64,000 nt of DNA from positions 124,001 through 188,000 of the forward strand of contig NGFI01000002.1 of the NCBI GenBank assembly GCA_002215645.1, given 5' to 3'. The translations under genes were made by a program, and so were the position numbers. Positions within the stretch are counted from its first letter, which is position 1. Each line of letters starts with the position of its first letter. The notes under the pieces are model-generated. The model was not told the DNA's origin and did not search any database. It saw only the letters and a list, made by a program, of their open reading frames with translations. The stretch comes from Gemmatimonadetes bacterium 2013_60CM_65_52 (GTDB taxonomy: Bacteria; Gemmatimonadota; Gemmatimonadetes; Gemmatimonadales; Gemmatimonadaceae). Positions 1 through 64,000 of this stretch are shown here, piece after piece.

Positions 1-2
1 GC

Positions 3-626
3 AACACGGCAATGGCGTGCAACAAGCGCGAGCCGGGCTCCGGCTGCTCGGCCATCGGCGGCGAGAACCGGACGCTCGCGATCCTCGGCACGAGCTCGCA
101 GTGCATCGCGACCAATCCGTCGGACATGAACGTCGCGCTCGCGGCGCTCGAGGCGACGGTCCACCTACAGGGCACGAAGGGCACACGCGCGATCGCATTT
201 CAGGACTTCCACCTCCTTCCGGGCGACACGCCGAATCGCGAGACGGTGCTCGAGCCCGGCGATCTCGTCACACACGTCACACTGCCGCCGCCGCGTTCGG
301 GAACGACCTCGCGCTACCTCAAGCTGCGCGACCGCGCCTCGTACGAGTTCGCTCTCGCGTCAGCGGCCGTCGTCGTCGAGGTGGCAGGCGGGCGATTCCG
401 CTACGTTCGCCTAGCGATGGGCGGCATCGGCACCAAGCCCTGGCGCATGACCGCGGCTGAGCAGGCGCTGACGGGTGCGCCCGTCGACGAGGCAACGATC
501 CGGCAGGCGGCGACGCTCGCACTCCGCGACGCGCGTCCGCAGAGCCAGAATGGCTTCAAGGTCGAGCTGGCGACGCGGTGCCTCGCGCACGCGCTGCGTC
601 TCGCGACCGGGATGGCATCCGTATGA
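3..626 (+). CDS. xanthine dehydrogenase family FAD-binding subunit, 5' part outside window
   Basis: C-terminal 207 or so residues of a YagS/CoxM-like FAD subunit of a molybdenum hydroxylase, which passes electrons from the FeS subunit to FAD. The reading frame is open to the window edge. About 120-130 N-terminal residues, including the first FAD-binding loop, must lie upstream, because family members are usually about 300-330 aa. Visible family features are the Cys-rich segment near the start (CNKREPGSGC), the NPSDMNVALAALEA block and the GGIGTKPWR motif of the C-terminal domain. It overlaps the next gene by ATGA, so the two are translationally coupled. The small 2Fe-2S subunit is expected just upstream. 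Substrate cannot be told from sequence. Confidence 0.85.
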   Translation, partial: NTAMACNKREPGSGCSAIGGENRTLAILGTSSQCIATNPSDMNVALAALEATVHLQGTKGTRAIAFQDFHLLPGDTPNRETVLEPGDLVTHVTLPPPRSGTTSRYLKLRDRASYEFALASAAVVVEVAGGRFRYVRLAMGGIGTKPWRMTAAEQALTGAPVDEATIRQAATLALRDARPQSQNGFKVELATRCLAHALRLATGMASV

Positions 627-2872
627 GCCGCGCCCGAGAATCATCCCGTGCTCCCGGGGCACCCGAAGCGCCGAAAGTGATCGGCGGCAAGCTGCCGCGC
701 ATCGATGGCCCGCTCAAGGTGAGCGGCCGAGCCGTCTATACGTCCGACGTCTCACTCGACGGAATGCTGTACGCCGTGCCGGTGCCGAGCACGATTGCGA
801 GCGGCCGCATCGTCTCGATCGACGCGGCCGCTGCCAGGAAATTGGCTGGAGTCCGCGCCGTCTACTATCGCGGCAACCTCCGGCCGTTCTTCCGAAGCGC
901 GCCGCCGCAGGGCTTCAGTGGCCTGATCGACGAGAAACGGCCGCCATTCGAGGATGACGTCGTGCGCTACTACGGCCAATACGTCGCCGTGGCGGTCGCG
1001 CAGACGATGGAACAGGCCAAGGCCGCCGCGGACGCAGTGCGCGTGCGGTACGCCGCCGACGCGCACAATGTCGAACCCCATCTCGCTACGGAGAAACCGT
1101 TCAGGACGGAGAGCGAGCGCGGCAACGCCGACGCGGCATTCCAGTCCGCGCCCGTAAAGATCGACCAGACGTACGTCACGCCGACCGAAGTCCACAACCC
1201 GATCGAGCTCCACGCGACGGTCGCGGCATGGGAGGGTGACAGAGTCACACTGTACGAGACCTCGCAGGCGATCATGAACCACCGCGAGGTGCTCTACCAG
1301 ATGCTCGGCGTGCCGAAGGAGAACGTGCGCGTGGTCTCGCACTTTCTCGGGTCCGGCTTCGGCGGGAAACTATGGCCGTGGACTCATTCCATCCTCGCGG
1401 CCGGCGTCGCGCGGGAGGTCGGCGCGCCCGTCAAGCTCGTCGTCTCGCGTCAGTCCATGTTCCAGACCGTGGGACACCGGCCGCGTACGCAGCAGCGTTT
1501 CCGCATCGGCGCGGGACACGACGGCAAGCTGTTGTCGCTTCACCATGAGTATCTGAACCAGACGTCGATCCTCGATGATTACGGCGAGGACTGCGGCGAG
1601 GCGACGCCCTTCATGTACTCTGTGCCGAACGTGCGCGTGATCTCGGCGCTGGCGCATCGCAACATCGGCACGCCCACGGCGATGCGTGGCCCTGGTGCCG
1701 TACCTGGCCTGTTCGCGATGGAGTCGGCGATGGACGAGCTGGCGATCGCGCTGAACATCGATCCGATCGAGCTACGGCGCCGCAACGAACCGCAGCAGGA
1801 CGAGTCATCGAAGCTGCCATTCTCGTCGCGACACCTTGTCGAGTGCATGCAGGTGGGCGCCGAAAAGTTCGGGTGGGCGCGGCGCGACGCGCGGGTGGGC
1901 GCGATGAAGCGGGACGGTCTGACGATCGGATGGGGAATGGCGGCGTGCTCCTGGGGCGCCATGCGCTCCGACGCGCAGGCATCGGTGGAGATCGCGCGCG
2001 ACGGCACGGTAACGGTCACGACCGCGACGCAGGACGTCGGCACCGGCACCTACACGGTGCTCGCGCTCGTGGCCGCGGAGGCGACCGGAATCTCGCTCGA
2101 CAAGATCGACGTGCGGCTCGGTGACACGTCCCTGCCCCCGGGTCCGATCTCCGGTGGGTCGTGGGTGACCGCGTCGGTGATCCCGGCCGTGTCCAACGCG
2201 GCCCGCGTTGCAGTGCGGTCGCTGCTCACGATGTCGACGACCGGGCCGAACGCGCCGTTCGCCGGTGCAAAGTTTGAGGACCTCCAATTCGCCAATGGAC
2301 GGGTCTCGCGGAAGCGCGACCCGTCGACGGGCGTTCCGATAGGCGAGGTACTCGCGCGGGCGAACGCTCGCGCGGCGGTGGGCGACGGGCAGTCGAGCAC
2401 GACTCTCGGTGGCGAAGAGAGCAAGAAGTACTCACTGCACTCGTACGGTGCGCAGTTTGCCGAGGTGTCGTGGCAGCCGGAGACGGCGCGGCTGCGCGTG
2501 TCGCGGTTCGTCAGCGTCATCGACGCGGGACGCATGCTCAACCCGAAGCCGGCGCGCAATCAGATCGAGGGAGCGGTGGTCATGGGGATCGGCATGGCGC
2601 TCTTCGAGGAGGCGCGATACGACAAGCGGTATGGCGCGCCGATCAACAGCAACCTCGCTGACTACATCGTGAGCACCAACGCCGATGCCCCGCCGATCGA
2701 CGTGACGTTCCTCGATCACCCGGACCCGGTGCTCAACGAGTTCGGCGCGCGCGGCGTCGGCGAGATTGGGCTGGCTGGAACGGCGGCGGCAATCACCGCA
2801 GCGGTGTACCATGCCACCGGAGTTCGGGTGCGCGAGCTGCCGGTGCGGATCGAGGATCTGTTACGGGGATGA
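623..2872 (+). CDS. xanthine dehydrogenase family molybdopterin-binding subunit
   Basis: Large catalytic subunit of a molybdenum hydroxylase (xanthine/aldehyde oxidase superfamily), 749 aa from the ATG that overlaps the previous stop (ATGA). An alternative upstream start at 578 would overlap the FAD gene more and is less likely. Order seen: N-terminal hammerhead domain (KVSGRAVYTSDV, about residues 28-40), the GSGFGGK molybdopterin contact, the RGPGAVPGLFAMESAMDELA block, and the C-terminal GARGVGEIG motif carrying the active-site Glu. Length and order fit the YagR-like family. It acts as a heterotrimer with the FAD and FeS subunits. Substrate (purine, aldehyde or aromatic) is not predictable here. 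Confidence 0.9.
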   Translation: MSRARESSRAPGAPEAPKVIGGKLPRIDGPLKVSGRAVYTSDVSLDGMLYAVPVPSTIASGRIVSIDAAAARKLAGVRAVYYRGNLRPFFRSAPPQGFSGLIDEKRPPFEDDVVRYYGQYVAVAVAQTMEQAKAAADAVRVRYAADAHNVEPHLATEKPFRTESERGNADAAFQSAPVKIDQTYVTPTEVHNPIELHATVAAWEGDRVTLYETSQAIMNHREVLYQMLGVPKENVRVVSHFLGSGFGGKLWPWTHSILAAGVAREVGAPVKLVVSRQSMFQTVGHRPRTQQRFRIGAGHDGKLLSLHHEYLNQTSILDDYGEDCGEATPFMYSVPNVRVISALAHRNIGTPTAMRGPGAVPGLFAMESAMDELAIALNIDPIELRRRNEPQQDESSKLPFSSRHLVECMQVGAEKFGWARRDARVGAMKRDGLTIGWGMAACSWGAMRSDAQASVEIARDGTVTVTTATQDVGTGTYTVLALVAAEATGISLDKIDVRLGDTSLPPGPISGGSWVTASVIPAVSNAARVAVRSLLTMSTTGPNAPFAGAKFEDLQFANGRVSRKRDPSTGVPIGEVLARANARAAVGDGQSSTTLGGEESKKYSLHSYGAQFAEVSWQPETARLRVSRFVSVIDAGRMLNPKPARNQIEGAVVMGIGMALFEEARYDKRYGAPINSNLADYIVSTNADAPPIDVTFLDHPDPVLNEFGARGVGEIGLAGTAAAITAAVYHATGVRVRELPVRIEDLLRG

Positions 2873-2914
2873 CGTCTTCGACAGCGAGGTAAACAGCGCC
2901 GCGGACGTCATCCC
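2866..2914 (+). terminator. hairpin after molybdopterin subunit gene
   Basis: GGGATGACGTC (2866-2876) is the reverse complement of GACGTCATCCC (2904-2914), an 11-bp perfect stem with a 27-nt loop that straddles the stop codon. There is no T-tract, so it may be only a transcript-end structure. The rest of the 270-bp gap to the next gene holds the toxin-antitoxin promoter. Confidence 0.35.
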
Positions 2915-3059
2915 GACACTCACGGACTCGGCGTGGCGCCTCCGCTCGGAGCGGCCGGAACGGTGATGTCGACCTTCGTCGTCTTCGTCTGCTGAAGGCC
3001 GCCGCTGAACAACCGTTTGGGAGACGACCGCGAGTGCCCAACCCCTCCATCCATTCCCC

Positions 3060-3104
3060 TTGTGCCTAGCCAAACTAGCTCGTAGTTTTCCAATGAAACT
3101 AGCT
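3060..3104 (+). promoter_or_regulatory. promoter and direct repeats upstream of antitoxin
   Basis: TTGTGC (3060-3065), 17 nt, TAGTTT (3083-3088) form a sigma-70-like promoter. AAACTAGCT occurs at 3072-3080 and again at 3096-3104, bracketing the -10 box, which suits autorepression by the Phd-type antitoxin. The binding role is inferred. Confidence 0.45.
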
Positions 3105-3141
3105 AGACTAGACAGCAAAGGCTGACTTCGCGGAGAGGCCA

Positions 3142-3408
3142 ATGACCACATGGACCCTCGAACGAGCAAAAAACCAGTTGTCCGAGGTGGTTCGTCGGGC
3201 GTTGGCTCATGAGCCCCAATTCGTCACGCGCGGCGGCCACGACGCCGTCGTCGTCCTGGCGAAGGAGGACTACGAGCGACTGGTCGCACCCTCCGGCATC
3301 CTCGATTTCCTCCGGAACTCGCCGCTAGCGGCGGCCATGGCCGCCGGCGAACTGCCGGAAGATGCGTTCGAGCGGCGCCGAGATCTTCCACGTGACGTCG
3401 ACTTCTAA
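3142..3408 (+). CDS. Phd/YefM-family antitoxin
   Basis: 88-aa protein starting with the Phd/YefM-type N-terminal DNA-binding domain (WTLERAKNQLSEVVRRA, then VTRGGHDAVVVLAKEDYERL). The divergent C-terminal tail would wrap the toxin. It is the first gene of a two-gene operon, 24 bp before a PIN-domain toxin. It should neutralise the toxin and repress the operon through the repeats just upstream. Typical length for the family. The Phd + VapC combination is common in bacteria. Confidence 0.88.
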   Translation: MTTWTLERAKNQLSEVVRRALAHEPQFVTRGGHDAVVVLAKEDYERLVAPSGILDFLRNSPLAAAMAAGELPEDAFERRRDLPRDVDF

Positions 3409-3432
3409 CAGCGCCGCGAACGAGGTCACAGC

Positions 3433-3852
3433 GTGCGCTTCTTGCTCGACACCAACGTGATCTCGGAGCCCTTCAAACGCTCCCCGGCTCGGCGCGTCGT
3501 GAATTGGCTTGGCGAACAGTCCCCGCTCGATGTCTACATCAGCGTGCTAACGCTTGGCGAGCTCACGATGGGCTTTGAGCTCGCGCCGAACGGAAAGCGG
3601 CGAGACGAACTTCAGAGCTGGGTGACGCAGGACGTGCCTCGCCACTTCGTCGGCAGGTTATTGTCGATCGATGCGGAGGTCGCTCGCGAGTGGGGTCGAA
3701 TGTCCGCAGAGGGTCGTGCCACCGGCCGAGAACTTCCGGCAACCGACGGTCTCTTGCTCGCAACCGCACGAATTCACGATCTCACCTTCGTAACGCGGAA
3801 CGAACGCGATTGCTCCGGGCGCGGCGTCTCGGTCCTGAATCCCTGGATGTAG
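3433..3852 (+). CDS. VapC-like PIN-domain RNase toxin
   Basis: 139-aa PIN-domain protein with a GTG start. It opens with FLLDTNVISE, the first PIN acidic motif (D6). A conserved Glu lies in LGELTMGFEL, and the later acidic residues lie in ELPATDGLLLATA and the C-terminal TFVTRNERD. Together these form the usual four-acid Mg2+ site of VapC RNases. The cognate antitoxin precedes it. Cellular RNA target unknown. Confidence 0.88.
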   Translation: MRFLLDTNVISEPFKRSPARRVVNWLGEQSPLDVYISVLTLGELTMGFELAPNGKRRDELQSWVTQDVPRHFVGRLLSIDAEVAREWGRMSAEGRATGRELPATDGLLLATARIHDLTFVTRNERDCSGRGVSVLNPWM

Positions 3853-3931
3853 ACAGCATTACATCCCGCCTCCAGAGAGCGCGCGAACACCGTCGGCCCA
3901 ATGTTTACGAATATCCTAACGATACCGCACT

Positions 3932-5428
3932 ATGACAATCGATCGCCGTGGTTTTCTGCTCGCGTCGTCTTCAGCCTTGGTGTTGGGGAAAACTCGGCTA
4001 TTGGCAGCCGCACCAGGGCTGCCGCCTGAAACTCCGGAGCCGGCCGCAATCGACGGAAGAATCGAGGCGAGAGAGGTGGCGGTCTACACCACCGCCGACA
4101 AGACCAGCTACCGCCTCTCTCCAACGGACACTCTGACGTTCAAGCCAATGGGTCAGCCGCTGGAGACCCAGGTCTGCATCTTCGTCGATCCCTCGAAGAG
4201 ATCGCAAACGATTCTGGGCATCGGCGGCGCGCTCACGGATGCCTCCGCCGAGACGTTTGCCAAACTGCCTTCCGCCAAACAGCGGGAGATTCTGGACGCC
4301 TACTTCGATGCCACCAAAGGCATCGGCTATACCATTGGAAGAACCAACATCCACAGCTGCGATTTCTCGAGCGGCAGCTATACCTATGTCACCGAAGGCG
4401 ACAAGGCGCTGAGGTCGTTCAGCGTCGACCACGACCGGCAATTTCGCATTCCCTTCATCAAGCAGGCGATGGCCGCTGCCGGGGGAAAACTCACGCTGTT
4501 TGGCAGCCCCTGGAGCCCACCGGCATTCATGAAGACCAACAACGACATGCTGCACGGTGGCAAGTTGAAGCCGGAGTTCTATCAGTCCTGGGCCAACTAC
4601 TACACGAAGTTCATCAAGTCGTACGAGCGAGAAGGAATACCGATCTGGGGCATCAGCGTTCAGAATGAGCCCATGGCGACGCAGACGTGGGAGTCGTGTA
4701 TCTACTCCGCGGAGGAGGAACGAGATTTCTTGAAGAACTATCTCGGCCCGACGATGAAGCGAGAAGGGCTCGGAGACAAGAAGATCATTGCGTGGGACCA
4801 CAATCGCGATCTCATCTACCAGAGAGCCAGCACTATCCTCGCCGACCCCAAAGCCGCCCAGTACGTATGGGGCATTGGGTTTCACTGGTACGAGCCGTGG
4901 AGCGGGGGCGACCAGATGTTCGACAACGTGAAGGTCGTGCACGAGACGTTCCCGAACAAGAACCTGCTCTTCACCGAAGGCTGCGTCGATGCCTTCAAGG
5001 CCGCAGATCTCAACAGCTGGAGATTGGGCGAGGCGTACGGACGTTCCATGATCAATGACTTCAACAGCGGTGCCGTCGGCTGGACCGACTGGAATGTGTT
5101 ACTCGACGAACAGGGCGGGCCAAATCACGTCGGGAACTTCTGCTTCGCCCCCGTTCACGCCGATACGAAAACGGGTGAGCTCGTCTACACGAACTCGTAT
5201 TACTACATCGGACACTTTTCAAAGTTCGTCCGCCCGGGCGCACGGCGAATCGCCTGCGCACCGAGCAGAAGCGCGCTGCTTTCCACCGCATTCATCAATC
5301 CCGATGGAAAAGTGTCGGTGGTGGTCATGAACAAGAGCGATCAAAAGGTCTCCTACTTTCTCTGGCTGGACGGCAACGCCGCGGAAGTCACCACCTTGCC
5401 GCATTCCATTCAGACGCTCGTGTTCTGA
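3932..5428 (+). CDS. GH30-family glycoside hydrolase (glucosylceramidase-like)
   Basis: 498 aa. The N-terminus carries a twin-arginine-like export signal (DRRGFLLASSSALVLG), so the enzyme is probably secreted folded. The GILGIGGALTDASAE block and overall order match GH30 retaining beta-glycosidases. The acid/base Glu lies in SVQNEPMATQTWESC and the nucleophile Glu in NLLFTEGCVD. A C-terminal beta domain ends in a THSIQTLVF-like strand. Likely substrates are beta-glucosides or related polysaccharides; the sequence does not decide. It stands alone, 80 bp after the toxin gene and convergent with the sigma factor operon. Confidence 0.9.
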   Translation: MTIDRRGFLLASSSALVLGKTRLLAAAPGLPPETPEPAAIDGRIEAREVAVYTTADKTSYRLSPTDTLTFKPMGQPLETQVCIFVDPSKRSQTILGIGGALTDASAETFAKLPSAKQREILDAYFDATKGIGYTIGRTNIHSCDFSSGSYTYVTEGDKALRSFSVDHDRQFRIPFIKQAMAAAGGKLTLFGSPWSPPAFMKTNNDMLHGGKLKPEFYQSWANYYTKFIKSYEREGIPIWGISVQNEPMATQTWESCIYSAEEERDFLKNYLGPTMKREGLGDKKIIAWDHNRDLIYQRASTILADPKAAQYVWGIGFHWYEPWSGGDQMFDNVKVVHETFPNKNLLFTEGCVDAFKAADLNSWRLGEAYGRSMINDFNSGAVGWTDWNVLLDEQGGPNHVGNFCFAPVHADTKTGELVYTNSYYYIGHFSKFVRPGARRIACAPSRSALLSTAFINPDGKVSVVVMNKSDQKVSYFLWLDGNAAEVTTLPHSIQTLVF

Positions 5429-5451
5429 ACGACACCGCCGAACGCTCCCGA

Positions 5452-6741
5452 CTAGATCGAGCTTGCCAGCCGGCGCCGGAGGAGATCCCGCACGGCGTCT
5501 GTAGGCGCGGAGGCCAACGCCCGCTCCCGGTGCCGCTGCGCGATACCCAAGTCCCCAGCGCGCCGATGCAGATCGCTCAGCACGGCGTCCCATAGGTACG
5601 AGTCAGTCAGCCACGCCGGCGGCGCGAGCGTCGCCACCACAGCGAGGCCGGCCTTCGGCCCTTTCCACTCGGCCACGGCAACCGCCCGGTTCATGGTGTG
5701 CAGCGGCGATGGATCGATCCGCTCCAACATCGCGTAGAGGTTGGAAATTTCGCTCCAGCGCGTCTCGCCGAACGAGGGAGCGAAGCAGTGCTCGGCGGCG
5801 ACGCCAGCCTCAGCGTGAAATCGCGAGAACACCTCGCCGCTCGCCGCCCGCTCCAACCATTCCGCGCCGAGCCGAATCCGCTCGTGGTCCCACAGGGATC
5901 GGTCCTGTTCCTCGAGGAGGAGCAGGCCTCCCATCCCGTCGCGTCGCGCTTCCAGTCTCGCCGCGTGCAGGTGCATGAGGGCGAGCAGGGCGAAGGTCTC
6001 CGGGACCGCGCCCGCTGGGTGCTCCGCGAGAAGCGTCGTGAGCCGAATCGCCTCGTCGCACAACTCGCGGCGGATCGCCTGCTCCGCATGCGCGGAGAGA
6101 TACCCTTCGTTGAACAGGAGGTAGAGCACGGCATGCACGCTCGGCAGCCGCGACGCCAACGTGTCGAGCGGAGGCGTCTCGGCGCCGAAGGGAGCTGCGC
6201 GCAGCCGGTCGCGTGCGCGGGCCAGGCGCTTGTAGACGTTCGCCTCCGACGTGAAAAGCCGCAGCGCGATTTCGGCGGCACTGAAACCGCACAGCGTCTT
6301 CAGCGCCAGCACCAACCGCGATTCCGGGGGAATGACGTCGTCACAGCAGATGAAGAGCATGCGCAGCATGTCATCCGCCACCTCACTCGCGGAGTATGAC
6401 GGCGCAGGATCTTCCGCGCGTTCAGCAAGCGCATCGTCGCCAGCCCGCTCCAGAATTCTGAGGCGACCGGCCGTCCGTCGTAGCTCGCCCGCGAGATTGT
6501 TGTAGGCTACCCGATAGAGCCAGGCACCGGGATCGTCGGGAAGACCTCGCACCGTCCACGCCGTGAGCGCGGCCAGAAAGGCGTCCTGGACCGCGTCCTC
6601 CACACGCTCGATCTGTTGCACGCCGATCGTGCGCGTGAGCACGGCCACGAGACGACCATACTCGCGTCGGAAGAGATGCTCGACGAGTCCTGGGCCGGTG
6701 ATTCCGGTGCGAGAAACGTCAGACCCGAATCCCTCGATCAA
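5452..6741 (-). CDS. ECF sigma factor, ECF42-like, with C-terminal helical extension
   Basis: 429 aa from a TTG start that overlaps the stop of the upstream YCII gene (TTGA). Sigma region 2 is seen in the first 100 residues (VEDAVQDAFLAAL, DPGAWLYRVAYN) and region 4 around residues 150-190 (FSAAEIALRLFTSEANVYKRLARARDRLR). About 230 further residues form the TPR-like DUF6596 extension (YLLFNEGYLSAHAE). This size and the adjacent YCII/DGPF protein are the defining features of group ECF42, which works without a classical anti-sigma factor. The extension probably controls activity. Target genes unknown. Confidence 0.9.
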   Translation of the reverse strand: MIEGFGSDVSRTGITGPGLVEHLFRREYGRLVAVLTRTIGVQQIERVEDAVQDAFLAALTAWTVRGLPDDPGAWLYRVAYNNLAGELRRTAGRLRILERAGDDALAERAEDPAPSYSASEVADDMLRMLFICCDDVIPPESRLVLALKTLCGFSAAEIALRLFTSEANVYKRLARARDRLRAAPFGAETPPLDTLASRLPSVHAVLYLLFNEGYLSAHAEQAIRRELCDEAIRLTTLLAEHPAGAVPETFALLALMHLHAARLEARRDGMGGLLLLEEQDRSLWDHERIRLGAEWLERAASGEVFSRFHAEAGVAAEHCFAPSFGETRWSEISNLYAMLERIDPSPLHTMNRAVAVAEWKGPKAGLAVVATLAPPAWLTDSYLWDAVLSDLHRRAGDLGIAQRHRERALASAPTDAVRDLLRRRLASSI

Positions 6742-7082
6742 GAGCTTTCAGTCTCCCGTATCTCCCGTACCTCGACGCTCGACCCAGGAATCATCGTTGG
6801 CGGGCTCTCTCTCGCTACCTCGAGCGCAGCTTCGAGATTCTCGGCGACGACGAGCATGTATCCTCCCACGATCTCTTTGGCCTCGACAAAGGGCCCGTCT
6901 GTCGTGCCGGAACCCGTCACGACCTTGCCTCCCGGTTTGAGGGGTCCGCCCATGTCCAGGATGCGATCCTTGAACTTCTCCTTCCAGGCGTTGAAGGCGG
7001 CGAACATCGCCTGCATTTGCGCAGGCGAGGGCCGCTGCGACTCTCCGGGCACGCTCCGTTGGATGAACAGGTATTTCGGCAT
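6738..7082 (-). CDS. YCII-related (DGPF domain) protein
   Basis: 114 aa with the signature TDGPFVEAKEIVGGYMLV at about residues 60-77, typical of YCII/DGPF small alpha-beta barrels that accompany ECF42 sigma factors. It overlaps the sigma gene by 4 nt. Biochemical role is not established. It is thought to be a partner or target of the sigma factor. Confidence 0.88.
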   Translation of the reverse strand: MPKYLFIQRSVPGESQRPSPAQMQAMFAAFNAWKEKFKDRILDMGGPLKPGGKVVTGSGTTDGPFVEAKEIVGGYMLVVAENLEAALEVARESPPTMIPGSSVEVREIRETESS

Positions 7083-7167
7083 GTTTGTCTCGATGGTTTC
7101 GGCCGGCCTGCATGACCGGCTTCCTCAACGACGCGTGAAGGCTCGCCGATTGGACACCCGACCACCG

Positions 7168-7383
7168 GCCGCGGCGATAGGCGCGGCGGAATCCAGCGGC
7201 GACGTCGGCTGGGTTTCCGAAGCCCTCGACGGCATCTGCCTCCGCTACCGCGCCCATCGCCGCCGAATCCTCGAAGTGGTCCAGCAGCTCCCGACGGAGT
7301 ACATCACGCGCACACGCGCCCCGCCCGTCGGATTCCCGCACAATGTGCGCGACGATGCCGAACGCCGTCTGCCTGTCAACCAT
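7168..7383 (-). pseudogene. remnant of a PadR-coupled membrane protein N-terminus
   Basis: ATG at 7383 overlaps the padR stop. The first 72 residues read as a plausible helical domain (DVLRRELLDHFED, then FGNPADVAAGFRRAY), resembling the short N-terminal prefix found on permeases encoded next to PadR regulators. After about 7168 the frame stays open but loses any recognisable protein character and runs into the YCII gene in another frame. No membrane segment follows. I read it as a truncated gene; a very small intact protein is possible. Confidence 0.4.
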
Positions 7384-7711
7384 GCGCGCCGCCAAGGATG
7401 GCGCGCACCGCGACGGAAAGTGCGACCCACTGACGCTTCTTGGACGTCGCTTGGCGGCGTCCCTTGGCGGTGAGCGCGTAATATCTTCTGGCACGTCCGG
7501 ACTTGCTCTCGCGCCAATCCGCCTTGAGCCACCCGGCGCGCTCCATCTGATGGAGCGCGGGGTAGATCGTTCCTTCCTTCATCTGGAACTGGCTGGCGCT
7601 TCGGCGCTCCGCTTCCTGGAGGATCTCATAGCCGTACATCGCCCGCTCGCTCAGGAGCGAGAGGATGAGGAGGCCCACAGTGCCGGTAAGGAATTCACGA
7701 TCGTAGTTCAT
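7376..7711 (-). CDS. PadR-family transcriptional regulator
   Basis: 111 aa from the ATG at 7711 (the open frame extends upstream to 7756, but that part covers the operator). The winged-helix domain shows FLTGTVGLLILSLLSERAMY, GYEILQEAERRS and KEGTIYPALHQMERAGWL, the hallmarks of PadR-s1 proteins. It is first in an operon with a degraded partner gene, YCII and ECF42 sigma. A nested palindrome lies directly upstream and is its likely operator. Effector unknown. Confidence 0.9.
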   Translation of the reverse strand: MNYDREFLTGTVGLLILSLLSERAMYGYEILQEAERRSASQFQMKEGTIYPALHQMERAGWLKADWRESKSGRARRYYALTAKGRRQATSKKRQWVALSVAVRAILGGAHG

Positions 7712-7716
7712 GATTA

Positions 7717-7753
7717 CCTTGTCTGCCAAGGTATAGTACCTTGGTGAGCAAGG
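7717..7753. promoter_or_regulatory. nested palindromic operator between padR and a lipoprotein gene
   Basis: CCAAGGTA (7726-7733), TAG, TACCTTGG (7737-7744) form a perfect inverted repeat. An outer pair CCTTG (7717-7721) / CAAGG (7749-7753) is exactly symmetric about the same centre (7735). Position in the divergent intergenic region suggests PadR binding and control of both directions. Confidence 0.6.
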
Positions 7754-7797
7754 CAAGCAACAGGTCTCTCCATCAACGAATCCGCTACCGACTACGC

Positions 7798-9459
7798 ATG
7801 GTACTACGCAAGCTGCCGCTGTCGCTCGTTTTTCTGTTGCTCGCTGCGTGCTCGGACAACACGCCGCCCGTCATCGGGACGACGCCGAAGCCGACGCCGA
7901 CACCGAATTCCCAGACGGTGTCGGTGCTCACCCAGCACAACGACAACAACCGGGCCGGCTGGAACGCCAACGAAACCGCGTTGACCACCAGCAATGTCAA
8001 CGTCAAGCAGTTCGGCTACGTGTTCACGCTGCCGGTGGACGACCAGGTGTATGCCCAGCCGCTGGTCGTCGGCCACGTCTCCATCGGCGGCGGCTTCCAC
8101 AACGTCGTCTACGTCGCCACCGTCAACAACACGCTCTACGCGTTTGACGGAGACGACGGCACGCTGTATTGGCAGAAGAGCTTTACCGCGCCGGGGATGC
8201 GGTCGCCGAGAAACACCGACATGACTGGGGCCTGTGGCGGCATGTATCAGGATTTCAGCGGCAACATCGGCATCGTCGGCACTCCGGTGATCGACTCGGC
8301 GAGAGGGACGATGTATTTCGTCTCCCGGAGTACCACGGGTAGCACGTTCGTTCAGCACATGCATGCCGTGAACATCGTGGACGGGAGTGACATTGCCGGG
8401 AGCCCGATGGCGATCACTGCCGCCGCCAGCGGAAATGGCGACGGAAGCGTCAAGGGCGTGATCACGTTCGATGCCCTGCGCCAGAACCAGCGACAGGGAT
8501 TGACCCTGCTCGGCGGTGTCGTGTACGTGACGTTCGCATCCCACTGCGATTGGGGACCGTATCACGGATGGGTATTGGGATACGACGCCGCGACGCTGCA
8601 GCAACGGATCGTCTACAATGCCACCCCCGACGGATATGCCGGGGGAATGTGGGAGAGCGGAGCCGGCATGGCGGCCGATGCGCAGGGCAACCTGTATGTC
8701 GTGGCGGGCAATGGAACGGTGGGGATCCCCGGTGATCCGACGAGCCCGAGGAATCGCGGCGAGAGCGCCCTGAAGCTCACCCCGTCGGGCTCCGCGCTGC
8801 GGGTGGCAAGCTACTTCACGCCCTACAATTACCAGTCTCTCAATGACGACGACATCGATTACGGGGGGATGGGTGCGTTCCTGATTCCCAATTCCGGCTA
8901 TTACCTGACCGGAGGCAAAGACGGGAACCTGTATCTGCTGAACAAGGATGACATGGGCGGTTACCAGCCATCCTCCAACCAGGTGCAGCAGGTCGTCTCG
9001 ATCGGGGGCGCCGCCAACATGCATTGCCAGCCCGCGTATTACAGATCGAACTCGAAGGAATTGGTTTACGTGTGGTCGGAGAATAGTCCATTACGTGCCA
9101 TCCCGTTCGACCGGGCCAGCAACATGCTGACCCCACAGGATCAGATGGTGTCCGGCGCAGCCGGACCGACCGGGCAGCACGGGGCAATTCTGTCGGTTTC
9201 GTCTAATGGCGCCCAGAATGGGACCGGCATTCTGTGGGCGTCATATGCGTCCAGCGGTGATGCGGAACATGCCATCAGGCCCGGCATACTGAGGGCGTTC
9301 GATGCGAATGACGTCAGCAAGGAGCTGTGGAACAATCAACAGAATGCTCCGCGCGACGCGGCGGGCTCCTATGCGAAATTCGCGGCGCCGGTGATTGCGA
9401 ACGGACGCGTGTACCTGCCGACGTTCTCCAACCGGGTCGTCGTCTACGGATTGCTGTAA
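7798..9459 (+). CDS. secreted lipoprotein with PQQ-like beta-propeller
   Basis: 553 aa from ATG 7798, chosen because it places a lipoprotein signal at the N-terminus (LSLVFLLLAAC, acylated Cys at about residue 18). A Pro/Thr linker follows. The mature part has propeller-type repeats such as VYVATVNNTLYAFDGDDGTL and GGKDGNLYLLNKDDM, typical of PQQ-repeat (pyrrolo-quinoline quinone) folds. No cofactor or catalytic site is evident. Probably surface or periplasmic; function unknown. It is divergent from padR and shares its operator region. Confidence 0.75.
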   Translation: MVLRKLPLSLVFLLLAACSDNTPPVIGTTPKPTPTPNSQTVSVLTQHNDNNRAGWNANETALTTSNVNVKQFGYVFTLPVDDQVYAQPLVVGHVSIGGGFHNVVYVATVNNTLYAFDGDDGTLYWQKSFTAPGMRSPRNTDMTGACGGMYQDFSGNIGIVGTPVIDSARGTMYFVSRSTTGSTFVQHMHAVNIVDGSDIAGSPMAITAAASGNGDGSVKGVITFDALRQNQRQGLTLLGGVVYVTFASHCDWGPYHGWVLGYDAATLQQRIVYNATPDGYAGGMWESGAGMAADAQGNLYVVAGNGTVGIPGDPTSPRNRGESALKLTPSGSALRVASYFTPYNYQSLNDDDIDYGGMGAFLIPNSGYYLTGGKDGNLYLLNKDDMGGYQPSSNQVQQVVSIGGAANMHCQPAYYRSNSKELVYVWSENSPLRAIPFDRASNMLTPQDQMVSGAAGPTGQHGAILSVSSNGAQNGTGILWASYASSGDAEHAIRPGILRAFDANDVSKELWNNQQNAPRDAAGSYAKFAAPVIANGRVYLPTFSNRVVVYGLL

Positions 9460-9473
9460 GCGTGATGCTCGCG

Positions 9474-9938
9474 TTAGCGCTTTCCCCTGGGACGCTTCGC
9501 CGGTGATCGCGTACCCAGGTGTGCTGCGCCCTTTGATTTTGCGGCTTCCTTGGCGGCACGCTCTTCGGCTTCTTCTTTCTTGGTCTTCGGCAGCTCTGAC
9601 AGCCTGATTCGCTTGTACGCTCCGCTCTTCGCGTCCTCCGGGTGTGGCTCGAGACCGATCATGCTGATCTGACCGCGCTCAGGACCGTAGACCCAGAACA
9701 GTCTGCCGGCGCCGGGGGTGTTGTTCTCGAGGTAGGACTCGAAGACCTTCTGGCCATAGCGCTTCGTCAGGTCGTCGATCTCGTGGCTACTGAGTCCCGG
9801 GTGAAACGGATTGGCCTGCAGGTGCTTGACGGCCTTGGCGAACTTCTTCGCCAGCGTCTTCTCCTTGGCGGTTAGCGTTCCTTGGCGGGCCCCGGCCTCG
9901 AGCCTGTTCCAGAGGTCACGCATCTCGGGGATCCCCAT
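9474..9938 (-). CDS. hypothetical protein, possible RelE-like toxin
   Basis: 154 aa from ATG 9938, which has GAGGT just upstream; the open frame reaches a GTG at 9956 inside a hairpin. The centre reads like a RelE/ParE-type small beta-sheet protein (GAGRLFWVYGPERGQISMIG, then HPEDAKSGAYKRIRLSELP). It is preceded by a helical N-terminus and followed by a Lys/Arg/Ala-rich tail. It is the second gene after an AbrB-like small protein with a palindromic operator, the layout of a type II toxin-antitoxin operon. I do not recognise the exact family; the toxin role is inferred. Confidence 0.6.
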   Translation of the reverse strand: MGIPEMRDLWNRLEAGARQGTLTAKEKTLAKKFAKAVKHLQANPFHPGLSSHEIDDLTKRYGQKVFESYLENNTPGAGRLFWVYGPERGQISMIGLEPHPEDAKSGAYKRIRLSELPKTKKEEAEERAAKEAAKSKGAAHLGTRSPAKRPRGKR

Positions 9939-9953
9939 GCGCACCTCAAACGG

Positions 9954-9985
9954 CACGAGGCCCTCCTGAGATGGAGGGCCTCGTG
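9954..9985. promoter_or_regulatory. 13-bp perfect hairpin between two genes of a small operon
   Basis: CACGAGGCCCTCC (9954-9966) pairs with GGAGGGCCTCGTG (9973-9985) around a 6-nt loop. It lies in the 84-nt intercistronic gap just upstream of the second gene's start. No T-tract follows, so it may tune the relative yield of the two products rather than terminate fully. Confidence 0.6.
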
Positions 9986-10022
9986 CGCGGACCGCTCTCC
10001 GTTGACGTTCGCGCCACCTGCG

Positions 10023-10280
10023 TCAGTCCTCACCGAGCACAGCCAGCATGGCGTCGGGGTTCACCGGGGCGCTCACCTCACCGCGCGCGAAGTGCTCCAT
10101 TGCGCTGTCCATCATGCCGAGGGTGCGCAGCGAGACGGTCGGAACGGCCAGGACGCGCGGGTGCAGCTCGACGTGCCCGTCCTCGAACATGGTGACGTGG
10201 TAGTGCTCGAACTCGGCCGCCGGAAGTACGACGCGGTTCCGTGCATCCTTCTTCACGTCCATTTCTGCGACGATCTGCAT
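10023..10280 (-). CDS. small AbrB-like protein, possible antitoxin
   Basis: 85 aa from ATG 10280, which has an excellent GGAGG ribosome site 7 nt upstream; an upstream extension to 10364 lacks one and would cover the promoter. The N-terminal 45 residues (VKKDARNRVVLPAAEFEHYH, then VTMFEDGHVELHPR) look like a swapped-hairpin AbrB-type DNA-binding half. The acidic C-terminus (SAMEHFARGEVSAP) could bind a partner. First gene of a two-gene operon with a palindrome at its promoter. Family uncertain. Confidence 0.6.
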   Translation of the reverse strand: MQIVAEMDVKKDARNRVVLPAAEFEHYHVTMFEDGHVELHPRVLAVPTVSLRTLGMMDSAMEHFARGEVSAPVNPDAMLAVLGED

Positions 10281-10351
10281 GCTGTTGCCTCCAACAAAGA
10301 TGTCGCCGGCACCCCCATCGTCCGGCCTGCGCCCCCTCGGTTTCAGGTCGA

Positions 10352-10393
10352 AAGGTAGAGGCAAAGCAGCGACAGGTCAACCCATAATGGGTT
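10352..10393 (-). promoter_or_regulatory. promoter plus palindromic operator for the two-gene operon
   Basis: Reading leftward: TTGACC (10380-10375), 17 nt, TACCTT (10357-10352). AACCCAT-A-ATGGGTT (10379-10393) is a 7-bp-arm palindrome abutting the -35 box. The arrangement fits autoregulation by the first gene product. Confidence 0.55.
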
Positions 10394-10476
10394 ATGCCCA
10401 CTTTGTCGCTCTCCCATTTTTGCCCTCGACGGGTTCTGGCCACCAGAGCGGCCCCAACGGCGCCATCGCCCGACGT

Positions 10477-13400
10477 TCACCGAAAGTCATGCGATCGATG
10501 TGCTAACTCCTGGGTCAGCTCATCAAGCACTTTGAACTTCCGGGCGATGATGTTCACCAACGGTCCACTGCGCTCCGCCCTGCCATAGACCGCCAGAAAC
10601 TTCGCCTGTCGCACGACGTCGCGATGCGTCTCGTCCATCGTTCTCGACACGATCACGTTGATCGATCCATGCTCGTCCTCGAGGAGAAGGAACACCGTTC
10701 CTTTCGCGGTCTGAGGACGCTGCCGAACCGTGACAAGCCCCGCTACCGCGACCATCGTCCTGTCAGGGGCCTCGAGCGCTCCTGCCGTATCGAGCACGCC
10801 CATGCGCCGGCACCAGGGCCGGAGCTGTTCCATCGGGTGCCCCTCGATGCTCAGTCCCAGCGTTCGATAGTCGAGCACGATGGTCTCCGCCTTGTTCAAC
10901 CCTCGTGGCGCAAAGGCGTGTGCCTCATCCACATCGCTCTCGGTACGAGCCGGCGCGAGGGGGAGAACGTCCCCGGCAATGCGCAATGCCTCCCACGCGG
11001 CTCGCCGCCGATCGGGTTGCCACGCCGCGAACACGCCTGCGCGCGCGCAGGCCGCCGCATCTCTGCGCGTGAGCGCGCCACGATGCACCACGTCGGCAAT
11101 CGACGTGAAGGACGCCGCGGCGTGGGCCGCAATCAGCCGGTCGAGCACCGGCGTTCCGATGTCGCGCACGAATCGCCATCCGATGCGGAGCGCCGGCCGC
11201 TCGACGTCGCCGGTTGGCTCCAATGTGCAGAACGACTCTCCCTGCACGAAGCAGGGGCTCCGCACCTCCACGCCATGCCGCTTGGCGTCGTGGACGAGCG
11301 TTGCCGGTGAATAGAACCCCATGGGCCATGCATTCAACAATCCCGCGTAGAACGCCGCAGGCTCATGCGCTTTCAGCCACGCGGTCGCATACGCGATGAG
11401 CGCAAAGCTCCACGCATGACTCTCGGGAAACCCGTAATTGGCAAAACTCTGGAGATCTTCGGCGAGCTTCGTCGCCACGTCATCCGGAATTCCCTTCACC
11501 AGCATCCGTTGCCGCAATTGTTCGAGTGCGGCGATGAGCCTCGCTCGCTTGCGATCATTGCCCATCGTTCGCCGAAGGGCGTCCGCTTCGCTGGCGGTGT
11601 AGCCGCCAAGCGTCATCGCGAGCGCCATTGCCTGTTCCTGAAAGATCGGAATGCCCTGCGTGCGGTCGAGCACGGGACCGAGCTTGCTCTCGAGACCCGG
11701 CGGGTAGACGATCCGTGCTCGGCCACGGCGCCGTTCCGTATACGGGCGTACGAATTTGGCGACGATCGGTCCCGGGCGAATGAGGGCCACCTGGACCACG
11801 ATGTCGTACATCCGTTCGGGGCGCGTATGCACGAGTGACGCGATTTGTGCCCGGCTCTCGATCTGAAACGTGCCGAGCGTATCGCCCCGGGCAATCATCG
11901 CAAAGGTCTTCTCATCGTCCTGCGGCATCTCGTAGATCGAGGGACGCCTTTTGTCCGGCCGCAGCTTCTCGATCGCGTCGAACGACCGGCGGATCATGGA
12001 GAGTGCGCCAAGTCCCAGGAAGTCGAACTTGGGAATGCCGATCGCATCGAGATCATCCTTGTCGAACTGCACGATGGTGCGTCCCATCGTCGTCGGTTCG
12101 ATGGGGCAGTAGCCGCCGAGTGGGGCGGATGAGAGGACGAATCCACCTGGGTGCGTGGACCGCATGCGCGGAAGACCTTCGAATGCGGCCACGGTACGAA
12201 CGAGCGCATTGCCTTGTGGCGTGTTGACGTCGAACCCATGCTCGGCGCACCACTCGTCTCTGAGCTGTTCCGCGCCGGCGGCGGGATCGTGCCGATGGAC
12301 GCGCTTCGAGAGCGCGAGCGCGACTTCCACCGGATAGCCATAGGCACGCATGGCGTCCTGGATGGCGGTCGGTGCGCTGTACATCTGCACGACACAGGTG
12401 ATGGCCGCGTTCTCCCTGCGCCAGTTTCCATAGATGTAGTCGAGCACTTCTTCGCGGCGGTCATGCTCCACGTCGACGTCGATGTCCGGCGCTTCCGTCT
12501 GGCCATTCACGCGGACGTCCGAGAGAAAGCGCTCGAATAGCAGCCCATGCTTCACCGGATCGACCGCGGTGATGGCGAGGGAGTACGCGACCGCACTGTT
12601 CGCCGCGCTTCCTCGCCCCTGACACAGAATGTTCCGGCGATGCGCTTCGCGCACCCCGTCCCACATCACGAGAAAGAATCCCGCGTACCCGAGCCGCTCG
12701 ATCATCGTGAGCTCGTGCTCCAGCTGCTTCGTCTGCGCGTCCGACAAATCACCCCAGCGCGCCCGAGCGCCTTCGTAGGTCTTCTCGCGCAGAAAGACGT
12801 CGTCGCTCTCGTAGCCGGCAGGGATCGGATACTTCGGGAGCGGCGGCCGAAGCCATGTCAGATCGAACTCGCATTCGGCCGCAATCTCCGCGGTCGTCTC
12901 CAGGCCACGCTCCGCGCCACGCCATCGTTCCGCCATGGTCTCGGGCGACACGAGTCTCCAGCTGTCATTGGGATGGAGCACACCCCGATCCGCCGCTTCG
13001 TCGAGTGTAAGACGAGCGCTCAGAGCCGTGAGTGCATCGTGGACGAGACGCCCGCCGTCGTCGACGTACCGGGGATCTCCCGCGACCACCCAGGCCACTC
13101 GCTCACGCTCGGCAAGCGCGACAAGCGCCCCGGCGAGGGCTTCCTCGAATCGCCCCGCGTGATGCAGCTGGACTTCCACGGCGAGTCGTGTGCCGAATAC
13201 CTCTCGCCAACTGGCAAGCAGGCGCGCCGCATCGTCACGGCGGTGCTGACGCAACGCCAAGGCAAGACTTCCCGATGCCGGACCAGTGAGTGCGTAAAGT
13301 CCCGCGCTCCGTTCGGCGACGTCGGCCCATGTCACCAGCGGCCGGCCTCTGGCAGGAAAGACGTGGGCATTCACCGAAGAATCATCGGCTTCAGGCAGCG

Positions 13401-13716
13401 ATACGAGATCCTCGAGCCGCCCCGCACGTGCACGTGTGACGAGAGCCGCGATGTTCCGGTACCCCTCGGCAGTTCGTGCGAGGAAGGCTGCCGGATGTCC
13501 GTCCACGAGCAGTTCCACGCCGGCGATCGGCCGTATGCCTTCTTGTCTGGCCTGAACCGCAAACCGCACGATGCCACCCAGATCGCCATGATCCGTAAGG
13601 GCCAGACTCGTGTACCCCAACATTCTGGCGCATGCCGCGAGCTTGTCCGGCGCAACAGCACCATCGCCGAAGGAGAAGGCTGAGTGCGCGCGCAGTTCGA
13701 CGTACCGGGATGACAT
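10477..13716 (-). CDS. dnaE2: error-prone DNA polymerase III alpha subunit DnaE2
   Basis: 1079 aa from ATG 13716, which overlaps the imuB stop (TGATG). An N-terminal PHP domain opens with YVELRAHSAFSFGDGA and LALTDHGDLGG. The C-family polymerase core includes NILCQGRGSAANSAVAYSL and DIDVDVEHDRRE, with the catalytic aspartates, and PGGFVLSS. A C-terminal OB-fold (VAVAGLVTVRQRP) follows. In the ImuA-ImuB-DnaE2 mutasome it performs translesion synthesis after DNA damage. Length matches the family and the gene appears intact. Confidence 0.95.
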   Translation of the reverse strand: MSSRYVELRAHSAFSFGDGAVAPDKLAACARMLGYTSLALTDHGDLGGIVRFAVQARQEGIRPIAGVELLVDGHPAAFLARTAEGYRNIAALVTRARAGRLEDLVSLPEADDSSVNAHVFPARGRPLVTWADVAERSAGLYALTGPASGSLALALRQHRRDDAARLLASWREVFGTRLAVEVQLHHAGRFEEALAGALVALAERERVAWVVAGDPRYVDDGGRLVHDALTALSARLTLDEAADRGVLHPNDSWRLVSPETMAERWRGAERGLETTAEIAAECEFDLTWLRPPLPKYPIPAGYESDDVFLREKTYEGARARWGDLSDAQTKQLEHELTMIERLGYAGFFLVMWDGVREAHRRNILCQGRGSAANSAVAYSLAITAVDPVKHGLLFERFLSDVRVNGQTEAPDIDVDVEHDRREEVLDYIYGNWRRENAAITCVVQMYSAPTAIQDAMRAYGYPVEVALALSKRVHRHDPAAGAEQLRDEWCAEHGFDVNTPQGNALVRTVAAFEGLPRMRSTHPGGFVLSSAPLGGYCPIEPTTMGRTIVQFDKDDLDAIGIPKFDFLGLGALSMIRRSFDAIEKLRPDKRRPSIYEMPQDDEKTFAMIARGDTLGTFQIESRAQIASLVHTRPERMYDIVVQVALIRPGPIVAKFVRPYTERRRGRARIVYPPGLESKLGPVLDRTQGIPIFQEQAMALAMTLGGYTASEADALRRTMGNDRKRARLIAALEQLRQRMLVKGIPDDVATKLAEDLQSFANYGFPESHAWSFALIAYATAWLKAHEPAAFYAGLLNAWPMGFYSPATLVHDAKRHGVEVRSPCFVQGESFCTLEPTGDVERPALRIGWRFVRDIGTPVLDRLIAAHAAASFTSIADVVHRGALTRRDAAACARAGVFAAWQPDRRRAAWEALRIAGDVLPLAPARTESDVDEAHAFAPRGLNKAETIVLDYRTLGLSIEGHPMEQLRPWCRRMGVLDTAGALEAPDRTMVAVAGLVTVRQRPQTAKGTVFLLLEDEHGSINVIVSRTMDETHRDVVRQAKFLAVYGRAERSGPLVNIIARKFKVLDELTQELAHRSHDFR

Positions 13717-15149
13717 CAGTCCCACCATCCATGCAGATACCATCCGCCGTGCGCGACGTCGCGATACATCAGCACGAGCGTGCCGTCGTGGGTAAGCCCA
13801 TGGAAGTACTCACGCGAGTACGGCGTCCCTGAATCGTCGCTGGAGATCCAGTCCGGTCCCGTGGTGACGAGAAGCGCGACGTCCCCGGAAGCGTGTGCAT
13901 TCCTTGCCTCTGACTGCTCGCGATAGGAGACGGGGACCTCGCATCCTCGCAGCGGTCGCGTCGTGACGGTGATCTGCCGCGGTGTCGGCCAGAGCTGTAA
14001 CGAGAGCGTGGTGGACGCCGTGTCGTTCACGGCCGCAATGCGCCGCGCCGACATCGCTGGCCGCTTTTCAGTGGTGCGCAACGCGTCGGAGACTGTTCGT
14101 GCATTCCACATCGCGCGTCGCTCGACGAGAGGATGCGATGTGCTCGTGAGGCCGGCGATCGTGGCACGTTTGTCGTCGAGCAGTCGCGCCACCGCGCTTT
14201 CGACAGCGTGAGCGGATTGAAAGCCGGCGTCGAAGAGGTCTCCCTGCGGAGTCTCGAGTGGGGAGGCCGCATCGACCTGCAGCGAGATCCCCGTGACCGC
14301 ATCGGGGAGCGTGGTGCGCTCCAGCTCCGTTCGAATGAGGCGCAGCCAGGTCGTTCGGCTGGCCGTTGCCTTCGCGGCATGAACGCGACACTCCACGCTC
14401 GTGCCATTCGCCAGTCGAAAGGCGAGCGTCAGCGCACGCGCCGTCTCGCCCCATGCGCGCAACTCGGCACAGACGGTGATCGTGAGGTTGTTGGCGACGA
14501 ACAAGAGGCGCTCCAGATCGCGCAGGACGTAGTCATCCCACTCGATCGACGCCGATGGAAACGCCCGGCGATTGGGCGGAAAGAGCAGTCGCGAATCGTC
14601 AGCCCGGGCGAGCCTCCACACCGCAACGGCGTCCGGGCCAAAACGAACTTCCACGGCTTCACCTGTGAGCCGAGCCAGATCTCCGCAGGCTTCGATGCCG
14701 ACGTCGGCAAGCATTGGCAGGAGCCGTGGGGCGCGCGCATGGGGCTCGAGGACGGAGAGAGGATGGGACGCAAGGAATTCCCGATCTCTTCCAGGCGGTA
14801 CGAGGAGTATGCGGTCCGGAGTGTCCGCCGCACCACGCGCCGCGATCTCCGCCACGATTGCCGTGCGAGCCGCGCCGACGTGCACCGCGTTCCCCGCATG
14901 GTGCGTGGCAATGGCGAGAACATCCCTGGCCACCTGACCGGCAGAGAGTCCACGCGCATCGATCCACACCAGCCCGTCCTTCTCGCAGATGTGAGGGCTG
15001 ATGCTCATCAACGCCGTGCTGAGACGCAGCATCCGGTTTGCGATGCTATCGTCGGGGCGTGACTCGTCAGCGAGGTTTCGTGCGACCGTCGCGCCGCTTG
15101 ATGCCTCGCCGGTCGCCCAACTCCGGATCGAGAGACAGACGAAGCTCAT
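13716..15149 (-). CDS. imuB: ImuB-like Y-family polymerase homologue
   Basis: 477 aa. Related to Y-family polymerases (LSPHARAPRLLPMLADVG-like thumb region, GIEACGDLARLTGEAVEVRFG HhH-type helix region) but without the acidic catalytic residues of active DinB. This is expected for ImuB, which acts as the adaptor linking DnaE2 to the sliding clamp. The start gives MSFVCLSIRSW, typical of the family, and overlaps imuA by 83 nt. Stop overlaps the dnaE2 start by one base, so expression is coupled. Confidence 0.9.
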   Translation of the reverse strand: MSFVCLSIRSWATGEASSGATVARNLADESRPDDSIANRMLRLSTALMSISPHICEKDGLVWIDARGLSAGQVARDVLAIATHHAGNAVHVGAARTAIVAEIAARGAADTPDRILLVPPGRDREFLASHPLSVLEPHARAPRLLPMLADVGIEACGDLARLTGEAVEVRFGPDAVAVWRLARADDSRLLFPPNRRAFPSASIEWDDYVLRDLERLLFVANNLTITVCAELRAWGETARALTLAFRLANGTSVECRVHAAKATASRTTWLRLIRTELERTTLPDAVTGISLQVDAASPLETPQGDLFDAGFQSAHAVESAVARLLDDKRATIAGLTSTSHPLVERRAMWNARTVSDALRTTEKRPAMSARRIAAVNDTASTTLSLQLWPTPRQITVTTRPLRGCEVPVSYREQSEARNAHASGDVALLVTTGPDWISSDDSGTPYSREYFHGLTHDGTLVLMYRDVAHGGWYLHGWWD

Positions 15150-15795
15150 AGCGCGAGACCGGCAGTATCACGCGGGTGTGCGCATTCCAGCCGAGTGTGC
15201 GTGCGCGAATCTCCAGTGTCGCTTCGACTGGAGCGGCAGCGTTGGCGAAGGGCCCACGCTCCCAGCGATAGCTGTCCGGCAGAATGCGCGACGCGATTCT
15301 GAGCGTCGCCAGCGACGGGTTCTGAGTGAGAACGACGAATGCTCCGCCGCCCTCGCGCGCAGCCCGCGTCAAGCGAACTCGCTCCGGGACCGTTGGTTCG
15401 GCACCGGAGAGCACCACCATGGCAATGCCCCCCGATCGTAACAGCACCTCGGCGCTGTGGAGCGCATTCCGGCGTCTTGGTTCCGTGGGACGAATGAGCA
15501 GAGGGCCATCCTGCCATCGTTCCCAGTCGGGGCCGATGGTGCCCATCGTGTCGAGCCATGCGGCACGCTCGCCCGCGGCAACTGCCATCTGACACGCGGC
15601 GAGCAGGACAGCGGTCGCTCCTCCGTGAGGTGCCCAGGCGGTCAACTTGTCGCGGGGAAGGCCTCCACCCGGCAAGATGCGATCGAGCAGTGGCAAACCC
15701 GTTGGGACCGGGGTTGCCAGCCGTTGTGTGAGCGGGGCAGCGTTTGGAAATCGCTGCTCCAGCAACTGTCGAAGAGCAAGAAGCTGGGCAGACAC
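15067..15795 (-). CDS. imuA: ImuA, RecA-like mutasome protein
   Basis: 242 aa from a GTG start. RecA/SulA-related architecture: GLPLLDRILPGGGLPRDKLT, followed by a degenerate P-loop region (APHGGATAVLLA), and a long strand VLLRSGGIAMVVLSG. First gene of imuA-imuB-dnaE2. Family members bind ImuB and RecA and are needed for damage-induced mutagenesis. The C-terminal tail is basic (RRGIKRRDGRTK). Confidence 0.88.
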   Translation of the reverse strand: MSAQLLALRQLLEQRFPNAAPLTQRLATPVPTGLPLLDRILPGGGLPRDKLTAWAPHGGATAVLLAACQMAVAAGERAAWLDTMGTIGPDWERWQDGPLLIRPTEPRRRNALHSAEVLLRSGGIAMVVLSGAEPTVPERVRLTRAAREGGGAFVVLTQNPSLATLRIASRILPDSYRWERGPFANAAAPVEATLEIRARTLGWNAHTRVILPVSRYELRLSLDPELGDRRGIKRRDGRTKPR

Positions 15796-15863
15796 GACGT
15801 TGTTGCACCAACGAGAACCAATGAGCGTTCGGAACGGTTACGGACCTAGGGAGGGCCGGGAGG

Positions 15864-15891
15864 AGTATACCGAACAAACGCCGAAGTACAA
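15864..15891 (-). promoter_or_regulatory. candidate promoter of imuA operon
   Basis: Leftward TTGTAC (15891-15886), 16 nt, TATACT (15869-15864), about 70 nt before the GTG start. The spacer holds TTCGG-N6-TTCGG. I find no match to the CGAACN4GTTCG or GTTCN7GTTC forms of the LexA box, although DNA-damage control would be expected. Confidence 0.45.
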
Positions 15892-15938
15892 TGCCTCGAC
15901 CTATCGCGGAAGTCTGGATACACTGAGACGGGAACGAG

Positions 15939-15976
15939 TTGACTTTGAGCAATTCTTGTACTACATTGTCCGTACA
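15939..15976 (+). promoter_or_regulatory. promoter and operator of TacA/TacT-like operon
   Basis: TTGACT (15939-15944), 17 nt, TACATT (15962-15967). TGTAC (15957-15961) and GTACA (15972-15976) form an inverted repeat with a 10-nt centre that covers the -10 box, a good fit for repression by the RHH antitoxin. Confidence 0.6.
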
Positions 15977-15993
15977 CATAGCGGGAGTGCAAG

Positions 15994-16296
15994 ATGCTAG
16001 CGCACGTGGGTCAGGCATATCTCGATTTGCCAGCGGACGATCGACTCGAAACGCGGCTCCCCAAGCTCCTGAAGCGACATGCAGAAACCGTCGCCAAGGC
16101 TCGGGGGGAATCGCTTTCGGAGTACGTCGTCGACGTACTAGCCGAACGAGTCGCGAACGAGATCGGCAGCACTCAGGAGTGGCGTCTCACCGCCACCGAA
16201 CAGGCCGAGCTGCTGCGTATCCTCGCCGCGCCTGCCCCGTCGACGGCCGCGTTGCAAGCCGCGACACGTCGCGCGGAGGATTTGTTCGGCATTTAG
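15994..16296 (+). CDS. DUF1778/TacA-like antitoxin
   Basis: 100 aa. A ribbon-helix-helix-type N-terminus (LETRLPKLLKRHAETVAKARG, SLSEYVVDVLAERV) is followed by a tail (LTATEQAELLRILAAP) and a C-terminal AALQAATRRAEDLFG segment, as in DUF1778 antitoxins that bind GNAT toxins. First gene of the operon; the acetyltransferase gene follows after 97 nt. Likely autoregulator through the palindrome at 15957-15976. Confidence 0.85.
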   Translation: MLAHVGQAYLDLPADDRLETRLPKLLKRHAETVAKARGESLSEYVVDVLAERVANEIGSTQEWRLTATEQAELLRILAAPAPSTAALQAATRRAEDLFGI

Positions 16297-16324
16297 TACG
16301 CTGGTCATATCGGGGTGACATGGC

Positions 16325-16357
16325 ATGAGCGGCGAGACACGACGTTTCGCCGCTCAT
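16325..16357. promoter_or_regulatory. 11-bp hairpin between antitoxin and toxin genes
   Basis: ATGAGCGGCGA (16325-16335) pairs perfectly with TCGCCGCTCAT (16347-16357), with an 11-nt loop. It occupies the unusually long 97-nt gap inside a toxin-antitoxin operon. It is not followed by a T-tract. It may reduce toxin yield relative to antitoxin. Confidence 0.55.
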
Positions 16358-16393
16358 CATGCGTTCTGAAAGGCGGTACCCGGAGAAATACCA

Positions 16394-16933
16394 ATGTCGT
16401 CTCATTCTGGACCGCGCTTTCCCCTCATCCAGCTCGCGTCTCACCACGACGTCAGGAAGTTCAGTAGCGGCAATCACCCAGGCGCGCAGGACATCGACGA
16501 GTATCTGAGATCCAGCGCCCTCGCGGAGCAGGCTGCTGGCCTCAGTAGTGTATGGATTTCAATCGACTCGCAGGCGAACAGCACCGACGCACAAGTCGCC
16601 GGCTATTTCACGCTCTCGCCGCTCTCGGTGCCCGTCGCTCCGACTGTTCTCGCGCAACTCGGTCTTCAATCCGTTCCTTACCGCGCAGTGGGCGGCTATC
16701 TGCTAGGTAGGCTCGGTGTCGCGTCGCATTTGCAAGGACAGGAACTCGGCTCCGCGCTGGTCTCCGCGGCGATCAAAATGGCAAAGAAGGCGCGTGACGA
16801 GGCGGGGGGCGTCTTCCTCGCTGTCGACCCGAAGAACGACAAGCTGCTTGCGTGGTATGAGCGCCTCGACTTCGGGTTTCGGCGCCTGGAGCCGGCAAAT
16901 GCAACGAAACGCCGCCTCGTACTGAGGCTATAG
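16394..16933 (+). CDS. GNAT-family acetyltransferase toxin (TacT-like)
   Basis: 179 aa GNAT fold. The acetyl-CoA loop appears as LGVASHLQGQELGSALV (about residues 110-126). Conserved late strand and Tyr lie in LLAWYERLDFGF, near the C-terminus. The family acetylates aminoacyl-tRNA and blocks translation. Pairing with a DUF1778 antitoxin identifies it as a toxin rather than a housekeeping GNAT. Length is typical (160-180 aa). Confidence 0.88.
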   Translation: MSSHSGPRFPLIQLASHHDVRKFSSGNHPGAQDIDEYLRSSALAEQAAGLSSVWISIDSQANSTDAQVAGYFTLSPLSVPVAPTVLAQLGLQSVPYRAVGGYLLGRLGVASHLQGQELGSALVSAAIKMAKKARDEAGGVFLAVDPKNDKLLAWYERLDFGFRRLEPANATKRRLVLRL

Positions 16934-16946
16934 CGGCATGCATGGC

Positions 16947-16975
16947 TTGACAGGCATATAACCTATCAGGTATAT
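16947..16975 (+). promoter_or_regulatory. promoter and operator of arsR-type operon
   Basis: TTGACA (16947-16952), 17 nt, GTATAT (16970-16975), and the ATG at 16983. The start codon would lie at or next to the transcription start, so the mRNA is probably leaderless. ACCT-ATC-AGGT (16961-16971), within a longer imperfect ATATAACCT/AGGTATAT palindrome, is a likely operator for the encoded regulator. Confidence 0.6.
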
Positions 16976-16982
16976 ACGTGTC

Positions 16983-17318
16983 ATGGAATCTGCCTTCGGC
17001 ATCATCGCGGAACCAAATCGTCGGGCCATCCTGAGCCTCCTTGCGTCCTCGGAGCGGTCCGTCGGCGAGATCGAGCACCAACTTCGGATGCCACAGCCCT
17101 CGGTCTCCAAGCACCTCAGGGTGCTCCGAGAGGCCGGCTTTGTGGAGGCGCGAGTGGACGCGCAGCGGCGCGTCTACCGGATCAGACCTGAACCGCTCAT
17201 GGACGTCGACGCCTGGCTTGCTCCCTTCCGGCACTTCTGGTCTACCCACGTCGACGCGCTCGAACGTCACCTCGATCGCACGAAGCTGGTGCGTCCCCGG
17301 AAAGGAAAGAAACGATGA
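16983..17318 (+). CDS. ArsR-family HTH regulator
   Basis: 111 aa winged helix: IIAEPNRRAILSLLASSERS, VGEIEHQLRMPQPSVSKHLR, VLREAGFVEARVDAQRRVYR. No metal-binding ELCVCDL motif, so it belongs to the non-metal ArsR group usually encoded before an SRPBCC (AHSA1) protein. Overlaps the next gene by ATGA. Probably represses its own operon. The C-terminus (HFWSTHVDALERHLDR) is the usual dimer helix. Confidence 0.9.
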   Translation: MESAFGIIAEPNRRAILSLLASSERSVGEIEHQLRMPQPSVSKHLRVLREAGFVEARVDAQRRVYRIRPEPLMDVDAWLAPFRHFWSTHVDALERHLDRTKLVRPRKGKKR

Positions 17319-17866
17319 CCAGCCGTGAGCGGTACGCACCGGGCGCCGCTGCTGGCGCTGAGGTCCGAAAGGACGGGGACAAGTGGACACTCGTTCTCGT
17401 TCGAGAACTGCGTCATCCACCGCGGAAGGTCTGGCAAGCCCTGACCGAACCAGAACACCTGCGCGAGTGGGCGCCGTTCGATGCCGATCGGAACCTCGAC
17501 ACCGCCGGACCTGTGAAGCTCTCGACGGTAGGAACGCCCACCCCGCAAGTCTCCGAAACGAGCGTCAAGCGGGCCGAGGCTCCGCGGTTGCTCGAGTACA
17601 GCTGGGGCGAGAATGACATTCGGTGGGAGCTGGAACCGCTGGCCAACGGCACTCGCCTCACACTCTGGCACAACATCGGTCGGAAGTTCATCTCGATGGG
17701 CGCGGCCGGGTGGCACATCTGCTTCGACGTGCTCGACCGGTTCCTGGAAGGTCACCCCATCGGCCGCATCGTCGGTGGCGAGGCGATGAAGTTCGAATGG
17801 CGACGCCTGAACACCGAGTACGCCAAGCAGTTCGGCACGGAAGCGACGGATCCACCCACAATGTGA
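17315..17866 (+). CDS. SRPBCC (AHSA1-type) domain protein
   Basis: 183 aa. START/AHSA1-like hydrophobic-cavity fold: LVRELRHPPRKVWQALTEPEHLREWAPFDADR (split here across residues about 30-60), then LLEYSWGENDIRWELEPL and a C-terminal long helix (HICFDVLDRFLEG). Such proteins encoded with ArsR regulators bind small hydrophobic ligands, but no specific ligand can be named. Coupled to the regulator by an ATGA overlap. Confidence 0.87.
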   Translation: MTSRERYAPGAAAGAEVRKDGDKWTLVLVRELRHPPRKVWQALTEPEHLREWAPFDADRNLDTAGPVKLSTVGTPTPQVSETSVKRAEAPRLLEYSWGENDIRWELEPLANGTRLTLWHNIGRKFISMGAAGWHICFDVLDRFLEGHPIGRIVGGEAMKFEWRRLNTEYAKQFGTEATDPPTM

Positions 17867-17881
17867 GAAGAGGACATCGCC

Positions 17882-18280
17882 GTGAAGATCAAGCTCACCA
17901 GCATTTACGTGAACGACCAGGAGAGGGCGCTGCGCTTCTACACCGACGTTCTGGGCTTCGTGAAAAAGGCGGATTTCACGCAAGGGCCGTTCAGGTGGCT
18001 GACCGTTGCATCAGCCGAGGAGCCGGACGGCACTCAGTTGCAGCTGGCCCTCAACGACGATGCCGCCGCTCGGGCCTACCAGCAGGCGCTCTTCGAGCAG
18101 AGCAAGCCAGCCGCCATGTTCTACGTGGACGACGTCCAGCAGGAGTACGATCGGATGAAACCGCTCGGGGCAGAGTTCACCATGCCGCCGACCAAGGTGA
18201 CCGGCTCGACCATCGCCATGCTGAACGACACGTGCGGCAACAAGGTCCAGATCGTCGCCCTCGACCGCTGGCAGAGCTGA
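17882..18280 (+). CDS. VOC-family (glyoxalase/bleomycin resistance-like) protein
   Basis: 132 aa, GTG start with GAGG upstream. Two beta-alpha-beta-beta-beta modules: KLTSIYVNDQERALRFYTDV and AMFYVDDVQQEYDRMKPLG. The C-terminal strand ends in NDTCGNKVQIVAL, where a metal Glu is often found; here Gln/Asn replace it, so a catalytic metal site is uncertain. Third gene of the ArsR operon. Confidence 0.88.
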   Translation: MKIKLTSIYVNDQERALRFYTDVLGFVKKADFTQGPFRWLTVASAEEPDGTQLQLALNDDAAARAYQQALFEQSKPAAMFYVDDVQQEYDRMKPLGAEFTMPPTKVTGSTIAMLNDTCGNKVQIVALDRWQS

Positions 18281-18292
18281 TCAGGTGAGACC

Positions 18293-18727
18293 ATGAAAAA
18301 ATCGGGCGCGAGCCAAGGTCCGTCCGCATCGGAGCTCATCTCGAAAAGAATCACCGAGCTCGGGGACTGGCGCGGGAAAACCCTCAGCAGAATGCGCACG
18401 CTCATCAAGGAAGCAGACCCGGACGTCACCGAGGAATTGAAGTGGGTGAAGTCCTCGTCGCCGGGCACCCCGGTCTGGTCTCACGACGGCATCATCTGCA
18501 CTGGCGAATCCTACAAGAGCGTCGTGAAGCTCACCTTCGCCAAGGGCGCGTCTCTGGAGGATCCCGCCCGTCTCTTCAACTCGAGCCTCGACGGAAACGT
18601 ACGCCGCGCGATCGACATTCACGAAGGAGAAGACATTGACGAGTCGGCCTTCAAGGCGCTCGTGCGGCAGGCGGTCGCTCTCAACAGCTCAGGCAAGTCG
18701 AAGCCTTCGAGGAAAGCGAAATCCTAG
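18293..18727 (+). CDS. DUF1801 domain-containing protein
   Basis: 144 aa matching the YdhG/DUF1801 pattern: LGDWRGKTLSRMRTLIKEAD, VTEELKWVKSSSPGTPVWSH, GIICTGESYKSVVKLTFAKG, and a C-terminal region with IDIHEGEDIDESAFKALV. Function of the family is unknown. Often found in operons with ArsR, SRPBCC and VOC proteins, as here. The C-terminal tail is Lys/Ser rich. Confidence 0.85.
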   Translation: MKKSGASQGPSASELISKRITELGDWRGKTLSRMRTLIKEADPDVTEELKWVKSSSPGTPVWSHDGIICTGESYKSVVKLTFAKGASLEDPARLFNSSLDGNVRRAIDIHEGEDIDESAFKALVRQAVALNSSGKSKPSRKAKS

Positions 18728-18733
18728 GGGATT

Positions 18734-18762
18734 CCGCCCTGTGCAGGTCCGACACCGGGCGG
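18734..18762 (+). terminator. weak hairpin after DUF1801 gene
   Basis: CCGCCC (18734-18739) and GGGCGG (18757-18762) flank a 17-nt loop right after the stop codon; no T-run follows. Low-strength terminator candidate. Confidence 0.3.
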
Positions 18763-18807
18763 CGGTAGGTTGATTCGTGCTGAAAGCGCACAATATCTAG
18801 CCATTCC

Positions 18808-18837
18808 TTGAGTTTCTGCTCTTTGGATTGCTATATT
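18808..18837 (+). promoter_or_regulatory. promoter of glnN
   Basis: TTGAGT (18808-18813), 18 nt, TATATT (18832-18837), about 55-90 bp before the possible starts of the glutamine synthetase gene. Confidence 0.55.
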
Positions 18838-18926
18838 GAGCACTCCGGCGTGCAGGATCAGCACGATTCCGGCGTCATCGAGCGGCCGCCGTGCTGGCGG
18901 ACGCTTCCAGCCTCAGCCCGCAGCCC

Positions 18927-21167
<2,241 letters not shown>

Positions 21168-21193
21168 TCGACCGCGTTCCGTCTGGCGTCCAA

Positions 21194-21235
21194 AGCAGAA
21201 CCGCCTCGAGCTGGCTCGAGGCGGTTCTGCTTTTT
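21194..21235. terminator. strong intrinsic terminator between glnN and amt
   Basis: A 17-bp perfect stem (AGCAGAACCGCCTCGAG, 21194-21210; complement at 21215-21231) with a CTGG loop, followed by five T. An AAA on the left side may let it work for leftward transcripts too. Confidence 0.92.
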
Positions 21236-21258
21236 CGCTTGGTACTATCGGCTTGCCG

Positions 21259-22821
21259 CTATGCGGCCTCCTCCTTTGCGGACACCGCGAGGATCACGCT
21301 CTCGGAGCCGCTGATCATGTACTCGGGGTAGGCCGATGACCCGTGCTCATGCACGTCCAGCCCCTCGAGCTCTCCCTCGGCCGACACCCGCAGCGTGCCG
21401 GTTGCCTTGACGGCGTACATCAACGCCATCGCGGAGACGAAGGTGGCCAACAGGATGGTGGCGCTCCCGATGAACTGCGCTTTGAGAACTCCGATCCCGC
21501 CACCGTAGAAGAGCCCGGTCACCACCGTGCTGATGTCCTGCCCCGTCGGCGTGGACGCGCCGTACTTGCCCGCCGCGAACAGTCCGAGTGACAGCGTGCC
21601 CCAGATACCGCCTACCATGTGTACCGGGACGGCGCCGATGGGATCATCGATCCGGAGGTACTCGAGCGCATCGATGCCCCAGACCACGACGAGGCCTCCA
21701 CCGATGCCGATGAAGAACGCGCCGATCGGGTCCACCCAGTAGCAGGGACAGGTGATGGCCACCAGGCCGGCCAGGAATCCGTTGGTCGTGAGCGCCAGAT
21801 CCCACTTCTTCGTGCGCACATATGAATAGAAGAGCGACGTCAATCCCGCCGAGCAGGCAGCGAGTGTCGTGTTGAAGGACACGCGTCCGATGCCCGCTGT
21901 GTCGAGGGCGGAGAGCGTGCTGCCGGGGTTGAAGCCGTACCATCCGAACCACAGGATCAGACCACCCGCGGCACCGATGATGAGATCGTGGGCCGGCATC
22001 GGGCCGCCGCCGTCGCGCTTGAAGATGCGGCCCAGCCGCGGACCGAGGGCAATCGCGCCCGCGAGTGAAATCGCGCCGCCGATCGTGTGCACGACCGTGG
22101 AGCCGGCGAAATCCCGGAAGGGAATGGTCATGGTGACGAGCCAACCATCCGGTCCCCACGCCCAATGCCCGATGATCGGGTAGATGAATCCGGTCACGCC
22201 GACGCTGTAGAGCAGATCTCCGACAAAGCCACAGCGGCCGATCATCGCGCCGGAGGTGATCGTGGAGCACGTGTCGGCGAACGCGAACTGGAACACCCAA
22301 AAGGCCAGGAGCGCCACGCCCGTTGTGCCGTAGGTCGGAGCGAGCCCCTGTAACGCGAAGCCCGTGGTGCCGATCCATGGCGTTCCCGGCTCGAACATGA
22401 AGGCGAAGCCCCAGAGCCAGAAGGTGACGCCGCAGATGCAGGTGTCGGCGATCCCTTCCACCAGAATGTTGACCGACTCTCGCGAGCGGGCGAACCCGGC
22501 CTCCAGCAGGACGAAGCCCACCTGCATGCAGAACACAAGGAACGCGGCCACCAGCACCCACACCGTGTTGATCGCGTTGATCGCGGCCAGCGGATCGAGG
22601 GCGGGCGCCGCAGCCGGGGCCGCAGCGGGTGTCGCCGCCGGGGTCGCAGCCTGGGCGCCGAGCATCGCCGGCAAGAGCCGCTGCCACTGTGTGATCAACA
22701 CCAGTACCAGCACCAACCCGATGGTCTTTCCGAGGAAGAGCAGGCCGACGTGGCGTCGAACCAGAGGATCTTGCCAGTTCGTCCGAATCTTCCTGCTGAC
22801 AGTTTGCAACATGCTGGTCAC
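21259..22821 (-). CDS. amt: ammonium transporter Amt
   Basis: 520 aa, with 11 predicted membrane helices after a long, Ala/Pro-rich N-terminal insertion (about residues 35-60). Family signatures: FVLLEAGFARSRESVNILVEG, DTCSTITSGAMIGRC, DFAGSTVVHTIGGAISLAGA, and FGWYGFNPGST with the conserved pore His/Phe region. Takes up ammonium/ammonia across the inner membrane. Third gene after a porin and glnK; the P-II protein would gate it. Confidence 0.95.
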   Translation of the reverse strand: MTSMLQTVSRKIRTNWQDPLVRRHVGLLFLGKTIGLVLVLVLITQWQRLLPAMLGAQAATPAATPAAAPAAAPALDPLAAINAINTVWVLVAAFLVFCMQVGFVLLEAGFARSRESVNILVEGIADTCICGVTFWLWGFAFMFEPGTPWIGTTGFALQGLAPTYGTTGVALLAFWVFQFAFADTCSTITSGAMIGRCGFVGDLLYSVGVTGFIYPIIGHWAWGPDGWLVTMTIPFRDFAGSTVVHTIGGAISLAGAIALGPRLGRIFKRDGGGPMPAHDLIIGAAGGLILWFGWYGFNPGSTLSALDTAGIGRVSFNTTLAACSAGLTSLFYSYVRTKKWDLALTTNGFLAGLVAITCPCYWVDPIGAFFIGIGGGLVVVWGIDALEYLRIDDPIGAVPVHMVGGIWGTLSLGLFAAGKYGASTPTGQDISTVVTGLFYGGGIGVLKAQFIGSATILLATFVSAMALMYAVKATGTLRVSAEGELEGLDVHEHGSSAYPEYMISGSESVILAVSAKEEAA

Positions 22822-22882
22822 CGCGGAACTCCTTACGAGAGAGGGATCGAGATCGGACTGGGCTGTGGCTTCGGGTCAGCTC

Positions 22883-23272
22883 CTAGCGTTGAGCCTCCAA
22901 CGAATGCTTCTGGACTTCGGCCACGGTGACGGGAGTGAGCGCGGCGTTGTCGCGTTCCCCCGTGCGAATGCGGATGACCTGTTCGAGCGGCTGGACGAAG
23001 ATCTTCCCGTCACCCACCGCGCCTGTGCGCGCAGCGGTGATGATCGCGTTGACGGTCGCCGCAACGAAGGGCTCCGAGCACGCCATTTCGATCTTGATCT
23101 TTTCGTGAAATTGCATGAGAAGCTTCGATCCTCGCCGGACGGTGACCGTGTCACGCTCCCCACCGTGACCGCTCGCGCGGGTGATGGTGAGTCCAGTGAT
23201 GCCGGCGCGGAACAGTGCTTCCTTGACCGATGCAAGTCGATCGGGACGGATGATGCAGCTGATGAGTTTCAT
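22883..23272 (-). CDS. glnK: P-II family nitrogen regulator with unusual T-loop
   Basis: 129 aa. Clear P-II core: KLISCIIRPDRLASVKEAL, GITGLTITRASGHGG, IITAARTGAVGDGKIFVQPL and VIRIRTGERDNAAL. Aligned without gaps to E. coli GlnB, position 51, the uridylylated Tyr, is Leu, position 46 is Arg, and Gln39 is Glu. It therefore cannot be modified in the standard way. An extra C-terminal extension (TPVTVAEVQKHSLEAQR) is present. Positioned 61 bp before amt, which it presumably blocks in response to energy or 2-oxoglutarate. Confidence 0.9.
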   Translation of the reverse strand: MKLISCIIRPDRLASVKEALFRAGITGLTITRASGHGGERDTVTVRRGSKLLMQFHEKIKIEMACSEPFVAATVNAIITAARTGAVGDGKIFVQPLEQVIRIRTGERDNAALTPVTVAEVQKHSLEAQR

Positions 23273-23368
23273 CGCTCCTGCTCGAGTCGAAGCGATGAGT
23301 GGACGTACGTGGTGCCGTGGTGCCGTGCTGGTGTGACGTTCATGAGACGCATCGGAATGGCGGAGTAG

Positions 23369-24565
23369 TTAGAAGACCCACAGGACGTTCAGCGCGATGG
23401 TCGTCTGGCTCTTTGTGGGAGAGTTGAGCTTCTTGATGAACAGATTCTCGCTCGCCTTGTCGTAGCGCAGATCGCTGCGCACGACCATGCGGTCACTCAC
23501 CTTCAGCGAAGGGGTGAGCGTGACTTCGCTGATCGTCACGGGGGTGGGCGCGCCGAAACGCGTGCCGCCATCGTCGCGCATCGTCTCGCCGCGAAGCGTG
23601 ACGGCAAAGTCGCTCGTCGCATCGAGCTTGGCGTAGCCGGCCACCCCCTTCCACACGGCGTTGTCGCCCGGCTTGACGAGACTCGCCTTGTTCTCGGTGC
23701 CGTAGTCTCCGTTTGCCGTGAGCGTCAGCGTCTTGGTCGCCTTCCAGCTCGCGACCACGTCGAACGTGTGGCGCACGAAGCCGTTGGTGTCAGTCTTTTC
23801 CGGGCCGCCGATGTAGCTGAAATTGAGCGACACCGGTTCCGCCGGCGCCCACGTGAGCTGTCCGCCGACGGACTTCCCGCTGTGGTTCGCCTTGGCGTTG
23901 TCCCAGCCGTTGACGACCATGAGCATGCCCGACAGCGTGCTGCTGAACGCGTATCCGGCTTTTACGCCGGTGTGCGTGAGCGGAATCGCGTAGTTGAAGA
24001 GCAGCGAGCGGCTGTAGTTGTCGTTGTAGCCGTCGTAGCCCTCGATGACCTCGTAGCCCAGCGGCGTGACGAACTTTCCGAAGTCGAGGCGCAGTCCCTC
24101 CCCCATGGGCGCGATGTAGCTGATGACCGCCTGCTGAAGGTCCGCGTTTGGTCCGAGGGAAAGTCCGGCGGCCTGCGCATGCGCCGGCGCACCCGTCCCC
24201 GCCGCGAGCTGAACACGGAACCCGGTCTCGCCCGGCTTGGAGATGGCCTTCTGGAGCACGATCTCGGCGACGTCGAGGCTGAACTGGTTGTCGTCCACGT
24301 CGAAGCTCCGGAATCCGTTCTGGCGCGAGCTGGGCGTGTTGAGGTTGTACTGATACGCGAACGAGACGAAGGCGTTCGCCTGCGCGGTGGTGAGGAACGT
24401 GGGCACCGTCGCGGCAGCAGCCTTCGAAGAATCGGGCGCGGCCGCAGCCTTCGACGAATCTGGCGCGCCGGCGAGCTTCGGCTCTGGCGCCGACGTCTGC
24501 GCTGCGATGCTGCTGCTCACGAGGACGAGCAGGAGCCCGGAGATGATGGCGGGATGACGGTTCAT
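23369..24565 (-). CDS. outer membrane beta-barrel protein (putative porin)
   Basis: 398 aa from ATG 24565, which starts a Sec signal peptide (PAIISGLLLVLVSSSIAAQT). The upstream in-frame extension to 24853 crosses the promoter and is rejected. The mature part has a Ser/Ala/Asp linker with a repeated PDSSKAAAA unit, then alternating beta strands (GTGAPAHAQAAGLSLG, GLRLDFGKFVTPLGYEVIEG, VTLTPSLKVSDRMVVRSDLR) ending in an aromatic strand VLWVF, as in outer membrane porins. First gene of the porin-glnK-amt operon, so probably lets nitrogen compounds enter. Confidence 0.85.
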   Translation of the reverse strand: MNRHPAIISGLLLVLVSSSIAAQTSAPEPKLAGAPDSSKAAAAPDSSKAAAATVPTFLTTAQANAFVSFAYQYNLNTPSSRQNGFRSFDVDDNQFSLDVAEIVLQKAISKPGETGFRVQLAAGTGAPAHAQAAGLSLGPNADLQQAVISYIAPMGEGLRLDFGKFVTPLGYEVIEGYDGYNDNYSRSLLFNYAIPLTHTGVKAGYAFSSTLSGMLMVVNGWDNAKANHSGKSVGGQLTWAPAEPVSLNFSYIGGPEKTDTNGFVRHTFDVVASWKATKTLTLTANGDYGTENKASLVKPGDNAVWKGVAGYAKLDATSDFAVTLRGETMRDDGGTRFGAPTPVTISEVTLTPSLKVSDRMVVRSDLRYDKASENLFIKKLNSPTKSQTTIALNVLWVF

Positions 24566-24719
24566 CGGGCCACCGTCCGCAAGCGTGTCCGTAAGGTGCG
24601 CGCGTCCATGTTGATCCTCGTCCGCTGGTGAGTGGGAGGTCTGCGGAACCGGCCAGGCCTTTGCACACAGCGCCGTACGCCACGCGACTGATCGCGACGC
24701 TGCCGACGGGTGCGGCGCC

Positions 24720-24748
24720 AACGTAGAACCGAAATTGCACGGTGTCAA
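24720..24748 (-). promoter_or_regulatory. promoter of the porin-glnK-amt operon
   Basis: Leftward TTGACA (24748-24743), 17 nt, TACGTT (24725-24720). Just upstream are two GTGCA(A)TTTC repeats, possible regulator sites. The start codon lies 155 nt downstream, so a long leader is expected. Confidence 0.6.
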
Positions 24749-24809
24749 CAGCTTTATGCTTGAAATGCACAAACCGCCACTTAAACTCTCGTTATAGCGC
24801 CTTGAATTT

Positions 24810-24858
24810 GCTAAGTGACTTAATTTGTGTGCTAAAAGTGCAAATTCCCGCACTTAGC
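24810..24858. repeat. inverted repeat in the porin upstream region
   Basis: GCTAAGTG (24810-24817) and CACTTAGC (24851-24858) form an 8-bp inverted repeat with a 33-nt centre that itself contains GTGCTAAAAGTGCAAATTCCC-like AT-rich sequence. Lies in a gene-free 418-bp stretch (24566-24982) that otherwise holds only the operon promoter. Confidence 0.4.
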
Positions 24859-24982
24859 GAATCTGGCGCCCGGCGATGGCGATCGTGATATGGAGGGGCT
24901 CAGGGGCGACTGTCCGGGAATCAGCGGACTCATTTATCGTGACGTCCGTCGGCTCGGCCGGCCGCCGCTGCCACGTAGCTAG

Positions 24983-25936
24983 CTAAACCCTCAACAGCCG
25001 CTCGCTCAGCTCCCACAGCCGTTCCGCGGCGGCTTTGTCGATCGCCCACCGCCGAACGCCGGTGAGCGACTTGCTGTCGTCCGGCACGATCGGCGAGATA
25101 TCGCAATCGGCGCAGTAGACGCCGCCAAGGTTGTCGAGCTGTGCGCTCAATGCGCACCACACCGTCGTCGCCGCGCCCTCTTCCACCGTCTTCGTGCTGC
25201 TCTGCTCGAGCGACCCATCGGGACGCCGGATGCCGGCGGCGATGAGGTCCTCGATGCTGATGTAGCGCACGAGCTCGGTGGAGAGAATTCGTCCCGGGTG
25301 CACCGCGAACGCGCGGACGCCGCGATCCTTCATGCGCGCATCGAGCTCAACGGCGAACAACGAGTTCGCCGATTTCGACTGACCGTACGCCTTCCATTTG
25401 TCATATGGGCGGATCAGGAAATTGGGGTCGTCGAAGTCGACAGCGCTGAAGCGATGTCCGGCGGACGTCAGCGAGACGACACGCGCGCCGCGCCGTTCGA
25501 GCGCCGGCAGAAGCCGGTTGGTGAGCTGGAAGTGGCCGAGGTGGTTGGTAGCGAACTGCATCTCATAGCCGCGCGCGTCGCGCGTCAGCGGCGTCGCCAT
25601 GATCCCGGCGTTGTTGACGAGGAGATCGATCCCGCGTGCCGACGCGAGCACATCGTCCGCGAATCGGTCGATCGAAGCACGGTCCGCCAGATCGAGCGGA
25701 CGCACCGCCACGTCTGGAATTCCGGCGAGATTCTCCGTCGCTTTCGCGACGTCGCGAGCGCCGGCGATGATCTCCGCGCCGCGCTCGGCGAGCACACGGG
25801 TCGTCTCGAGACCGAGTCCGGCGTAGCCGCCGGTGATGACGACCAGTTTTCCGGTGAGGTCGGCGACGGCGGCGACCTGACGAGCGGTCGTACGCTCGCC
25901 GTATCCCGAGCCGATTGGATGCTGGCTTGTCTCCAT
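24983..25936 (-). CDS. short-chain dehydrogenase/reductase
   Basis: 317 aa from ATG 25936; the longer open frame to 26530 is a shadow of the neighbouring gene. Rossmann motif VVITGGYAGLGLETTRVLAE, NNAGIM motif, and catalytic YGQSK with Ser in SLTSAGH. Similar to the retinol/WW-domain oxidoreductase-like subgroup. NAD(P)-dependent, substrate unknown. Its start overlaps the stop of the upstream metallo-hydrolase (TGATG). Confidence 0.88.
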   Translation of the reverse strand: METSQHPIGSGYGERTTARQVAAVADLTGKLVVITGGYAGLGLETTRVLAERGAEIIAGARDVAKATENLAGIPDVAVRPLDLADRASIDRFADDVLASARGIDLLVNNAGIMATPLTRDARGYEMQFATNHLGHFQLTNRLLPALERRGARVVSLTSAGHRFSAVDFDDPNFLIRPYDKWKAYGQSKSANSLFAVELDARMKDRGVRAFAVHPGRILSTELVRYISIEDLIAAGIRRPDGSLEQSSTKTVEEGAATTVWCALSAQLDNLGGVYCADCDISPIVPDDSKSLTGVRRWAIDKAAAERLWELSERLLRV

Positions 25937-27069
25937 CAATCCACCATCCGTTCTACTTCCATCGTACTCTCCGGCGCGTCCCGCTCGGCAAGCGCCTCTG
26001 GAACAGTGCTCGAAATGGCGCGCCACCATGGATCGACGCCGTTCGACCGGGCCGGCTCCACGGGCGCGCCGAGCTTCGGCATGATCAGCGGAACAGCGGC
26101 CGCCGTGCCAAGCCGGCTGAGCGTTTCCGCCGGTTCGCTCCACGGATGTATTGCGAGGTTGAACGTCCCCCAGTGGATGGGCAGAAACGCGCCGCTCGCG
26201 AGTTGCTGGTACGCGCTCAGTGCATTGACCGGTCCGAGATGGATGTCGCCCCACGACGGGTGATACGCGCCAATTTCGAGCGCGACCATGTCGAAGGGGC
26301 CGAGGCGCCGCGCGATATCCGCGTATTCCGGCGTGAGTCCCGTGTCCGCGCCGAAGAAGAACGAGTGTCGCGGTCCGCGCAGATGAAACGACGACCACAG
26401 CGTCGCGTTGCGGTCCTTGATCCCTCGCCCTGAGAAATGTTGCGCTGGCGCGGCGGTGATCGCGACGCCCTTCAGATCGGTCTCGTCCCACCAGTCCAGT
26501 TCCGTGATGCGTTTCGGTGGGATCCCCCAATGCTCGAGCCGCTCTCCGACACCGAGCGATGTGATGATCCGCATCCTGGGTTGCATCTTGGCGAGCGAGC
26601 GGATCGTCGAGCGATCGAGATGATCGTAGTGGTCGTGCGACAGGATGACGCCGTCGAGCGGTGGTAGCGCGTCGAGCGGAGCTGGAGGCGGGTGAAATCG
26701 CTTCGGACCCGCGAATGGCAGCGGCGACGCACGATTGCTCCAGACTGGATCAGTGAGGATGCGCGCGCCATCGATTTCGATGAGTAGCGTGGAGTGCCCC
26801 AGCCACGTCACGCGCAGCCCCGACGCGGGCCGTCTGTCCCAGAGTGGAAGGGGGTTCACGAGCGGCAATGGTGTCGAAGGTACGCGGTCCTCGTCGGGAC
26901 AGAGGAACTCGCGCATCGTTGGACGCTCGACGCCCGGCTTGAGCCCTGACGATACGGGATAGGTATTCTGAAAGACTCGACCGTTGAACCGAGGCGATGC
27001 AAGCTTTCGTTCGCGGCGGAGACCGTTCTCGGTGGCGCTACGTGGAGACATGTCTCCAAGATATGTCAT
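25936..27069 (-). CDS. MBL-fold hydrolase, NAPE-PLD-like
   Basis: 377 aa from ATG 27069; starts at 27051 or 27123 are also possible. Metallo-beta-lactamase fold with the motif ILSHDHYDHLD (Zn ligands H, D, H), preceded by VTWLGHSTLLIEIDGARILTDP-type strands and the N-terminal FNGRVFQNTYPVSSG segment that marks N-acyl-PE phospholipase D-like bacterial proteins. Later histidines in PAQHFSGRG and LPIHWGTF complete the site. Translationally coupled to the downstream SDR. A perfect 14-bp palindrome (27044-27057) overlaps the start region. Confidence 0.85.
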   Translation of the reverse strand: MTYLGDMSPRSATENGLRRERKLASPRFNGRVFQNTYPVSSGLKPGVERPTMREFLCPDEDRVPSTPLPLVNPLPLWDRRPASGLRVTWLGHSTLLIEIDGARILTDPVWSNRASPLPFAGPKRFHPPPAPLDALPPLDGVILSHDHYDHLDRSTIRSLAKMQPRMRIITSLGVGERLEHWGIPPKRITELDWWDETDLKGVAITAAPAQHFSGRGIKDRNATLWSSFHLRGPRHSFFFGADTGLTPEYADIARRLGPFDMVALEIGAYHPSWGDIHLGPVNALSAYQQLASGAFLPIHWGTFNLAIHPWSEPAETLSRLGTAAAVPLIMPKLGAPVEPARSNGVDPWWRAISSTVPEALAERDAPESTMEVERMVD

Positions 27070-27196
27070 CCGCAGAAGGTCATGGTGCGGACCCGTCAAG
27101 CGGAGTATGGTCGGCACGACCATCGACCGCCAAAGTGTTCATGAGCACGCCCGAGGACATGGCGTTCGTGCTGACGAGTACAACGGTCCGTTGCCA

Positions 27197-28171
27197 TCAG
27201 GGATGGACCCACGAAGCCAAGCCGAGGTCGAGCCGCAATGACTCCATGACCCAGAACGTCGTGCTGGCGGTGTATATATCAGCGGCAGCCAGGACGCCGG
27301 TGTACTTCGCAATGACGGGCGCGGCAGCCATATCCGTGATCTCGTCGAGATAGCCCTTTACCGCCGCCCACGCGTTGTCGCCATATCGCTGGGCGTACGG
27401 AGCATAGTCGACCTTGGTGATCGCGGACTTCACGTTGTCGACGATGTCAGCCATATACTGCTGGTGCAGGACGACGTCGTCCCGCGTACCCAGGCGCCCG
27501 AGATGGCCGCCAATGAAGTGCTTCCACGGATAGGCAAGCGCGGTGGCTGGCGCCTCGATATACCCCGGTATGTCTTCACTCAAGTTGACGATGCCGAACG
27601 GTGCCCACCTGACATTCACGATGTCGATCAGCATGAGCGTGTCGTGATCAGGCAAATGGATGAAGATGTTGTCCGGCGTGTGATTCGAGCCGCGCCACGC
27701 CAGTTCGATGCGTTCGCCGCCGATTTCCAGCGTGCGGACATCCTGGAAGATCTCGTCAGGCACGGGGCGAGCTGGGTCATTGTCGCGTAAGAGGAGGCGT
27801 CGCGTTTCTTCATGCCCGATGCGCGTGACGTTCTTGTCAAAGAGCGATGATGCGCCGACATGATCCGCGTGATGATGCGAATAGATGAGATGTGTGATCT
27901 TGTTGCTCACGCCGTTCGCCGCGGCGATCTCGTCGACCGCACGCTGGATATTGCCGCCGATGGTGGGCGGTGCGTCGAGCAGCACGACACCGTCCGTAGT
28001 GGTTAAGAACGCCGACTGATAGACGCCGTCCGTGACCCAATAGAGGTTCTTCTCGACGCGGCCGACGTGGTAGCCCTTGTCATTCAGCGCAGGGCCGAGC
28101 GAGGACTTCGGGACTGGTGCATAGTCGGGCAGGACGCGGGCCTTCGAAGCTGCTGCATTCTCGGGAGTCAC
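27197..28171 (-). CDS. MBL-fold metallo-hydrolase
   Basis: 324 aa from GTG 28171, selected for its AAGGAG ribosome site; the open frame extends further. Motif LIYSHHHADHVGAS carries the HxHxDH zinc ligands. A second His lies in RGSNHTPDNIF and an Asp in LMLIDIVNVRW. A long helical C-terminus (YAQRYGDNAWAAVKGYLDE) follows. Resembles the quinoprotein-relay/SoxH-like MBL proteins. Substrate not predictable. Confidence 0.85.
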   Translation of the reverse strand: MTPENAAASKARVLPDYAPVPKSSLGPALNDKGYHVGRVEKNLYWVTDGVYQSAFLTTTDGVVLLDAPPTIGGNIQRAVDEIAAANGVSNKITHLIYSHHHADHVGASSLFDKNVTRIGHEETRRLLLRDNDPARPVPDEIFQDVRTLEIGGERIELAWRGSNHTPDNIFIHLPDHDTLMLIDIVNVRWAPFGIVNLSEDIPGYIEAPATALAYPWKHFIGGHLGRLGTRDDVVLHQQYMADIVDNVKSAITKVDYAPYAQRYGDNAWAAVKGYLDEITDMAAAPVIAKYTGVLAAADIYTASTTFWVMESLRLDLGLASWVHP

Positions 28172-28328
28172 GGTTCGTTCTCCTTGTGATGGGTTTGCAT
28201 CGGCTCTAGGCCACACGAAGCACGATCTTTGCCGTGCGACCTGCGTCTTGCCGTTTTCAGACCAGTGGGCGACAAGTTCCTGCCGATGGCCTTCTAGGCC
28301 ACAACATCTATCGTCGCCGTTCTCCTGT

Positions 28329-28742
28329 TCATCTGGGTGTGGTGCGGCGAAGGACCACGATCAACACAGTCGCCACGATCAGGTGCATCGCGACCAGCGA
28401 CACCTTGGTGCCAGCCGACGCGATCGCCGACAGCGGGCCGGCCAGGGACACCAGGGCCGCGACAATCGCGGTGACGGTCCAGACCGCACGCGCCTTAGTC
28501 GTGAAAGCGCGGAGAAGGATAAACAGACCCGAGCCGGCCAGCGACCCCACCAGAGCCGTCAGCACGACGTTGACCACCGTGATTTTCTGTATCGGCTGAC
28601 CGAGGCCGAAGCTGACGGTCAGCTCGGCGCCGGCCGTGGTCGCCACGGCCCAGATCGCGATAGCCGAAGCCGTCGCCCAGAGCACTCCGGCCACTGGAGT
28701 ACGAGCGCTAACGCGCGTCTCCTGACGGATTGTCTCACTCAT
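28329..28742 (-). CDS. DUF6069-like four-helix membrane protein
   Basis: 137 aa with four hydrophobic segments (VLWATASAIAIWAVATTAGA; KITVVNVVLTALVGSLAGSG; WTVTAIVAALVSLAGPLSAI; LVAMHLIVATVLIVVL). Pattern matches small membrane proteins of the DUF6069 type. Function unknown. GTG at 28745 is an alternative start one codon earlier. Confidence 0.7.
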   Translation of the reverse strand: MSETIRQETRVSARTPVAGVLWATASAIAIWAVATTAGAELTVSFGLGQPIQKITVVNVVLTALVGSLAGSGLFILLRAFTTKARAVWTVTAIVAALVSLAGPLSAIASAGTKVSLVAMHLIVATVLIVVLRRTTPR

Positions 28743-28809
28743 CACCTAACTCCCTGAGTTCGCGTAGTGTGCGGTTCGGACGGCACAGGCCGTCGAAGTG
28801 CGACACGGG

Positions 28810-29766
28810 TTACGACAAGCGCTGGGTGAGAAAGGCTCCGATTGCACTGAGTGCCTGCCGCGCAGCGTCGAATTCGCGTGTATACGCGACGAATCCGTGC
28901 GGCATGCCCATCCACACGCCCAACTCGGCGTCGACGCCCGCCGCGACGGCACGCTCCACATAGCGGCGTGAGTCATCGAGCAACAGCTCGTCATCTCCAA
29001 CGTGCACGCGGATTGGAGGCAGGCCTCTCAAATCTCCGTACAGCGCCGACGCCAGAGGATGCTTCGGATCGGTCTCACCCAGATACGAGGCGATTAGTCC
29101 GGCAACCTGGGATTTCGTGAAGAACGGATCCACTTCCGCTCGCGTCTCGTAGCTGTCGCCCGAAAGTGCGAGATCGGTAACCGGCGAGATTGCAACCGCG
29201 CCGACTGGAGCGATGCCACCCTTGTACCCTTGCGCGGAGGTGATCGATAGAAGAACGAGGGCCAGATCGCCTCCGGCCGAGTCGCCGGTCACGGCGATCT
29301 TGTTGATTCCTTTGGCAGCCAATCCGCGATAGCATACCTCGACGTCAGCAACCGCGGCAGGAAAGGGGTGCTCGGGAGCGAGCCGATACTCGGGTATGAA
29401 AGCATCAGCTCCTGCGCTCGACGCGATTTGGCCGACCAGGTTTCTGTACGCGTTGGCGCTTCCCAGGTTGAACCACCCGCCATGCGCGTGGAGGAGCGCC
29501 GCGCCTTTGTGTGCCCGCGCGGGTTTCGCCCATAATCCGGAGACCCCTCCGACGGTGTCTGCTTCGAACGTCACGTCCGCCCGGGCCTCGACTCGCTCCA
29601 TGACTTCGTCGAACGGAGCGCGTGCAGCTATTCCGGCGAGTTGGCCCTTGAATGCCGCAACGCCAGCGCGCAGCGCGTTCGCCGCGACGGAATCGCTTTG
29701 ACTGAGCGGATGGACAGACATCCATGGAGCCATCGCGGAGGCGTCACTGGACATCTTATGTGGCAT
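28810..29766 (-). CDS. alpha/beta hydrolase of the hormone-sensitive lipase family
   Basis: 318 aa. The oxyanion motif HAHGGWFNLGS (HGGW in place of HGGG), nucleophile GDSAGGDLAL, catalytic Asp in IRVHVGDDELLLDD and His in GMPHGFVAYTR follow the family IV carboxylesterase order. Likely acts on short-chain esters in the cytoplasm. It has its own GGGAG ribosome site and is separated from the upstream gene by a dispersed repeat copy. Confidence 0.87.
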   Translation of the reverse strand: MPHKMSSDASAMAPWMSVHPLSQSDSVAANALRAGVAAFKGQLAGIAARAPFDEVMERVEARADVTFEADTVGGVSGLWAKPARAHKGAALLHAHGGWFNLGSANAYRNLVGQIASSAGADAFIPEYRLAPEHPFPAAVADVEVCYRGLAAKGINKIAVTGDSAGGDLALVLLSITSAQGYKGGIAPVGAVAISPVTDLALSGDSYETRAEVDPFFTKSQVAGLIASYLGETDPKHPLASALYGDLRGLPPIRVHVGDDELLLDDSRRYVERAVAAGVDAELGVWMGMPHGFVAYTREFDAARQALSAIGAFLTQRLS

Positions 29767-29797
29767 CGTCTCTATCTCCCGCGGTGGTGACTTTCGT

Positions 29798-29877
29798 GCG
29801 CCGCGAACGATATCCCGGGCCAGACGCGCGCGCGTCTGGCCAGGTGGGTAGACCGATATCGGCCTTTTGGCATAGAG
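29798..29877. repeat. 80-bp dispersed repeat, copy 1
   Basis: 80-bp intergenic element, 10 mismatches and no gaps against the copy at 36412-36491, in the same orientation. It contains the perfect 22-bp palindrome GCCAGACGCGCGCGCGTCTGGC (at 29819-29840, given here only as CG-rich core) and a second palindrome CCGATATCGG. Lies between two leftward genes. Confidence 0.85.
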
Positions 29878-29918
29878 GCAGCGACTCTAGCGCACGAGTG
29901 CATTCCCTGGAGCGGGAG

Positions 29919-30665
29919 CTAACGGTTTGCCGTTTTGGCTGGCGACACCATGGCAATGAAGTCATCATTGCTGAGAACCTTCGACCACAGGGTGTACACG
30001 CTGTTCAGCATCATGTCGGACAGCGGTTGCGTATACGACGCCATGGACTCCTTCAGCGCATAGACGTGATAGCCAAGATCGTAGCCGGCCGTCACCGTCG
30101 CATAGTCACACACGTCGACGGTGAACCCGGCAACGGCGATGTTCTTGATCCCGCGTGACCGAAGAATCTCATTCAAACCGGTTCCGCCAAAAGCCGAACT
30201 CTGGATGCGTGGTGCCAACAAGAGGTCCTTGTCATTCGGCCCGGGAGCGAGCGGTGGATATTCGGCCGCCTTCAACGTCCCGGTCTTGAAGCCCTGCGCT
30301 TGAATTCCAAACCGATGAAAACCGCCAGGATTGGTCGGATCGATTTCGCGATAGTCCTTCGTGTAGCCCTCGGTAACGTGGATGACCCAAACGCCGAGCC
30401 CACGGGCTTTCTTCACTAACGCGACAGTCCGATCCAGCATCCCGCCTTGAATGTCTTTTTTCACTACGGCGTAGCTGTCGCCCGCCGGATCCGTGAACGG
30501 ATATTGGAAATCGACGAGAATAAGCGCGGTTTCGCTTGGCTTGAGATGCGTTTCAAGGGGCGGCAGTGTCTGGGACTGTGCTTCTGTTGCGACACACAGC
30601 GATGTCGCCAGCACAGTCATCACGACTGCCCGGCTGGCACGCCGCATCTTTGCGTCGTTGTGCAT
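29919..30665 (-). CDS. secreted isochorismatase-family cysteine hydrolase
   Basis: 248 aa from ATG 30665 (GAGGA upstream). A signal peptide precedes AQSQ (VVMTVLATSLCVATEA). Catalytic Asp lies in LILVDFQYPF, and Cys in VAGFTVDVCDYATVTAGYD (position of the usual GxxTxxCV). Export is unusual but not unique for this fold, and the natural substrate is unknown. Confidence 0.85.
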   Translation of the reverse strand: MHNDAKMRRASRAVVMTVLATSLCVATEAQSQTLPPLETHLKPSETALILVDFQYPFTDPAGDSYAVVKKDIQGGMLDRTVALVKKARGLGVWVIHVTEGYTKDYREIDPTNPGGFHRFGIQAQGFKTGTLKAAEYPPLAPGPNDKDLLLAPRIQSSAFGGTGLNEILRSRGIKNIAVAGFTVDVCDYATVTAGYDLGYHVYALKESMASYTQPLSDMMLNSVYTLWSKVLSNDDFIAMVSPAKTANR

Positions 30666-30730
30666 GTGAGGTGTCCTCGATGTTGGGAAGGGGATGGTTT
30701 CTATAGCCATGGAGAGCTGCCTGGCTGGGG

Positions 30731-32053
30731 TCAGCGCTGCTCCGCACTGAGCGTTCTCCCCATGAGTGACTGGAGATTGGCGAGCGCGAGCCGCGTGTTT
30801 TTTCGCGCCGATACAAGGTCCGACTCCGCTTGCGTCAGCGAGACCTGGGCCGTGAGCAGGTTGAGAATGTTCTCCGCGCCGGTCCGATAGCGGAGCGTCG
30901 ATACGCGCAGATTCTCCCGCGCGACGAGCACCGAGACTTGTTGCATGTCCACGGTCGCGCGCGCCGTGTTATACGCCTCGTACGCGTTTGTGACGTCCTG
31001 GACCGCACCGCGCTCCAGATCAGCGCGCGCGGCGCGCGCACTGTCGACAGACGCACGCGCCGAAACGACACCTGCCTCCCGCACGCCTTGATCCAGAATT
31101 GGAAACGAGACGCCCAGCGAGAACTGACTCCGATAGAGCTGGTTGGGGAGTACTGCGTCACCATACGCAAACCGTGTAGCGGTCAAGTTGAGTGATGGGA
31201 TGAAACTTCCCACTTGGACTGCCAGCTGCGCACTCATCGCGCGTTCGCCGGCCCGCGCGCGCATGTACGCTGGCCCCGAGGCAAGCGCCGCGTTGACCGC
31301 GTCGTTCAGAGTGAACGGAAGGGGCGGCGCGGGCAGCGTATCGAGCGGCTGCGCACCCACTGGCGTGCTCTGGCCGATACGTCGGCCGAGCGCGAGACGG
31401 TCCACGTCCACCGCCGCATGTTGGCGTAGCAAGGACACGCGGGCGGTTGTGAGAAGGAGAAGAACCTGGAGCGAGTCCGTTTGAGTCGCGGCGCCGGCGC
31501 GAACGCGCGCGCGGGAGATTGCCAACTGCTCGGTGAGATTTTGTACGTGCTCTTCGGCAACTCTCAGGAGCTCCTGATCGGCGATGACCGCGTAGTACGC
31601 CGTCTCGACCTCGATGCGCGTCGCCGAGTGCACGGCGTCCTCATTGGCGCGCGCCGCCGACTCGGCCGCGCGCGCAGCTCTGACACGGGAGAGACTCTGC
31701 CCACCGCCGAAGAGCGTATACGAGAGCTGAATGTTCGCGTCGGTGGTGTGGGAGGTGGGTGACAGTGTGGTGAACGCACCGCCCGGCGGCAGCACATTGA
31801 AGTTGACGATCTGTGGCGTGAACGAGTTGACGTTGCCACCGACGCTCAGTGACGGCGTGAAGAGCGCGCCGACCGCCGCGCGCCGCGCCCAGGTGAACGT
31901 CCCAACCTGTCCGCGGGCGGCAACCGCAGTCGGCGACACGTCGGAGGCGCGCCGAATGGCCTCAGCCAGGCTGATGGTTGAGATCGACTCGGGCTGAGAA
32001 ATCGGAACGCTCCCCGCCTGTAGCGCCATCAGCCCGAGAAAGGCAATCAGCAT
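30731..32053 (-). CDS. TolC-family outer membrane efflux protein
   Basis: 440 aa. Signal peptide (MLIAFLGLMALQAGS), then two OEP repeats with long periplasmic helices (AARAAESAARANEDAVHSAT; RVRAGAATQTDSLQVLLLL) and AYDGAVLP-type beta segments (LNLTATRFAYGDAVLPNQLY). Exit duct of the tripartite pump. Its ATG overlaps the RND gene stop (TGATG). Confidence 0.9.
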   Translation of the reverse strand: MLIAFLGLMALQAGSVPISQPESISTISLAEAIRRASDVSPTAVAARGQVGTFTWARRAAVGALFTPSLSVGGNVNSFTPQIVNFNVLPPGGAFTTLSPTSHTTDANIQLSYTLFGGGQSLSRVRAARAAESAARANEDAVHSATRIEVETAYYAVIADQELLRVAEEHVQNLTEQLAISRARVRAGAATQTDSLQVLLLLTTARVSLLRQHAAVDVDRLALGRRIGQSTPVGAQPLDTLPAPPLPFTLNDAVNAALASGPAYMRARAGERAMSAQLAVQVGSFIPSLNLTATRFAYGDAVLPNQLYRSQFSLGVSFPILDQGVREAGVVSARASVDSARAARADLERGAVQDVTNAYEAYNTARATVDMQQVSVLVARENLRVSTLRYRTGAENILNLLTAQVSLTQAESDLVSARKNTRLALANLQSLMGRTLSAEQR

Positions 32054-35000
32054 CAGTCGTCTCCCGCCTGTGATTGGGCGATCATCGGAGTCATCGGATC
32101 GTGCGCGTGTGTCGTCGCGACAGGCGGGGCGAAGCGTTCAGCAATGGCGCGAATGGCTACGAAGAACACCGGCGTGAGGAAAAGACCGAAGAAGCTGACA
32201 CCGAGCATCCCCGAGAAAACGGCAACGCCCATCGCATGTCGCATCTCCGCCCCGGCACCGGATGCAAAGACGAGGGGCACGACGCCCATGATGAAGGCAA
32301 AGGACGTCATGAGAATGGGCCGGAGTCGCAGCCGCGCCGCGTCGAGCGCCGCCGACACTCGATCCGCACCAGCCGACTCCTGGCGCTCGTGCGCAAACTG
32401 CACGATGAGGATTGCGTTCTTGCACGCCAGGCCAAGGAGCACCACCAAGCCCACTTCGACGAATACGTTCTTGTCGCCGTGAGTCAGCAGCACGCCGGTG
32501 AGGGCGCAAAGAATACTCATCGGCACGATGAGGATCACGGCCAGCGGTAGCGTCCAGCTCTCGTACTGCGCGGCGAGCACGAGGAACGCGAGCAGCACGG
32601 AGAGCGGGAAGATCAACGTGGCGGAGCTACCGGCAATGATCTGCTGATAGGCGAGATCGGTCCACTCGAATCCAACGCCGTGGGGTAGAACGTCGGTGGC
32701 GATTTTCGCGATTGCGGCTTGGGCTTGGCCGGAGCTGACACCCGGCGCCGCATTTCCGGTGAGGTCGGCCGCCGGGAATCCGTTGTAGTGCCCCACGAGC
32801 GCCGGACCGTATGTCTGCCGGACGGTCGCGATCGTGCCTACGGGCACCATCACGCCGTACGCATTCCGAACCTTGAGCTGGGTGATGTGCTCCGGAATGG
32901 CGCGGTGACTCGCGTCGGCCTGCGCGACGACCTGATACGTGCGGCCGAACTTGTTGAAATCGTTGACGTATTCCGAGCCAAGGTTTGCCTGGAGGGTCTC
33001 GAACAGGTCGCGTAGCGCCACACCCTCGCGTTTCGCTTTCGCCCGGTCGACGTCGACGAAGAGCTGTGGCACGTTGATCTCATACGTGGAGAAGACGCCG
33101 GCAAGCGCGGGCGTCTGATATGCCCGGAACATCATCGCCTGCGAGGCGTGATAGAGCGCCGCGCTTCCCACACCGGCTTTGTCTTCGATCTCGAGCTTGA
33201 AACCGCCGACTGGGCCAAGTCCGCTGACTGCCGGTGGCGGGAACACGGCGATGAATGCTCCTGGGATCGCGGCGAACTGTTGATTCAGCGTCTGGGCGAC
33301 GTCGAGGCCGTAGAGACCTTTGCCCTTGCGTTCAGAGAACGGCTTGAGGATGAAGAAGATCGCGCCGGCGTTCGGAAGACTGGCAAACGCGTTGATCGAG
33401 AGTCCTGTAATACTGAATGCGTGCGCAACGCCCGGATGCGTGAGTCCGATGGACGTCATACGGTGAAGGACATCATCCGTCCGATCGAGCGACGCGCCAT
33501 TGGGAAGCTGTGCCACGGCAATCAGATACTGCTTGTCCTGTGTCGGGACGAATCCCGCCGGAACGCGTCTGAAGGCCACCACCGTCAGGACGACGAGAGC
33601 CACATACACAATCAGCGGCGCGCCCTTGTGCCGAATCAGGCGACGGACGACGTCCTGATACCCACTGGCGGCGGCGAGGAAGCCGCGATTGAACGGTCGG
33701 AAGAACCATCCGGCGCCAGCGTCGACGATTCGCGTAAGCCGATCCGGCTCGGCGCCGTGCGGCCGCAGCAGGAGCGCGGCGAGTGCGGGCGAGAGCGTGA
33801 GCGAATTGAACGCGGAGATCACCGTCGAGAACGCGATCGTGAGCGCGAACTGACGATAGAACTGGCCAGAGAGGCCGCTGATGAACGCCATTGGCACGAA
33901 GACCGCGCAGAGCACGAGCCCGATCGCAATGATTGGCCCGCTCACTTCGCCCATCGCGACGCGGCTGGCTTCGCGTGGTGTCAGCCCCTCTTCGATGTGC
34001 CGCTCCACGTTCTCCACGACGACGATTGCGTCGTCGACGACGATACCGACGGCGAGCACCAGGCCGAACAACGTCAACGTGTTGATGGCGAAGCCCGCGA
34101 CAAGCATGACGGCGAACGTGCCGATGATCGATACCGGCACCGCCGCAAGCGGAATGAGCGAGGCGCGCCACGTCTGCAGGAACACGACGACGACAATCGC
34201 AACAAGGCCGATTGCGATGAGCAGCGTACGGACCACGTCGGCGATCGACTCCTCGACCACTGTGGTGGTGTTATACGCGATGTCATAATCCAATCCCGGC
34301 GGAAAATCCTGCTTGAGCTCCCGCATCTTCGCCTCAATGGCGTGTGCGAGCGCGAGCTGATTCGATCCTGGCGCCTGGAAGATGCCAATGGTTGAAGATT
34401 GCTTGTTGTCGAGGGCGCTGCGGATGGAGTAATCCCCCGCGCCCAGCTGCACTCGGGCAACATCCCGCACGTGAGTGGTCCGGCCTGCGGCATCGGTTTT
34501 GACGATGATGTCGCCAAACTCGTCTTCGCTCTCGAGACGGCCATGGACGTTCACGATCAACTGGAATGCGGTGGGCGTGGCGACCGGCTGGGCACCAATG
34601 ATGCCGCCAGCCACCTGAAACGTTCTGCTCGCGGATGGCGTTCACGATGTCGCTGGCCATCAAACCGCGGCTGGCGAGCTGCGTCGGATCGAGCCAGACG
34701 CGCATTGCATAGTCACCCGCGCCGAAGACCGTCGCCTGACCCACACCCGGGATGCGCGTCAAGCCGTCTTTCAACTGCAGCGTCGCATAGTTGCGCAGGT
34801 ACAGTGCGTCGTACCGGCCGTTGGGCGAGAACAGGCTGATCCCCATCATGAAGTCCGGCGAGGTCTTTACCGTCGTCACGCCGAGTGTGCGGACCACGTC
34901 TGGGAGCCGTGGCAGCGCCTGTGACACCCGATTCTGTACCTGCACCTGCGCGATGTCGGGATTCGTGCCGATCTTGAAGGTCACCGAGAGCGCGAGGTTT

Positions 35001-35263
35001 CCATTTGGCTGCGACTGCGATGACATGTAAAGCATGTTGTCGACGCCATTGATCTGCTCCTCGAGCGGCGTGGCAACGGTAGCAGCGAGCACCGAGGGGC
35101 TCGCTCCTGGGTACGCGGCGATCACCTGAACGGTGGGCGGCGTCACCTCTGGGTACTCACTCACTGGGAGGACCGCGATGGCGAGCGCCCCGGCAAGTAC
35201 AATGACGATGGAGACAACGCCCGCGAAGATCGGACGGTCGATGAAGAAACGGGATAGGCCCAT
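32053..35263 (-). pseudogene. HAE1-type RND efflux pump, single-base frameshift
   Basis: N-terminal part (35263 to about 34620) and C-terminal part (GTG 34614 to 32053) are in different frames. The first ends in NAIREQNVSGG; the second starts VAGGIIGAQPVA. Removing one A from the AAA at 34618-34620 (one T on the coding strand) restores NAIREQNVQVAGGIIGAQ and gives about 1070 aa, the normal length. Key residues are intact: the proton-relay pair in AVGIVVDDAIVVVENV and the Lys in GLACKNAILIVQF. It may be a genuine inactivation or an assembly error. Confidence 0.85.
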
Positions 35264-35291
35264 AGTCAATATCGGGTCGCGAGAAGAGGAG

Positions 35292-36386
35292 CTAGCGGGG
35301 CGGCTGAGCCCTTGCGACGACCTTGATGCCGGGGCGGACGCGCTGTAGGCCGTCGACGATCACGCGCTCTCCTGCGGCGACTCCGCTTTGCACGACGCGA
35401 TAGCCGCTATCGACGCGACCGATCTGCACAGCACGATACTCCACGGTAGAATCGGCTTTCACGACGTACACGAACTTGCGATCCTGATCCGTGCCGATCG
35501 CCCGGTCTTCCACGACCGTTGCCGGACGGGAAGGTCCACCCGCGAGCCGCACACGCGCGAACATTCCGGGCACGAGCCGACGGTCGTGATTGTCGACCAC
35601 CGCGCGGAGGCGAATGGTGCCGCTGGCAACATCGAGTTGATTGTCCACAAAGTCGATCCGCCCGACGCGAGGATATCCCGATTCGTTGGCGAGCCCGATT
35701 TCCACCGACTGGGAGCGTCCGGCGCCATCAGCGCGGCGCAAGTAGGACTGTTCGTCGACGGGGAAGTAGACGTACATCGGATCCTGCGAGACGATGGTGG
35801 TCAGCGGCGTAGTCGTCGATCCATTCTGCACGTAGTTGCCACGCGTGACGGCGGCATTGCTCACGCGACCATCGATTGGAGCGCGCACGACCGTCCACTC
35901 GAGATTCAGTCGTGCCGCCTCGACGGCGGCCTCGTCGGCCCCGACTTCGGCTCGCGCTCTGGCAAGGGACGCGGTGCGCGTTTCCAAATCGTCTCGCGAG
36001 GTGGCGTTGGCGGCGAAAAGCGTTTCGGCGCGGGCGGCTTCGGCGACGGCGAGCCCCAGCGCGCTACGCTCCCGCGCGAGCTGCGCCCGGGCCGTCGTGA
36101 GGGCAGCCGCGTACGGTCGGGAATCGATGACGAAAAGCGTGTCGCCGGCCCGTGCGTCGGCTCCTTCGTGAAATGCCACTCGAATCACGTAGCCGGCGAC
36201 CTGCGGACGCACCTGTACGTTTTGGACCGCGGAGAACTGGCCGGTCAGCTCGGTCCAGTCACCGACCGTACGCTGGAGCGCGGGCGCCACGGCGACAGTC
36301 GGAATAGCCTGCGGAGGCGGCGGGGCTTTCTCGCACGCAGCGAGGAGCGCGATCAGCGCCAGACCGCGCGCTTTGAATCTTGTCAT
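35292..36386 (-). CDS. RND efflux periplasmic adaptor (membrane fusion lipoprotein)
   Basis: 364 aa from ATG 36386 (a GTG two codons upstream is also possible). Lipobox ALIALLAAC. Then the lipoyl/hairpin layout: VQVRPQVAGYVIRVAFHEGA, DTLFVIDSRPYAAALTTA, a coiled-coil hairpin, and APIDGRVSNAAVTRGNYVQ. AcrA/MexA-like. First gene of the adaptor-pump-TolC operon; a dispersed 80-bp repeat sits just upstream. Confidence 0.92.
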   Translation of the reverse strand: MTRFKARGLALIALLAACEKAPPPPQAIPTVAVAPALQRTVGDWTELTGQFSAVQNVQVRPQVAGYVIRVAFHEGADARAGDTLFVIDSRPYAAALTTARAQLARERSALGLAVAEAARAETLFAANATSRDDLETRTASLARARAEVGADEAAVEAARLNLEWTVVRAPIDGRVSNAAVTRGNYVQNGSTTTPLTTIVSQDPMYVYFPVDEQSYLRRADGAGRSQSVEIGLANESGYPRVGRIDFVDNQLDVASGTIRLRAVVDNHDRRLVPGMFARVRLAGGPSRPATVVEDRAIGTDQDRKFVYVVKADSTVEYRAVQIGRVDSGYRVVQSGVAAGERVIVDGLQRVRPGIKVVARAQPPR

Positions 36387-36411
36387 GCTCACTCGCGGTT
36401 GTGGTGTTGGA

Positions 36412-36491
36412 GCGCCGCGAACGTTACCCGCCGCCAGACGCGCGCGCGTCTGGCCAGGTGGATATGCCGATATCAGCCTTTTGGTATAGAG
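36412..36491. repeat. 80-bp dispersed repeat, copy 2
   Basis: Second copy of the element at 29798-29877 (70/80 identical, same length and orientation). The 22-bp palindrome is identical (36433-36454). Occupies nearly the whole gap between the response regulator stop and the efflux adaptor start. Confidence 0.85.
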
Positions 36492-36497
36492 CGGCGG

Positions 36498-37133
36498 TCA
36501 GTCGATCCGCACGAGTCCCCGCCGCAGCGCCGTCGTCATCGCTTCCGTACGGCTCGTGACATCGAGCTTGGCGAACAAGTGCGTGACGTGAATCTTCACC
36601 GTGCCCTCGCTGATGCCGAGCGCATCGCCGATCTCGCGGTTGGAGTTGCCGGCGGCCAGGAGACGAAGGACCGCCAGCTCGCGCCGCGTGAGACGCACGT
36701 TCGTCACGTGCGCGACGAGTTTGGCGGCGACTCTTGGCGACACCCACGTGCGCCCCGCGTGCACGGCGCGGACGCAGGCCACGAGGTCTTGCGGCGACAC
36801 GTCCTTGACGAGATACGCCTTGGCCCCAGCGCGCAGTGCGCGTTCGATATCGTTGTCGGTATCGTAGGTCGTCAGGATGACGATCGCCGCGTCGGGGAAC
36901 CGCTCCCGGATCTGCTCCACAACCTGTACGCCTTCCAGCGTCGGCATGCGGAGGTCGACGAGCGCCACGTCGGGGCGGATGCGCGCGAAGAGCTCCACCG
37001 CTTCCGGGCCGTCCGCGGCCTCTGCGACCACGCTGATTCCCCGCTCCTCGTTCAGGATCTGCGCGACGCCATTGCGGACGATGGCATGATCGTCGGCGAG
37101 CAAGACCCGAATCGAACTGGCCGCCTCAATCAT
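36498..37133 (-). CDS. NarL/FixJ-family response regulator
   Basis: 211 aa. Receiver: VLLADDHAIVRNGVAQIL, phospho-acceptor Asp in VALVDLRMPTLEG, Lys in KAYLVKDVSPQDL. LuxR-type HTH at the C-terminus: LTRRELAVLRLLAAGNSNRE, GISEGTVKIHVTHLFAKL. The gene start overlaps the 3' end of the kinase gene by 8 nt, so they are a pair. Target genes unknown. Confidence 0.93.
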   Translation of the reverse strand: MIEAASSIRVLLADDHAIVRNGVAQILNEERGISVVAEAADGPEAVELFARIRPDVALVDLRMPTLEGVQVVEQIRERFPDAAIVILTTYDTDNDIERALRAGAKAYLVKDVSPQDLVACVRAVHAGRTWVSPRVAAKLVAHVTNVRLTRRELAVLRLLAAGNSNREIGDALGISEGTVKIHVTHLFAKLDVTSRTEAMTTALRRGLVRID

Positions 37134-38979
37134 TCGGCCACACCGCCACGATTTCGGTTCCCGCGCCAGGCTCGGAGGCCAGCGTCAGCGCCGCACCAAT
37201 CCGGTCGGCGCGCTCGAACACTCCGACCAGGCCGTACCGTCCGTTCCGTGGTTGATCGGGATCGAAGCCGACGCCGTCGTCGGTAACGGCCACGCGCACG
37301 CTGCGCTGGTCCGGGTACGCCACCTCGACATCGATGCGACTTGCGCGGCTGTGCTTTGCAGCGTTCGTCAGCGCCTCACGCACAATCGCGAACAACTCCT
37401 CCTCGACTGATCGCTCGATGGCATGCGACACTCCAGTCACGCGCACCTCGAGGGAGCCGTGATAATGCCCGCGTAGGACGTCAGCTACCTCCCGCACTGC
37501 CTGCGCAAGCCCATGAGGCGTGACCGGCGGACGCAGCATGCTGACCGACCGTCTGGCTTCGGCCAGCCCCTCGACCGCGAGTTGTCGCACGGTCTCGAGC
37601 GGCTCCCGTGCGGACGCCCACGCCGGTCCCAGCCTCGACTCTGCACGTTGCAACTGCATGACGATCAGCGCGAGCGCTTGCGCGAGGGTGTCGTGGATGT
37701 CCCGGGCTAGCCGGTTGCGCTCTTCGGCGACGGCGGCGGCTTTGACCGACTCAGCGATCCGCGCACTCTGCAACGCCAGCGCGAGTAGATGCATGTAGAC
37801 GCCGCAGATCTCCCGCACGAGTGGCCAGCGTTGTTCTGTAAATGACCGGAATCCGAGCGTCAAGAACCCGATGGTATCGCCGTGCAGCACCAGGGGGAGG
37901 AGCGCAGCGAAACGATCACCCGTCCGCTGTGTGAATGCGCAGGCCCGGGCCGGTGCGTCCCGTAGCTCCGGTGGGCGAGAATTCGGGCTTTCCCAGTCGA
38001 CCCAGAACCCGGTGCGGGCTTCCCGCAACAGGCGCCAGGCCGGTGGCCAGAGCGCGAACGGTTGCGCGAGCTCCGTTGCCGCTTCCGCAGCGAGATCGAC
38101 CGCTTCGCCGTCGATCCAGACAGCCAGCCGACGCAAGGTATCTGGCACATCATCGAACAGCGACACGCTGCCGTTGTCCGCGCCGGATGCCCGAATCGCC
38201 TCGTGGAGGACTTGACTCGTAAACCGCGGCAAGTCCTCATAGGACGCGAGCATCTCGATGGACCTGCTCAGCGCCGCATTCGCGCTCGCCAGTTCCGCGG
38301 CGCGGTCCTCGGCGGCCTTGACCTGAGCGCGGATCACCGCGGCCTCACGTGATTCGTCGGCCAGCCATGCCAGTTCGAGCACGAGTGCCGCGTACCGCGT
38401 CAACGTGCGAGTCGCCAGGATTCGCTCTGCGGGTAACTCCTCCGACAAGTGATACACAAGGATGAGGAGACCGATGATCGTGTCGCCACGCCGTAGCGCC
38501 AAGCCCGCATTGTTCCGGGGCACGTCGGGGTGCACGATCTCTGGGAACGCGGGGTGGACCCCGCAATCGCCGTACGCGACAAACGTGTCCGTTGCGGCGA
38601 GGATATCCTTCCAGCGTGGGAAGCCCTCCGCCGGCATCACCTCCAACTTCTGAGCCAACCGGTCGTTGTTCGCACTATCGAGGACGACTCCACCCAGAAC
38701 GTACGACTGGATGACGAGGGTACGCGTGGTCGGCTCGTAGCGGAGGAGCGCCCCGCCGTCGGCGCCGGCGACCTCGATGATTGACGTGAGCACCTCACTC
38801 GCCCACAACCGGACGTCCGACAGATTCGCCAGGCGGTCAAGAGAGCGTTGCAGCACGGCGCTCGCCGCCGACAGCTGCGCCGCCTGCGCGCGCCCCCTGC
38901 CGATCACCCCGATAGCGGTTTCGTCTGATGAACGCGGAGACGGCCGGCTCTGCGCACTATGGTTGCCACTTGATGTCAT
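37126..38979 (-). CDS. GAF-domain sensor histidine kinase (HisKA_3 type)
   Basis: 617 aa, no membrane segment. Two GAF-like regions (about residues 50-200 and 250-400) separated by a coiled coil (VIRAQVKAAEDRAAELASAN). Phospho-acceptor His in RNRLARDIHDTLAQAL, then the HATPase motifs: EALTNAAKHSRASRIDVEV, VAVTDDGVGFD and GRYGLVGVFERADRIGA. NarX-like cytoplasmic sensor paired with the downstream regulator. Signal not predictable. Confidence 0.93.
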   Translation of the reverse strand: MTSSGNHSAQSRPSPRSSDETAIGVIGRGRAQAAQLSAASAVLQRSLDRLANLSDVRLWASEVLTSIIEVAGADGGALLRYEPTTRTLVIQSYVLGGVVLDSANNDRLAQKLEVMPAEGFPRWKDILAATDTFVAYGDCGVHPAFPEIVHPDVPRNNAGLALRRGDTIIGLLILVYHLSEELPAERILATRTLTRYAALVLELAWLADESREAAVIRAQVKAAEDRAAELASANAALSRSIEMLASYEDLPRFTSQVLHEAIRASGADNGSVSLFDDVPDTLRRLAVWIDGEAVDLAAEAATELAQPFALWPPAWRLLREARTGFWVDWESPNSRPPELRDAPARACAFTQRTGDRFAALLPLVLHGDTIGFLTLGFRSFTEQRWPLVREICGVYMHLLALALQSARIAESVKAAAVAEERNRLARDIHDTLAQALALIVMQLQRAESRLGPAWASAREPLETVRQLAVEGLAEARRSVSMLRPPVTPHGLAQAVREVADVLRGHYHGSLEVRVTGVSHAIERSVEEELFAIVREALTNAAKHSRASRIDVEVAYPDQRSVRVAVTDDGVGFDPDQPRNGRYGLVGVFERADRIGAALTLASEPGAGTEIVAVWPND

Positions 38980-39277
38980 CGTCCTGGCGCGTCCCTAGTG
39001 GAAAGAAAACCCCTCTTAATACGCGTCTTCCCCGAAGAAAGCATCAACCGAACCGGCCAGAAAAAACCATTACTGTTGGCATAGCTCGTCTGTCGATGTG
39101 CGTCCGGTCCCGAGGGTAGGGCTCGGGTCGGGCGCGCAGTGCTCGCACCCTCTGCACCGCATAATGCGACTTTCGAGCGCGGATGGCGTCTGGTCACCGT
39201 TGGTCGCCGTTGTGCACCAGCAAAACGGCCCGCCGAGTTCGGCAGGTCATTTTAGCAAACGAATATTTCACAAGAAG
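38980..39277. other. gene-free region between two kinases
   Basis: 298 bp between the stop of the Ser/Thr kinase and the start of the histidine kinase operon. AT-richer around 38995-39090. I see no clear promoter pair, gene or strong hairpin. Confidence 0.4.
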
Positions 39278-41602
39278 TTACAGAGCGGGCGACGGCGCGG
39301 ACGGACGATTGTCTTGGACAGACGCACCCCCTCGCTCCCAGCGGACGCGAACGTCATCGAGCAGGCTGAGATAGCGGGGATGATCGCGGATAGGCGCGAG
39401 GAGCACGGCGTGCTCGGCCAGATACGGATAGTTCGCAAACCCGAAGTTCGCGGCCGCGGTAATGGCATCGACGGCCGCCTCGAGGTCGCCCGACTGGGCG
39501 TGCAGATCGGCGACGAGCCGGGCGAACATCTCGCTCTGCGTCGCCGACGCTTTCATTTCCGCGGTCATCGCGGCCCGCGCACCGGCAAGGTCGCCGCGAA
39601 CTGCGAGCGCATATGCGTGGCCGAGCTGGCCGAATACCGTCGTCGGGAACGTCGCGGCCAACGCATCGGCTGCGACGATCGCCTCGGTCTTCCGTCCGCT
39701 CATCGCCAGAACCCACGCGAGGAAGAAATGCGCCGCGGGATTCGCTCCATCCATGTCGAAGAAGCGGCGGTAGTGCATGATCGCGGCGTCGTAGCGGCCC
39801 ACCATCAGGTCGCACATGCCGGGCAGGCATTGGAACAGCGGCGTGAGCGGATCGAGCGCGACCAACAGGTCCGCGATCCAGCGAGCACGATCGCCTCGGC
39901 CGGCGAGCAAGTAGGCGTACGCGAGGAGGGCAGCAGCGTCGGCGCTGTTCGGATCGAGCTCCATTGCGCGCTCGAACGATCGAATCGCGTCGCGGATGTC
40001 CCCGCGCCGAAAACGGATCGAGCCCTCGAGCCAGTGAATGTCGAACGAGTCGCTCTCGATCAACGCCAGTCGGCGCGCGCAATCCTCGGCTCTGGCGATT
40101 CGCTCGGCGGCATCGACCTGGCCCGTTTCGATCGTGAGCAAGTTCGCATTGCCCAGCGCGGCGAGGAGGCGGGGATTCTCGCCGACGATCTCGAGCGCGT
40201 TGTCCAGGAGTTGAACCGCCCGGTCGAGCGACTGCAGGCTGAACGTCCACATCGCCTGCCGCGCCTGCAGGAAGTATTCGTACGCCCGCAGATCCTGAAT
40301 CGGCCGCTCGGTCAGATGGCGCGCCTCGCGCGGCGTGAGCTTCAGCCGCAACGAGTCGACGATCGTTCGCGAAATCTGTTCCTGCACCGCGAATACGTCC
40401 TCGACGGAGCCGCCGAGCTTGTCGGCCCAGACCACGGAGCCATCGGACGCATCGAGCAAGCGCGCCGTGACGCGGAGCGACGTGCCGGCTCGCCGCACCG
40501 TTCCGTCGAGTACGTATCGCACCTTGAGCTCGCGTGCGACCGTCTCAGGATCCTTCGTTGTCTGCTTGAACCGCATCATCGACGCCCGCGCGATGACGTG
40601 CAGCGCGCGGATCGGCGAAAGGTCCGTGATGATCTCGTCGGTGAGTCCGTCGGCAAACAGCTCGTCCGACGATTCCGGACTGACGTTCACGAACGGCATG
40701 ATCGCGATCGAGACCTTGGCCGAGATCACCGCCGCAGCACTGTGGATTCCCTCCGCGGCCGGCGTGTCGAGCGCGGCCAGAATCGCATCCGCCGAGTCGG
40801 GGCGCAACGCCGGATCCTTCGCGAGGCAGTGCATGATGAGCGATGCGAGCGGCGCCGGAACGTCGTTTCGTTTGTCGCCAATCGCGACCGGCTCCTCGAC
40901 GATGTGCGCGGCGATCAGCGCCTGCGTGGTGCGCCCGGCAAACGGCGGCGCGCCCACCAAGAGCTCGTAAGCGACCACGCCCAGTGCGTAGAGGTCCGCG
41001 CGGTGATCAACGTCCGAATCGCCCGCGGCCTGTTCGGGCGCCATGTACGCCGGCGTGCCGAGCGCCGTACCGAACACCGTGAGCGCTTCCGCGCCCGGGC
41101 CGTCGCCGAGCGCGGCAGCAAGCGCCTTGGCGATCCCGAAGTCGGTAACGACAGCCGCGCTTCCCGACAACAGGACGTTCTCGGGTTTGATGTCGCGATG
41201 TACGATGCCGCGCGCGTGCGCGAATGCGAGAGCACGCGCGATGTCGCGGACGACGCCGACGGTTTCCTGAATGCCGAGCCGACCGGAGCGCACGATCCGT
41301 TCGCGCAGTGTCTCCCCCTCGACGAACGGCATTGTATAGAACGGCAGCCCATCGGTATCGCCAGCGGTGTGCACCGGAACGATGTTCGCCTGCTGCAACG
41401 ACGCGGCGAGACGGATCTCGCGCCGAAAGCGGTCCACGCTCACCGCCGCCGCGAACTCGGGCGCGAGCGTCTTGATCACGACACGCCGGCCGAGGTGGAC
41501 ATCTCGCGCGACGAACACGCGCGCCATTCCGCCGCCGCCGAGCTCGCGCTCGACGACGTAGGCATCACCCAGGGTCGATTGAAGGTGGTCGCGAAGCTCC
41601 AC
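39278..41602 (-). CDS. Ser/Thr protein kinase with TolB-like and TPR domains
   Basis: 774 aa. N-terminal PknB-type kinase: glycine loop LGGGGMARVF, Lys in RVVIKTLAPE, catalytic HRDIKPENVL, DFGIAKAL and MAPEQAAGD. It is followed by the TolB-like segment SIAIMPFVNVSPESSDELFADG (split across about residues 290-315) and KVRYVLDGTVRRAG. The last 350 residues are TPR helices (LARAEDCARRLALIE, MHYRRFFDMDGANPAAHFF). No transmembrane helix. The architecture is widespread in Gemmatimonadota. Substrates unknown. Confidence 0.92.
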   Translation of the reverse strand: MELRDHLQSTLGDAYVVERELGGGGMARVFVARDVHLGRRVVIKTLAPEFAAAVSVDRFRREIRLAASLQQANIVPVHTAGDTDGLPFYTMPFVEGETLRERIVRSGRLGIQETVGVVRDIARALAFAHARGIVHRDIKPENVLLSGSAAVVTDFGIAKALAAALGDGPGAEALTVFGTALGTPAYMAPEQAAGDSDVDHRADLYALGVVAYELLVGAPPFAGRTTQALIAAHIVEEPVAIGDKRNDVPAPLASLIMHCLAKDPALRPDSADAILAALDTPAAEGIHSAAAVISAKVSIAIMPFVNVSPESSDELFADGLTDEIITDLSPIRALHVIARASMMRFKQTTKDPETVARELKVRYVLDGTVRRAGTSLRVTARLLDASDGSVVWADKLGGSVEDVFAVQEQISRTIVDSLRLKLTPREARHLTERPIQDLRAYEYFLQARQAMWTFSLQSLDRAVQLLDNALEIVGENPRLLAALGNANLLTIETGQVDAAERIARAEDCARRLALIESDSFDIHWLEGSIRFRRGDIRDAIRSFERAMELDPNSADAAALLAYAYLLAGRGDRARWIADLLVALDPLTPLFQCLPGMCDLMVGRYDAAIMHYRRFFDMDGANPAAHFFLAWVLAMSGRKTEAIVAADALAATFPTTVFGQLGHAYALAVRGDLAGARAAMTAEMKASATQSEMFARLVADLHAQSGDLEAAVDAITAAANFGFANYPYLAEHAVLLAPIRDHPRYLSLLDDVRVRWERGGASVQDNRPSAPSPAL

Positions 41603-41747
41603 GGGCAGGCGGCCTCACGCGGGCTCGGGACGAGCTAACCTAGCCGTGCGTGTGAGGCTCCGCCACCTGAGAAACCCATGGGCGTCGCTGTTGGCGCGCG
41701 CGCATTTCTCGGCGCAGCTTCGCATGGCCGCTCGCCACGTTCCCTAT

Positions 41748-42152
41748 TCACTCTCCATGTACCTTGCGGAGCCCGGCGATGAACCGCTTGCGATCGCGTT
41801 TCATCGCTGCGACAAGCTTCGGCGGCGCGTCCGTTTCCTCGTGCGCCGCCGCCCAGACGACCATCTCCAGCAGCATCGGCGCCAGGTCCATTCCCTTTGG
41901 CGTCAGCCGGTACATCGCCCGTCGTCCGTCCGTTGGATCGATCGTGCGCGCGATGATCCCAGCGCAATCGAGATGCTCGAGTCGTTGGGCCAGCACATTG
42001 GTCGCCATGCCTTCGCCCGCGGCCAGAAATTCCCCATACGTCCGTCGATCCGTGAACATCAGATCGCGCACGACGAGAAGGGACCATCGGTCACCGAAGA
42101 TGTCGAGTGATGTTGCGATCGGGCAGCGCGATCGCGCTTCCTTCCGAGTCAT
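41748..42152 (-). CDS. HxlR-family transcriptional regulator
   Basis: 134 aa winged helix: CPIATSLDIFGDRWSLLVVR, FLAAGEGMATNVLAQRLEHL, GIIARTIDPTDGRRAMYRLT. Conserved N-terminal Cys (C10), often redox or electrophile sensitive in this family. Divergent from a small membrane protein gene, with a clear palindrome between them. Confidence 0.92.
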   Translation of the reverse strand: MTRKEARSRCPIATSLDIFGDRWSLLVVRDLMFTDRRTYGEFLAAGEGMATNVLAQRLEHLDCAGIIARTIDPTDGRRAMYRLTPKGMDLAPMLLEMVVWAAAHEETDAPPKLVAAMKRDRKRFIAGLRKVHGE

Positions 42153-42221
42153 CCGAGGGACGCCTCCTCAATACATGTCCTACGCCAGAGTCCGTGACCG
42201 AGTTGCGGACTTGCCGATAAC

Positions 42222-42238
42222 ACTTGCTATTTGCAAGT
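42222..42238. promoter_or_regulatory. HxlR operator
   Basis: ACTTGC-TATTT-GCAAGT (42222-42238) perfect inverted repeat, flanked by GATAAC and TTATC so that the symmetry continues. Located 30 bp before the membrane protein start. Confidence 0.6.
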
Positions 42239-42267
42239 TATCTTCCCGCACCGCCAGAGAGGACCCC

Positions 42268-42660
42268 ATGCTTCGCTTTGTACTCACCGTGCTCGCCTAT
42301 CTCGTGCCGACCTTCGCTCTCGGCTTCACCTGGCACCTCAAGATCTTCCAGGCCACCTACCGGGAGCTTCGCATCTACCGTGAAGACATCATCATCCCGT
42401 TCGGCTTCGCCTCGATGCTGATTCAGGGGATCATCTTTGCCGTGGCCTACCCGCGCCTTGTCGTGAACCCTGCGTCGATCGCGAGCGGAATGGGCTTCGC
42501 AGCGGCTGCCGCGCTCCTGTCGTGGACGTTCACTACCCTCGCCGTCGCGGCAAAGCACCCGATGACGTCCGTCTCACGGTTCGTCGCGACCGAGACGGGC
42601 TTTACGGCGCTCCAGTTTCTGTTCGTCGGCCCGCTGTTCGCCCTCGCCGCGCGGTTCTAG
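42268..42660 (+). CDS. small four-helix membrane protein
   Basis: 130 aa from ATG 42268 with GAGAGGA upstream. Four hydrophobic segments (LTVLAYLVPTFALGF; IPFGFASMLIQGIIFAVAY; GMGFAAAAALLSWTFTTLAV; ALQFLFVGPLFALAA). Regulated gene of the divergent HxlR protein, by position. I do not recognise a named family. Confidence 0.75.
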   Translation: MLRFVLTVLAYLVPTFALGFTWHLKIFQATYRELRIYREDIIIPFGFASMLIQGIIFAVAYPRLVVNPASIASGMGFAAAAALLSWTFTTLAVAAKHPMTSVSRFVATETGFTALQFLFVGPLFALAARF

Positions 42661-42692
42661 GATCGAACGAGGCACATGGGTGACCACAAAAA

Positions 42693-42725
42693 AGCGGCTG
42701 GTCACCGTTTTGGTGATCGGCCGCT
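42693..42725. terminator. hairpin next to the displaced tRNA 3' end
   Basis: 14-bp arms (42693-42706, 42712-42725), 12 matched plus two wobbles, with an A6 run on the left that is a U-tract for leftward RNA. Likely the original terminator of tRNA-Gly before the insertion, and able to end the rightward membrane-protein transcript. Confidence 0.6.
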
Positions 42726-42756
42726 TCCAACTTCTCGAGACTCTCGCTATTCAAAA

Positions 42757-42801
42757 GAGCGGGCGACCAGACTCGAACCGGCGACGTCCAGCTTGGGAAG
42801 C
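42757..42801 (-). repeat. displaced 3' part of tRNA-Gly (att site)
   Basis: 45 bp, identical at 44 positions to 47777-47821, the 3' part of the intact tRNA-Gly(CCC), same orientation. It covers the T-arm, variable region, anticodon 3' side and acceptor 3' strand. Similarity stops sharply after GGGAAGC. Interpreted as the outer attachment site. Confidence 0.85.
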
Positions 42802-42894
42802 ATGGAGAATACTCAACTCCATGTCAGGCGGCGCTCTAAACCCGTGATTCAGCGGATCGCGATGTGCATTGGCGCTCACAGGTTGTCGCCGATT

Positions 42895-42922
42895 GCACCC
42901 CACGTGCCCCACTGTGCCCCAA
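42895..42922. repeat. GTGCCCCAC-like motifs at left end of islet
   Basis: GCACCCCAC (42895-42903), GTGCCCCAC (42904-42912) and GTGCCCCAA (42914-42922). Related motifs occur near the right end (GTGCCCCAG 47689-47697, GTACCCCAC 47701-47709). Possible integrase arm-type sites; inference only. Confidence 0.35.
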
Positions 42923-42934
42923 CACGCTCCACGA

Positions 42935-43347
42935 GCCACGTGGGGACGGACCGCCGCGGGGTGGTGCACTCGCTCACGACCACCGATGCCGCCGCGAGCG
43001 AAATCAACCAATTGCCGCACTTGGTGCATGGTGACGAGCGCGCCCTCTATGGTGACCGGGCCTACTGGAGCGAGGCGGACCGGCAGGCATGTGAGGCCGC
43101 CGGGATCAAGTACCGGATGACTCGGCGCGGCACGGCGCACCATCCGCTGTCCGAGCGCTGGCGGCAGATCAATCGCGCGCGGTCGTCGGTCCGGGCGCGC
43201 AGCGAGTTCGTGTTTCAAGTGGTGAAGTGTCAGTGGAAGCACACGAAGGTGCGCTATCGCGGACTCGCCAAGAATACGGCTCAGGTCTTCACGCTCTTCG
43301 CGCTCACCAACCTGTTTCTGGTACGGCACCGATGGGCCCCGGCGTAG
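42935..43347 (+). pseudogene. IS5-family transposase, C-terminal fragment
   Basis: About 130 C-terminal residues of an IS5-type DDE transposase: ALYGDRAYWSEADRQACEAA, RARSSVRARSEFVFQVVKCQ and RYRGLAKNTAQVFTLFALTN, carrying the DDE Glu region. The N-terminal two thirds with the first Asp are absent and no start or terminal inverted repeats are evident. Debris of an insertion at the left end of the islet. Confidence 0.85.
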
Positions 43348-43605
43348 GGCGACGTGTCGGCCGGACCGCCGTCATGCTGGGGTATGAGGCGAGATGACCG
43401 GAGGAAGACTCCCTCTTACCGTCTCTCACACGGCAATCTCGTCCGTCAATCTGCGTTCACAGGTCCGACTCCTCTTAGATGCCCATACTTCAGACCGTCC
43501 CTAGGGCTCGCTGTCTGATGCCACCGCTACGAGCACGACCTCGTGAGCCCGCCGCTCGCGATCCTCGAGGGCGCTCGTGGAGTGTTGCACTGAGGGCACC
43601 AACGT
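43348..43605. other. gene-free stretch inside the islet
   Basis: 258 bp between the transposase fragment and the 3' end of the JAB-E1 gene. Only shadow frames; no hairpin or repeat noted. Confidence 0.4.
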
Positions 43606-45138
43606 TCAGTGGTCAGAGTGCGGCAGCTCCGCAGCATCGCCAAGTCCTTCCGCCAGCTCGCAGTGAGGGCATCCGGCGACACGGTCGCGTGGGAGTTCAT
43701 CCAAAGTGCCTCCAACGAGGTCGTAGTACACCTCGGAGACCGGCCGCTTGGAGAGTCCATACAGAAGGTCCTGCAACCGCAGTTCCACCAGCGCGGCAGT
43801 CATTGCGTTCATTGGCATGACGCTGGGCGCGTGCTCGGGGCCCAAGTGCTCGACGTAGCCACGGGCACGGTCCGCCGCCACCTCGGCCTCAGTGCGATAT
43901 GCCAACGACAGTTTCCGGGAGGTGATGTGCCCCGAACACCACAAGCAGGGTCCGCCCGGCACCAGAACACTCACGCGGGCGCCACCGGCTTCCACCGTCG
44001 CCGCATCCGCCGTCACGTCGTCCTCGGCAGTGGAGCGAATGACATTCGCCCCGTCAAGCACTGGAATGAAATGAGCATAGGCGACGGCGTTCACGAAATT
44101 GCGGACTCGCACGTCGTCAACGGCCAGGCTGATCACGTCTGCGTCGAGGAGACGAGCGAGCTCATCCGAATGCCGTACGTCCGCCTTCCGCCACCAAACC
44201 CATACCTCGCGCACGAGTGCGACGCGCCCGATCATCGCTGCAAGCGTCTCCGCCTTGCCGGCGCGTCGCTGGGCGTCAGAAAACGTGAAGCTGCCGGATC
44301 GGTTGATGTTTACGGTCTTAATGACGTCGGGATCCCAGAGGCTCATCCGGCCGAAGCCCATCCGCGCCGAGTCCTCGGCGGTGATCGAGCCGACTCCGCC
44401 CGTGCCGACGAAGGCAACGTGCACTTCAGCAAGGAGCCGTTGGCCGTCCCGTCCGAAGACCCGAACGGAGCGATCGGCCCAAGATGGGGGCTGATACGCT
44501 TCGGGCCCGGCTTCGGCCGTCCGCCGGAACTCGAAATGGGATCTACTAAGGGTCCGGTATCGCGTCACCACGTGCATCGTCACGCCGGCGTCTCTGGTCC
44601 AGCGCAGTTCACGCGCGCGCAACTGGTCTTCGCTCACGACGATCGAGACCAGCGGCGCTGATCCCTTGAGGAACCCTTCACCGAAGAGGAAAGCGGCCAG
44701 CTCGCGATCAGCGTTGTCATCGTCGGCGCTCCACACGGGGTTGCCGCGACCAGGATGAGTGTGCAGAACCGCGATCCCGGTTTCGCCCGAGCGTCCGGAA
44801 AGGTCATCAATTACCCGGTTCCAGTAGCGAGAGGTTATCGTCACGACATAACCGCGATGGTATGAGAGATCGCCATCCTGGGGCGGTAGCGAATCCTGAA
44901 CGATCAGCGAGCGCCGCGACGCGCCGGTGCTCACGCGGCACAAAGCGATGACCGCGCCCTCTCGCGGAGCGGCCGAAAGCGCCAGGCCCCAAACGGCCTC
45001 TCGAACCCCACCCGTCCAGGCAATCTCGATGCGGGCGTTGAGCGTCAGGCCTTCCCGGCGGGTCATGGTCTTCACGAGACCGAGCACGGCTCCCATGGCG
45101 GCGTCGATCGACGCGCGAAGGCGCGTTGTCACTGTCAC
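43606..45138 (-). CDS. JAB peptidase / ThiF-type E1 fusion
   Basis: 510 aa, GTG start, third in the operon. N-terminal Prok-JAB metalloprotease domain: zinc motif H126-T-H128-P with S137 and D140 (JAMM). C-terminal E1/ThiF adenylating domain: GTGGVG at 245-250, D269/D271, NINR at 277-280, K295. Two CxxC pairs (C398/C401, C490/C493) form the structural zinc site. The only other Cys is C67 in the JAB part, so a separate E1 thioester Cys is not apparent. Probably activates the adjacent ubiquitin-like protein and trims or removes it. JAB-E1 fusions are known from predicted bacterial ubiquitin-like operons. Confidence 0.88.
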   Translation of the reverse strand: MTVTTRLRASIDAAMGAVLGLVKTMTRREGLTLNARIEIAWTGGVREAVWGLALSAAPREGAVIALCRVSTGASRRSLIVQDSLPPQDGDLSYHRGYVVTITSRYWNRVIDDLSGRSGETGIAVLHTHPGRGNPVWSADDDNADRELAAFLFGEGFLKGSAPLVSIVVSEDQLRARELRWTRDAGVTMHVVTRYRTLSRSHFEFRRTAEAGPEAYQPPSWADRSVRVFGRDGQRLLAEVHVAFVGTGGVGSITAEDSARMGFGRMSLWDPDVIKTVNINRSGSFTFSDAQRRAGKAETLAAMIGRVALVREVWVWWRKADVRHSDELARLLDADVISLAVDDVRVRNFVNAVAYAHFIPVLDGANVIRSTAEDDVTADAATVEAGGARVSVLVPGGPCLWCSGHITSRKLSLAYRTEAEVAADRARGYVEHLGPEHAPSVMPMNAMTAALVELRLQDLLYGLSKRPVSEVYYDLVGGTLDELPRDRVAGCPHCELAEGLGDAAELPHSDH

Positions 45139-45141
45139 GGC

Positions 45142-45543
45142 CTAGTCCCTCCGGAGGAAGCGCCCTTCAATGTTCGCGACGTGCGTTTCGAGTGTGTCTT
45201 TCGCCGGGTCCCAGGGAGCGCCCTTCGGGGCCCACGAAAACTTGAGCCACCGACGGCCAAGCAGGTCGGCCTCGCTCGTGGATCTCGGCTTTTCGGAGCC
45301 ACCAGCGAGTTTCAGGTCCAGCGGGAGGACGTAGAAGCCGGTCGGATCCGGCTCAGCATCGGGGTAACCGACTGCGACGATGAAGGCGAGCGCGGCGAGC
45401 TCGCCTGGGACGAATGCGTCGGTGGCGGGCGGCGTGAACGGCTCAATCACCACCACCACCATCTCGCCGACGTCTACGCAGCGAACTGCGCTGCCCGGAC
45501 GCGTGAGCTTTGCCGCATCGTCCCAGACGCGCTTCCGGCTCAT
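45142..45543 (-). CDS. Prok-E2_E-like ubiquitin-conjugating fold protein
   Basis: 133 aa. E2/RWD-like pattern: GEMVVVVIEPF, YPDAEPDPTGFYVLP (60-74), then LGRRWLKFSW (95-104), W111, DTLETHVANIEGRFL. This matches the family E bacterial E2s (YPD-PD-FYV-P, then W-x-FS-x). The only Cys is C22, outside the expected active-site loop, and the FSRH-type His is replaced by FSW. It may work through other residues or as a scaffold. Starts by ATGA overlap with the Ubl gene; the E1 gene follows 3 nt after its stop. Confidence 0.75.
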   Translation of the reverse strand: MSRKRVWDDAAKLTRPGSAVRCVDVGEMVVVVIEPFTPPATDAFVPGELAALAFIVAVGYPDAEPDPTGFYVLPLDLKLAGGSEKPRSTSEADLLGRRWLKFSWAPKGAPWDPAKDTLETHVANIEGRFLRRD

Positions 45544-45854
45544 GAGCGGCCCGCTCCTGTCGGCGACGAGTAATCGGTTCCCCGCAGAGTCGCGCGGAAA
45601 TGGTCACCGGGGTTCACCCGCACGACTTCATCCGGGCCGATCCGCTTGTCGGCGTGGCCGCCCTTAACGGTGAACAGCTCATACCGCTCGGACGTCAGCT
45701 CGACGCGGCGGAGAATCTCCGAACCCGTAACATCCTCGCCACGAGCGTTCACGTGGCCTTGGCGGTCGTTGACGTGAAACACGCCCTGACCGACCGCCTC
45801 ACCGTCGTGCCCGCCGTGATCCCGACCATGCTGCTCCTTCGCTGCTGTCGCCAT
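45540..45854 (-). CDS. ubiquitin-like protein (single multiubiquitin-type domain)
   Basis: 104 aa from ATG 45854, with AAGGGGAG upstream; the open frame runs to 45926, but that start would fall in the operator. A His/Gly-rich N-terminal tail (HGRDHGGHDGE) precedes a Multi_ubiq-type beta-grasp domain at about 24-92: VFHVNDRQGHVNARGEDVTG, SEILRRVELTSERYELFTVK, EVVRVNPGDHFRATLRG. The tail after it is TDYSSPTGAGRS, with no C-terminal Gly. Maturation by a peptidase (the JAB domain) is a possible step. First gene of the operon. Confidence 0.8.
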   Translation of the reverse strand: MATAAKEQHGRDHGGHDGEAVGQGVFHVNDRQGHVNARGEDVTGSEILRRVELTSERYELFTVKGGHADKRIGPDEVVRVNPGDHFRATLRGTDYSSPTGAGRS

Positions 45855-45909
45855 AGTCTCCCCTTGCCCGAATGGGCGTGTGAGTTCACATTCCCGCGTA
45901 CAGGATTTG

Positions 45910-45987
45910 TATAGCGTCGAGTACACTCGCTCGGCAAAGAAAATCGCCCTGAAGCGGGCTTATGGACAACTATAGCGCGGAGTATAC
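45910..45987. promoter_or_regulatory. paired 17-bp sites between ubl and xre genes
   Basis: TATAGCGTCGAGTACAC (45910-45926) and TATAGCGCGGAGTATAC (45971-45987) match at 14 of 17 bases, 61 bp apart, in the same orientation. The first overlaps a leftward -10 (TATACA; -35 TTGCCG, 18-nt spacer) for the ubl operon. The second lies 11 bp before the XRE start. Likely XRE repressor sites controlling both directions. Confidence 0.6.
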
Positions 45988-45997
45988 CCACTACGCA

Positions 45998-46357
45998 ATG
46001 GCCAAGACAACCCTTTTGGGAAGACGCCTGAAGGAGATCAGAGACAAGCGGGATTGGAGCCAGTCAGAGCTCGAGAAAAGGTCCGGGATCCCGGCCGTCA
46101 TGATCAGCCAGTTCGAAACCGGCGTCCGCAAGAACCCATCGGCGGCGACGCTCGTCAAACTGGCGAACGCCCTGTCGATTTCGATGGATTACCTGCTAGG
46201 TCGAACGGACGTGCCGACTCCAGTCGGAGGGCCTGTCGCCGTGCTTCTGCGGACACTGGAGGGCGCCTCGGGTACCACTTTCGACGCAGTCACTGCCGTC
46301 GGCAAACACCTCACGGATCAGGAGCGGGCACGTGGCGAGAAGCCGAAGGACGGGTGA
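45998..46357 (+). CDS. XRE-family HTH regulator
   Basis: 119 aa from ATG 45998 (the open frame reaches 45962 across the operator). HTH: RRLKEIRDKRDWSQSELEKR, VMISQFETGVRKNPSAATLV and KLANALSISMDYLLGRTD. A short C-terminal tail follows. Four nt before an ImmA/IrrE-type gene; such pairs act as repressor plus derepressing protease (known from ICEBs1 and phage systems). Probable controller of the divergent ubiquitin-like operon. Confidence 0.9.
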   Translation: MAKTTLLGRRLKEIRDKRDWSQSELEKRSGIPAVMISQFETGVRKNPSAATLVKLANALSISMDYLLGRTDVPTPVGGPVAVLLRTLEGASGTTFDAVTAVGKHLTDQERARGEKPKDG

Positions 46358-46361
46358 CTAG

Positions 46362-47303
46362 ATGACCCTCACCCGCGAGGCGCTGGACCGTGCCGCGCGC
46401 CAGAAAGCGCGCGAGGTGTTGGCCGACGCGGGGATCGCTAACGGTCCCGTGTCGCCATTCAAGGTCGCGGCCACTGTCGGTTTTCCGCTTCCCATTGACG
46501 ACGTCACGATGCCGCCAGCAGCCTTCGGCGCCCTGTACAAGGAAGGCAATTCATTTCGGATCCTGGTGTCGAACACGTGCCCGAACGAAGGCTTCCGGCG
46601 CTTCACGATCTGCCACGAACTCGGCCATTTGTTCCTGGACGGCCATCTCGACGAGCTGTTCGAAAGCGGCGATCGACACTTCTCCGAAGCCGGCCAGTTC
46701 CGGGGTCAGCGCAAGCCTTGGTTTGAGACTCAAGCAGACACCTTCGCGGCTGAACTCCTCGTGCCGACGGCGTTCGCCGACCCGGTACTGCGCGCCGCCG
46801 GACATGGTTTGGCCGCCGTCCGCGCCATCGAGGCCAAGTTCGAGACGTCGCTGAGCTGTGCGGCAGTTCGCTACGCGGAGCTGGCCGGCGATTCCGTGGC
46901 AGTCATCCTCTCGCGAAACGGCACGGTGGAATGGGCGTGCGCGTCCGGGCAAATGCGTGAGCACTGGTGGGGGAAGCGCGGTCTAAAGGGCGAAAACGCG
47001 CCGCGAGGAAGTGTGACGGCATACCTTGCGCGCGATTCGAAGGCCGTAGCGGCGGGCGCAGAACGGAGCACCGAGGGGTGGCTGAACGATTGGTTCGACG
47101 GCGCCCCGGTCATATCGGTGGAAGAAGAGGCACTTGGCCTTGGATCCTATGATCGCGTCCTGACGGTGCTTCATTGCGGAAGTATTCCAACGCCGGATCA
47201 GGAACGCATCCGTCAGGATCGAGACCGGCGTGGCCCGACTGACTGGCGTGAAGCAATGCGGCCCTACTCGCTCGACCGGTACGAAGATTTGGTGGACGAC
47301 TAG
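46362..47303 (+). CDS. ImmA/IrrE-family metallopeptidase
   Basis: 313 aa. Zinc motif H85-E-L-G-H89 in FTICHELGHLFLDGH, then the family's third-ligand region and TFAAELLVPTAFADPV. The C-terminal half (about 150 residues) is an extension without a recognised domain and may sense a signal. In characterised pairs the protease cleaves the partner repressor when triggered. Here it would relieve XRE repression of the islet operon; this is inferred. Confidence 0.88.
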   Translation: MTLTREALDRAARQKAREVLADAGIANGPVSPFKVAATVGFPLPIDDVTMPPAAFGALYKEGNSFRILVSNTCPNEGFRRFTICHELGHLFLDGHLDELFESGDRHFSEAGQFRGQRKPWFETQADTFAAELLVPTAFADPVLRAAGHGLAAVRAIEAKFETSLSCAAVRYAELAGDSVAVILSRNGTVEWACASGQMREHWWGKRGLKGENAPRGSVTAYLARDSKAVAAGAERSTEGWLNDWFDGAPVISVEEEALGLGSYDRVLTVLHCGSIPTPDQERIRQDRDRRGPTDWREAMRPYSLDRYEDLVDD

Positions 47304-47350
47304 TCTCGGGATCGCCGAACAGCACTGCGTGATTCAGCCGGCAGCGCTGG

Positions 47351-47521
47351 CTACAGGCGAGGATCGACGGGTTCGCTTTCGGGTGCAAGCACCCCGAACA
47401 GGCGCTCGCGGACCCGCCGCAACGGCGCGCCGGGCACGAAGCGGTCGAGGCCTTCGACGCCGCGTGCGAACTCGCGCAGCGCGAATGATCGCATGATCGA
47501 CAAGCCAGAGTTCTCGATGTC
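47351..47521 (-). pseudogene. orphan coding remnant near right end of islet
   Basis: 56-codon leftward frame with strong coding character (FALREFARGVEGLDRFVPGA, then LRRVRERLFGVLAPESEP) ending in TAG at 47351, but interrupted by a stop at 47522-47524. An ATG at 47494 could start a 47-aa peptide. Could be the tail of a lost gene; I do not recognise it. The rest of 47304-47776 holds the motifs and hairpin listed separately. Confidence 0.35.
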
Positions 47522-47716
47522 TCACTCGCGCGGCAAACATGTTGCACCTCACGGGGCGAATTGCTCGTGATGCGGCTCGCGCTCGATAATGTGACTGTAC
47601 GTTGCGGTCGTTCGCCCACCCGGGGGCATGACAGGCTCCACGTGCATGCTGGCGAGGTGTGAGCAGGGCAGCGGCTCAGCCTGACCGTGTGCCCCAGTGT
47701 GTACCCCACATGCAAA

Positions 47717-47741
47717 CGGCCGAGAGTCACGCTCTCGGCCG
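47717..47741 (-). terminator. hairpin downstream of tRNA-Gly
   Basis: CGGCCGAGAG (47717-47726) pairs with CTCTCGGCCG (47732-47741), 5-nt loop; leftward RNA continues with UUUG. Likely acts as the current tRNA terminator, supplied by the islet. Confidence 0.5.
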
Positions 47742-47777
47742 CCGTTGCAAATCCCTCGAAATACTCAAGTTATGGAG

Positions 47778-47850
<73 letters not shown>

Positions 47851-47918
47851 AGTGCCGGCCGCGCCGACAAACGCAATATAAGCGGCCCCCGCGAAGCGGC
47901 TACGCCGCCCGCACTGCC

Positions 47919-48464
47919 CTACTGCCGAACAGGCGCCCGCGGCGCAGCCAAAGGCTGCGGGAACATCGACGCCAAGCCACCCCGATCCGCACACCGGCTC
48001 TCCACCGGCGCGCCATTCAGGTACGAGCCGTCCTTGCACAACATCGTCGCGCCCTGCGGCGGCCCTGAAATCGCGCGCGCAGGCGTCGCACTCGCCGCCG
48101 CGGCAGGCGTGACACTCGGCGCAGGAGGCGCGGGAATCGGCAACGGCGGCGGAGTCTGCGCCGGCGTCATCGGCGTGAACATCGACGTCACATGCAGCGA
48201 CTCGGACGGAGCGCTCGGCCGCTGCATCGGCAGCACGACCGGCGCGGTCGCCGCCGGCGACGCGAGGACGGATGTCTGCCGCGGTGCAATGCGCGCCGGT
48301 GCAGACGTGCTACCCGACAGTGGCAACAGAGGAATCACCGCTTCGGTCGGCGGAGGCGGCGGCGCCGCCGGCGTCGCGGGCTGTTGCGCACGCAATGTCG
48401 CCGATGCGATCAGCACGCCGCTCGCGGCCCCGCCAAGCAGACGAAGGAGATGGACTCGCGTCAT
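47919..48464 (-). CDS. secreted Pro/Ala-rich protein with DUF3761-like C-terminus
   Basis: 181 aa. Signal peptide (LLGGAASGVLIASATLRAQQ), about 110 residues of Pro/Ala/Thr-rich linker, then CKDGSYLNGAPVESRCADRG with two Cys, similar to DUF3761. Starts in the ATGA overlap with the giant Ig-like lipoprotein gene, so both are made from one message. Function unknown; probably periplasmic or surface. Confidence 0.7.
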   Translation of the reverse strand: MTRVHLLRLLGGAASGVLIASATLRAQQPATPAAPPPPPTEAVIPLLPLSGSTSAPARIAPRQTSVLASPAATAPVVLPMQRPSAPSESLHVTSMFTPMTPAQTPPPLPIPAPPAPSVTPAAAASATPARAISGPPQGATMLCKDGSYLNGAPVESRCADRGGLASMFPQPLAAPRAPVRQ

Positions 48465-51400
48465 TGGACAGTCAGCGAATTGGTGTATGTCGCGTAGTTC
48501 GCGTTCGTGATGGTGATGGTCCCGGTTCCGGCACTGACACCCTTCACCCAGAACTGCACGTAGTACGCGTCCGCCGGGATGACGATGGATGTGATGGCCG
48601 TTGTCGTGGCACCACCGTACGACACGAAGCTGAGCTTCCCGTTCGACGTCAGGTTGAACGTGGTGGCCGCCGCCTCGTAGTGCGTATTGGTGGTCACGTC
48701 GCGCGAGTAGATGGTCACGAGTACGGAGTCACCGGTCAGAAGCGTGGTCGGCCAGCCGCCGATGGGATCCACGCGTCCGAGCCCGACGTTCACATAGCCC
48801 TTCACTGTGTTGTGGCCGGCGGGCGCCGCCGTGATGGTATCGCTGCCAGCGGACGTGCCGGTGACACGGAAGGTCTGGTAGTACGAACCGACGGCGACGC
48901 TGACGCTGGCCGGCGTCGTCGTGTGCGGCGTGACGGCGTGCGACAGGGTCACGTTCGTCGGCGAGCCGGTGACGTAGTTGGGCAACTGCACGTTCTGGTC
49001 ATCATACTGGCCGATGCCGAGCGACAAGGTCGAGAACGAAAGCGACGGCGTTGGCGTCTGCACCGCGATGTTCGCCGTGGCGCCCGAGTACTTGTAGTAC
49101 TTGCTCGTGGAGTCGGTGGCCGAGAGCTGCGCCGTGCCGACCGCGTGCGGACTCCACGCGGCCTGCGCGTAGTAGGTACCCGCCGCGATGGTAATCGAGC
49201 TGGAATCGATCGTGGCCACACCCGTCGCCGACGACGCGAGGATCGCGGTCAGCGGCTTCGAGACCTGGTGCGTGTTGCCGTTCTGGTCGGCGGCATACAC
49301 GGTTATGGTCGACGGCGGCGACGTGGTATTCAACGTCGAGCCGGCATACATGATGAACTTCGGCTGCGTGACCTGCATGTTGACGCTGCTCGCGCTGTAA
49401 CCGGTCGCGGTCGCCTGGATCTGGATCGTGCCGATGGTGTCCCGCGCCGTGATCGTGAAGTACGCGTAGTTCTGGCTCGCCGGAATCACGACGCTCGCGG
49501 GCACGGTCGCTACCGTCGTATCCGTGCTGACGAGATTCACGGTCAGCGGCGTCCCGACGGCATTCGGCGTGTACACCTGGTATTGCGTGCTGTACGTCTG
49601 CTGCCGCATGCCGAGCATGCCGTTTCCGCCTGAGATGGTCAGCGCAGGCCCGGTGACGGTGTACGTGCCCGAGGTCGCCGGCAGGTACCCGCTGTTGGCG
49701 GAATCGGAGTATGTGATCGTCGCGGATCCAATGCCGGTATAGAGCACACGCGACGAGGCGTAGTACGAGTCCTTCGTAATGTGGAAGTACGTGGACTCCG
49801 GCTGCACCACGCTCGGATTGCTCGACACGGCCTTCACCGTGACGGTGTCCATGGTGTAGTGATAAGTGTTCAATGAGTCCGCCGCGTACACAGTCACACC
49901 GCTCGGCGGTGAGGTGGTCGTCGCCGAGGTCGCGCCCTGGTACACGGAGAGCTTCGCCGTGGTCACGCGTACGGTGGTACTCGTGGAGACATAGCCACTC
50001 GCCGAGGCGGTCACCGTGTCGACGCCCTGGGTCAGCCCGCTGAACGAGAAGTACTGCGTGGAGCTGTTGGCGGGGATGGTGGGCGTCGTGGTGGACAACT
50101 GCACCGACGTCGGATTCTTCTGCGTCAGGGTGACGGCCACGCTCACCGGACGTGTGTTCGGGATGCTGACGGAAATGTCGGTCGGGCCCCGATGCTGCCG
50201 TTTGCCGATGGTCGTGTAGTAGTAGTACCAGTACATACTGAGCTGCGCGGGCTGCACCGTGTACTGCACGCTGTCGGGCAAATGGCCCACGGCGGTCACG
50301 TACACCCACGTGGTGCCAACGCCCATGGCGGTGACGTTGAGTGCCGTCCCCAGATAATACGTGCCGGCGGCGATCGTTCCCGTCGTGTCGATCTTGACGA
50401 TGTTCGTATCCGCGGATCGAGCGGACACCGTCAACGGCGTCGTGCGATAGTGCGAGTTGTTCGTGGAGTCGGCGCTGTAGACCTGGGCCGTCCCGGTCGA
50501 GTACGCATTCAACGAGCTGCCGCCGGAGAAGCGGACCTTCGGCGTCGTGACCACCGAGACGGCCTTGGCCGATGTATAACCCGGCGCCGAATACGTGATC
50601 GTATCCACGCCCGCGGCCTTACCGCGCAGAGTGAAATACTGATAGTAACCCGTGTTGCCTGCGGGGATCGTCACTGTCAGCGGGCCGCCGACCTTGGTCG
50701 AATCGGTGTGCGTCAGCGTCACCGTCAGCGGCGTGGCAATCGCATTGGGGATGTACACAAAGAGGTTCTGATCCTGCTGTCCCGCACCCACGCGGTTGCT
50801 CCCGTAGCTCAGACTGAGCACCGGTCCGTTCACGGTGTACGACACGGAGTCAGCAGTGTGACCACTGGCCGTCACCTTGAGGTACGTTGAACCCCCGTTG
50901 CCACCCGGAATGATGCGCGCGGTCGTGTAGTACTGGCCGGGAGGAATCGTGACCAGCGTGTCCAGCACCTTCATCACCGTCGAATCGAACGAGCTGACCC
51001 GCACAGCCAGCGAGTTTGTGCGCGGATGCGTGTTTCTCGTCGAGTCAGCCGAGTAGACGTACACCGTCTGCTGGGGCGACGTCGTCTGGAGCGTGCTGTT
51101 GCAGCACACCGTCACCTTCGGCGTGGTGGTGACCACGCCGTACGTGGCGGAAGTCCAGCCGCTCGCACTGGCCGTAATGGTCGCCGGCCCGGGCACGCGG
51201 CCGCTGATGTTGAAATACGAGTAATAGGAGTTGACGGGAATGGTCAGGAGTTGCGGGACGACTGCCACGTTCGTGTCGCTGCTGGACAGCGTCACGTTGA
51301 GCGGGTTGTACCGGGAGTTCGGCAGCGACACGTACTGGTTCTGGAGGAACTGACCGGCGCCCACGCGTGGCGACGCGTTCAACTGGAGATTCGCCGCCGA

Positions 51401-54400
51401 GGTATAGACGGTCGTCGCTGTACCGTTGACGCCCGCCGCGGTGGGCGTGATCTGTGTGTTGCCGCCAGCCACCCCGGAGATGACCACGTTCGCCGCGAGC
51501 TGGCCGGCCGGAATGAACGCCGGATCGGGCGACACGACGGCTCTGCCAGCCGTGCCATACGTGTAGCTCACGTACGTACCGCCCGGCGGCGACGGATCGG
51601 ATAGCAGCACCTGCGTGGACAGCTGATCCGTGGCGTCGAGCGAATACGAGTAGCTCGTGAACGTGACGTTCGCCTGCACGTTCACCTGCGCCGTGTCGCC
51701 GGCAAACCCGGTGCCCGAGCTATCCGTGGCGTAGATGAAGGTCGTGCCCGCGTTCTTCGCATTCAGCGTCGCATTCACGGAGGTCTGGCCCGCCGGGATC
51801 GTGACGGCCGCCGTGCTGAAGTACGCGTTGGTGTCGCGCACCGCGAGCTTCACGATTACAGGCGCCCCGCTGGGGTTGGGCTTGCTCAGCAGAATCGGGA
51901 TCGACTGCGACGTCCCTCGGCCAATGCCGATGGTGTGCGACGCGAAGGAGATGATCGCCGGACCCGACGCGTTCACGTTGATCGTCGAGGTGTTGGACGT
52001 GACCGTCCCGCTCGCCGCCGTGACCGTGGTCGTACCGTTTGCCACACCCGTCACCTGACCGCTGGTGGCGTTCACGGTGGCAATCGTCGTCGCCGCGGAG
52101 GTGTACGTGAAGCTGCCACCCGAGATGAAGAAGCCGTTCGCGTCCTTGCCGCGGGCGAGCAGGTTCGTCGTCCCGTTGATGGCCACCGTCGCGGTGGCCG
52201 GCGTCAACACGATGCTCGAGAGCGACTGCGAGACGTTCAGCGTCGCCTGACCGGTGACGCCCTGCGCGGTGGCACGCACGGCGGTCGTACCGTTCGCACT
52301 CGCGGTCACGTGCGCGCGCTGCGGCTGCGCCGTATCGACGACGGCCACCGACGGATTCGAGCTGGTCCACGTGAACGTGATGCCCGTCATCACGTTGTTG
52401 AGCGTGTCGCGCGCGATGGCGCGATACGGACGTCCGCTGCTCAACGCCGTCAACGTGAAGTTGTCGGGCGCTGGCGCGCCGGTGGAATCGTACGTGACGT
52501 CGATGGTGAGGATCGGCGACTTGACCGTGAGGTTCGACACGCCGGTCGCGCTACCCGAGGTGGCCTTGATCTGCGTGGTGCCGATCGACAGCGCGGTGGC
52601 CACGCCGGTGCTGGCGTTCACGGACGCCACGGAGGGCGCCGTGGACGACCACGCGAACGTGGGCTGCGTCGCGAGCGCGACGTTGTTGCCGTCCACCGCC
52701 TGCGCGGTGAAGGTGAACGTTCCGCCCGTGTACAGCGACCGGTTGGCCGGCGTCACGTTGATCGTGGCGATGCGCTGCTGCACGACGGTGAGCGACGAAT
52801 CCTTCGAGCCGCCGGTCTCGGTCGCGACCACGTACGTGGAGCCGTTGGCAACGGAGGTCACGACGCCGGATGCATTGACCGTCGCGATCGCCGTATTACG
52901 GCTCAGGTAGGTCCACGTGCCGGAGACCGGGGTGTTGTTCGCGTCGAGGCCCTGCGCCGTCAACTGCTGTGTCCCGCCGATGGACGTGAGCGTATCGGGG
53001 TTCGGCGTCAACACGGTCTTCACGATCGCACCAGGTCCGGTGGTGGCCGTGACGGTAATCGGCGAGCCGGTGAGACCGGTGGACGACACCGTAAGCGTTT
53101 GCGCTCCCGACGCGCCGAGGGTCCACGTCGTGCTGACCTGGCCGCTCGCATTCGTATTGTTCGTCTGCGGCGTCACCGACCCGCCGCCATTGGCGACCGT
53201 GAAGGTCACCTGCGTGCCAGCAACCGCGTTGCCGTTCGCATCCGTAACCTGCGCGATGATCGGCTGCGCGAGCGCCTGGCCGAGCGTGCCCGTCTGATTG
53301 TTACCGGAGTGCAGCGCGAGCACCGACGCCGGCCCGGCGGTGACGTTGAACGCACTCGAGACACCGCTGATCGCGCCGCTCGAGCTCACACCCAGCGTGT
53401 AACCGGTGCCGACCTTGTCGAGCGTGAGTCCGCTGAAGGTCGCCACACCGGACACGGCGTTCACGGTGGCCGTCCCACCCAACGTCGACCCGCCGGGATT
53501 CGCGCTGAGGGCGATCGTGGACGCGCCATTGAAGGACGTCACGACCGCATTGGACGGACTCTGAAGCTGTGCGGTGACCGAGAAGCCAGCGCCCGCCGTC
53601 TGGTTGGTCGGCTGCGCCGAGAACACCCAGTGGTTCTGTGTGCTCGTGGCGGTGGCGGACACGGTGAGTGGCTGCACACCGATGGCCGTGGCCGTGATCG
53701 TCTGTGTGCCAGCGGTCGGCCCCAGCGTCCACGTCGTGGTGGCGCGCCCCGAAGCGTTCGTCGCCGCGGTGGCCGGCGTCACCGAGCCACCACCACTCGC
53801 GACCGCAAAGGTGATACTCGCGCCCGTAACCGCGTTGCCCGTGCCGTCGGTGAGGGCAACCGTGATGGGCGAAAGCTGCGCGCCTGCTGTTGCGCTCTGA
53901 CCGCCACCAGTCACGAGCACCAGACTCGATGCCGGCCCGGTGACGATGTTGAATGCCGCGGTGCTGACGCCGGTCAGACCAGTGGCCGACGCGGTGAGCA
54001 CGTACCCGCTTCCGGGCTTGGCGATGCTCACGCCCGTGAACGAAGCGACGCCGTTGACCGCATTCACCGTCGTGGTGCCGTTCAGCGTACCACCGGCGGC
54101 ATTGCCCGTTAGCGCGAGTGTCATCGGTCCGGTGAAACCGACCACCGGGTCGCCGTCCACATCCACCGCGGTCACGGTGACGCCGATGCCGGCGCCCGAC
54201 GTGATGTTTGCGTTTGCAGCGGGACCGCTGTTGAGCACGAGCTTGGTCGCCACTGGCGCGGTACCCGTCGCCGCAAACGTCACCGGCGAGCCGGAGAGCG
54301 TGCCGGACGTCGCGGTGACAGTCTGCGCACCCACGGTGCCGCCGAGGGTCCACGACGTCTGCGCGTTGCCGTTCGCGTCAGTCGTGGCGGTGGTCGGCGA

Positions 54401-55330
54401 CACCGAGCCGCTGCCCGACGCGGCGGCGAAGCTCACGGATACACCCGACACGGGGAGGCCATCCGTCGCCGTCACCTTCACCACGAGCGGCTGTGCGAGC
54501 ACGGTGGGCGTCGGCTTGGCGACGACACCGCTCTGCCCCGAACCGGACACCATGGCGAGCGTGGACGGAACGGCCTGGATGGTGAGCTGCACCGTGTCCG
54601 CCGCACCGGTGACGAGCTGCGCGACGATGCGCGCGGTGCCTCGTGCGAGCGCGGTTCCACTGCCGACGAGATTGGATGGGATGGTCGCCTTTGATGGATC
54701 GAGCGAGGCCCACACGAATGGCGTGCCCGGGACCACGTTGTTGCTCGCGTCGAGCGCCGCGGCGCTGAAGGCGAACGACGCACCGGCGTTCACGCTCAAC
54801 GAGCGAGGGGAGATCACGACTTTCTTGGCGCCTGCACCGGGACCGGTGTAGACGACGGGAACCTGCACGGGCGTGGGAGGCGGAGAGCCGGGCAGTGATG
54901 GCGCGGCAACGACGGTGACCGGGCCGCCCTTGAACACGACGACGCCCTGGGCGTTGAGGTAGCCGAGGTCGAGCGTCATCGGCTCGCCGCTGGCGGGCGC
55001 GGATGGCGCGAGCTTGACCGTGAGGCTGACGACGATCTGCTGGCTGTCAGCCGGAAATGCGATGGTGGTGTCGAGCGCGACGGTGCCGTCGGAGTGGTGC
55101 AGCACCACGTGCACGCTGCTGAAGGCGACGAGATCCGCGGCGCTGCCCGAGAGCTGCATGGTCGGGAAGACGGCGGCGAAGCTGAGTCCGCGCGCGAAGC
55201 GGGCGTCGGTCTGCGTTGGCGCGGTGGGCTCGCGGCCGCAACTCGTGAGCACCGCAGCGACGGCCACGCCGAAAAGGGCGAGGCGGCGGAGGGGTGTCAG
55301 TGTCGTGGCCAAGGCGCGAGCCAACGGCAT
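48461..55330 (-). CDS. giant Ig-like-repeat lipoprotein
   Basis: 2289 aa. Lipoprotein signal ends in VAAVLTSC. A leading 170-residue domain is followed by bacterial Ig-like repeats. The N-terminal third has Big_1-type modules with the recurring SWTLG...GAQTVTA strand, the middle has Big_2-type modules (ASVNASTGVATALSIGTTQI), and from about residue 1230 onward come tandem modules with a VY(S/A)ADS signature every 200 residues or so. No LPXTG, transmembrane or secretion domain at the C-terminus. Probably a long surface fibre for adhesion or matrix. Repeats make assembly errors possible. Confidence 0.85.
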   Translation of the reverse strand: MPLARALATTLTPLRRLALFGVAVAAVLTSCGREPTAPTQTDARFARGLSFAAVFPTMQLSGSAADLVAFSSVHVVLHHSDGTVALDTTIAFPADSQQIVVSLTVKLAPSAPASGEPMTLDLGYLNAQGVVVFKGGPVTVVAAPSLPGSPPPTPVQVPVVYTGPGAGAKKVVISPRSLSVNAGASFAFSAAALDASNNVVPGTPFVWASLDPSKATIPSNLVGSGTALARGTARIVAQLVTGAADTVQLTIQAVPSTLAMVSGSGQSGVVAKPTPTVLAQPLVVKVTATDGLPVSGVSVSFAAASGSGSVSPTTATTDANGNAQTSWTLGGTVGAQTVTATSGTLSGSPVTFAATGTAPVATKLVLNSGPAANANITSGAGIGVTVTAVDVDGDPVVGFTGPMTLALTGNAAGGTLNGTTTVNAVNGVASFTGVSIAKPGSGYVLTASATGLTGVSTAAFNIVTGPASSLVLVTGGGQSATAGAQLSPITVALTDGTGNAVTGASITFAVASGGGSVTPATAATNASGRATTTWTLGPTAGTQTITATAIGVQPLTVSATATSTQNHWVFSAQPTNQTAGAGFSVTAQLQSPSNAVVTSFNGASTIALSANPGGSTLGGTATVNAVSGVATFSGLTLDKVGTGYTLGVSSSGAISGVSSAFNVTAGPASVLALHSGNNQTGTLGQALAQPIIAQVTDANGNAVAGTQVTFTVANGGGSVTPQTNNTNASGQVSTTWTLGASGAQTLTVSSTGLTGSPITVTATTGPGAIVKTVLTPNPDTLTSIGGTQQLTAQGLDANNTPVSGTWTYLSRNTAIATVNASGVVTSVANGSTYVVATETGGSKDSSLTVVQQRIATINVTPANRSLYTGGTFTFTAQAVDGNNVALATQPTFAWSSTAPSVASVNASTGVATALSIGTTQIKATSGSATGVSNLTVKSPILTIDVTYDSTGAPAPDNFTLTALSSGRPYRAIARDTLNNVMTGITFTWTSSNPSVAVVDTAQPQRAHVTASANGTTAVRATAQGVTGQATLNVSQSLSSIVLTPATATVAINGTTNLLARGKDANGFFISGGSFTYTSAATTIATVNATSGQVTGVANGTTTVTAASGTVTSNTSTINVNASGPAIISFASHTIGIGRGTSQSIPILLSKPNPSGAPVIVKLAVRDTNAYFSTAAVTIPAGQTSVNATLNAKNAGTTFIYATDSSGTGFAGDTAQVNVQANVTFTSYSYSLDATDQLSTQVLLSDPSPPGGTYVSYTYGTAGRAVVSPDPAFIPAGQLAANVVISGVAGGNTQITPTAAGVNGTATTVYTSAANLQLNASPRVGAGQFLQNQYVSLPNSRYNPLNVTLSSSDTNVAVVPQLLTIPVNSYYSYFNISGRVPGPATITASASGWTSATYGVVTTTPKVTVCCNSTLQTTSPQQTVYVYSADSTRNTHPRTNSLAVRVSSFDSTVMKVLDTLVTIPPGQYYTTARIIPGGNGGSTYLKVTASGHTADSVSYTVNGPVLSLSYGSNRVGAGQQDQNLFVYIPNAIATPLTVTLTHTDSTKVGGPLTVTIPAGNTGYYQYFTLRGKAAGVDTITYSAPGYTSAKAVSVVTTPKVRFSGGSSLNAYSTGTAQVYSADSTNNSHYRTTPLTVSARSADTNIVKIDTTGTIAAGTYYLGTALNVTAMGVGTTWVYVTAVGHLPDSVQYTVQPAQLSMYWYYYYTTIGKRQHRGPTDISVSIPNTRPVSVAVTLTQKNPTSVQLSTTTPTIPANSSTQYFSFSGLTQGVDTVTASASGYVSTSTTVRVTTAKLSVYQGATSATTTSPPSGVTVYAADSLNTYHYTMDTVTVKAVSSNPSVVQPESTYFHITKDSYYASSRVLYTGIGSATITYSDSANSGYLPATSGTYTVTGPALTISGGNGMLGMRQQTYSTQYQVYTPNAVGTPLTVNLVSTDTTVATVPASVVIPASQNYAYFTITARDTIGTIQIQATATGYSASSVNMQVTQPKFIMYAGSTLNTTSPPSTITVYAADQNGNTHQVSKPLTAILASSATGVATIDSSSITIAAGTYYAQAAWSPHAVGTAQLSATDSTSKYYKYSGATANIAVQTPTPSLSFSTLSLGIGQYDDQNVQLPNYVTGSPTNVTLSHAVTPHTTTPASVSVAVGSYYQTFRVTGTSAGSDTITAAPAGHNTVKGYVNVGLGRVDPIGGWPTTLLTGDSVLVTIYSRDVTTNTHYEAAATTFNLTSNGKLSFVSYGGATTTAITSIVIPADAYYVQFWVKGVSAGTGTITITNANYATYTNSLTVQ

Positions 55331-55602
55331 TCAGCGAGTCACTTCAGGGTCGAGGCACCGTGACAAACATCCGGCGTGGACGATGCGTCCGGCGCCCCGG
55401 GAATGGGAGCGACTCAATACTTGGGAATCTTCGCGGACTCGGCAAGGGCGCGCTCCGCAAATGTTCGGTGATCTGCGTCACAAGCGGACACAGCGGGCGA
55501 CAGATATTCCGCCCGGGATGGCAGGCTCATCAGTACGTGCACAGCACGACAAACAAAAAGGTACGACACGGTGGACGTCGTACCTCAATAAGAGGAGCGG
55601 AG
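55331..55602. other. region between tRNA cluster and Ig-like gene
   Basis: 272 bp with an imperfect AT-richer stretch at 55545-55600 after tRNA-Thr. I see no gene. The promoter of the Ig-like operon should lie here but no convincing -35/-10 pair was found. Confidence 0.35.
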
Positions 55603-55674
55603 AGCCACAGGTGAGAATTGAACTCACGACCGCTCGATTACGAATCGAGTGCTCTACCCCTGAGCTACTGTGGC
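55603..55674 (-). tRNA. tRNA-Thr(CGT)
   Basis: Acceptor GCCACAG/CTGTGGC; anticodon loop TTCGTAA gives CGT. Last of seven leftward tRNAs. Confidence 0.93.
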
Positions 55675-55689
55675 GACGAAGAGCCTGCA

Positions 55690-55771
55690 TGCCCTGGCGC
55701 GGATTCGAACCGCGACGCCTTGCGGCACCACCCCCTCAAGATGGCGTGTCTACCAGTTTCACCACCAGGGC
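55690..55771 (-). tRNA. tRNA-Leu(GAG)
   Basis: Acceptor GCCCTGG/CCAGGGC, long variable arm, anticodon loop TTGAGGG gives GAG. Confidence 0.92.
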
Positions 55772-55787
55772 AACACTTCCTACAGAA

Positions 55788-55862
55788 CGGGGCCGACGGG
55801 GCTCGAACCCGCGACCTCTCGAGTGACAGTCGAGTGCTCTAACCAAACTGAGCTACGGCCCC
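55788..55862 (-). tRNA. tRNA-Asp(GTC)
   Basis: Acceptor GGGGCCG/CGGCCCC, discriminator G; anticodon loop CTGTCAC gives GTC. Confidence 0.93.
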
Positions 55863-55971
55863 TCCAAAACACCGGTTGAACCGTTTTACGCTGACGGCTC
55901 AAACACACACATCCTTCCTGCACCGCGTGTCACCGCGGACCTGCTGATCCCTCGTAACCGTTCACGGTTGA

Positions 55972-56044
55972 TAGCCCGTACGGGAGTCGAACCCGTCTCT
56001 GCACCGTGAAAGGGTGCCGTCCTGAACCGATAGACGAACGGGCC
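55972..56044 (-). tRNA. tRNA-Glu(TTC)
   Basis: Acceptor GGCCCGT/ACGGGCT with a terminal G-U; anticodon loop CTTTCAC gives TTC. Confidence 0.92.
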
Positions 56045-56054
56045 CTGCACCACA

Positions 56055-56127
56055 TAGCGGTAACGGGATTCGAACCCGTGTTCCAGCCTTGAGAGGGCCG
56101 TGTCCTAGTCCCCTAGACGATACCGCC
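56055..56127 (-). tRNA. tRNA-Glu(CTC)
   Basis: Acceptor GGCGGTA/TACCGCT; anticodon loop CTCTCAA gives CTC. Ten bases from tRNA-Glu(TTC). Confidence 0.92.
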
Positions 56128-56205
56128 AACGACATACCACACCACAGTCTCACCGCTCCACGACGACCGGAGCATCCACCACCGCCAGCGTTCCGTCGGT
56201 CATCA

Positions 56206-56278
56206 CAGGCCCGGAGGGAATCGAACCCCCAACCGCCGGTTTTGGAGACCGGTGCTCTACCAATTGAGCTACGGACCT
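56206..56278 (-). tRNA. tRNA-Trp(CCA)
   Basis: Acceptor AGGTCCG/CGGGCCT, discriminator G; anticodon loop CTCCAAA gives CCA. Confidence 0.93.
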
Positions 56279-56292
56279 AGACCAGCAAGAGG

Positions 56293-56367
56293 GGTGACTG
56301 ACGGGAATTGAACCCGCAACCCCCGGAGCCACAGTCCGGTGCTCTAACCAATTGAGCTACAGTCACC
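56293..56367 (-). tRNA. tRNA-His(GTG)
   Basis: Acceptor GTGACTG/CAGTCAC with the encoded extra 5' G opposite discriminator C, as expected for His; anticodon loop CTGTGGC gives GTG. First in the cluster, 133 bp after efp. Confidence 0.94.
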
Positions 56368-56499
56368 GTGGTCACCGCCTCGACGCCACTCCCGCGCCAA
56401 CTGAGCCGCGGAGAGCATTGAGTGTAACCAGCCGAACCAGCTGAATCAACCGCACTGCAACCGCCAAACAGCACCGACGACTTCCAATTTGCTACGCGA

Positions 56500-57066
56500 C
56501 TAGTCCTTGGCGCGCTCGATGTACTCGCCCGTCGTGGGATTCACGCGCACACGATCTCCCGTCGCAACGAACTCGGGCACGTTCACCGTGACGCCGTTCT
56601 CCAGCTTGGCCGGCTTGCTCGACGCCGTCTTCGTGGCGGTCTTCATCACCGGATTCGTCTCGACGATGGTCAGCGTGAGCGAATTCGGCAGCCGGACGCC
56701 GATGGGACGCCCGTCGTAGAACTCCGCCTGGATCTTCATGCCGGGCTGCATCCACGGCGCGTTGTCCCCCAGCGACTCCTCGTCCAACTCGATCTGATCG
56801 TAGTTGGTGGAGTTCATGAAGTGATACGTGCCGCCGGCGTCGTACATGTACTCGAGCTCGTGCGTCTCCATGTACGCCGGCTCGATGGAATCAGCCGCGC
56901 GGAACCGATGATCGAAGCTGGCGCCGGACTTGAGGCTCTTCAGCTTGGCCTGCACCATCGCGCGCAGGTTGCCCGGCGTGTGATGACGGAACTCGACGAC
57001 GCGGACCGGCTCGCCCTCGAAGACGATGACCATGCCGCGACGAATTTGTGTAGCGGGAACTGCCAT
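56500..57066 (-). CDS. efp: elongation factor P
   Basis: 188 aa from ATG 57066. Three-domain EF-P/KOW protein that relieves ribosome stalling at polyproline. Conserved blocks: IRRGMVIVFEGEPVRVVEF, YMYDAGGTYHFMNSTNYDQI, and C-terminal VKTATKTASSKPAKLENGV, VPEFVATGDRVRVNPTTGEY. In the domain I tip loop, aligned with E. coli (PGKGQAF), the sequence is PGNLRAM, so residue 34 is Asn instead of the modified Lys or Arg. Proline-rich proteins such as the one at 47919 are likely clients. Confidence 0.95.
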   Translation of the reverse strand: MAVPATQIRRGMVIVFEGEPVRVVEFRHHTPGNLRAMVQAKLKSLKSGASFDHRFRAADSIEPAYMETHELEYMYDAGGTYHFMNSTNYDQIELDEESLGDNAPWMQPGMKIQAEFYDGRPIGVRLPNSLTLTIVETNPVMKTATKTASSKPAKLENGVTVNVPEFVATGDRVRVNPTTGEYIERAKD

Positions 57067-57173
57067 GGTACAGCCACCCGATCTGAAATGATGATAGCAA
57101 ACGTAAAGTAGGACAGCCATTGAATTTAGCCGGACGCCGACGGACTGGCAATGGCCACCCACCAAACACCCGA

Positions 57174-57333
57174 CAGCAGTAGTGAAGATCAGTATCCGGG
57201 ACCCGGCACTCGGTAGGGGGGTATCCGGCACCACGACAGACGGCGGCGGGCCACTCGTAACGCCTTTTAACGCCTTTTACTCGCTACCGGGTACGGAGTA
57301 CAGGGTCCCGGGTACTGGTCTTCACTACTGCTG
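57174..57333. repeat. 160-bp element with 31-bp terminal inverted repeats
   Basis: Left arm 57174-57204 and right arm 57303-57333 are inverted copies with 2 mismatches in 31 (CAGCAGTAGTGAAGA... ends). The inside is CCGGGTAC-type repeats. The right arm contains the stop codon of the esterase gene. Related to the element at 61327-61503. Confidence 0.7.
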
Positions 57334-58047
57334 TTGATCGAGCTTGCGCAACAATGGCTCGAGTGTCCGCCAGACATTGTCCGTGACGATCCGCTCACCC
57401 ACCACGTTCGGATGGACGCCGTCCGACTGGTTGAGATCCGAGCGACCCGCGACGCCCTCGAGCAGGAACGGCATCAGCACCACGCCGTATTGCTGTGCCA
57501 GCGCGGGAAACATCGCGTGGAACGCGCGCGTATAGTCGCCACCGAGATTCGTCGGCGCCTCCATCTGCACCAACACCACCTTCGCCTCCGGACGTTCGGC
57601 GCGGATTCGCGCCAGAATCCGGCCGATCGTGGCCTTGCTGGCCTCAACGGATTGCCCGCGCAGCCCGTCATTCGCTCCCGTCTCCACCACGATCACCGCC
57701 GCAGGATGCTGAAGCACCCAATCCAGCCGCTGCAACAGACCCGCGGACGTTTCGCCACTCACACCCGCGTTGACCGCCTCGAATGGCAGCCGCGCGGCGT
57801 CGATTCGCCGCTGCACCTGCTGTGGATAGGCACTGTCCGCGTCGAGCCCGAGCCCAGCCGTGAGGGATGTGCCGAGGAACATGACGGTACGGCGCGTGCC
57901 AACGGGTGACGTGGCCACAGCGGTACCTTCCACTGCCCGAGGCGCGACGGCGGCACTGTCGCCCCCCGTTGCCGCGGATCGCTTTTCCCCGCTACAGGCT
58001 GACGACCACCAGGCCGCCAGCATCAGTGTCCACCCGAATCGTCTCAT
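57325..58047 (-). CDS. SGNH/TesA-like esterase lipoprotein
   Basis: 240 aa. Lipobox-like MLAAWWSSAC. SGNH blocks: MFLGTSLTAGLGL (GTSL in place of GDSL), VSGETSAGLLQRLDW, VVETGANDGLRG, and catalytic DGVHPN near the C-terminus. TesA (thioesterase I/arylesterase)-like; periplasmic esterase or lysophospholipase activity expected. Divergent from ybbA/ybbP homologues as in E. coli. Confidence 0.88.
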   Translation of the reverse strand: MRRFGWTLMLAAWWSSACSGEKRSAATGGDSAAVAPRAVEGTAVATSPVGTRRTVMFLGTSLTAGLGLDADSAYPQQVQRRIDAARLPFEAVNAGVSGETSAGLLQRLDWVLQHPAAVIVVETGANDGLRGQSVEASKATIGRILARIRAERPEAKVVLVQMEAPTNLGGDYTRAFHAMFPALAQQYGVVLMPFLLEGVAGRSDLNQSDGVHPNVVGERIVTDNVWRTLEPLLRKLDQQQ

Positions 58048-58747
58048 GCTCGAAGCCCGTCAGCTGACCAAGGAATACATAACCGGCGCGCACAAGCTCA
58101 CGGTGCTGCGCGACGTCAGCTTCCTCATTCCCGACGGAGCATTCGTCGCCATCGTCGGGCCCTCCGGAAGCGGCAAGACGACGCTGCTGGGGCTGCTCGC
58201 GGGGCTCGACGTCGCCACGCGCGGCACCGTGCTCCTCGACGGCGCCGACCTCTCGACACTGTCCGAAGACCGGCGCGCGCGGCTGCGCGGCGAGAAAGTT
58301 GGATTCGTGTTCCAGAGCTTTCAACTGATTCCGACGCTGACCGCACTCGAGAACGTGCAGGTTCCGCTCGAGCTCCGCGGCGACGACGGCGCGACCGAGC
58401 GCGCGCGCGACCTGTTGTCACGCGTCGGCCTTGGCGACCGCGAGCATCACTTTCCGAATCAGTTGTCGGGGGGCGAGCAGCAGCGCGTCGCCATCGCGCG
58501 CGCATTCAGCAACGCGCCGCGACTGCTCTTCGCCGACGAGCCGACCGGCAACCTCGACAGCGATACGGGCGCGCACATCTTCGAGCTGCTCGAGGGCCTC
58601 AATCACGAGGCGGGAACGACGGTGGTGCTCGTCACACACGACCTCTCGCTCGCGCATCGTGCGCAGCGCATCATCCGGCTCGCGGATGGCGCCGTAGTCA
58701 GCGATACGCCGGTGTCGGCCGCGCCGGCGACGGCGGACGCCACCTGA
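58046..58747 (+). CDS. ybbA: ABC transporter ATP-binding protein, YbbA-like
   Basis: 233 aa from ATG 58046. Walker [20 protein letters not shown]-loop [10 protein letters not shown], signature [15 protein letters not shown], Walker [12 protein letters not shown]-loop VLVTHD. LolD/MacB-type ATPase for a FtsX-like permease. Its ATG shares the CATG of the divergent tesA-like ATG. Stop overlaps the permease start (TGATG). Confidence 0.93.
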
Positions 58748-61302
58748 TGGGACAGCCGCAATTGTTCGCCCTCGCCTGGCGCGAGAGCCGCACGGCGCGC
58801 CGCCGACTGCTGCTCTACATGTCGAGCATCTCGCTCGGCGTCGGTGCACTCGTGGCCATCGATTCGTTCGCCAGCAACACCCAGCGTTCGGTCCGCGAGC
58901 AGGCGCGCGCGCTGCTCGGCGGAGACATCGCGCTGTCGTCGCGCTCGCCGTACCCGGCGGAGGTGACGAAGGGGCTCGACTCGCTTCGCCGAGAAGGCGT
59001 CGGCATCGCCGAGGTGACGAGCTTTACGTCAATGGCGTTGTCGCCGCGCACGGGATTCACGCGGCTCGCGCAAGTGGAAGCGGTGTCGCCCGGGTATCCG
59101 TTCTACGGCGAGATTCTCACGAAGCCGGCCGGTGCGTGGAGCCATCTCCACGAAGGGCGCTTTGCCTTTGTCGATCCCGCGCTCCTCGTGGCGCTCAACG
59201 CGAACATCGGAGACACCATCGCACTCGGGTTTGCGCGCTTCACCATCGCCGGAACGTTGTTGAGCGTGCCGGGCGACGTCAGCGTCGCGACCACGATCGG
59301 GCCGCGCATCTTCATTCCGCGAAAGTACCTCGATGAGACGTCGCTGCTGTTGTTCGGCAGCCGGTCCGAGCACCGCACGCTGCTCAAGCTCACGCCGGAG
59401 CTCCCGCCGTCGCGCTTCATCTACCGATTCAAGACGCGCCTCGAGAAAGCGCAGGTGCGTTTTCGCACGGCGGCGGAGACGGAATTCAATCTCACGCAGG
59501 CCATCGACCAGCTTCGCGACTTTCTGAGCGTCATCGGTCTCGTCGCGCTGCTGCTCGGGGGCATCGGAGTGGCGAGCGGGGTGAACGCGTTCGTCATGCG
59601 CAAGATCGACACGGTGGCCATTCTCCGTTGTCTCGGCGCCACGAGCGGTCAGGTGCTCACCGTGTATCTCCTTCAGGCCGTTGCAATGGGGCTCATCGGC
59701 GCGGCATTCGGCGGCGTCTTCGGCATTGCGTTGCAGCTCGGGCTTCCCCACGTGCTCGCCGACTTTCTTCCAGTGGACGTGCGTGTCTCGCTCGAGCCGT
59801 CGGCGCTGCTCACGGGAGTTCTCGTGGGTGTCTGGGTTGCGCTGGTGTTCGCGCTCAAGCCGCTGATCGCACTGCGCAACGTGAGTCCCCTGCAAACGCT
59901 GCGGCGGGAGTCGGACGCTGCGGCGCTGCGCGGCGCCCGCTTCGATCCGTTTCGCGTGGTGGTCGGCCTGCTGGTGGTGCTGAGCATCGCCGCCCTCGGC
60001 GTCGCGCGCGCGCAGGACGTGCAGCAAGGGCTTGGATTCGCAGCGGCAATTGGCGGAGCGGTGTCGCTGCTCTATGGCGCGGCCGCGCTTGTGAGCATGT
60101 CGGCGCGCCGAGTCGTGCGTCCTTCGTGGCCGTTCGTGGTGCGCCAGGGTGTGGCAAGCCTCTACCGGCCCGGTAATCAGACGCGCGCCGTGGTCCTCGC
60201 GCTCGGCTTCGGCGTGTTTCTCATGAGCACCGTGTATCAGGTGCAGAACAACCTTTTGCGCACCGTGTCGGTGAAGCTCGATGCGTCGCGCGCGAACGTG
60301 CTCTTCTTCGACGTGCAGGAGGATCAGGCGCGTCCGCTGGATTCGCTCATCCGTACGCGCGGCTATTCGATCGTGCAGCGCGCGCCGATCGTGCCCATGA
60401 AGATCGTCGCGATCAATTCTCTGGAGGGCACGCGTCTCCTGACCGGCGACTCCGCGGCACGCGGCGGGCGGCGTGAGGGGTGGGCGCTGCGGCGGGAGTT
60501 CCGGTCCACGTTCCGCGACTCGCTGATGCCGTCGGAGGTCGTGAAGGCGGGACGTTTTCACACGGGCGGGAGCCGCCCCGACCGCATGCCGGAAGTGTCG
60601 CTCGACGCGGACGTCGCGAAGAATCTGAAGGTACGGCTCGGCGACACCATCACGTGGGACGTGCAGGGAGTGCGCGTGGCCGTGCGGATCACGAGTCTGC
60701 GGGAGGTGAACTGGTCGCGATTCGAGCCGAACTTTTTTGCCGTGTTCGAGCGTCGCGCGCTCGAGAAGGCACCGAAACAGTTCGTGATTCTCGCGGACGT
60801 GCGGGGCGAGGGCGCGGTGGCGCGATTACAGCGCGACGCCGTGCAATTGTATCCGAACGTCGCCAGCCTGGACCTGACGCTCGTGCAGCAAACGATCGGC
60901 CGGGTGCTCGACAAAGTGACGGCCGCCATACGATTCATGGCGGCGCTGAGTCTCGCACTCGGCATTCCGGTGCTCTTCAGCGCGGTCAGCGCGACGCGAC
61001 GCGAGCGGCTGCGCGAGGGCGTGCTGCTCAAGGTGCTCGGGGCCACGAAGCGACAGGTGGGCCGAGTGATGTTCGCGGAATATCTGTTATTGGGTGGCCT
61101 GGGGAGCCTGGCCGGCGTGCTGCTCAGCGTGGCGAGCGCATGGGCGCTCATGCACTACATCTTCAAGCAGCCGTTCGTCCCCGCACTGCTTCCGGCAACA
61201 CTCGTGGCACTGGTGATGATCGCCATCTCGGTGTCCATCGGCATGCTCACCGGACAGGAGGTGTTCCGAGAGACACCGACGGCGGCACTCAGGGAGGCGT
61301 GA
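58747..61302 (+). CDS. ybbP: FtsX-like ABC transporter permease, YbbP-like
   Basis: 851 aa with two FtsX-type permease units: N-terminal RRLLLYMSSISLGVGALVAI helix and periplasmic domain, FLSVIGLVALLLGGIGVASG, VTVYLLQAVAMGLIGAAFGG-type helices, then VLALGFGVFLMSTVYQ and a C-terminal four-helix end (FMAALSLALGIPVLFSAVSA, LLGGLGSLAGVLLSVASA). Eight or more membrane helices. Partner of YbbA; the role in lipid or lipoprotein handling is by analogy only. Confidence 0.92.
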   Translation: MGQPQLFALAWRESRTARRRLLLYMSSISLGVGALVAIDSFASNTQRSVREQARALLGGDIALSSRSPYPAEVTKGLDSLRREGVGIAEVTSFTSMALSPRTGFTRLAQVEAVSPGYPFYGEILTKPAGAWSHLHEGRFAFVDPALLVALNANIGDTIALGFARFTIAGTLLSVPGDVSVATTIGPRIFIPRKYLDETSLLLFGSRSEHRTLLKLTPELPPSRFIYRFKTRLEKAQVRFRTAAETEFNLTQAIDQLRDFLSVIGLVALLLGGIGVASGVNAFVMRKIDTVAILRCLGATSGQVLTVYLLQAVAMGLIGAAFGGVFGIALQLGLPHVLADFLPVDVRVSLEPSALLTGVLVGVWVALVFALKPLIALRNVSPLQTLRRESDAAALRGARFDPFRVVVGLLVVLSIAALGVARAQDVQQGLGFAAAIGGAVSLLYGAAALVSMSARRVVRPSWPFVVRQGVASLYRPGNQTRAVVLALGFGVFLMSTVYQVQNNLLRTVSVKLDASRANVLFFDVQEDQARPLDSLIRTRGYSIVQRAPIVPMKIVAINSLEGTRLLTGDSAARGGRREGWALRREFRSTFRDSLMPSEVVKAGRFHTGGSRPDRMPEVSLDADVAKNLKVRLGDTITWDVQGVRVAVRITSLREVNWSRFEPNFFAVFERRALEKAPKQFVILADVRGEGAVARLQRDAVQLYPNVASLDLTLVQQTIGRVLDKVTAAIRFMAALSLALGIPVLFSAVSATRRERLREGVLLKVLGATKRQVGRVMFAEYLLLGGLGSLAGVLLSVASAWALMHYIFKQPFVPALLPATLVALVMIAISVSIGMLTGQEVFRETPTAALREA

Positions 61303-61326
61303 TATTCGGAGAGCAGTTGCGAGGAC

Positions 61327-61503
61327 CAGTAGTGAAGACCAGTACTCTGTACCCTGCACTCGGTAAAACAACGTATCCGGTAGCAACACGGACGCGGCTG
61401 CAACGCGGGAATATCATGCCGAACGACGAAGGTCGCCTTACTGCGTACGCATTCGTACAGGATGCCGGATACCGGGTACTGGGGTTCCCTCCGGATACTG
61501 CTG
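61327..61503. repeat. second, diverged copy of the TIR-bearing element
   Basis: Starts CAGTAGTGAAGACCAGTACTC and ends ...CCGGATACTGCTG, matching the ends of the 57174 element; the inner part is diverged and longer. The two copies bracket the tesA-ybbA-ybbP unit. Confidence 0.55.
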
Positions 61504-61517
61504 TTGCGTCGTCTTGA

Positions 61518-61637
61518 CTACTCGACGACGATTGGCGCCGAGCTGGGCTGCGAGCTGACGTGTGCCGCGCAGGCGAGAAAGAGCCCGGTCGTGAACGCCA
61601 GAATCAGACGCTGCACGGTAGGTGAGAGCTTCGGCAT
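61518..61637 (-). CDS. possible 39-aa secreted peptide or lipoprotein
   Basis: ATG 61637 to TAG 61518. Starts MPKLSPTVQRLILAF and has a lipobox-like TTGLFLACAAH, then SSQPSSAPIVVE. Coding-like third positions, but so short that the call is tentative. No ribosome site is clear. Confidence 0.35.
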   Translation of the reverse strand: MPKLSPTVQRLILAFTTGLFLACAAHVSSQPSSAPIVVE

Positions 61638-61761
61638 GTGAGACACACGACAGACGGAGGGATCGGCGTCACGACCATCGTACGCCGTTATGGAAAAGAC
61701 GACGCGATGGACGCGGCCGTCACGACAGATTACACCGACCGTGTGGAGCCGTTCCAGCGCC

Positions 61762-62145
61762 TTACGCGCGTTCTTCTCTCGCCACGGCGATCCACTTCTT
61801 CATCGCCTTCAGCAAGAGCGTCTCGTCCACGATCGGCTTTGTGATGTAGTCATTGAAGCCCGCGGCGAGATACCTCTCGCGGTCACCCGACATGGCGTGC
61901 GCGGTGAGCGCGATGACGGGCAGCTTCTTCAACCGCTCGTCGGCACGAATGCGGGCAAGAATCTCGTTGCCGTCCATTCCCGGGAGCGAGATATCGAGAA
62001 GCACGAGGTCCGGAGGAGCGGCAGCGAGGCCCTCGAGCGCATCCACACCATTGACGTATTCGACCACGTCGTACAGGCCATCGAGTATCGCCTGTAACAG
62101 CAACCGGTTGTCCGGGTTGTCCTCGACGACCGCCACCTTGTCCAT
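61762..62145 (-). CDS. stand-alone receiver domain (CheY-like)
   Basis: 127 aa. Acidic pair in VAVVEDNPDNRLLLQAI, phospho-acceptor Asp in LVLLDISLPGMDGNE, Thr/Ala in VIALTAHAMSG, Lys in DYITKPIVDE. DivK-type. Its ATG overlaps the Hpt stop (TGATG), so the two are produced together. Confidence 0.92.
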   Translation of the reverse strand: MDKVAVVEDNPDNRLLLQAILDGLYDVVEYVNGVDALEGLAAAPPDLVLLDISLPGMDGNEILARIRADERLKKLPVIALTAHAMSGDRERYLAAGFNDYITKPIVDETLLLKAMKKWIAVAREERA

Positions 62146-62534
62146 CACGCCTCCGCGTTTCGCGCGTCCTCGAGCCAGCGTCGCACCCGCGAGTATTCAT
62201 CGTCCAGCGCGCGCATGATCTCCGGCGCTCCCTCCGCGGAGCCTTGACGCGCGCGGCCCTCGCCGGCGGAGCAGAGCCGCTGCATGCGCAGCGCGCCAAG
62301 CTGCCCGGAGCTCGACTTGAGGGAATGCAGCGCCATTTCGACGGACTTGGCGTCACCTGCGCCGATGCCCGCACGCGCCGCGTCCAGACGCTGGGGCGTC
62401 GTCTCGAGGAAAATGGACACCATCTCTCTGAGCAGCTTGCCGCCGCCGAAGCGTCTCAGGCGGTCGAGTGACGCCTGGTCCATCGCCGGGAGATGCACGT
62501 CATCGGAGTTGATGAAACTGTTCGAGTCGATCAT
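62145..62534 (-). CDS. Hpt-domain phosphotransfer protein
   Basis: 129 aa from ATG 62534; upstream in-frame sequence to 62837 lies over the neighbouring gene's end and is rejected. Phospho-acceptor His in EMALHSLKSSSGQLGALRMQ (motif H-x-L-K-x-x-S). No kinase gene is adjacent, so it relays from a hybrid kinase elsewhere to the receiver downstream. Confidence 0.88.
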   Translation of the reverse strand: MIDSNSFINSDDVHLPAMDQASLDRLRRFGGGKLLREMVSIFLETTPQRLDAARAGIGAGDAKSVEMALHSLKSSSGQLGALRMQRLCSAGEGRARQGSAEGAPEIMRALDDEYSRVRRWLEDARNAEA

Positions 62535-62583
62535 GCGCGATAACCATGCACCATCGGGCAATTCAGGTTGGGCACAAACGGGA

Positions 62584-63837
62584 TCAGGACGACGGGGCGA
62601 GAACCGGAACGGGGAGGCTCTGCCTGTCACGAGTAAATCCATCGCCGAGCTGACCTTCGGAGCCGAGTCCCCAACAGAGTATCGACGTGTCGGTGCTGAT
62701 TCCGCACGTGTGGTTTCCGGGGCCGGTGGTAATGGCGGAAAACTGGAGCTGCCCGAACACACCGATGGGCCGGCTGCTGCATTCGAGGGCGGCGGGACCG
62801 CAGTGCTCACCGGGACGGGGCACTCCGAGCTGACCAAAGCTGTTGTTGCCCCAGCAGAGCGCCGCGCCGGTGACGGCGAGGCCGCAGGTCTGGATGATTC
62901 CAGCCGTCACGGCGCTGAAGCTCTGTGTCGAGTGCACGGGCGTCGGCGTCATCGTCCCCTCCAACGACTCGAGACCGAGCTGAGCGAATCCGTTCGCCTC
63001 CCAACAATGCGTGGCGCCGCTACGCGTCACAGCGCAAATGGAAGATGACGCCACCGACACGTCAGTGACATCGATGATGCCGTCGATGCGATGCGGTGTC
63101 GAGCGCGTGTGGAAATAGTCGAACCCGCCGGAGGACGATTCCCACTCCGAGCCCCAGCACCAGAGCGTCGCGTCGATGGCGATGGCACAGCTTCGCAGGC
63201 GGCCCGACCGTACGCGAATGAACTTCTGGCTCGTCGCGATGGGCGCCGGAATGACGCTGGACGCCGTGTCTCCGCGCCCGAGCGCGCCCAGCGTTCCCTC
63301 ACCCCAGCAATACACGATGCCATTGGTGCGCACGGCACAGGTGTGCGTCACGCCCGCACCGACGTCGAGAAAGCGCGCGTCCGGAAGGACTGCGGACGGC
63401 CGAGGCACAAATACCTCACGCTCGACGCCGAGCTGGAACTGGACGTTCTCGCCCCAACAATAGAGTGCCCGGTCCACCGTAATGGCGCAGGTGTGGCGCT
63501 GTCCGGCGCTGACCGTGGCGAACCGCAGCGTCGAGGCGACCGCACGCGGCCCCGCTTCGCAGGGCGTCGCGCGGCGCGTGCAGAGACCGCGAGAAGTACC
63601 CACACCGAGCTGGCCGCTGGCATTGCCGCCCCAGCAATAGAGGCCGCCGCCGAGGCGAACGCCGCAGGTGTGCGCGGCGCCCGCGCTCACGGCAACCCAT
63701 CCACGGGACGTGACCGGGGGAATGATGGGCCGGTCCGCGTATACGAGCACCGTAGGCGCGGTTGGGCGCTCGCAGCCGCCCATCAGTACCACGCCCGCAA
63801 GGCCGGCGAAGCGCGCGATTCTCGACTGGGCATGCAT
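62584..63837 (-). CDS. RCC1-repeat lipoprotein
   Basis: 417 aa from ATG 63837; a start at 63873 is less likely because the lipobox (AGLAGVVLMGGC) would be deep. Seven RCC1-like blades with the recurring pattern HTCGVRLGGGLYCWGGNASG, GQLG. Secreted beta-propeller, probably outer membrane or periplasm. Such families are expanded in Gemmatimonadota. Function unknown. Confidence 0.88.
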   Translation of the reverse strand: MHAQSRIARFAGLAGVVLMGGCERPTAPTVLVYADRPIIPPVTSRGWVAVSAGAAHTCGVRLGGGLYCWGGNASGQLGVGTSRGLCTRRATPCEAGPRAVASTLRFATVSAGQRHTCAITVDRALYCWGENVQFQLGVEREVFVPRPSAVLPDARFLDVGAGVTHTCAVRTNGIVYCWGEGTLGALGRGDTASSVIPAPIATSQKFIRVRSGRLRSCAIAIDATLWCWGSEWESSSGGFDYFHTRSTPHRIDGIIDVTDVSVASSSICAVTRSGATHCWEANGFAQLGLESLEGTMTPTPVHSTQSFSAVTAGIIQTCGLAVTGAALCWGNNSFGQLGVPRPGEHCGPAALECSSRPIGVFGQLQFSAITTGPGNHTCGISTDTSILCWGLGSEGQLGDGFTRDRQSLPVPVLAPSS

Positions 63838-63878
63838 CCGGCAGTAGGCTATACGAGAACCCCGACGGCGCAACCGGC

Positions 63879-63986
63879 GTGAGTGAAGATCAGAAACAAA
63901 CCGCCCGCGACATTCGCGTGGCCATCGTTTTCGGCATCGTCGCGGCGACGATCGAGCTCGGCGTGCTGCTCTACTTTTTTCGCTAG
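63879..63986 (+). CDS. small single-helix membrane protein
   Basis: 35 aa from GTG 63879. Hydrophilic N-terminus (SEDQKQTARDIR) then one hydrophobic helix (VAIVFGIVAATIELGVLLYF) and a terminal Arg. The divergent RCC1 gene is adjacent. Tentative because of its size. Confidence 0.4.
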   Translation: MSEDQKQTARDIRVAIVFGIVAATIELGVLLYFFR

Positions 63987-64000
63987 CGCGGCCAGATGCA

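Follow-up and report, generated by a model that had tools for sequence, protein, structure and literature searches.

The window, by which we mean the whole stretch of 64,000 nucleotides that was analysed, carries on its minus strand three genes that overlap or almost abut: Ubl, E2 and JAB-E1, all three with intact frames. The ATG of the Ubl gene is preceded by AAGGGGAG, a Shine-Dalgarno-like stretch. The operon lies in a 5.0-kb island bounded by 46-bp direct repeats (45 positions identical) of the 3' part of tRNA-Gly(CCC), which further holds an HTH/ImmA gene pair and a fragment of a DDE transposase. The features are as follows:

42756-42801, no strand assigned: direct repeat, 3' part of tRNA-Gly(CCC), left island end (45/46 identical to 47776-47821)
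43606-45138, minus strand: JAB-E1 fusion (BubCD-like), GTG start, 510 aa; Pfam ThiF (PF00899) and Prok-JAB (PF14464) above their cut-offs
43660-43671, minus strand: putative E1 zinc pair C490/C493 (Cys in 36/53 and 22/53 E1s), aligned with the 'CPAC' of a MoeB-like protein
43855-43857, minus strand: E1 Tyr428 (TAC) in 'RGYVEHL', proposed E1 catalytic residue
43936-43947, minus strand: putative E1 zinc pair C398/C401 (Cys in 41/53 E1s at either position), aligned with a MoeB-like CxxC
44719-44961, minus strand: JAMM metalloprotease motif E60...H126xH128...S137xxD140, 96-100% conserved over 53 E1s
45142-45543, minus strand: E2-like protein of Prok-E2 family E (BubB-like), 133 aa; PF14462 above cut-off
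45235-45237, minus strand: E2 Ser103 (TCG), proposed from conservation and spacing to W-x-P as the acyl-accepting nucleophile that replaces the E2 Cys
45478-45480, minus strand: E2 Cys22, unconserved and by its column non-catalytic
45540-45854, minus strand: Ubl (BubA-like), a single Multi_ubiq beta-grasp domain, 104 aa from the ATG
45962-46357, plus strand: Cro/CI-type HTH regulator (HTH_3, PF01381), divergent from the operon
46362-47303, plus strand: ImmA/IrrE metallopeptidase (Peptidase_M78, PF06114), probable partner of the HTH repressor
47776-47821, no strand assigned: matching repeat inside tRNA-Gly(CCC) 47777-47850 (45/46 identical to 42756-42801)

We are nearly certain that this operon is a new and divergent member of the Bub or '6e polyUbl' conjugation pathways: it combines a JAB-fused E1 homologous to BubCD, a family-E E2 of the Cys-less type homologous to BubB, and a Ubl of the Multi_ubiq family. 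The closest solved structures are Citrobacter BubCD (JAB-E1) and BubB (E2). Against Citrobacter BubCD the JAB-E1 gives 2.1e-17 in a single-sequence phmmer search and 5.3e-148 with the family profile, while the E2 family profile reaches BubB at 8.3e-40. The best PDB match of the E2 AlphaFold model is again BubB (9eae_C; VIA Z 9.9, rmsd 3.4 over 120 residues), the next E2 and UEV folds scoring about 6. The Ubl stays below the Pfam cut-off for Multi_ubiq (PF14452; 17.1 bits against 24.5); an iterated Ubl profile finds it with an E-value of 7.8e-18, the window Ubl being one of its three seeds, and it aligns with the other operon Ubls. With Citrobacter Bub (PDB 9ea4, 9ea5, 9ea8, 9eae, 9eav) the window shares the three components, the JAB-fused E1, the family-E E2, and the invariant E2 Ser and E1 Tyr. 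The Citrobacter and Enterobacter form, however, fuses several Ubl domains to its E2, is without the CxxC zinc pairs, and is accompanied by a gene for DUF6527, the metal-binding fourth protein. In the window the Ubl is a single domain, the E2 is encoded separately, the E1 has two CxxC pairs, and the 600 bases downstream of the operon contain no DUF6527 frame. DUF6527 is also unannotated in some relatives and is not required for membership; many relatives likewise have a single-domain Ubl, and the tandem (polyUbl) arrangement is not a defining feature of these pathways.

The operon class is not new. Row 6e of Iyer, Burroughs and Aravind (2006; PMC1779556) lists a polyUbl, a Cys-less E2/RWD-like domain that was presumed inactive, a JAB-E1 fusion and a metal-binding protein, and includes a solo-Ubl case; the window shares with these operons the Ubl, the Cys-less E2/RWD-like domain and the JAB fused to E1. 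Since a Cys-less E2 was recorded there, the missing E2 cysteine is a known trait of the family. A search of that text found tyrosine unmentioned, and a conserved serine unmentioned outside a JAB legend. Other bacterial systems share the Ubl/E1/E2/JAB conjugation logic, namely Bil (BilABCD) and CBASS Cap2/Cap3. A Bil pathway is distinguished by an E2 with a catalytic cysteine (Cys138 in BilB; PMC11354881), whereas the window E2 has C22 alone; nor do the window E1 and E2 have the catalytic cysteines of a canonical thioester cascade. The PADLOC models for E1-E2 fusions match the window E1 weakly, and neither PADLOC nor NCBIfam names the window E2 or Ubl.

The translations contain five cysteines in the JAB-E1 (67, 398, 401, 490, 493), one in the E2 (C22) and none in the Ubl. 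The first-pass annotation had counted those of E1 and E2 exactly so, and had seen no obvious catalytic cysteine in either protein; this is borne out over 53 homologues of each, among which no candidate for a conserved catalytic cysteine is left. Few cysteines in proteins of such size are not by themselves surprising. The telling point is that, apart from the zinc pairs and E1 columns 333 and 339, a widely conserved cysteine is absent across the 53 homologues of each protein. Judged from these alignments, the lack of catalytic cysteines is a trait of the whole Bub family and no peculiarity of the window. Columns 333 and 339 hold Cys in 34 and 44 E1s, and the window has it at neither; C67, in the JAB half, is a minority column (Cys in 20/53 E1s) and not conserved. 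The four CxxC cysteines of the E1 would bind zinc by analogy with MoeB/ThiF, with which the window E1 shares the adenylation fold and the CxxC pairs, differing in a Tyr for the Cys in the loop, in the fused JAB, and in a partner Multi_ubiq Ubl that comes with an E2.

The E2s were collected beside JAB-E1 genes in Gemmatimonadota genomes and on plasmids of proteobacteria, actinobacteria, cyanobacteria, Bacteroidota, Planctomycetota, Abditibacteriota and haloarchaea, giving 53 distinct E2 domains, 26 of which hold no cysteine at all. The column of S103 is the best conserved of the alignment (0.96), followed by P61 (0.94) and W111 (0.89): it holds Ser in 51/53 distinct E2s and in 27/29 clusters at 50% identity. 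The two exceptions are a haloarchaeal E2 with 'RWSH' outside the aligned column and a broken frame. The serine is encoded by TCN codons in 39 cases and by AGY codons in 12, and Cys is never seen; the use of both codon types without a single Cys would point to selection for Ser itself. The usual form of the motif is 'RWSRH', and that of the window is 'KFSW'; the R and H flanking the Ser are missing in the window clade ('KFSWAPK').

S103 sits eight residues before W111-x-P113, as C85 of human UBE2D2 does before W93-x-P95, and is likely the positional equivalent of the E2 cysteine. The Ser-to-W spacing varies among relatives, and the loop from 'YP' to 'W-x-P' is about 18 residues longer in the window E2 than in UBE2D2. 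Profile-profile alignment with four human E2s (the sequence of UBE2D2 verified against the PDB) anchored the YP, the W-x-P weakly, and the active-site loop not at all, so that the equivalence stands on spacing and invariance rather than on superposition. The E2 AlphaFold model is middling (pLDDT 63.6), the alignments used for folding being shallow, and a three-row E2 alignment was discarded because it misaligned the FSW motif. The invariant Ser could be structural instead. The first-pass annotation had taken 'YPD...FSW' as an active-site region far from C22; the E2 residue that matters lies within this region, S103 being the S of FSW.

On the E1 side the residue that draws attention is Y428, which is Tyr in 51/53 E1s; in the remaining two a Tyr follows a few residues later. 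In an hhalign comparison with a MoeB-like protein of the same genome (E-value 1.9e-18), the Cys loop of the latter ('NCAEAG') falls at the Y428 loop, the two being adjacent rather than aligned residue for residue. In PDB entry 9eav, which holds BubCD with BubA and BubB, BubCD carries the JAMM mutation D104A and a Tyr-to-Phe change at the position matching Y428 (construct residue 372); this suggests that the depositors changed the Tyr to stabilise the E1-E2-Ubl complex. The adenylation residues G245, G250, D269, D271, N277, R280, K295 and D341 are 96-100% conserved in the 53 E1s and are kept in the window. The AlphaFold model of the JAB-E1, made from a two-row alignment, has a pLDDT of 30.7, too low to place Y428 relative to ATP. 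A divergent clade of E1s (loci L034, L036, L039, L041-L043, L045, L046, L050 and L058) has a 'NENVF'-like motif where most have 'P(A/S)V', and the Ser of the accompanying E2s is written in AGY codons; this group may form a subfamily of its own.

The window Ubl ends in ...RGTDYSSPTG|AGRS. In many homologous tails, too, a Gly stands a few residues before the end (NPG|RA, TEG|ARS, FG|RR); one stops exactly at ANFG, and others differ. The Citrobacter BubA construct stops at ...DVNNG, where the natural protein runs straight on into BubB. From these homologous tails and constructs, the window Ubl is likely trimmed to expose a Gly.

The explanation that we hold to be probable is an intact Ubl conjugation operon of the Bub type in which an oxyester relay, from an E1 Tyr to an E2 Ser, replaces the usual pair of cysteines; it draws on residue conservation, the chemistry being our reading of it. 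The JAB domain would trim the Ubl tail, and the E1 domain, with its conserved adenylation residues, would adenylate the exposed C-terminal Gly. The acyl group would then travel over hydroxyls rather than thiols: E1 Tyr428 would participate either as a nucleophile (acyl-Tyr) or as an acid/base helper, and E2 Ser103 would take the Ubl as an oxyester before its transfer to a target. Across the Bub family, Ser and Tyr probably stand in for the catalytic cysteines. A paper on BubCD reportedly describes oxyester transfer; this is a lead and is not used as evidence here. A bolder version, on which we are almost evenly divided and lean slightly against, is a full Ubl cascade free of thiols, via acyl-Tyr on E1 and acyl-Ser on E2, in which the window would work with an even simpler active site and perhaps pass the Ubl to another acceptor; its divergent clade has neither the Arg/His flanking the Ser nor the tandem Ubl nor DUF6527. 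The textbook account of ubiquitin-type transfer is a relay of thioesters, and the 2006 classification put a dead E2 in this operon class; a near-invariant Ser and Tyr in the E2s and E1s of many bacterial groups suggest a working oxyester relay. The observation is ordinary for the family and more informative than was first supposed: the family lacks a catalytic cysteine yet has conserved nucleophile candidates, S103 and Y428.

The strongest competitor, which we regard as possible but the lesser choice, dispenses with a covalent E1 intermediate: E2 Ser103 would attack the Ubl-adenylate directly in the E1 site, with Tyr428 as acid/base or as positioner of the tail. A covalent link between MoaD and MoeB has never been reported (PMC1779556), and E1, E2 and Ubl were deposited as one complex (9eav), both of which fit direct transfer; the Tyr, however, is as strictly conserved as the Ser and was altered in 9eav, and neither fact separates a nucleophile from a helper. 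That the E2 is a dead, RWD/UEV-like scaffold that binds the Ubl and leaves the substrate to react with the adenylate or acyl-Tyr on the E1 is unlikely. It agrees with the name of inactive E2/RWD-like domain given in 2006 (PMC1779556) and with the VIA ranking, where the UEV domain of TSG101 (Z 6.4) stands level with active E2s in the next group of matches, but it gives no obvious reason for a Ser, written in both TCN and AGY codons, to be the best conserved residue. The first-pass annotation had proposed adenylation only, or the use of Ser or Lys. Its Ser is upheld by the near-invariant S103, whereas neither Lys nor adenylation only is favoured, the E2 Ser and the E1 Tyr being conserved across very divergent members.

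Decay of the operon into an inactive remnant is very improbable. The transposase fragment downstream and the missing DUF6527 gene would speak for it; but the three genes are closely packed with unbroken frames, no JAMM or adenylation residue has been lost, and a relative with the same gene order also lacks DUF6527. The remaining proposal of the first-pass annotation, that C22 might be a relocated catalytic cysteine, is less probable still; in its favour is that C22 is the sole Cys of the window E2. Aligned with the family-E E2s, its column holds Cys in 1/53 sequences, that of the window, and in the AlphaFold model of the E2 it falls in the first strand. The nearest relative (locus L069/L032, a Gemmatimonadaceae MAG; 57% E1 and 52% E2 identity) has a Cys-free E2 with T at this column, and keeps both KFSW/S103 and Y428. 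A relocated nucleophile is refuted by these alignments, and C22 would have no catalytic role. Since C22 is the only stray cysteine and the E2 of the nearest relative is Cys-free, the pair of window and L069 offers a clean test system.

Scans of genome and viral collections for relatives gave one close relative and fragments. A second, distantly related Bub operon is present in the same genome (contig C7, ca. 85.5-87.7 kb; L052 3533-5726), with a Cys-free E2 carrying RWSRH and an E1 without zinc pairs. A Cro/CI HTH gene, an ImmA/IrrE gene, or both are recurrent and mostly divergent neighbours of the operons, in the window (45962-47303) and at L066, L068, L069, L092, L100, L101, L103 and L104, and probably control their induction. 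No integrase was recognised inside the 5.0-kb island, and none of the relatives searched had an empty insertion site. Other genomes of the family (G195, G012, G143 and G134) contain clustered pieces of the same tRNA-Gly end, a sequence pattern that suggests a shared insertion site. A search of phage records for a related E2 gave no match. A Bub operon also occurs on a contig of a viral collection (IMGVR_UViG_3300038696_000376; L071 3616-4778), where the JAB-E1 frame is cut short next to a gene for a site-specific recombinase.
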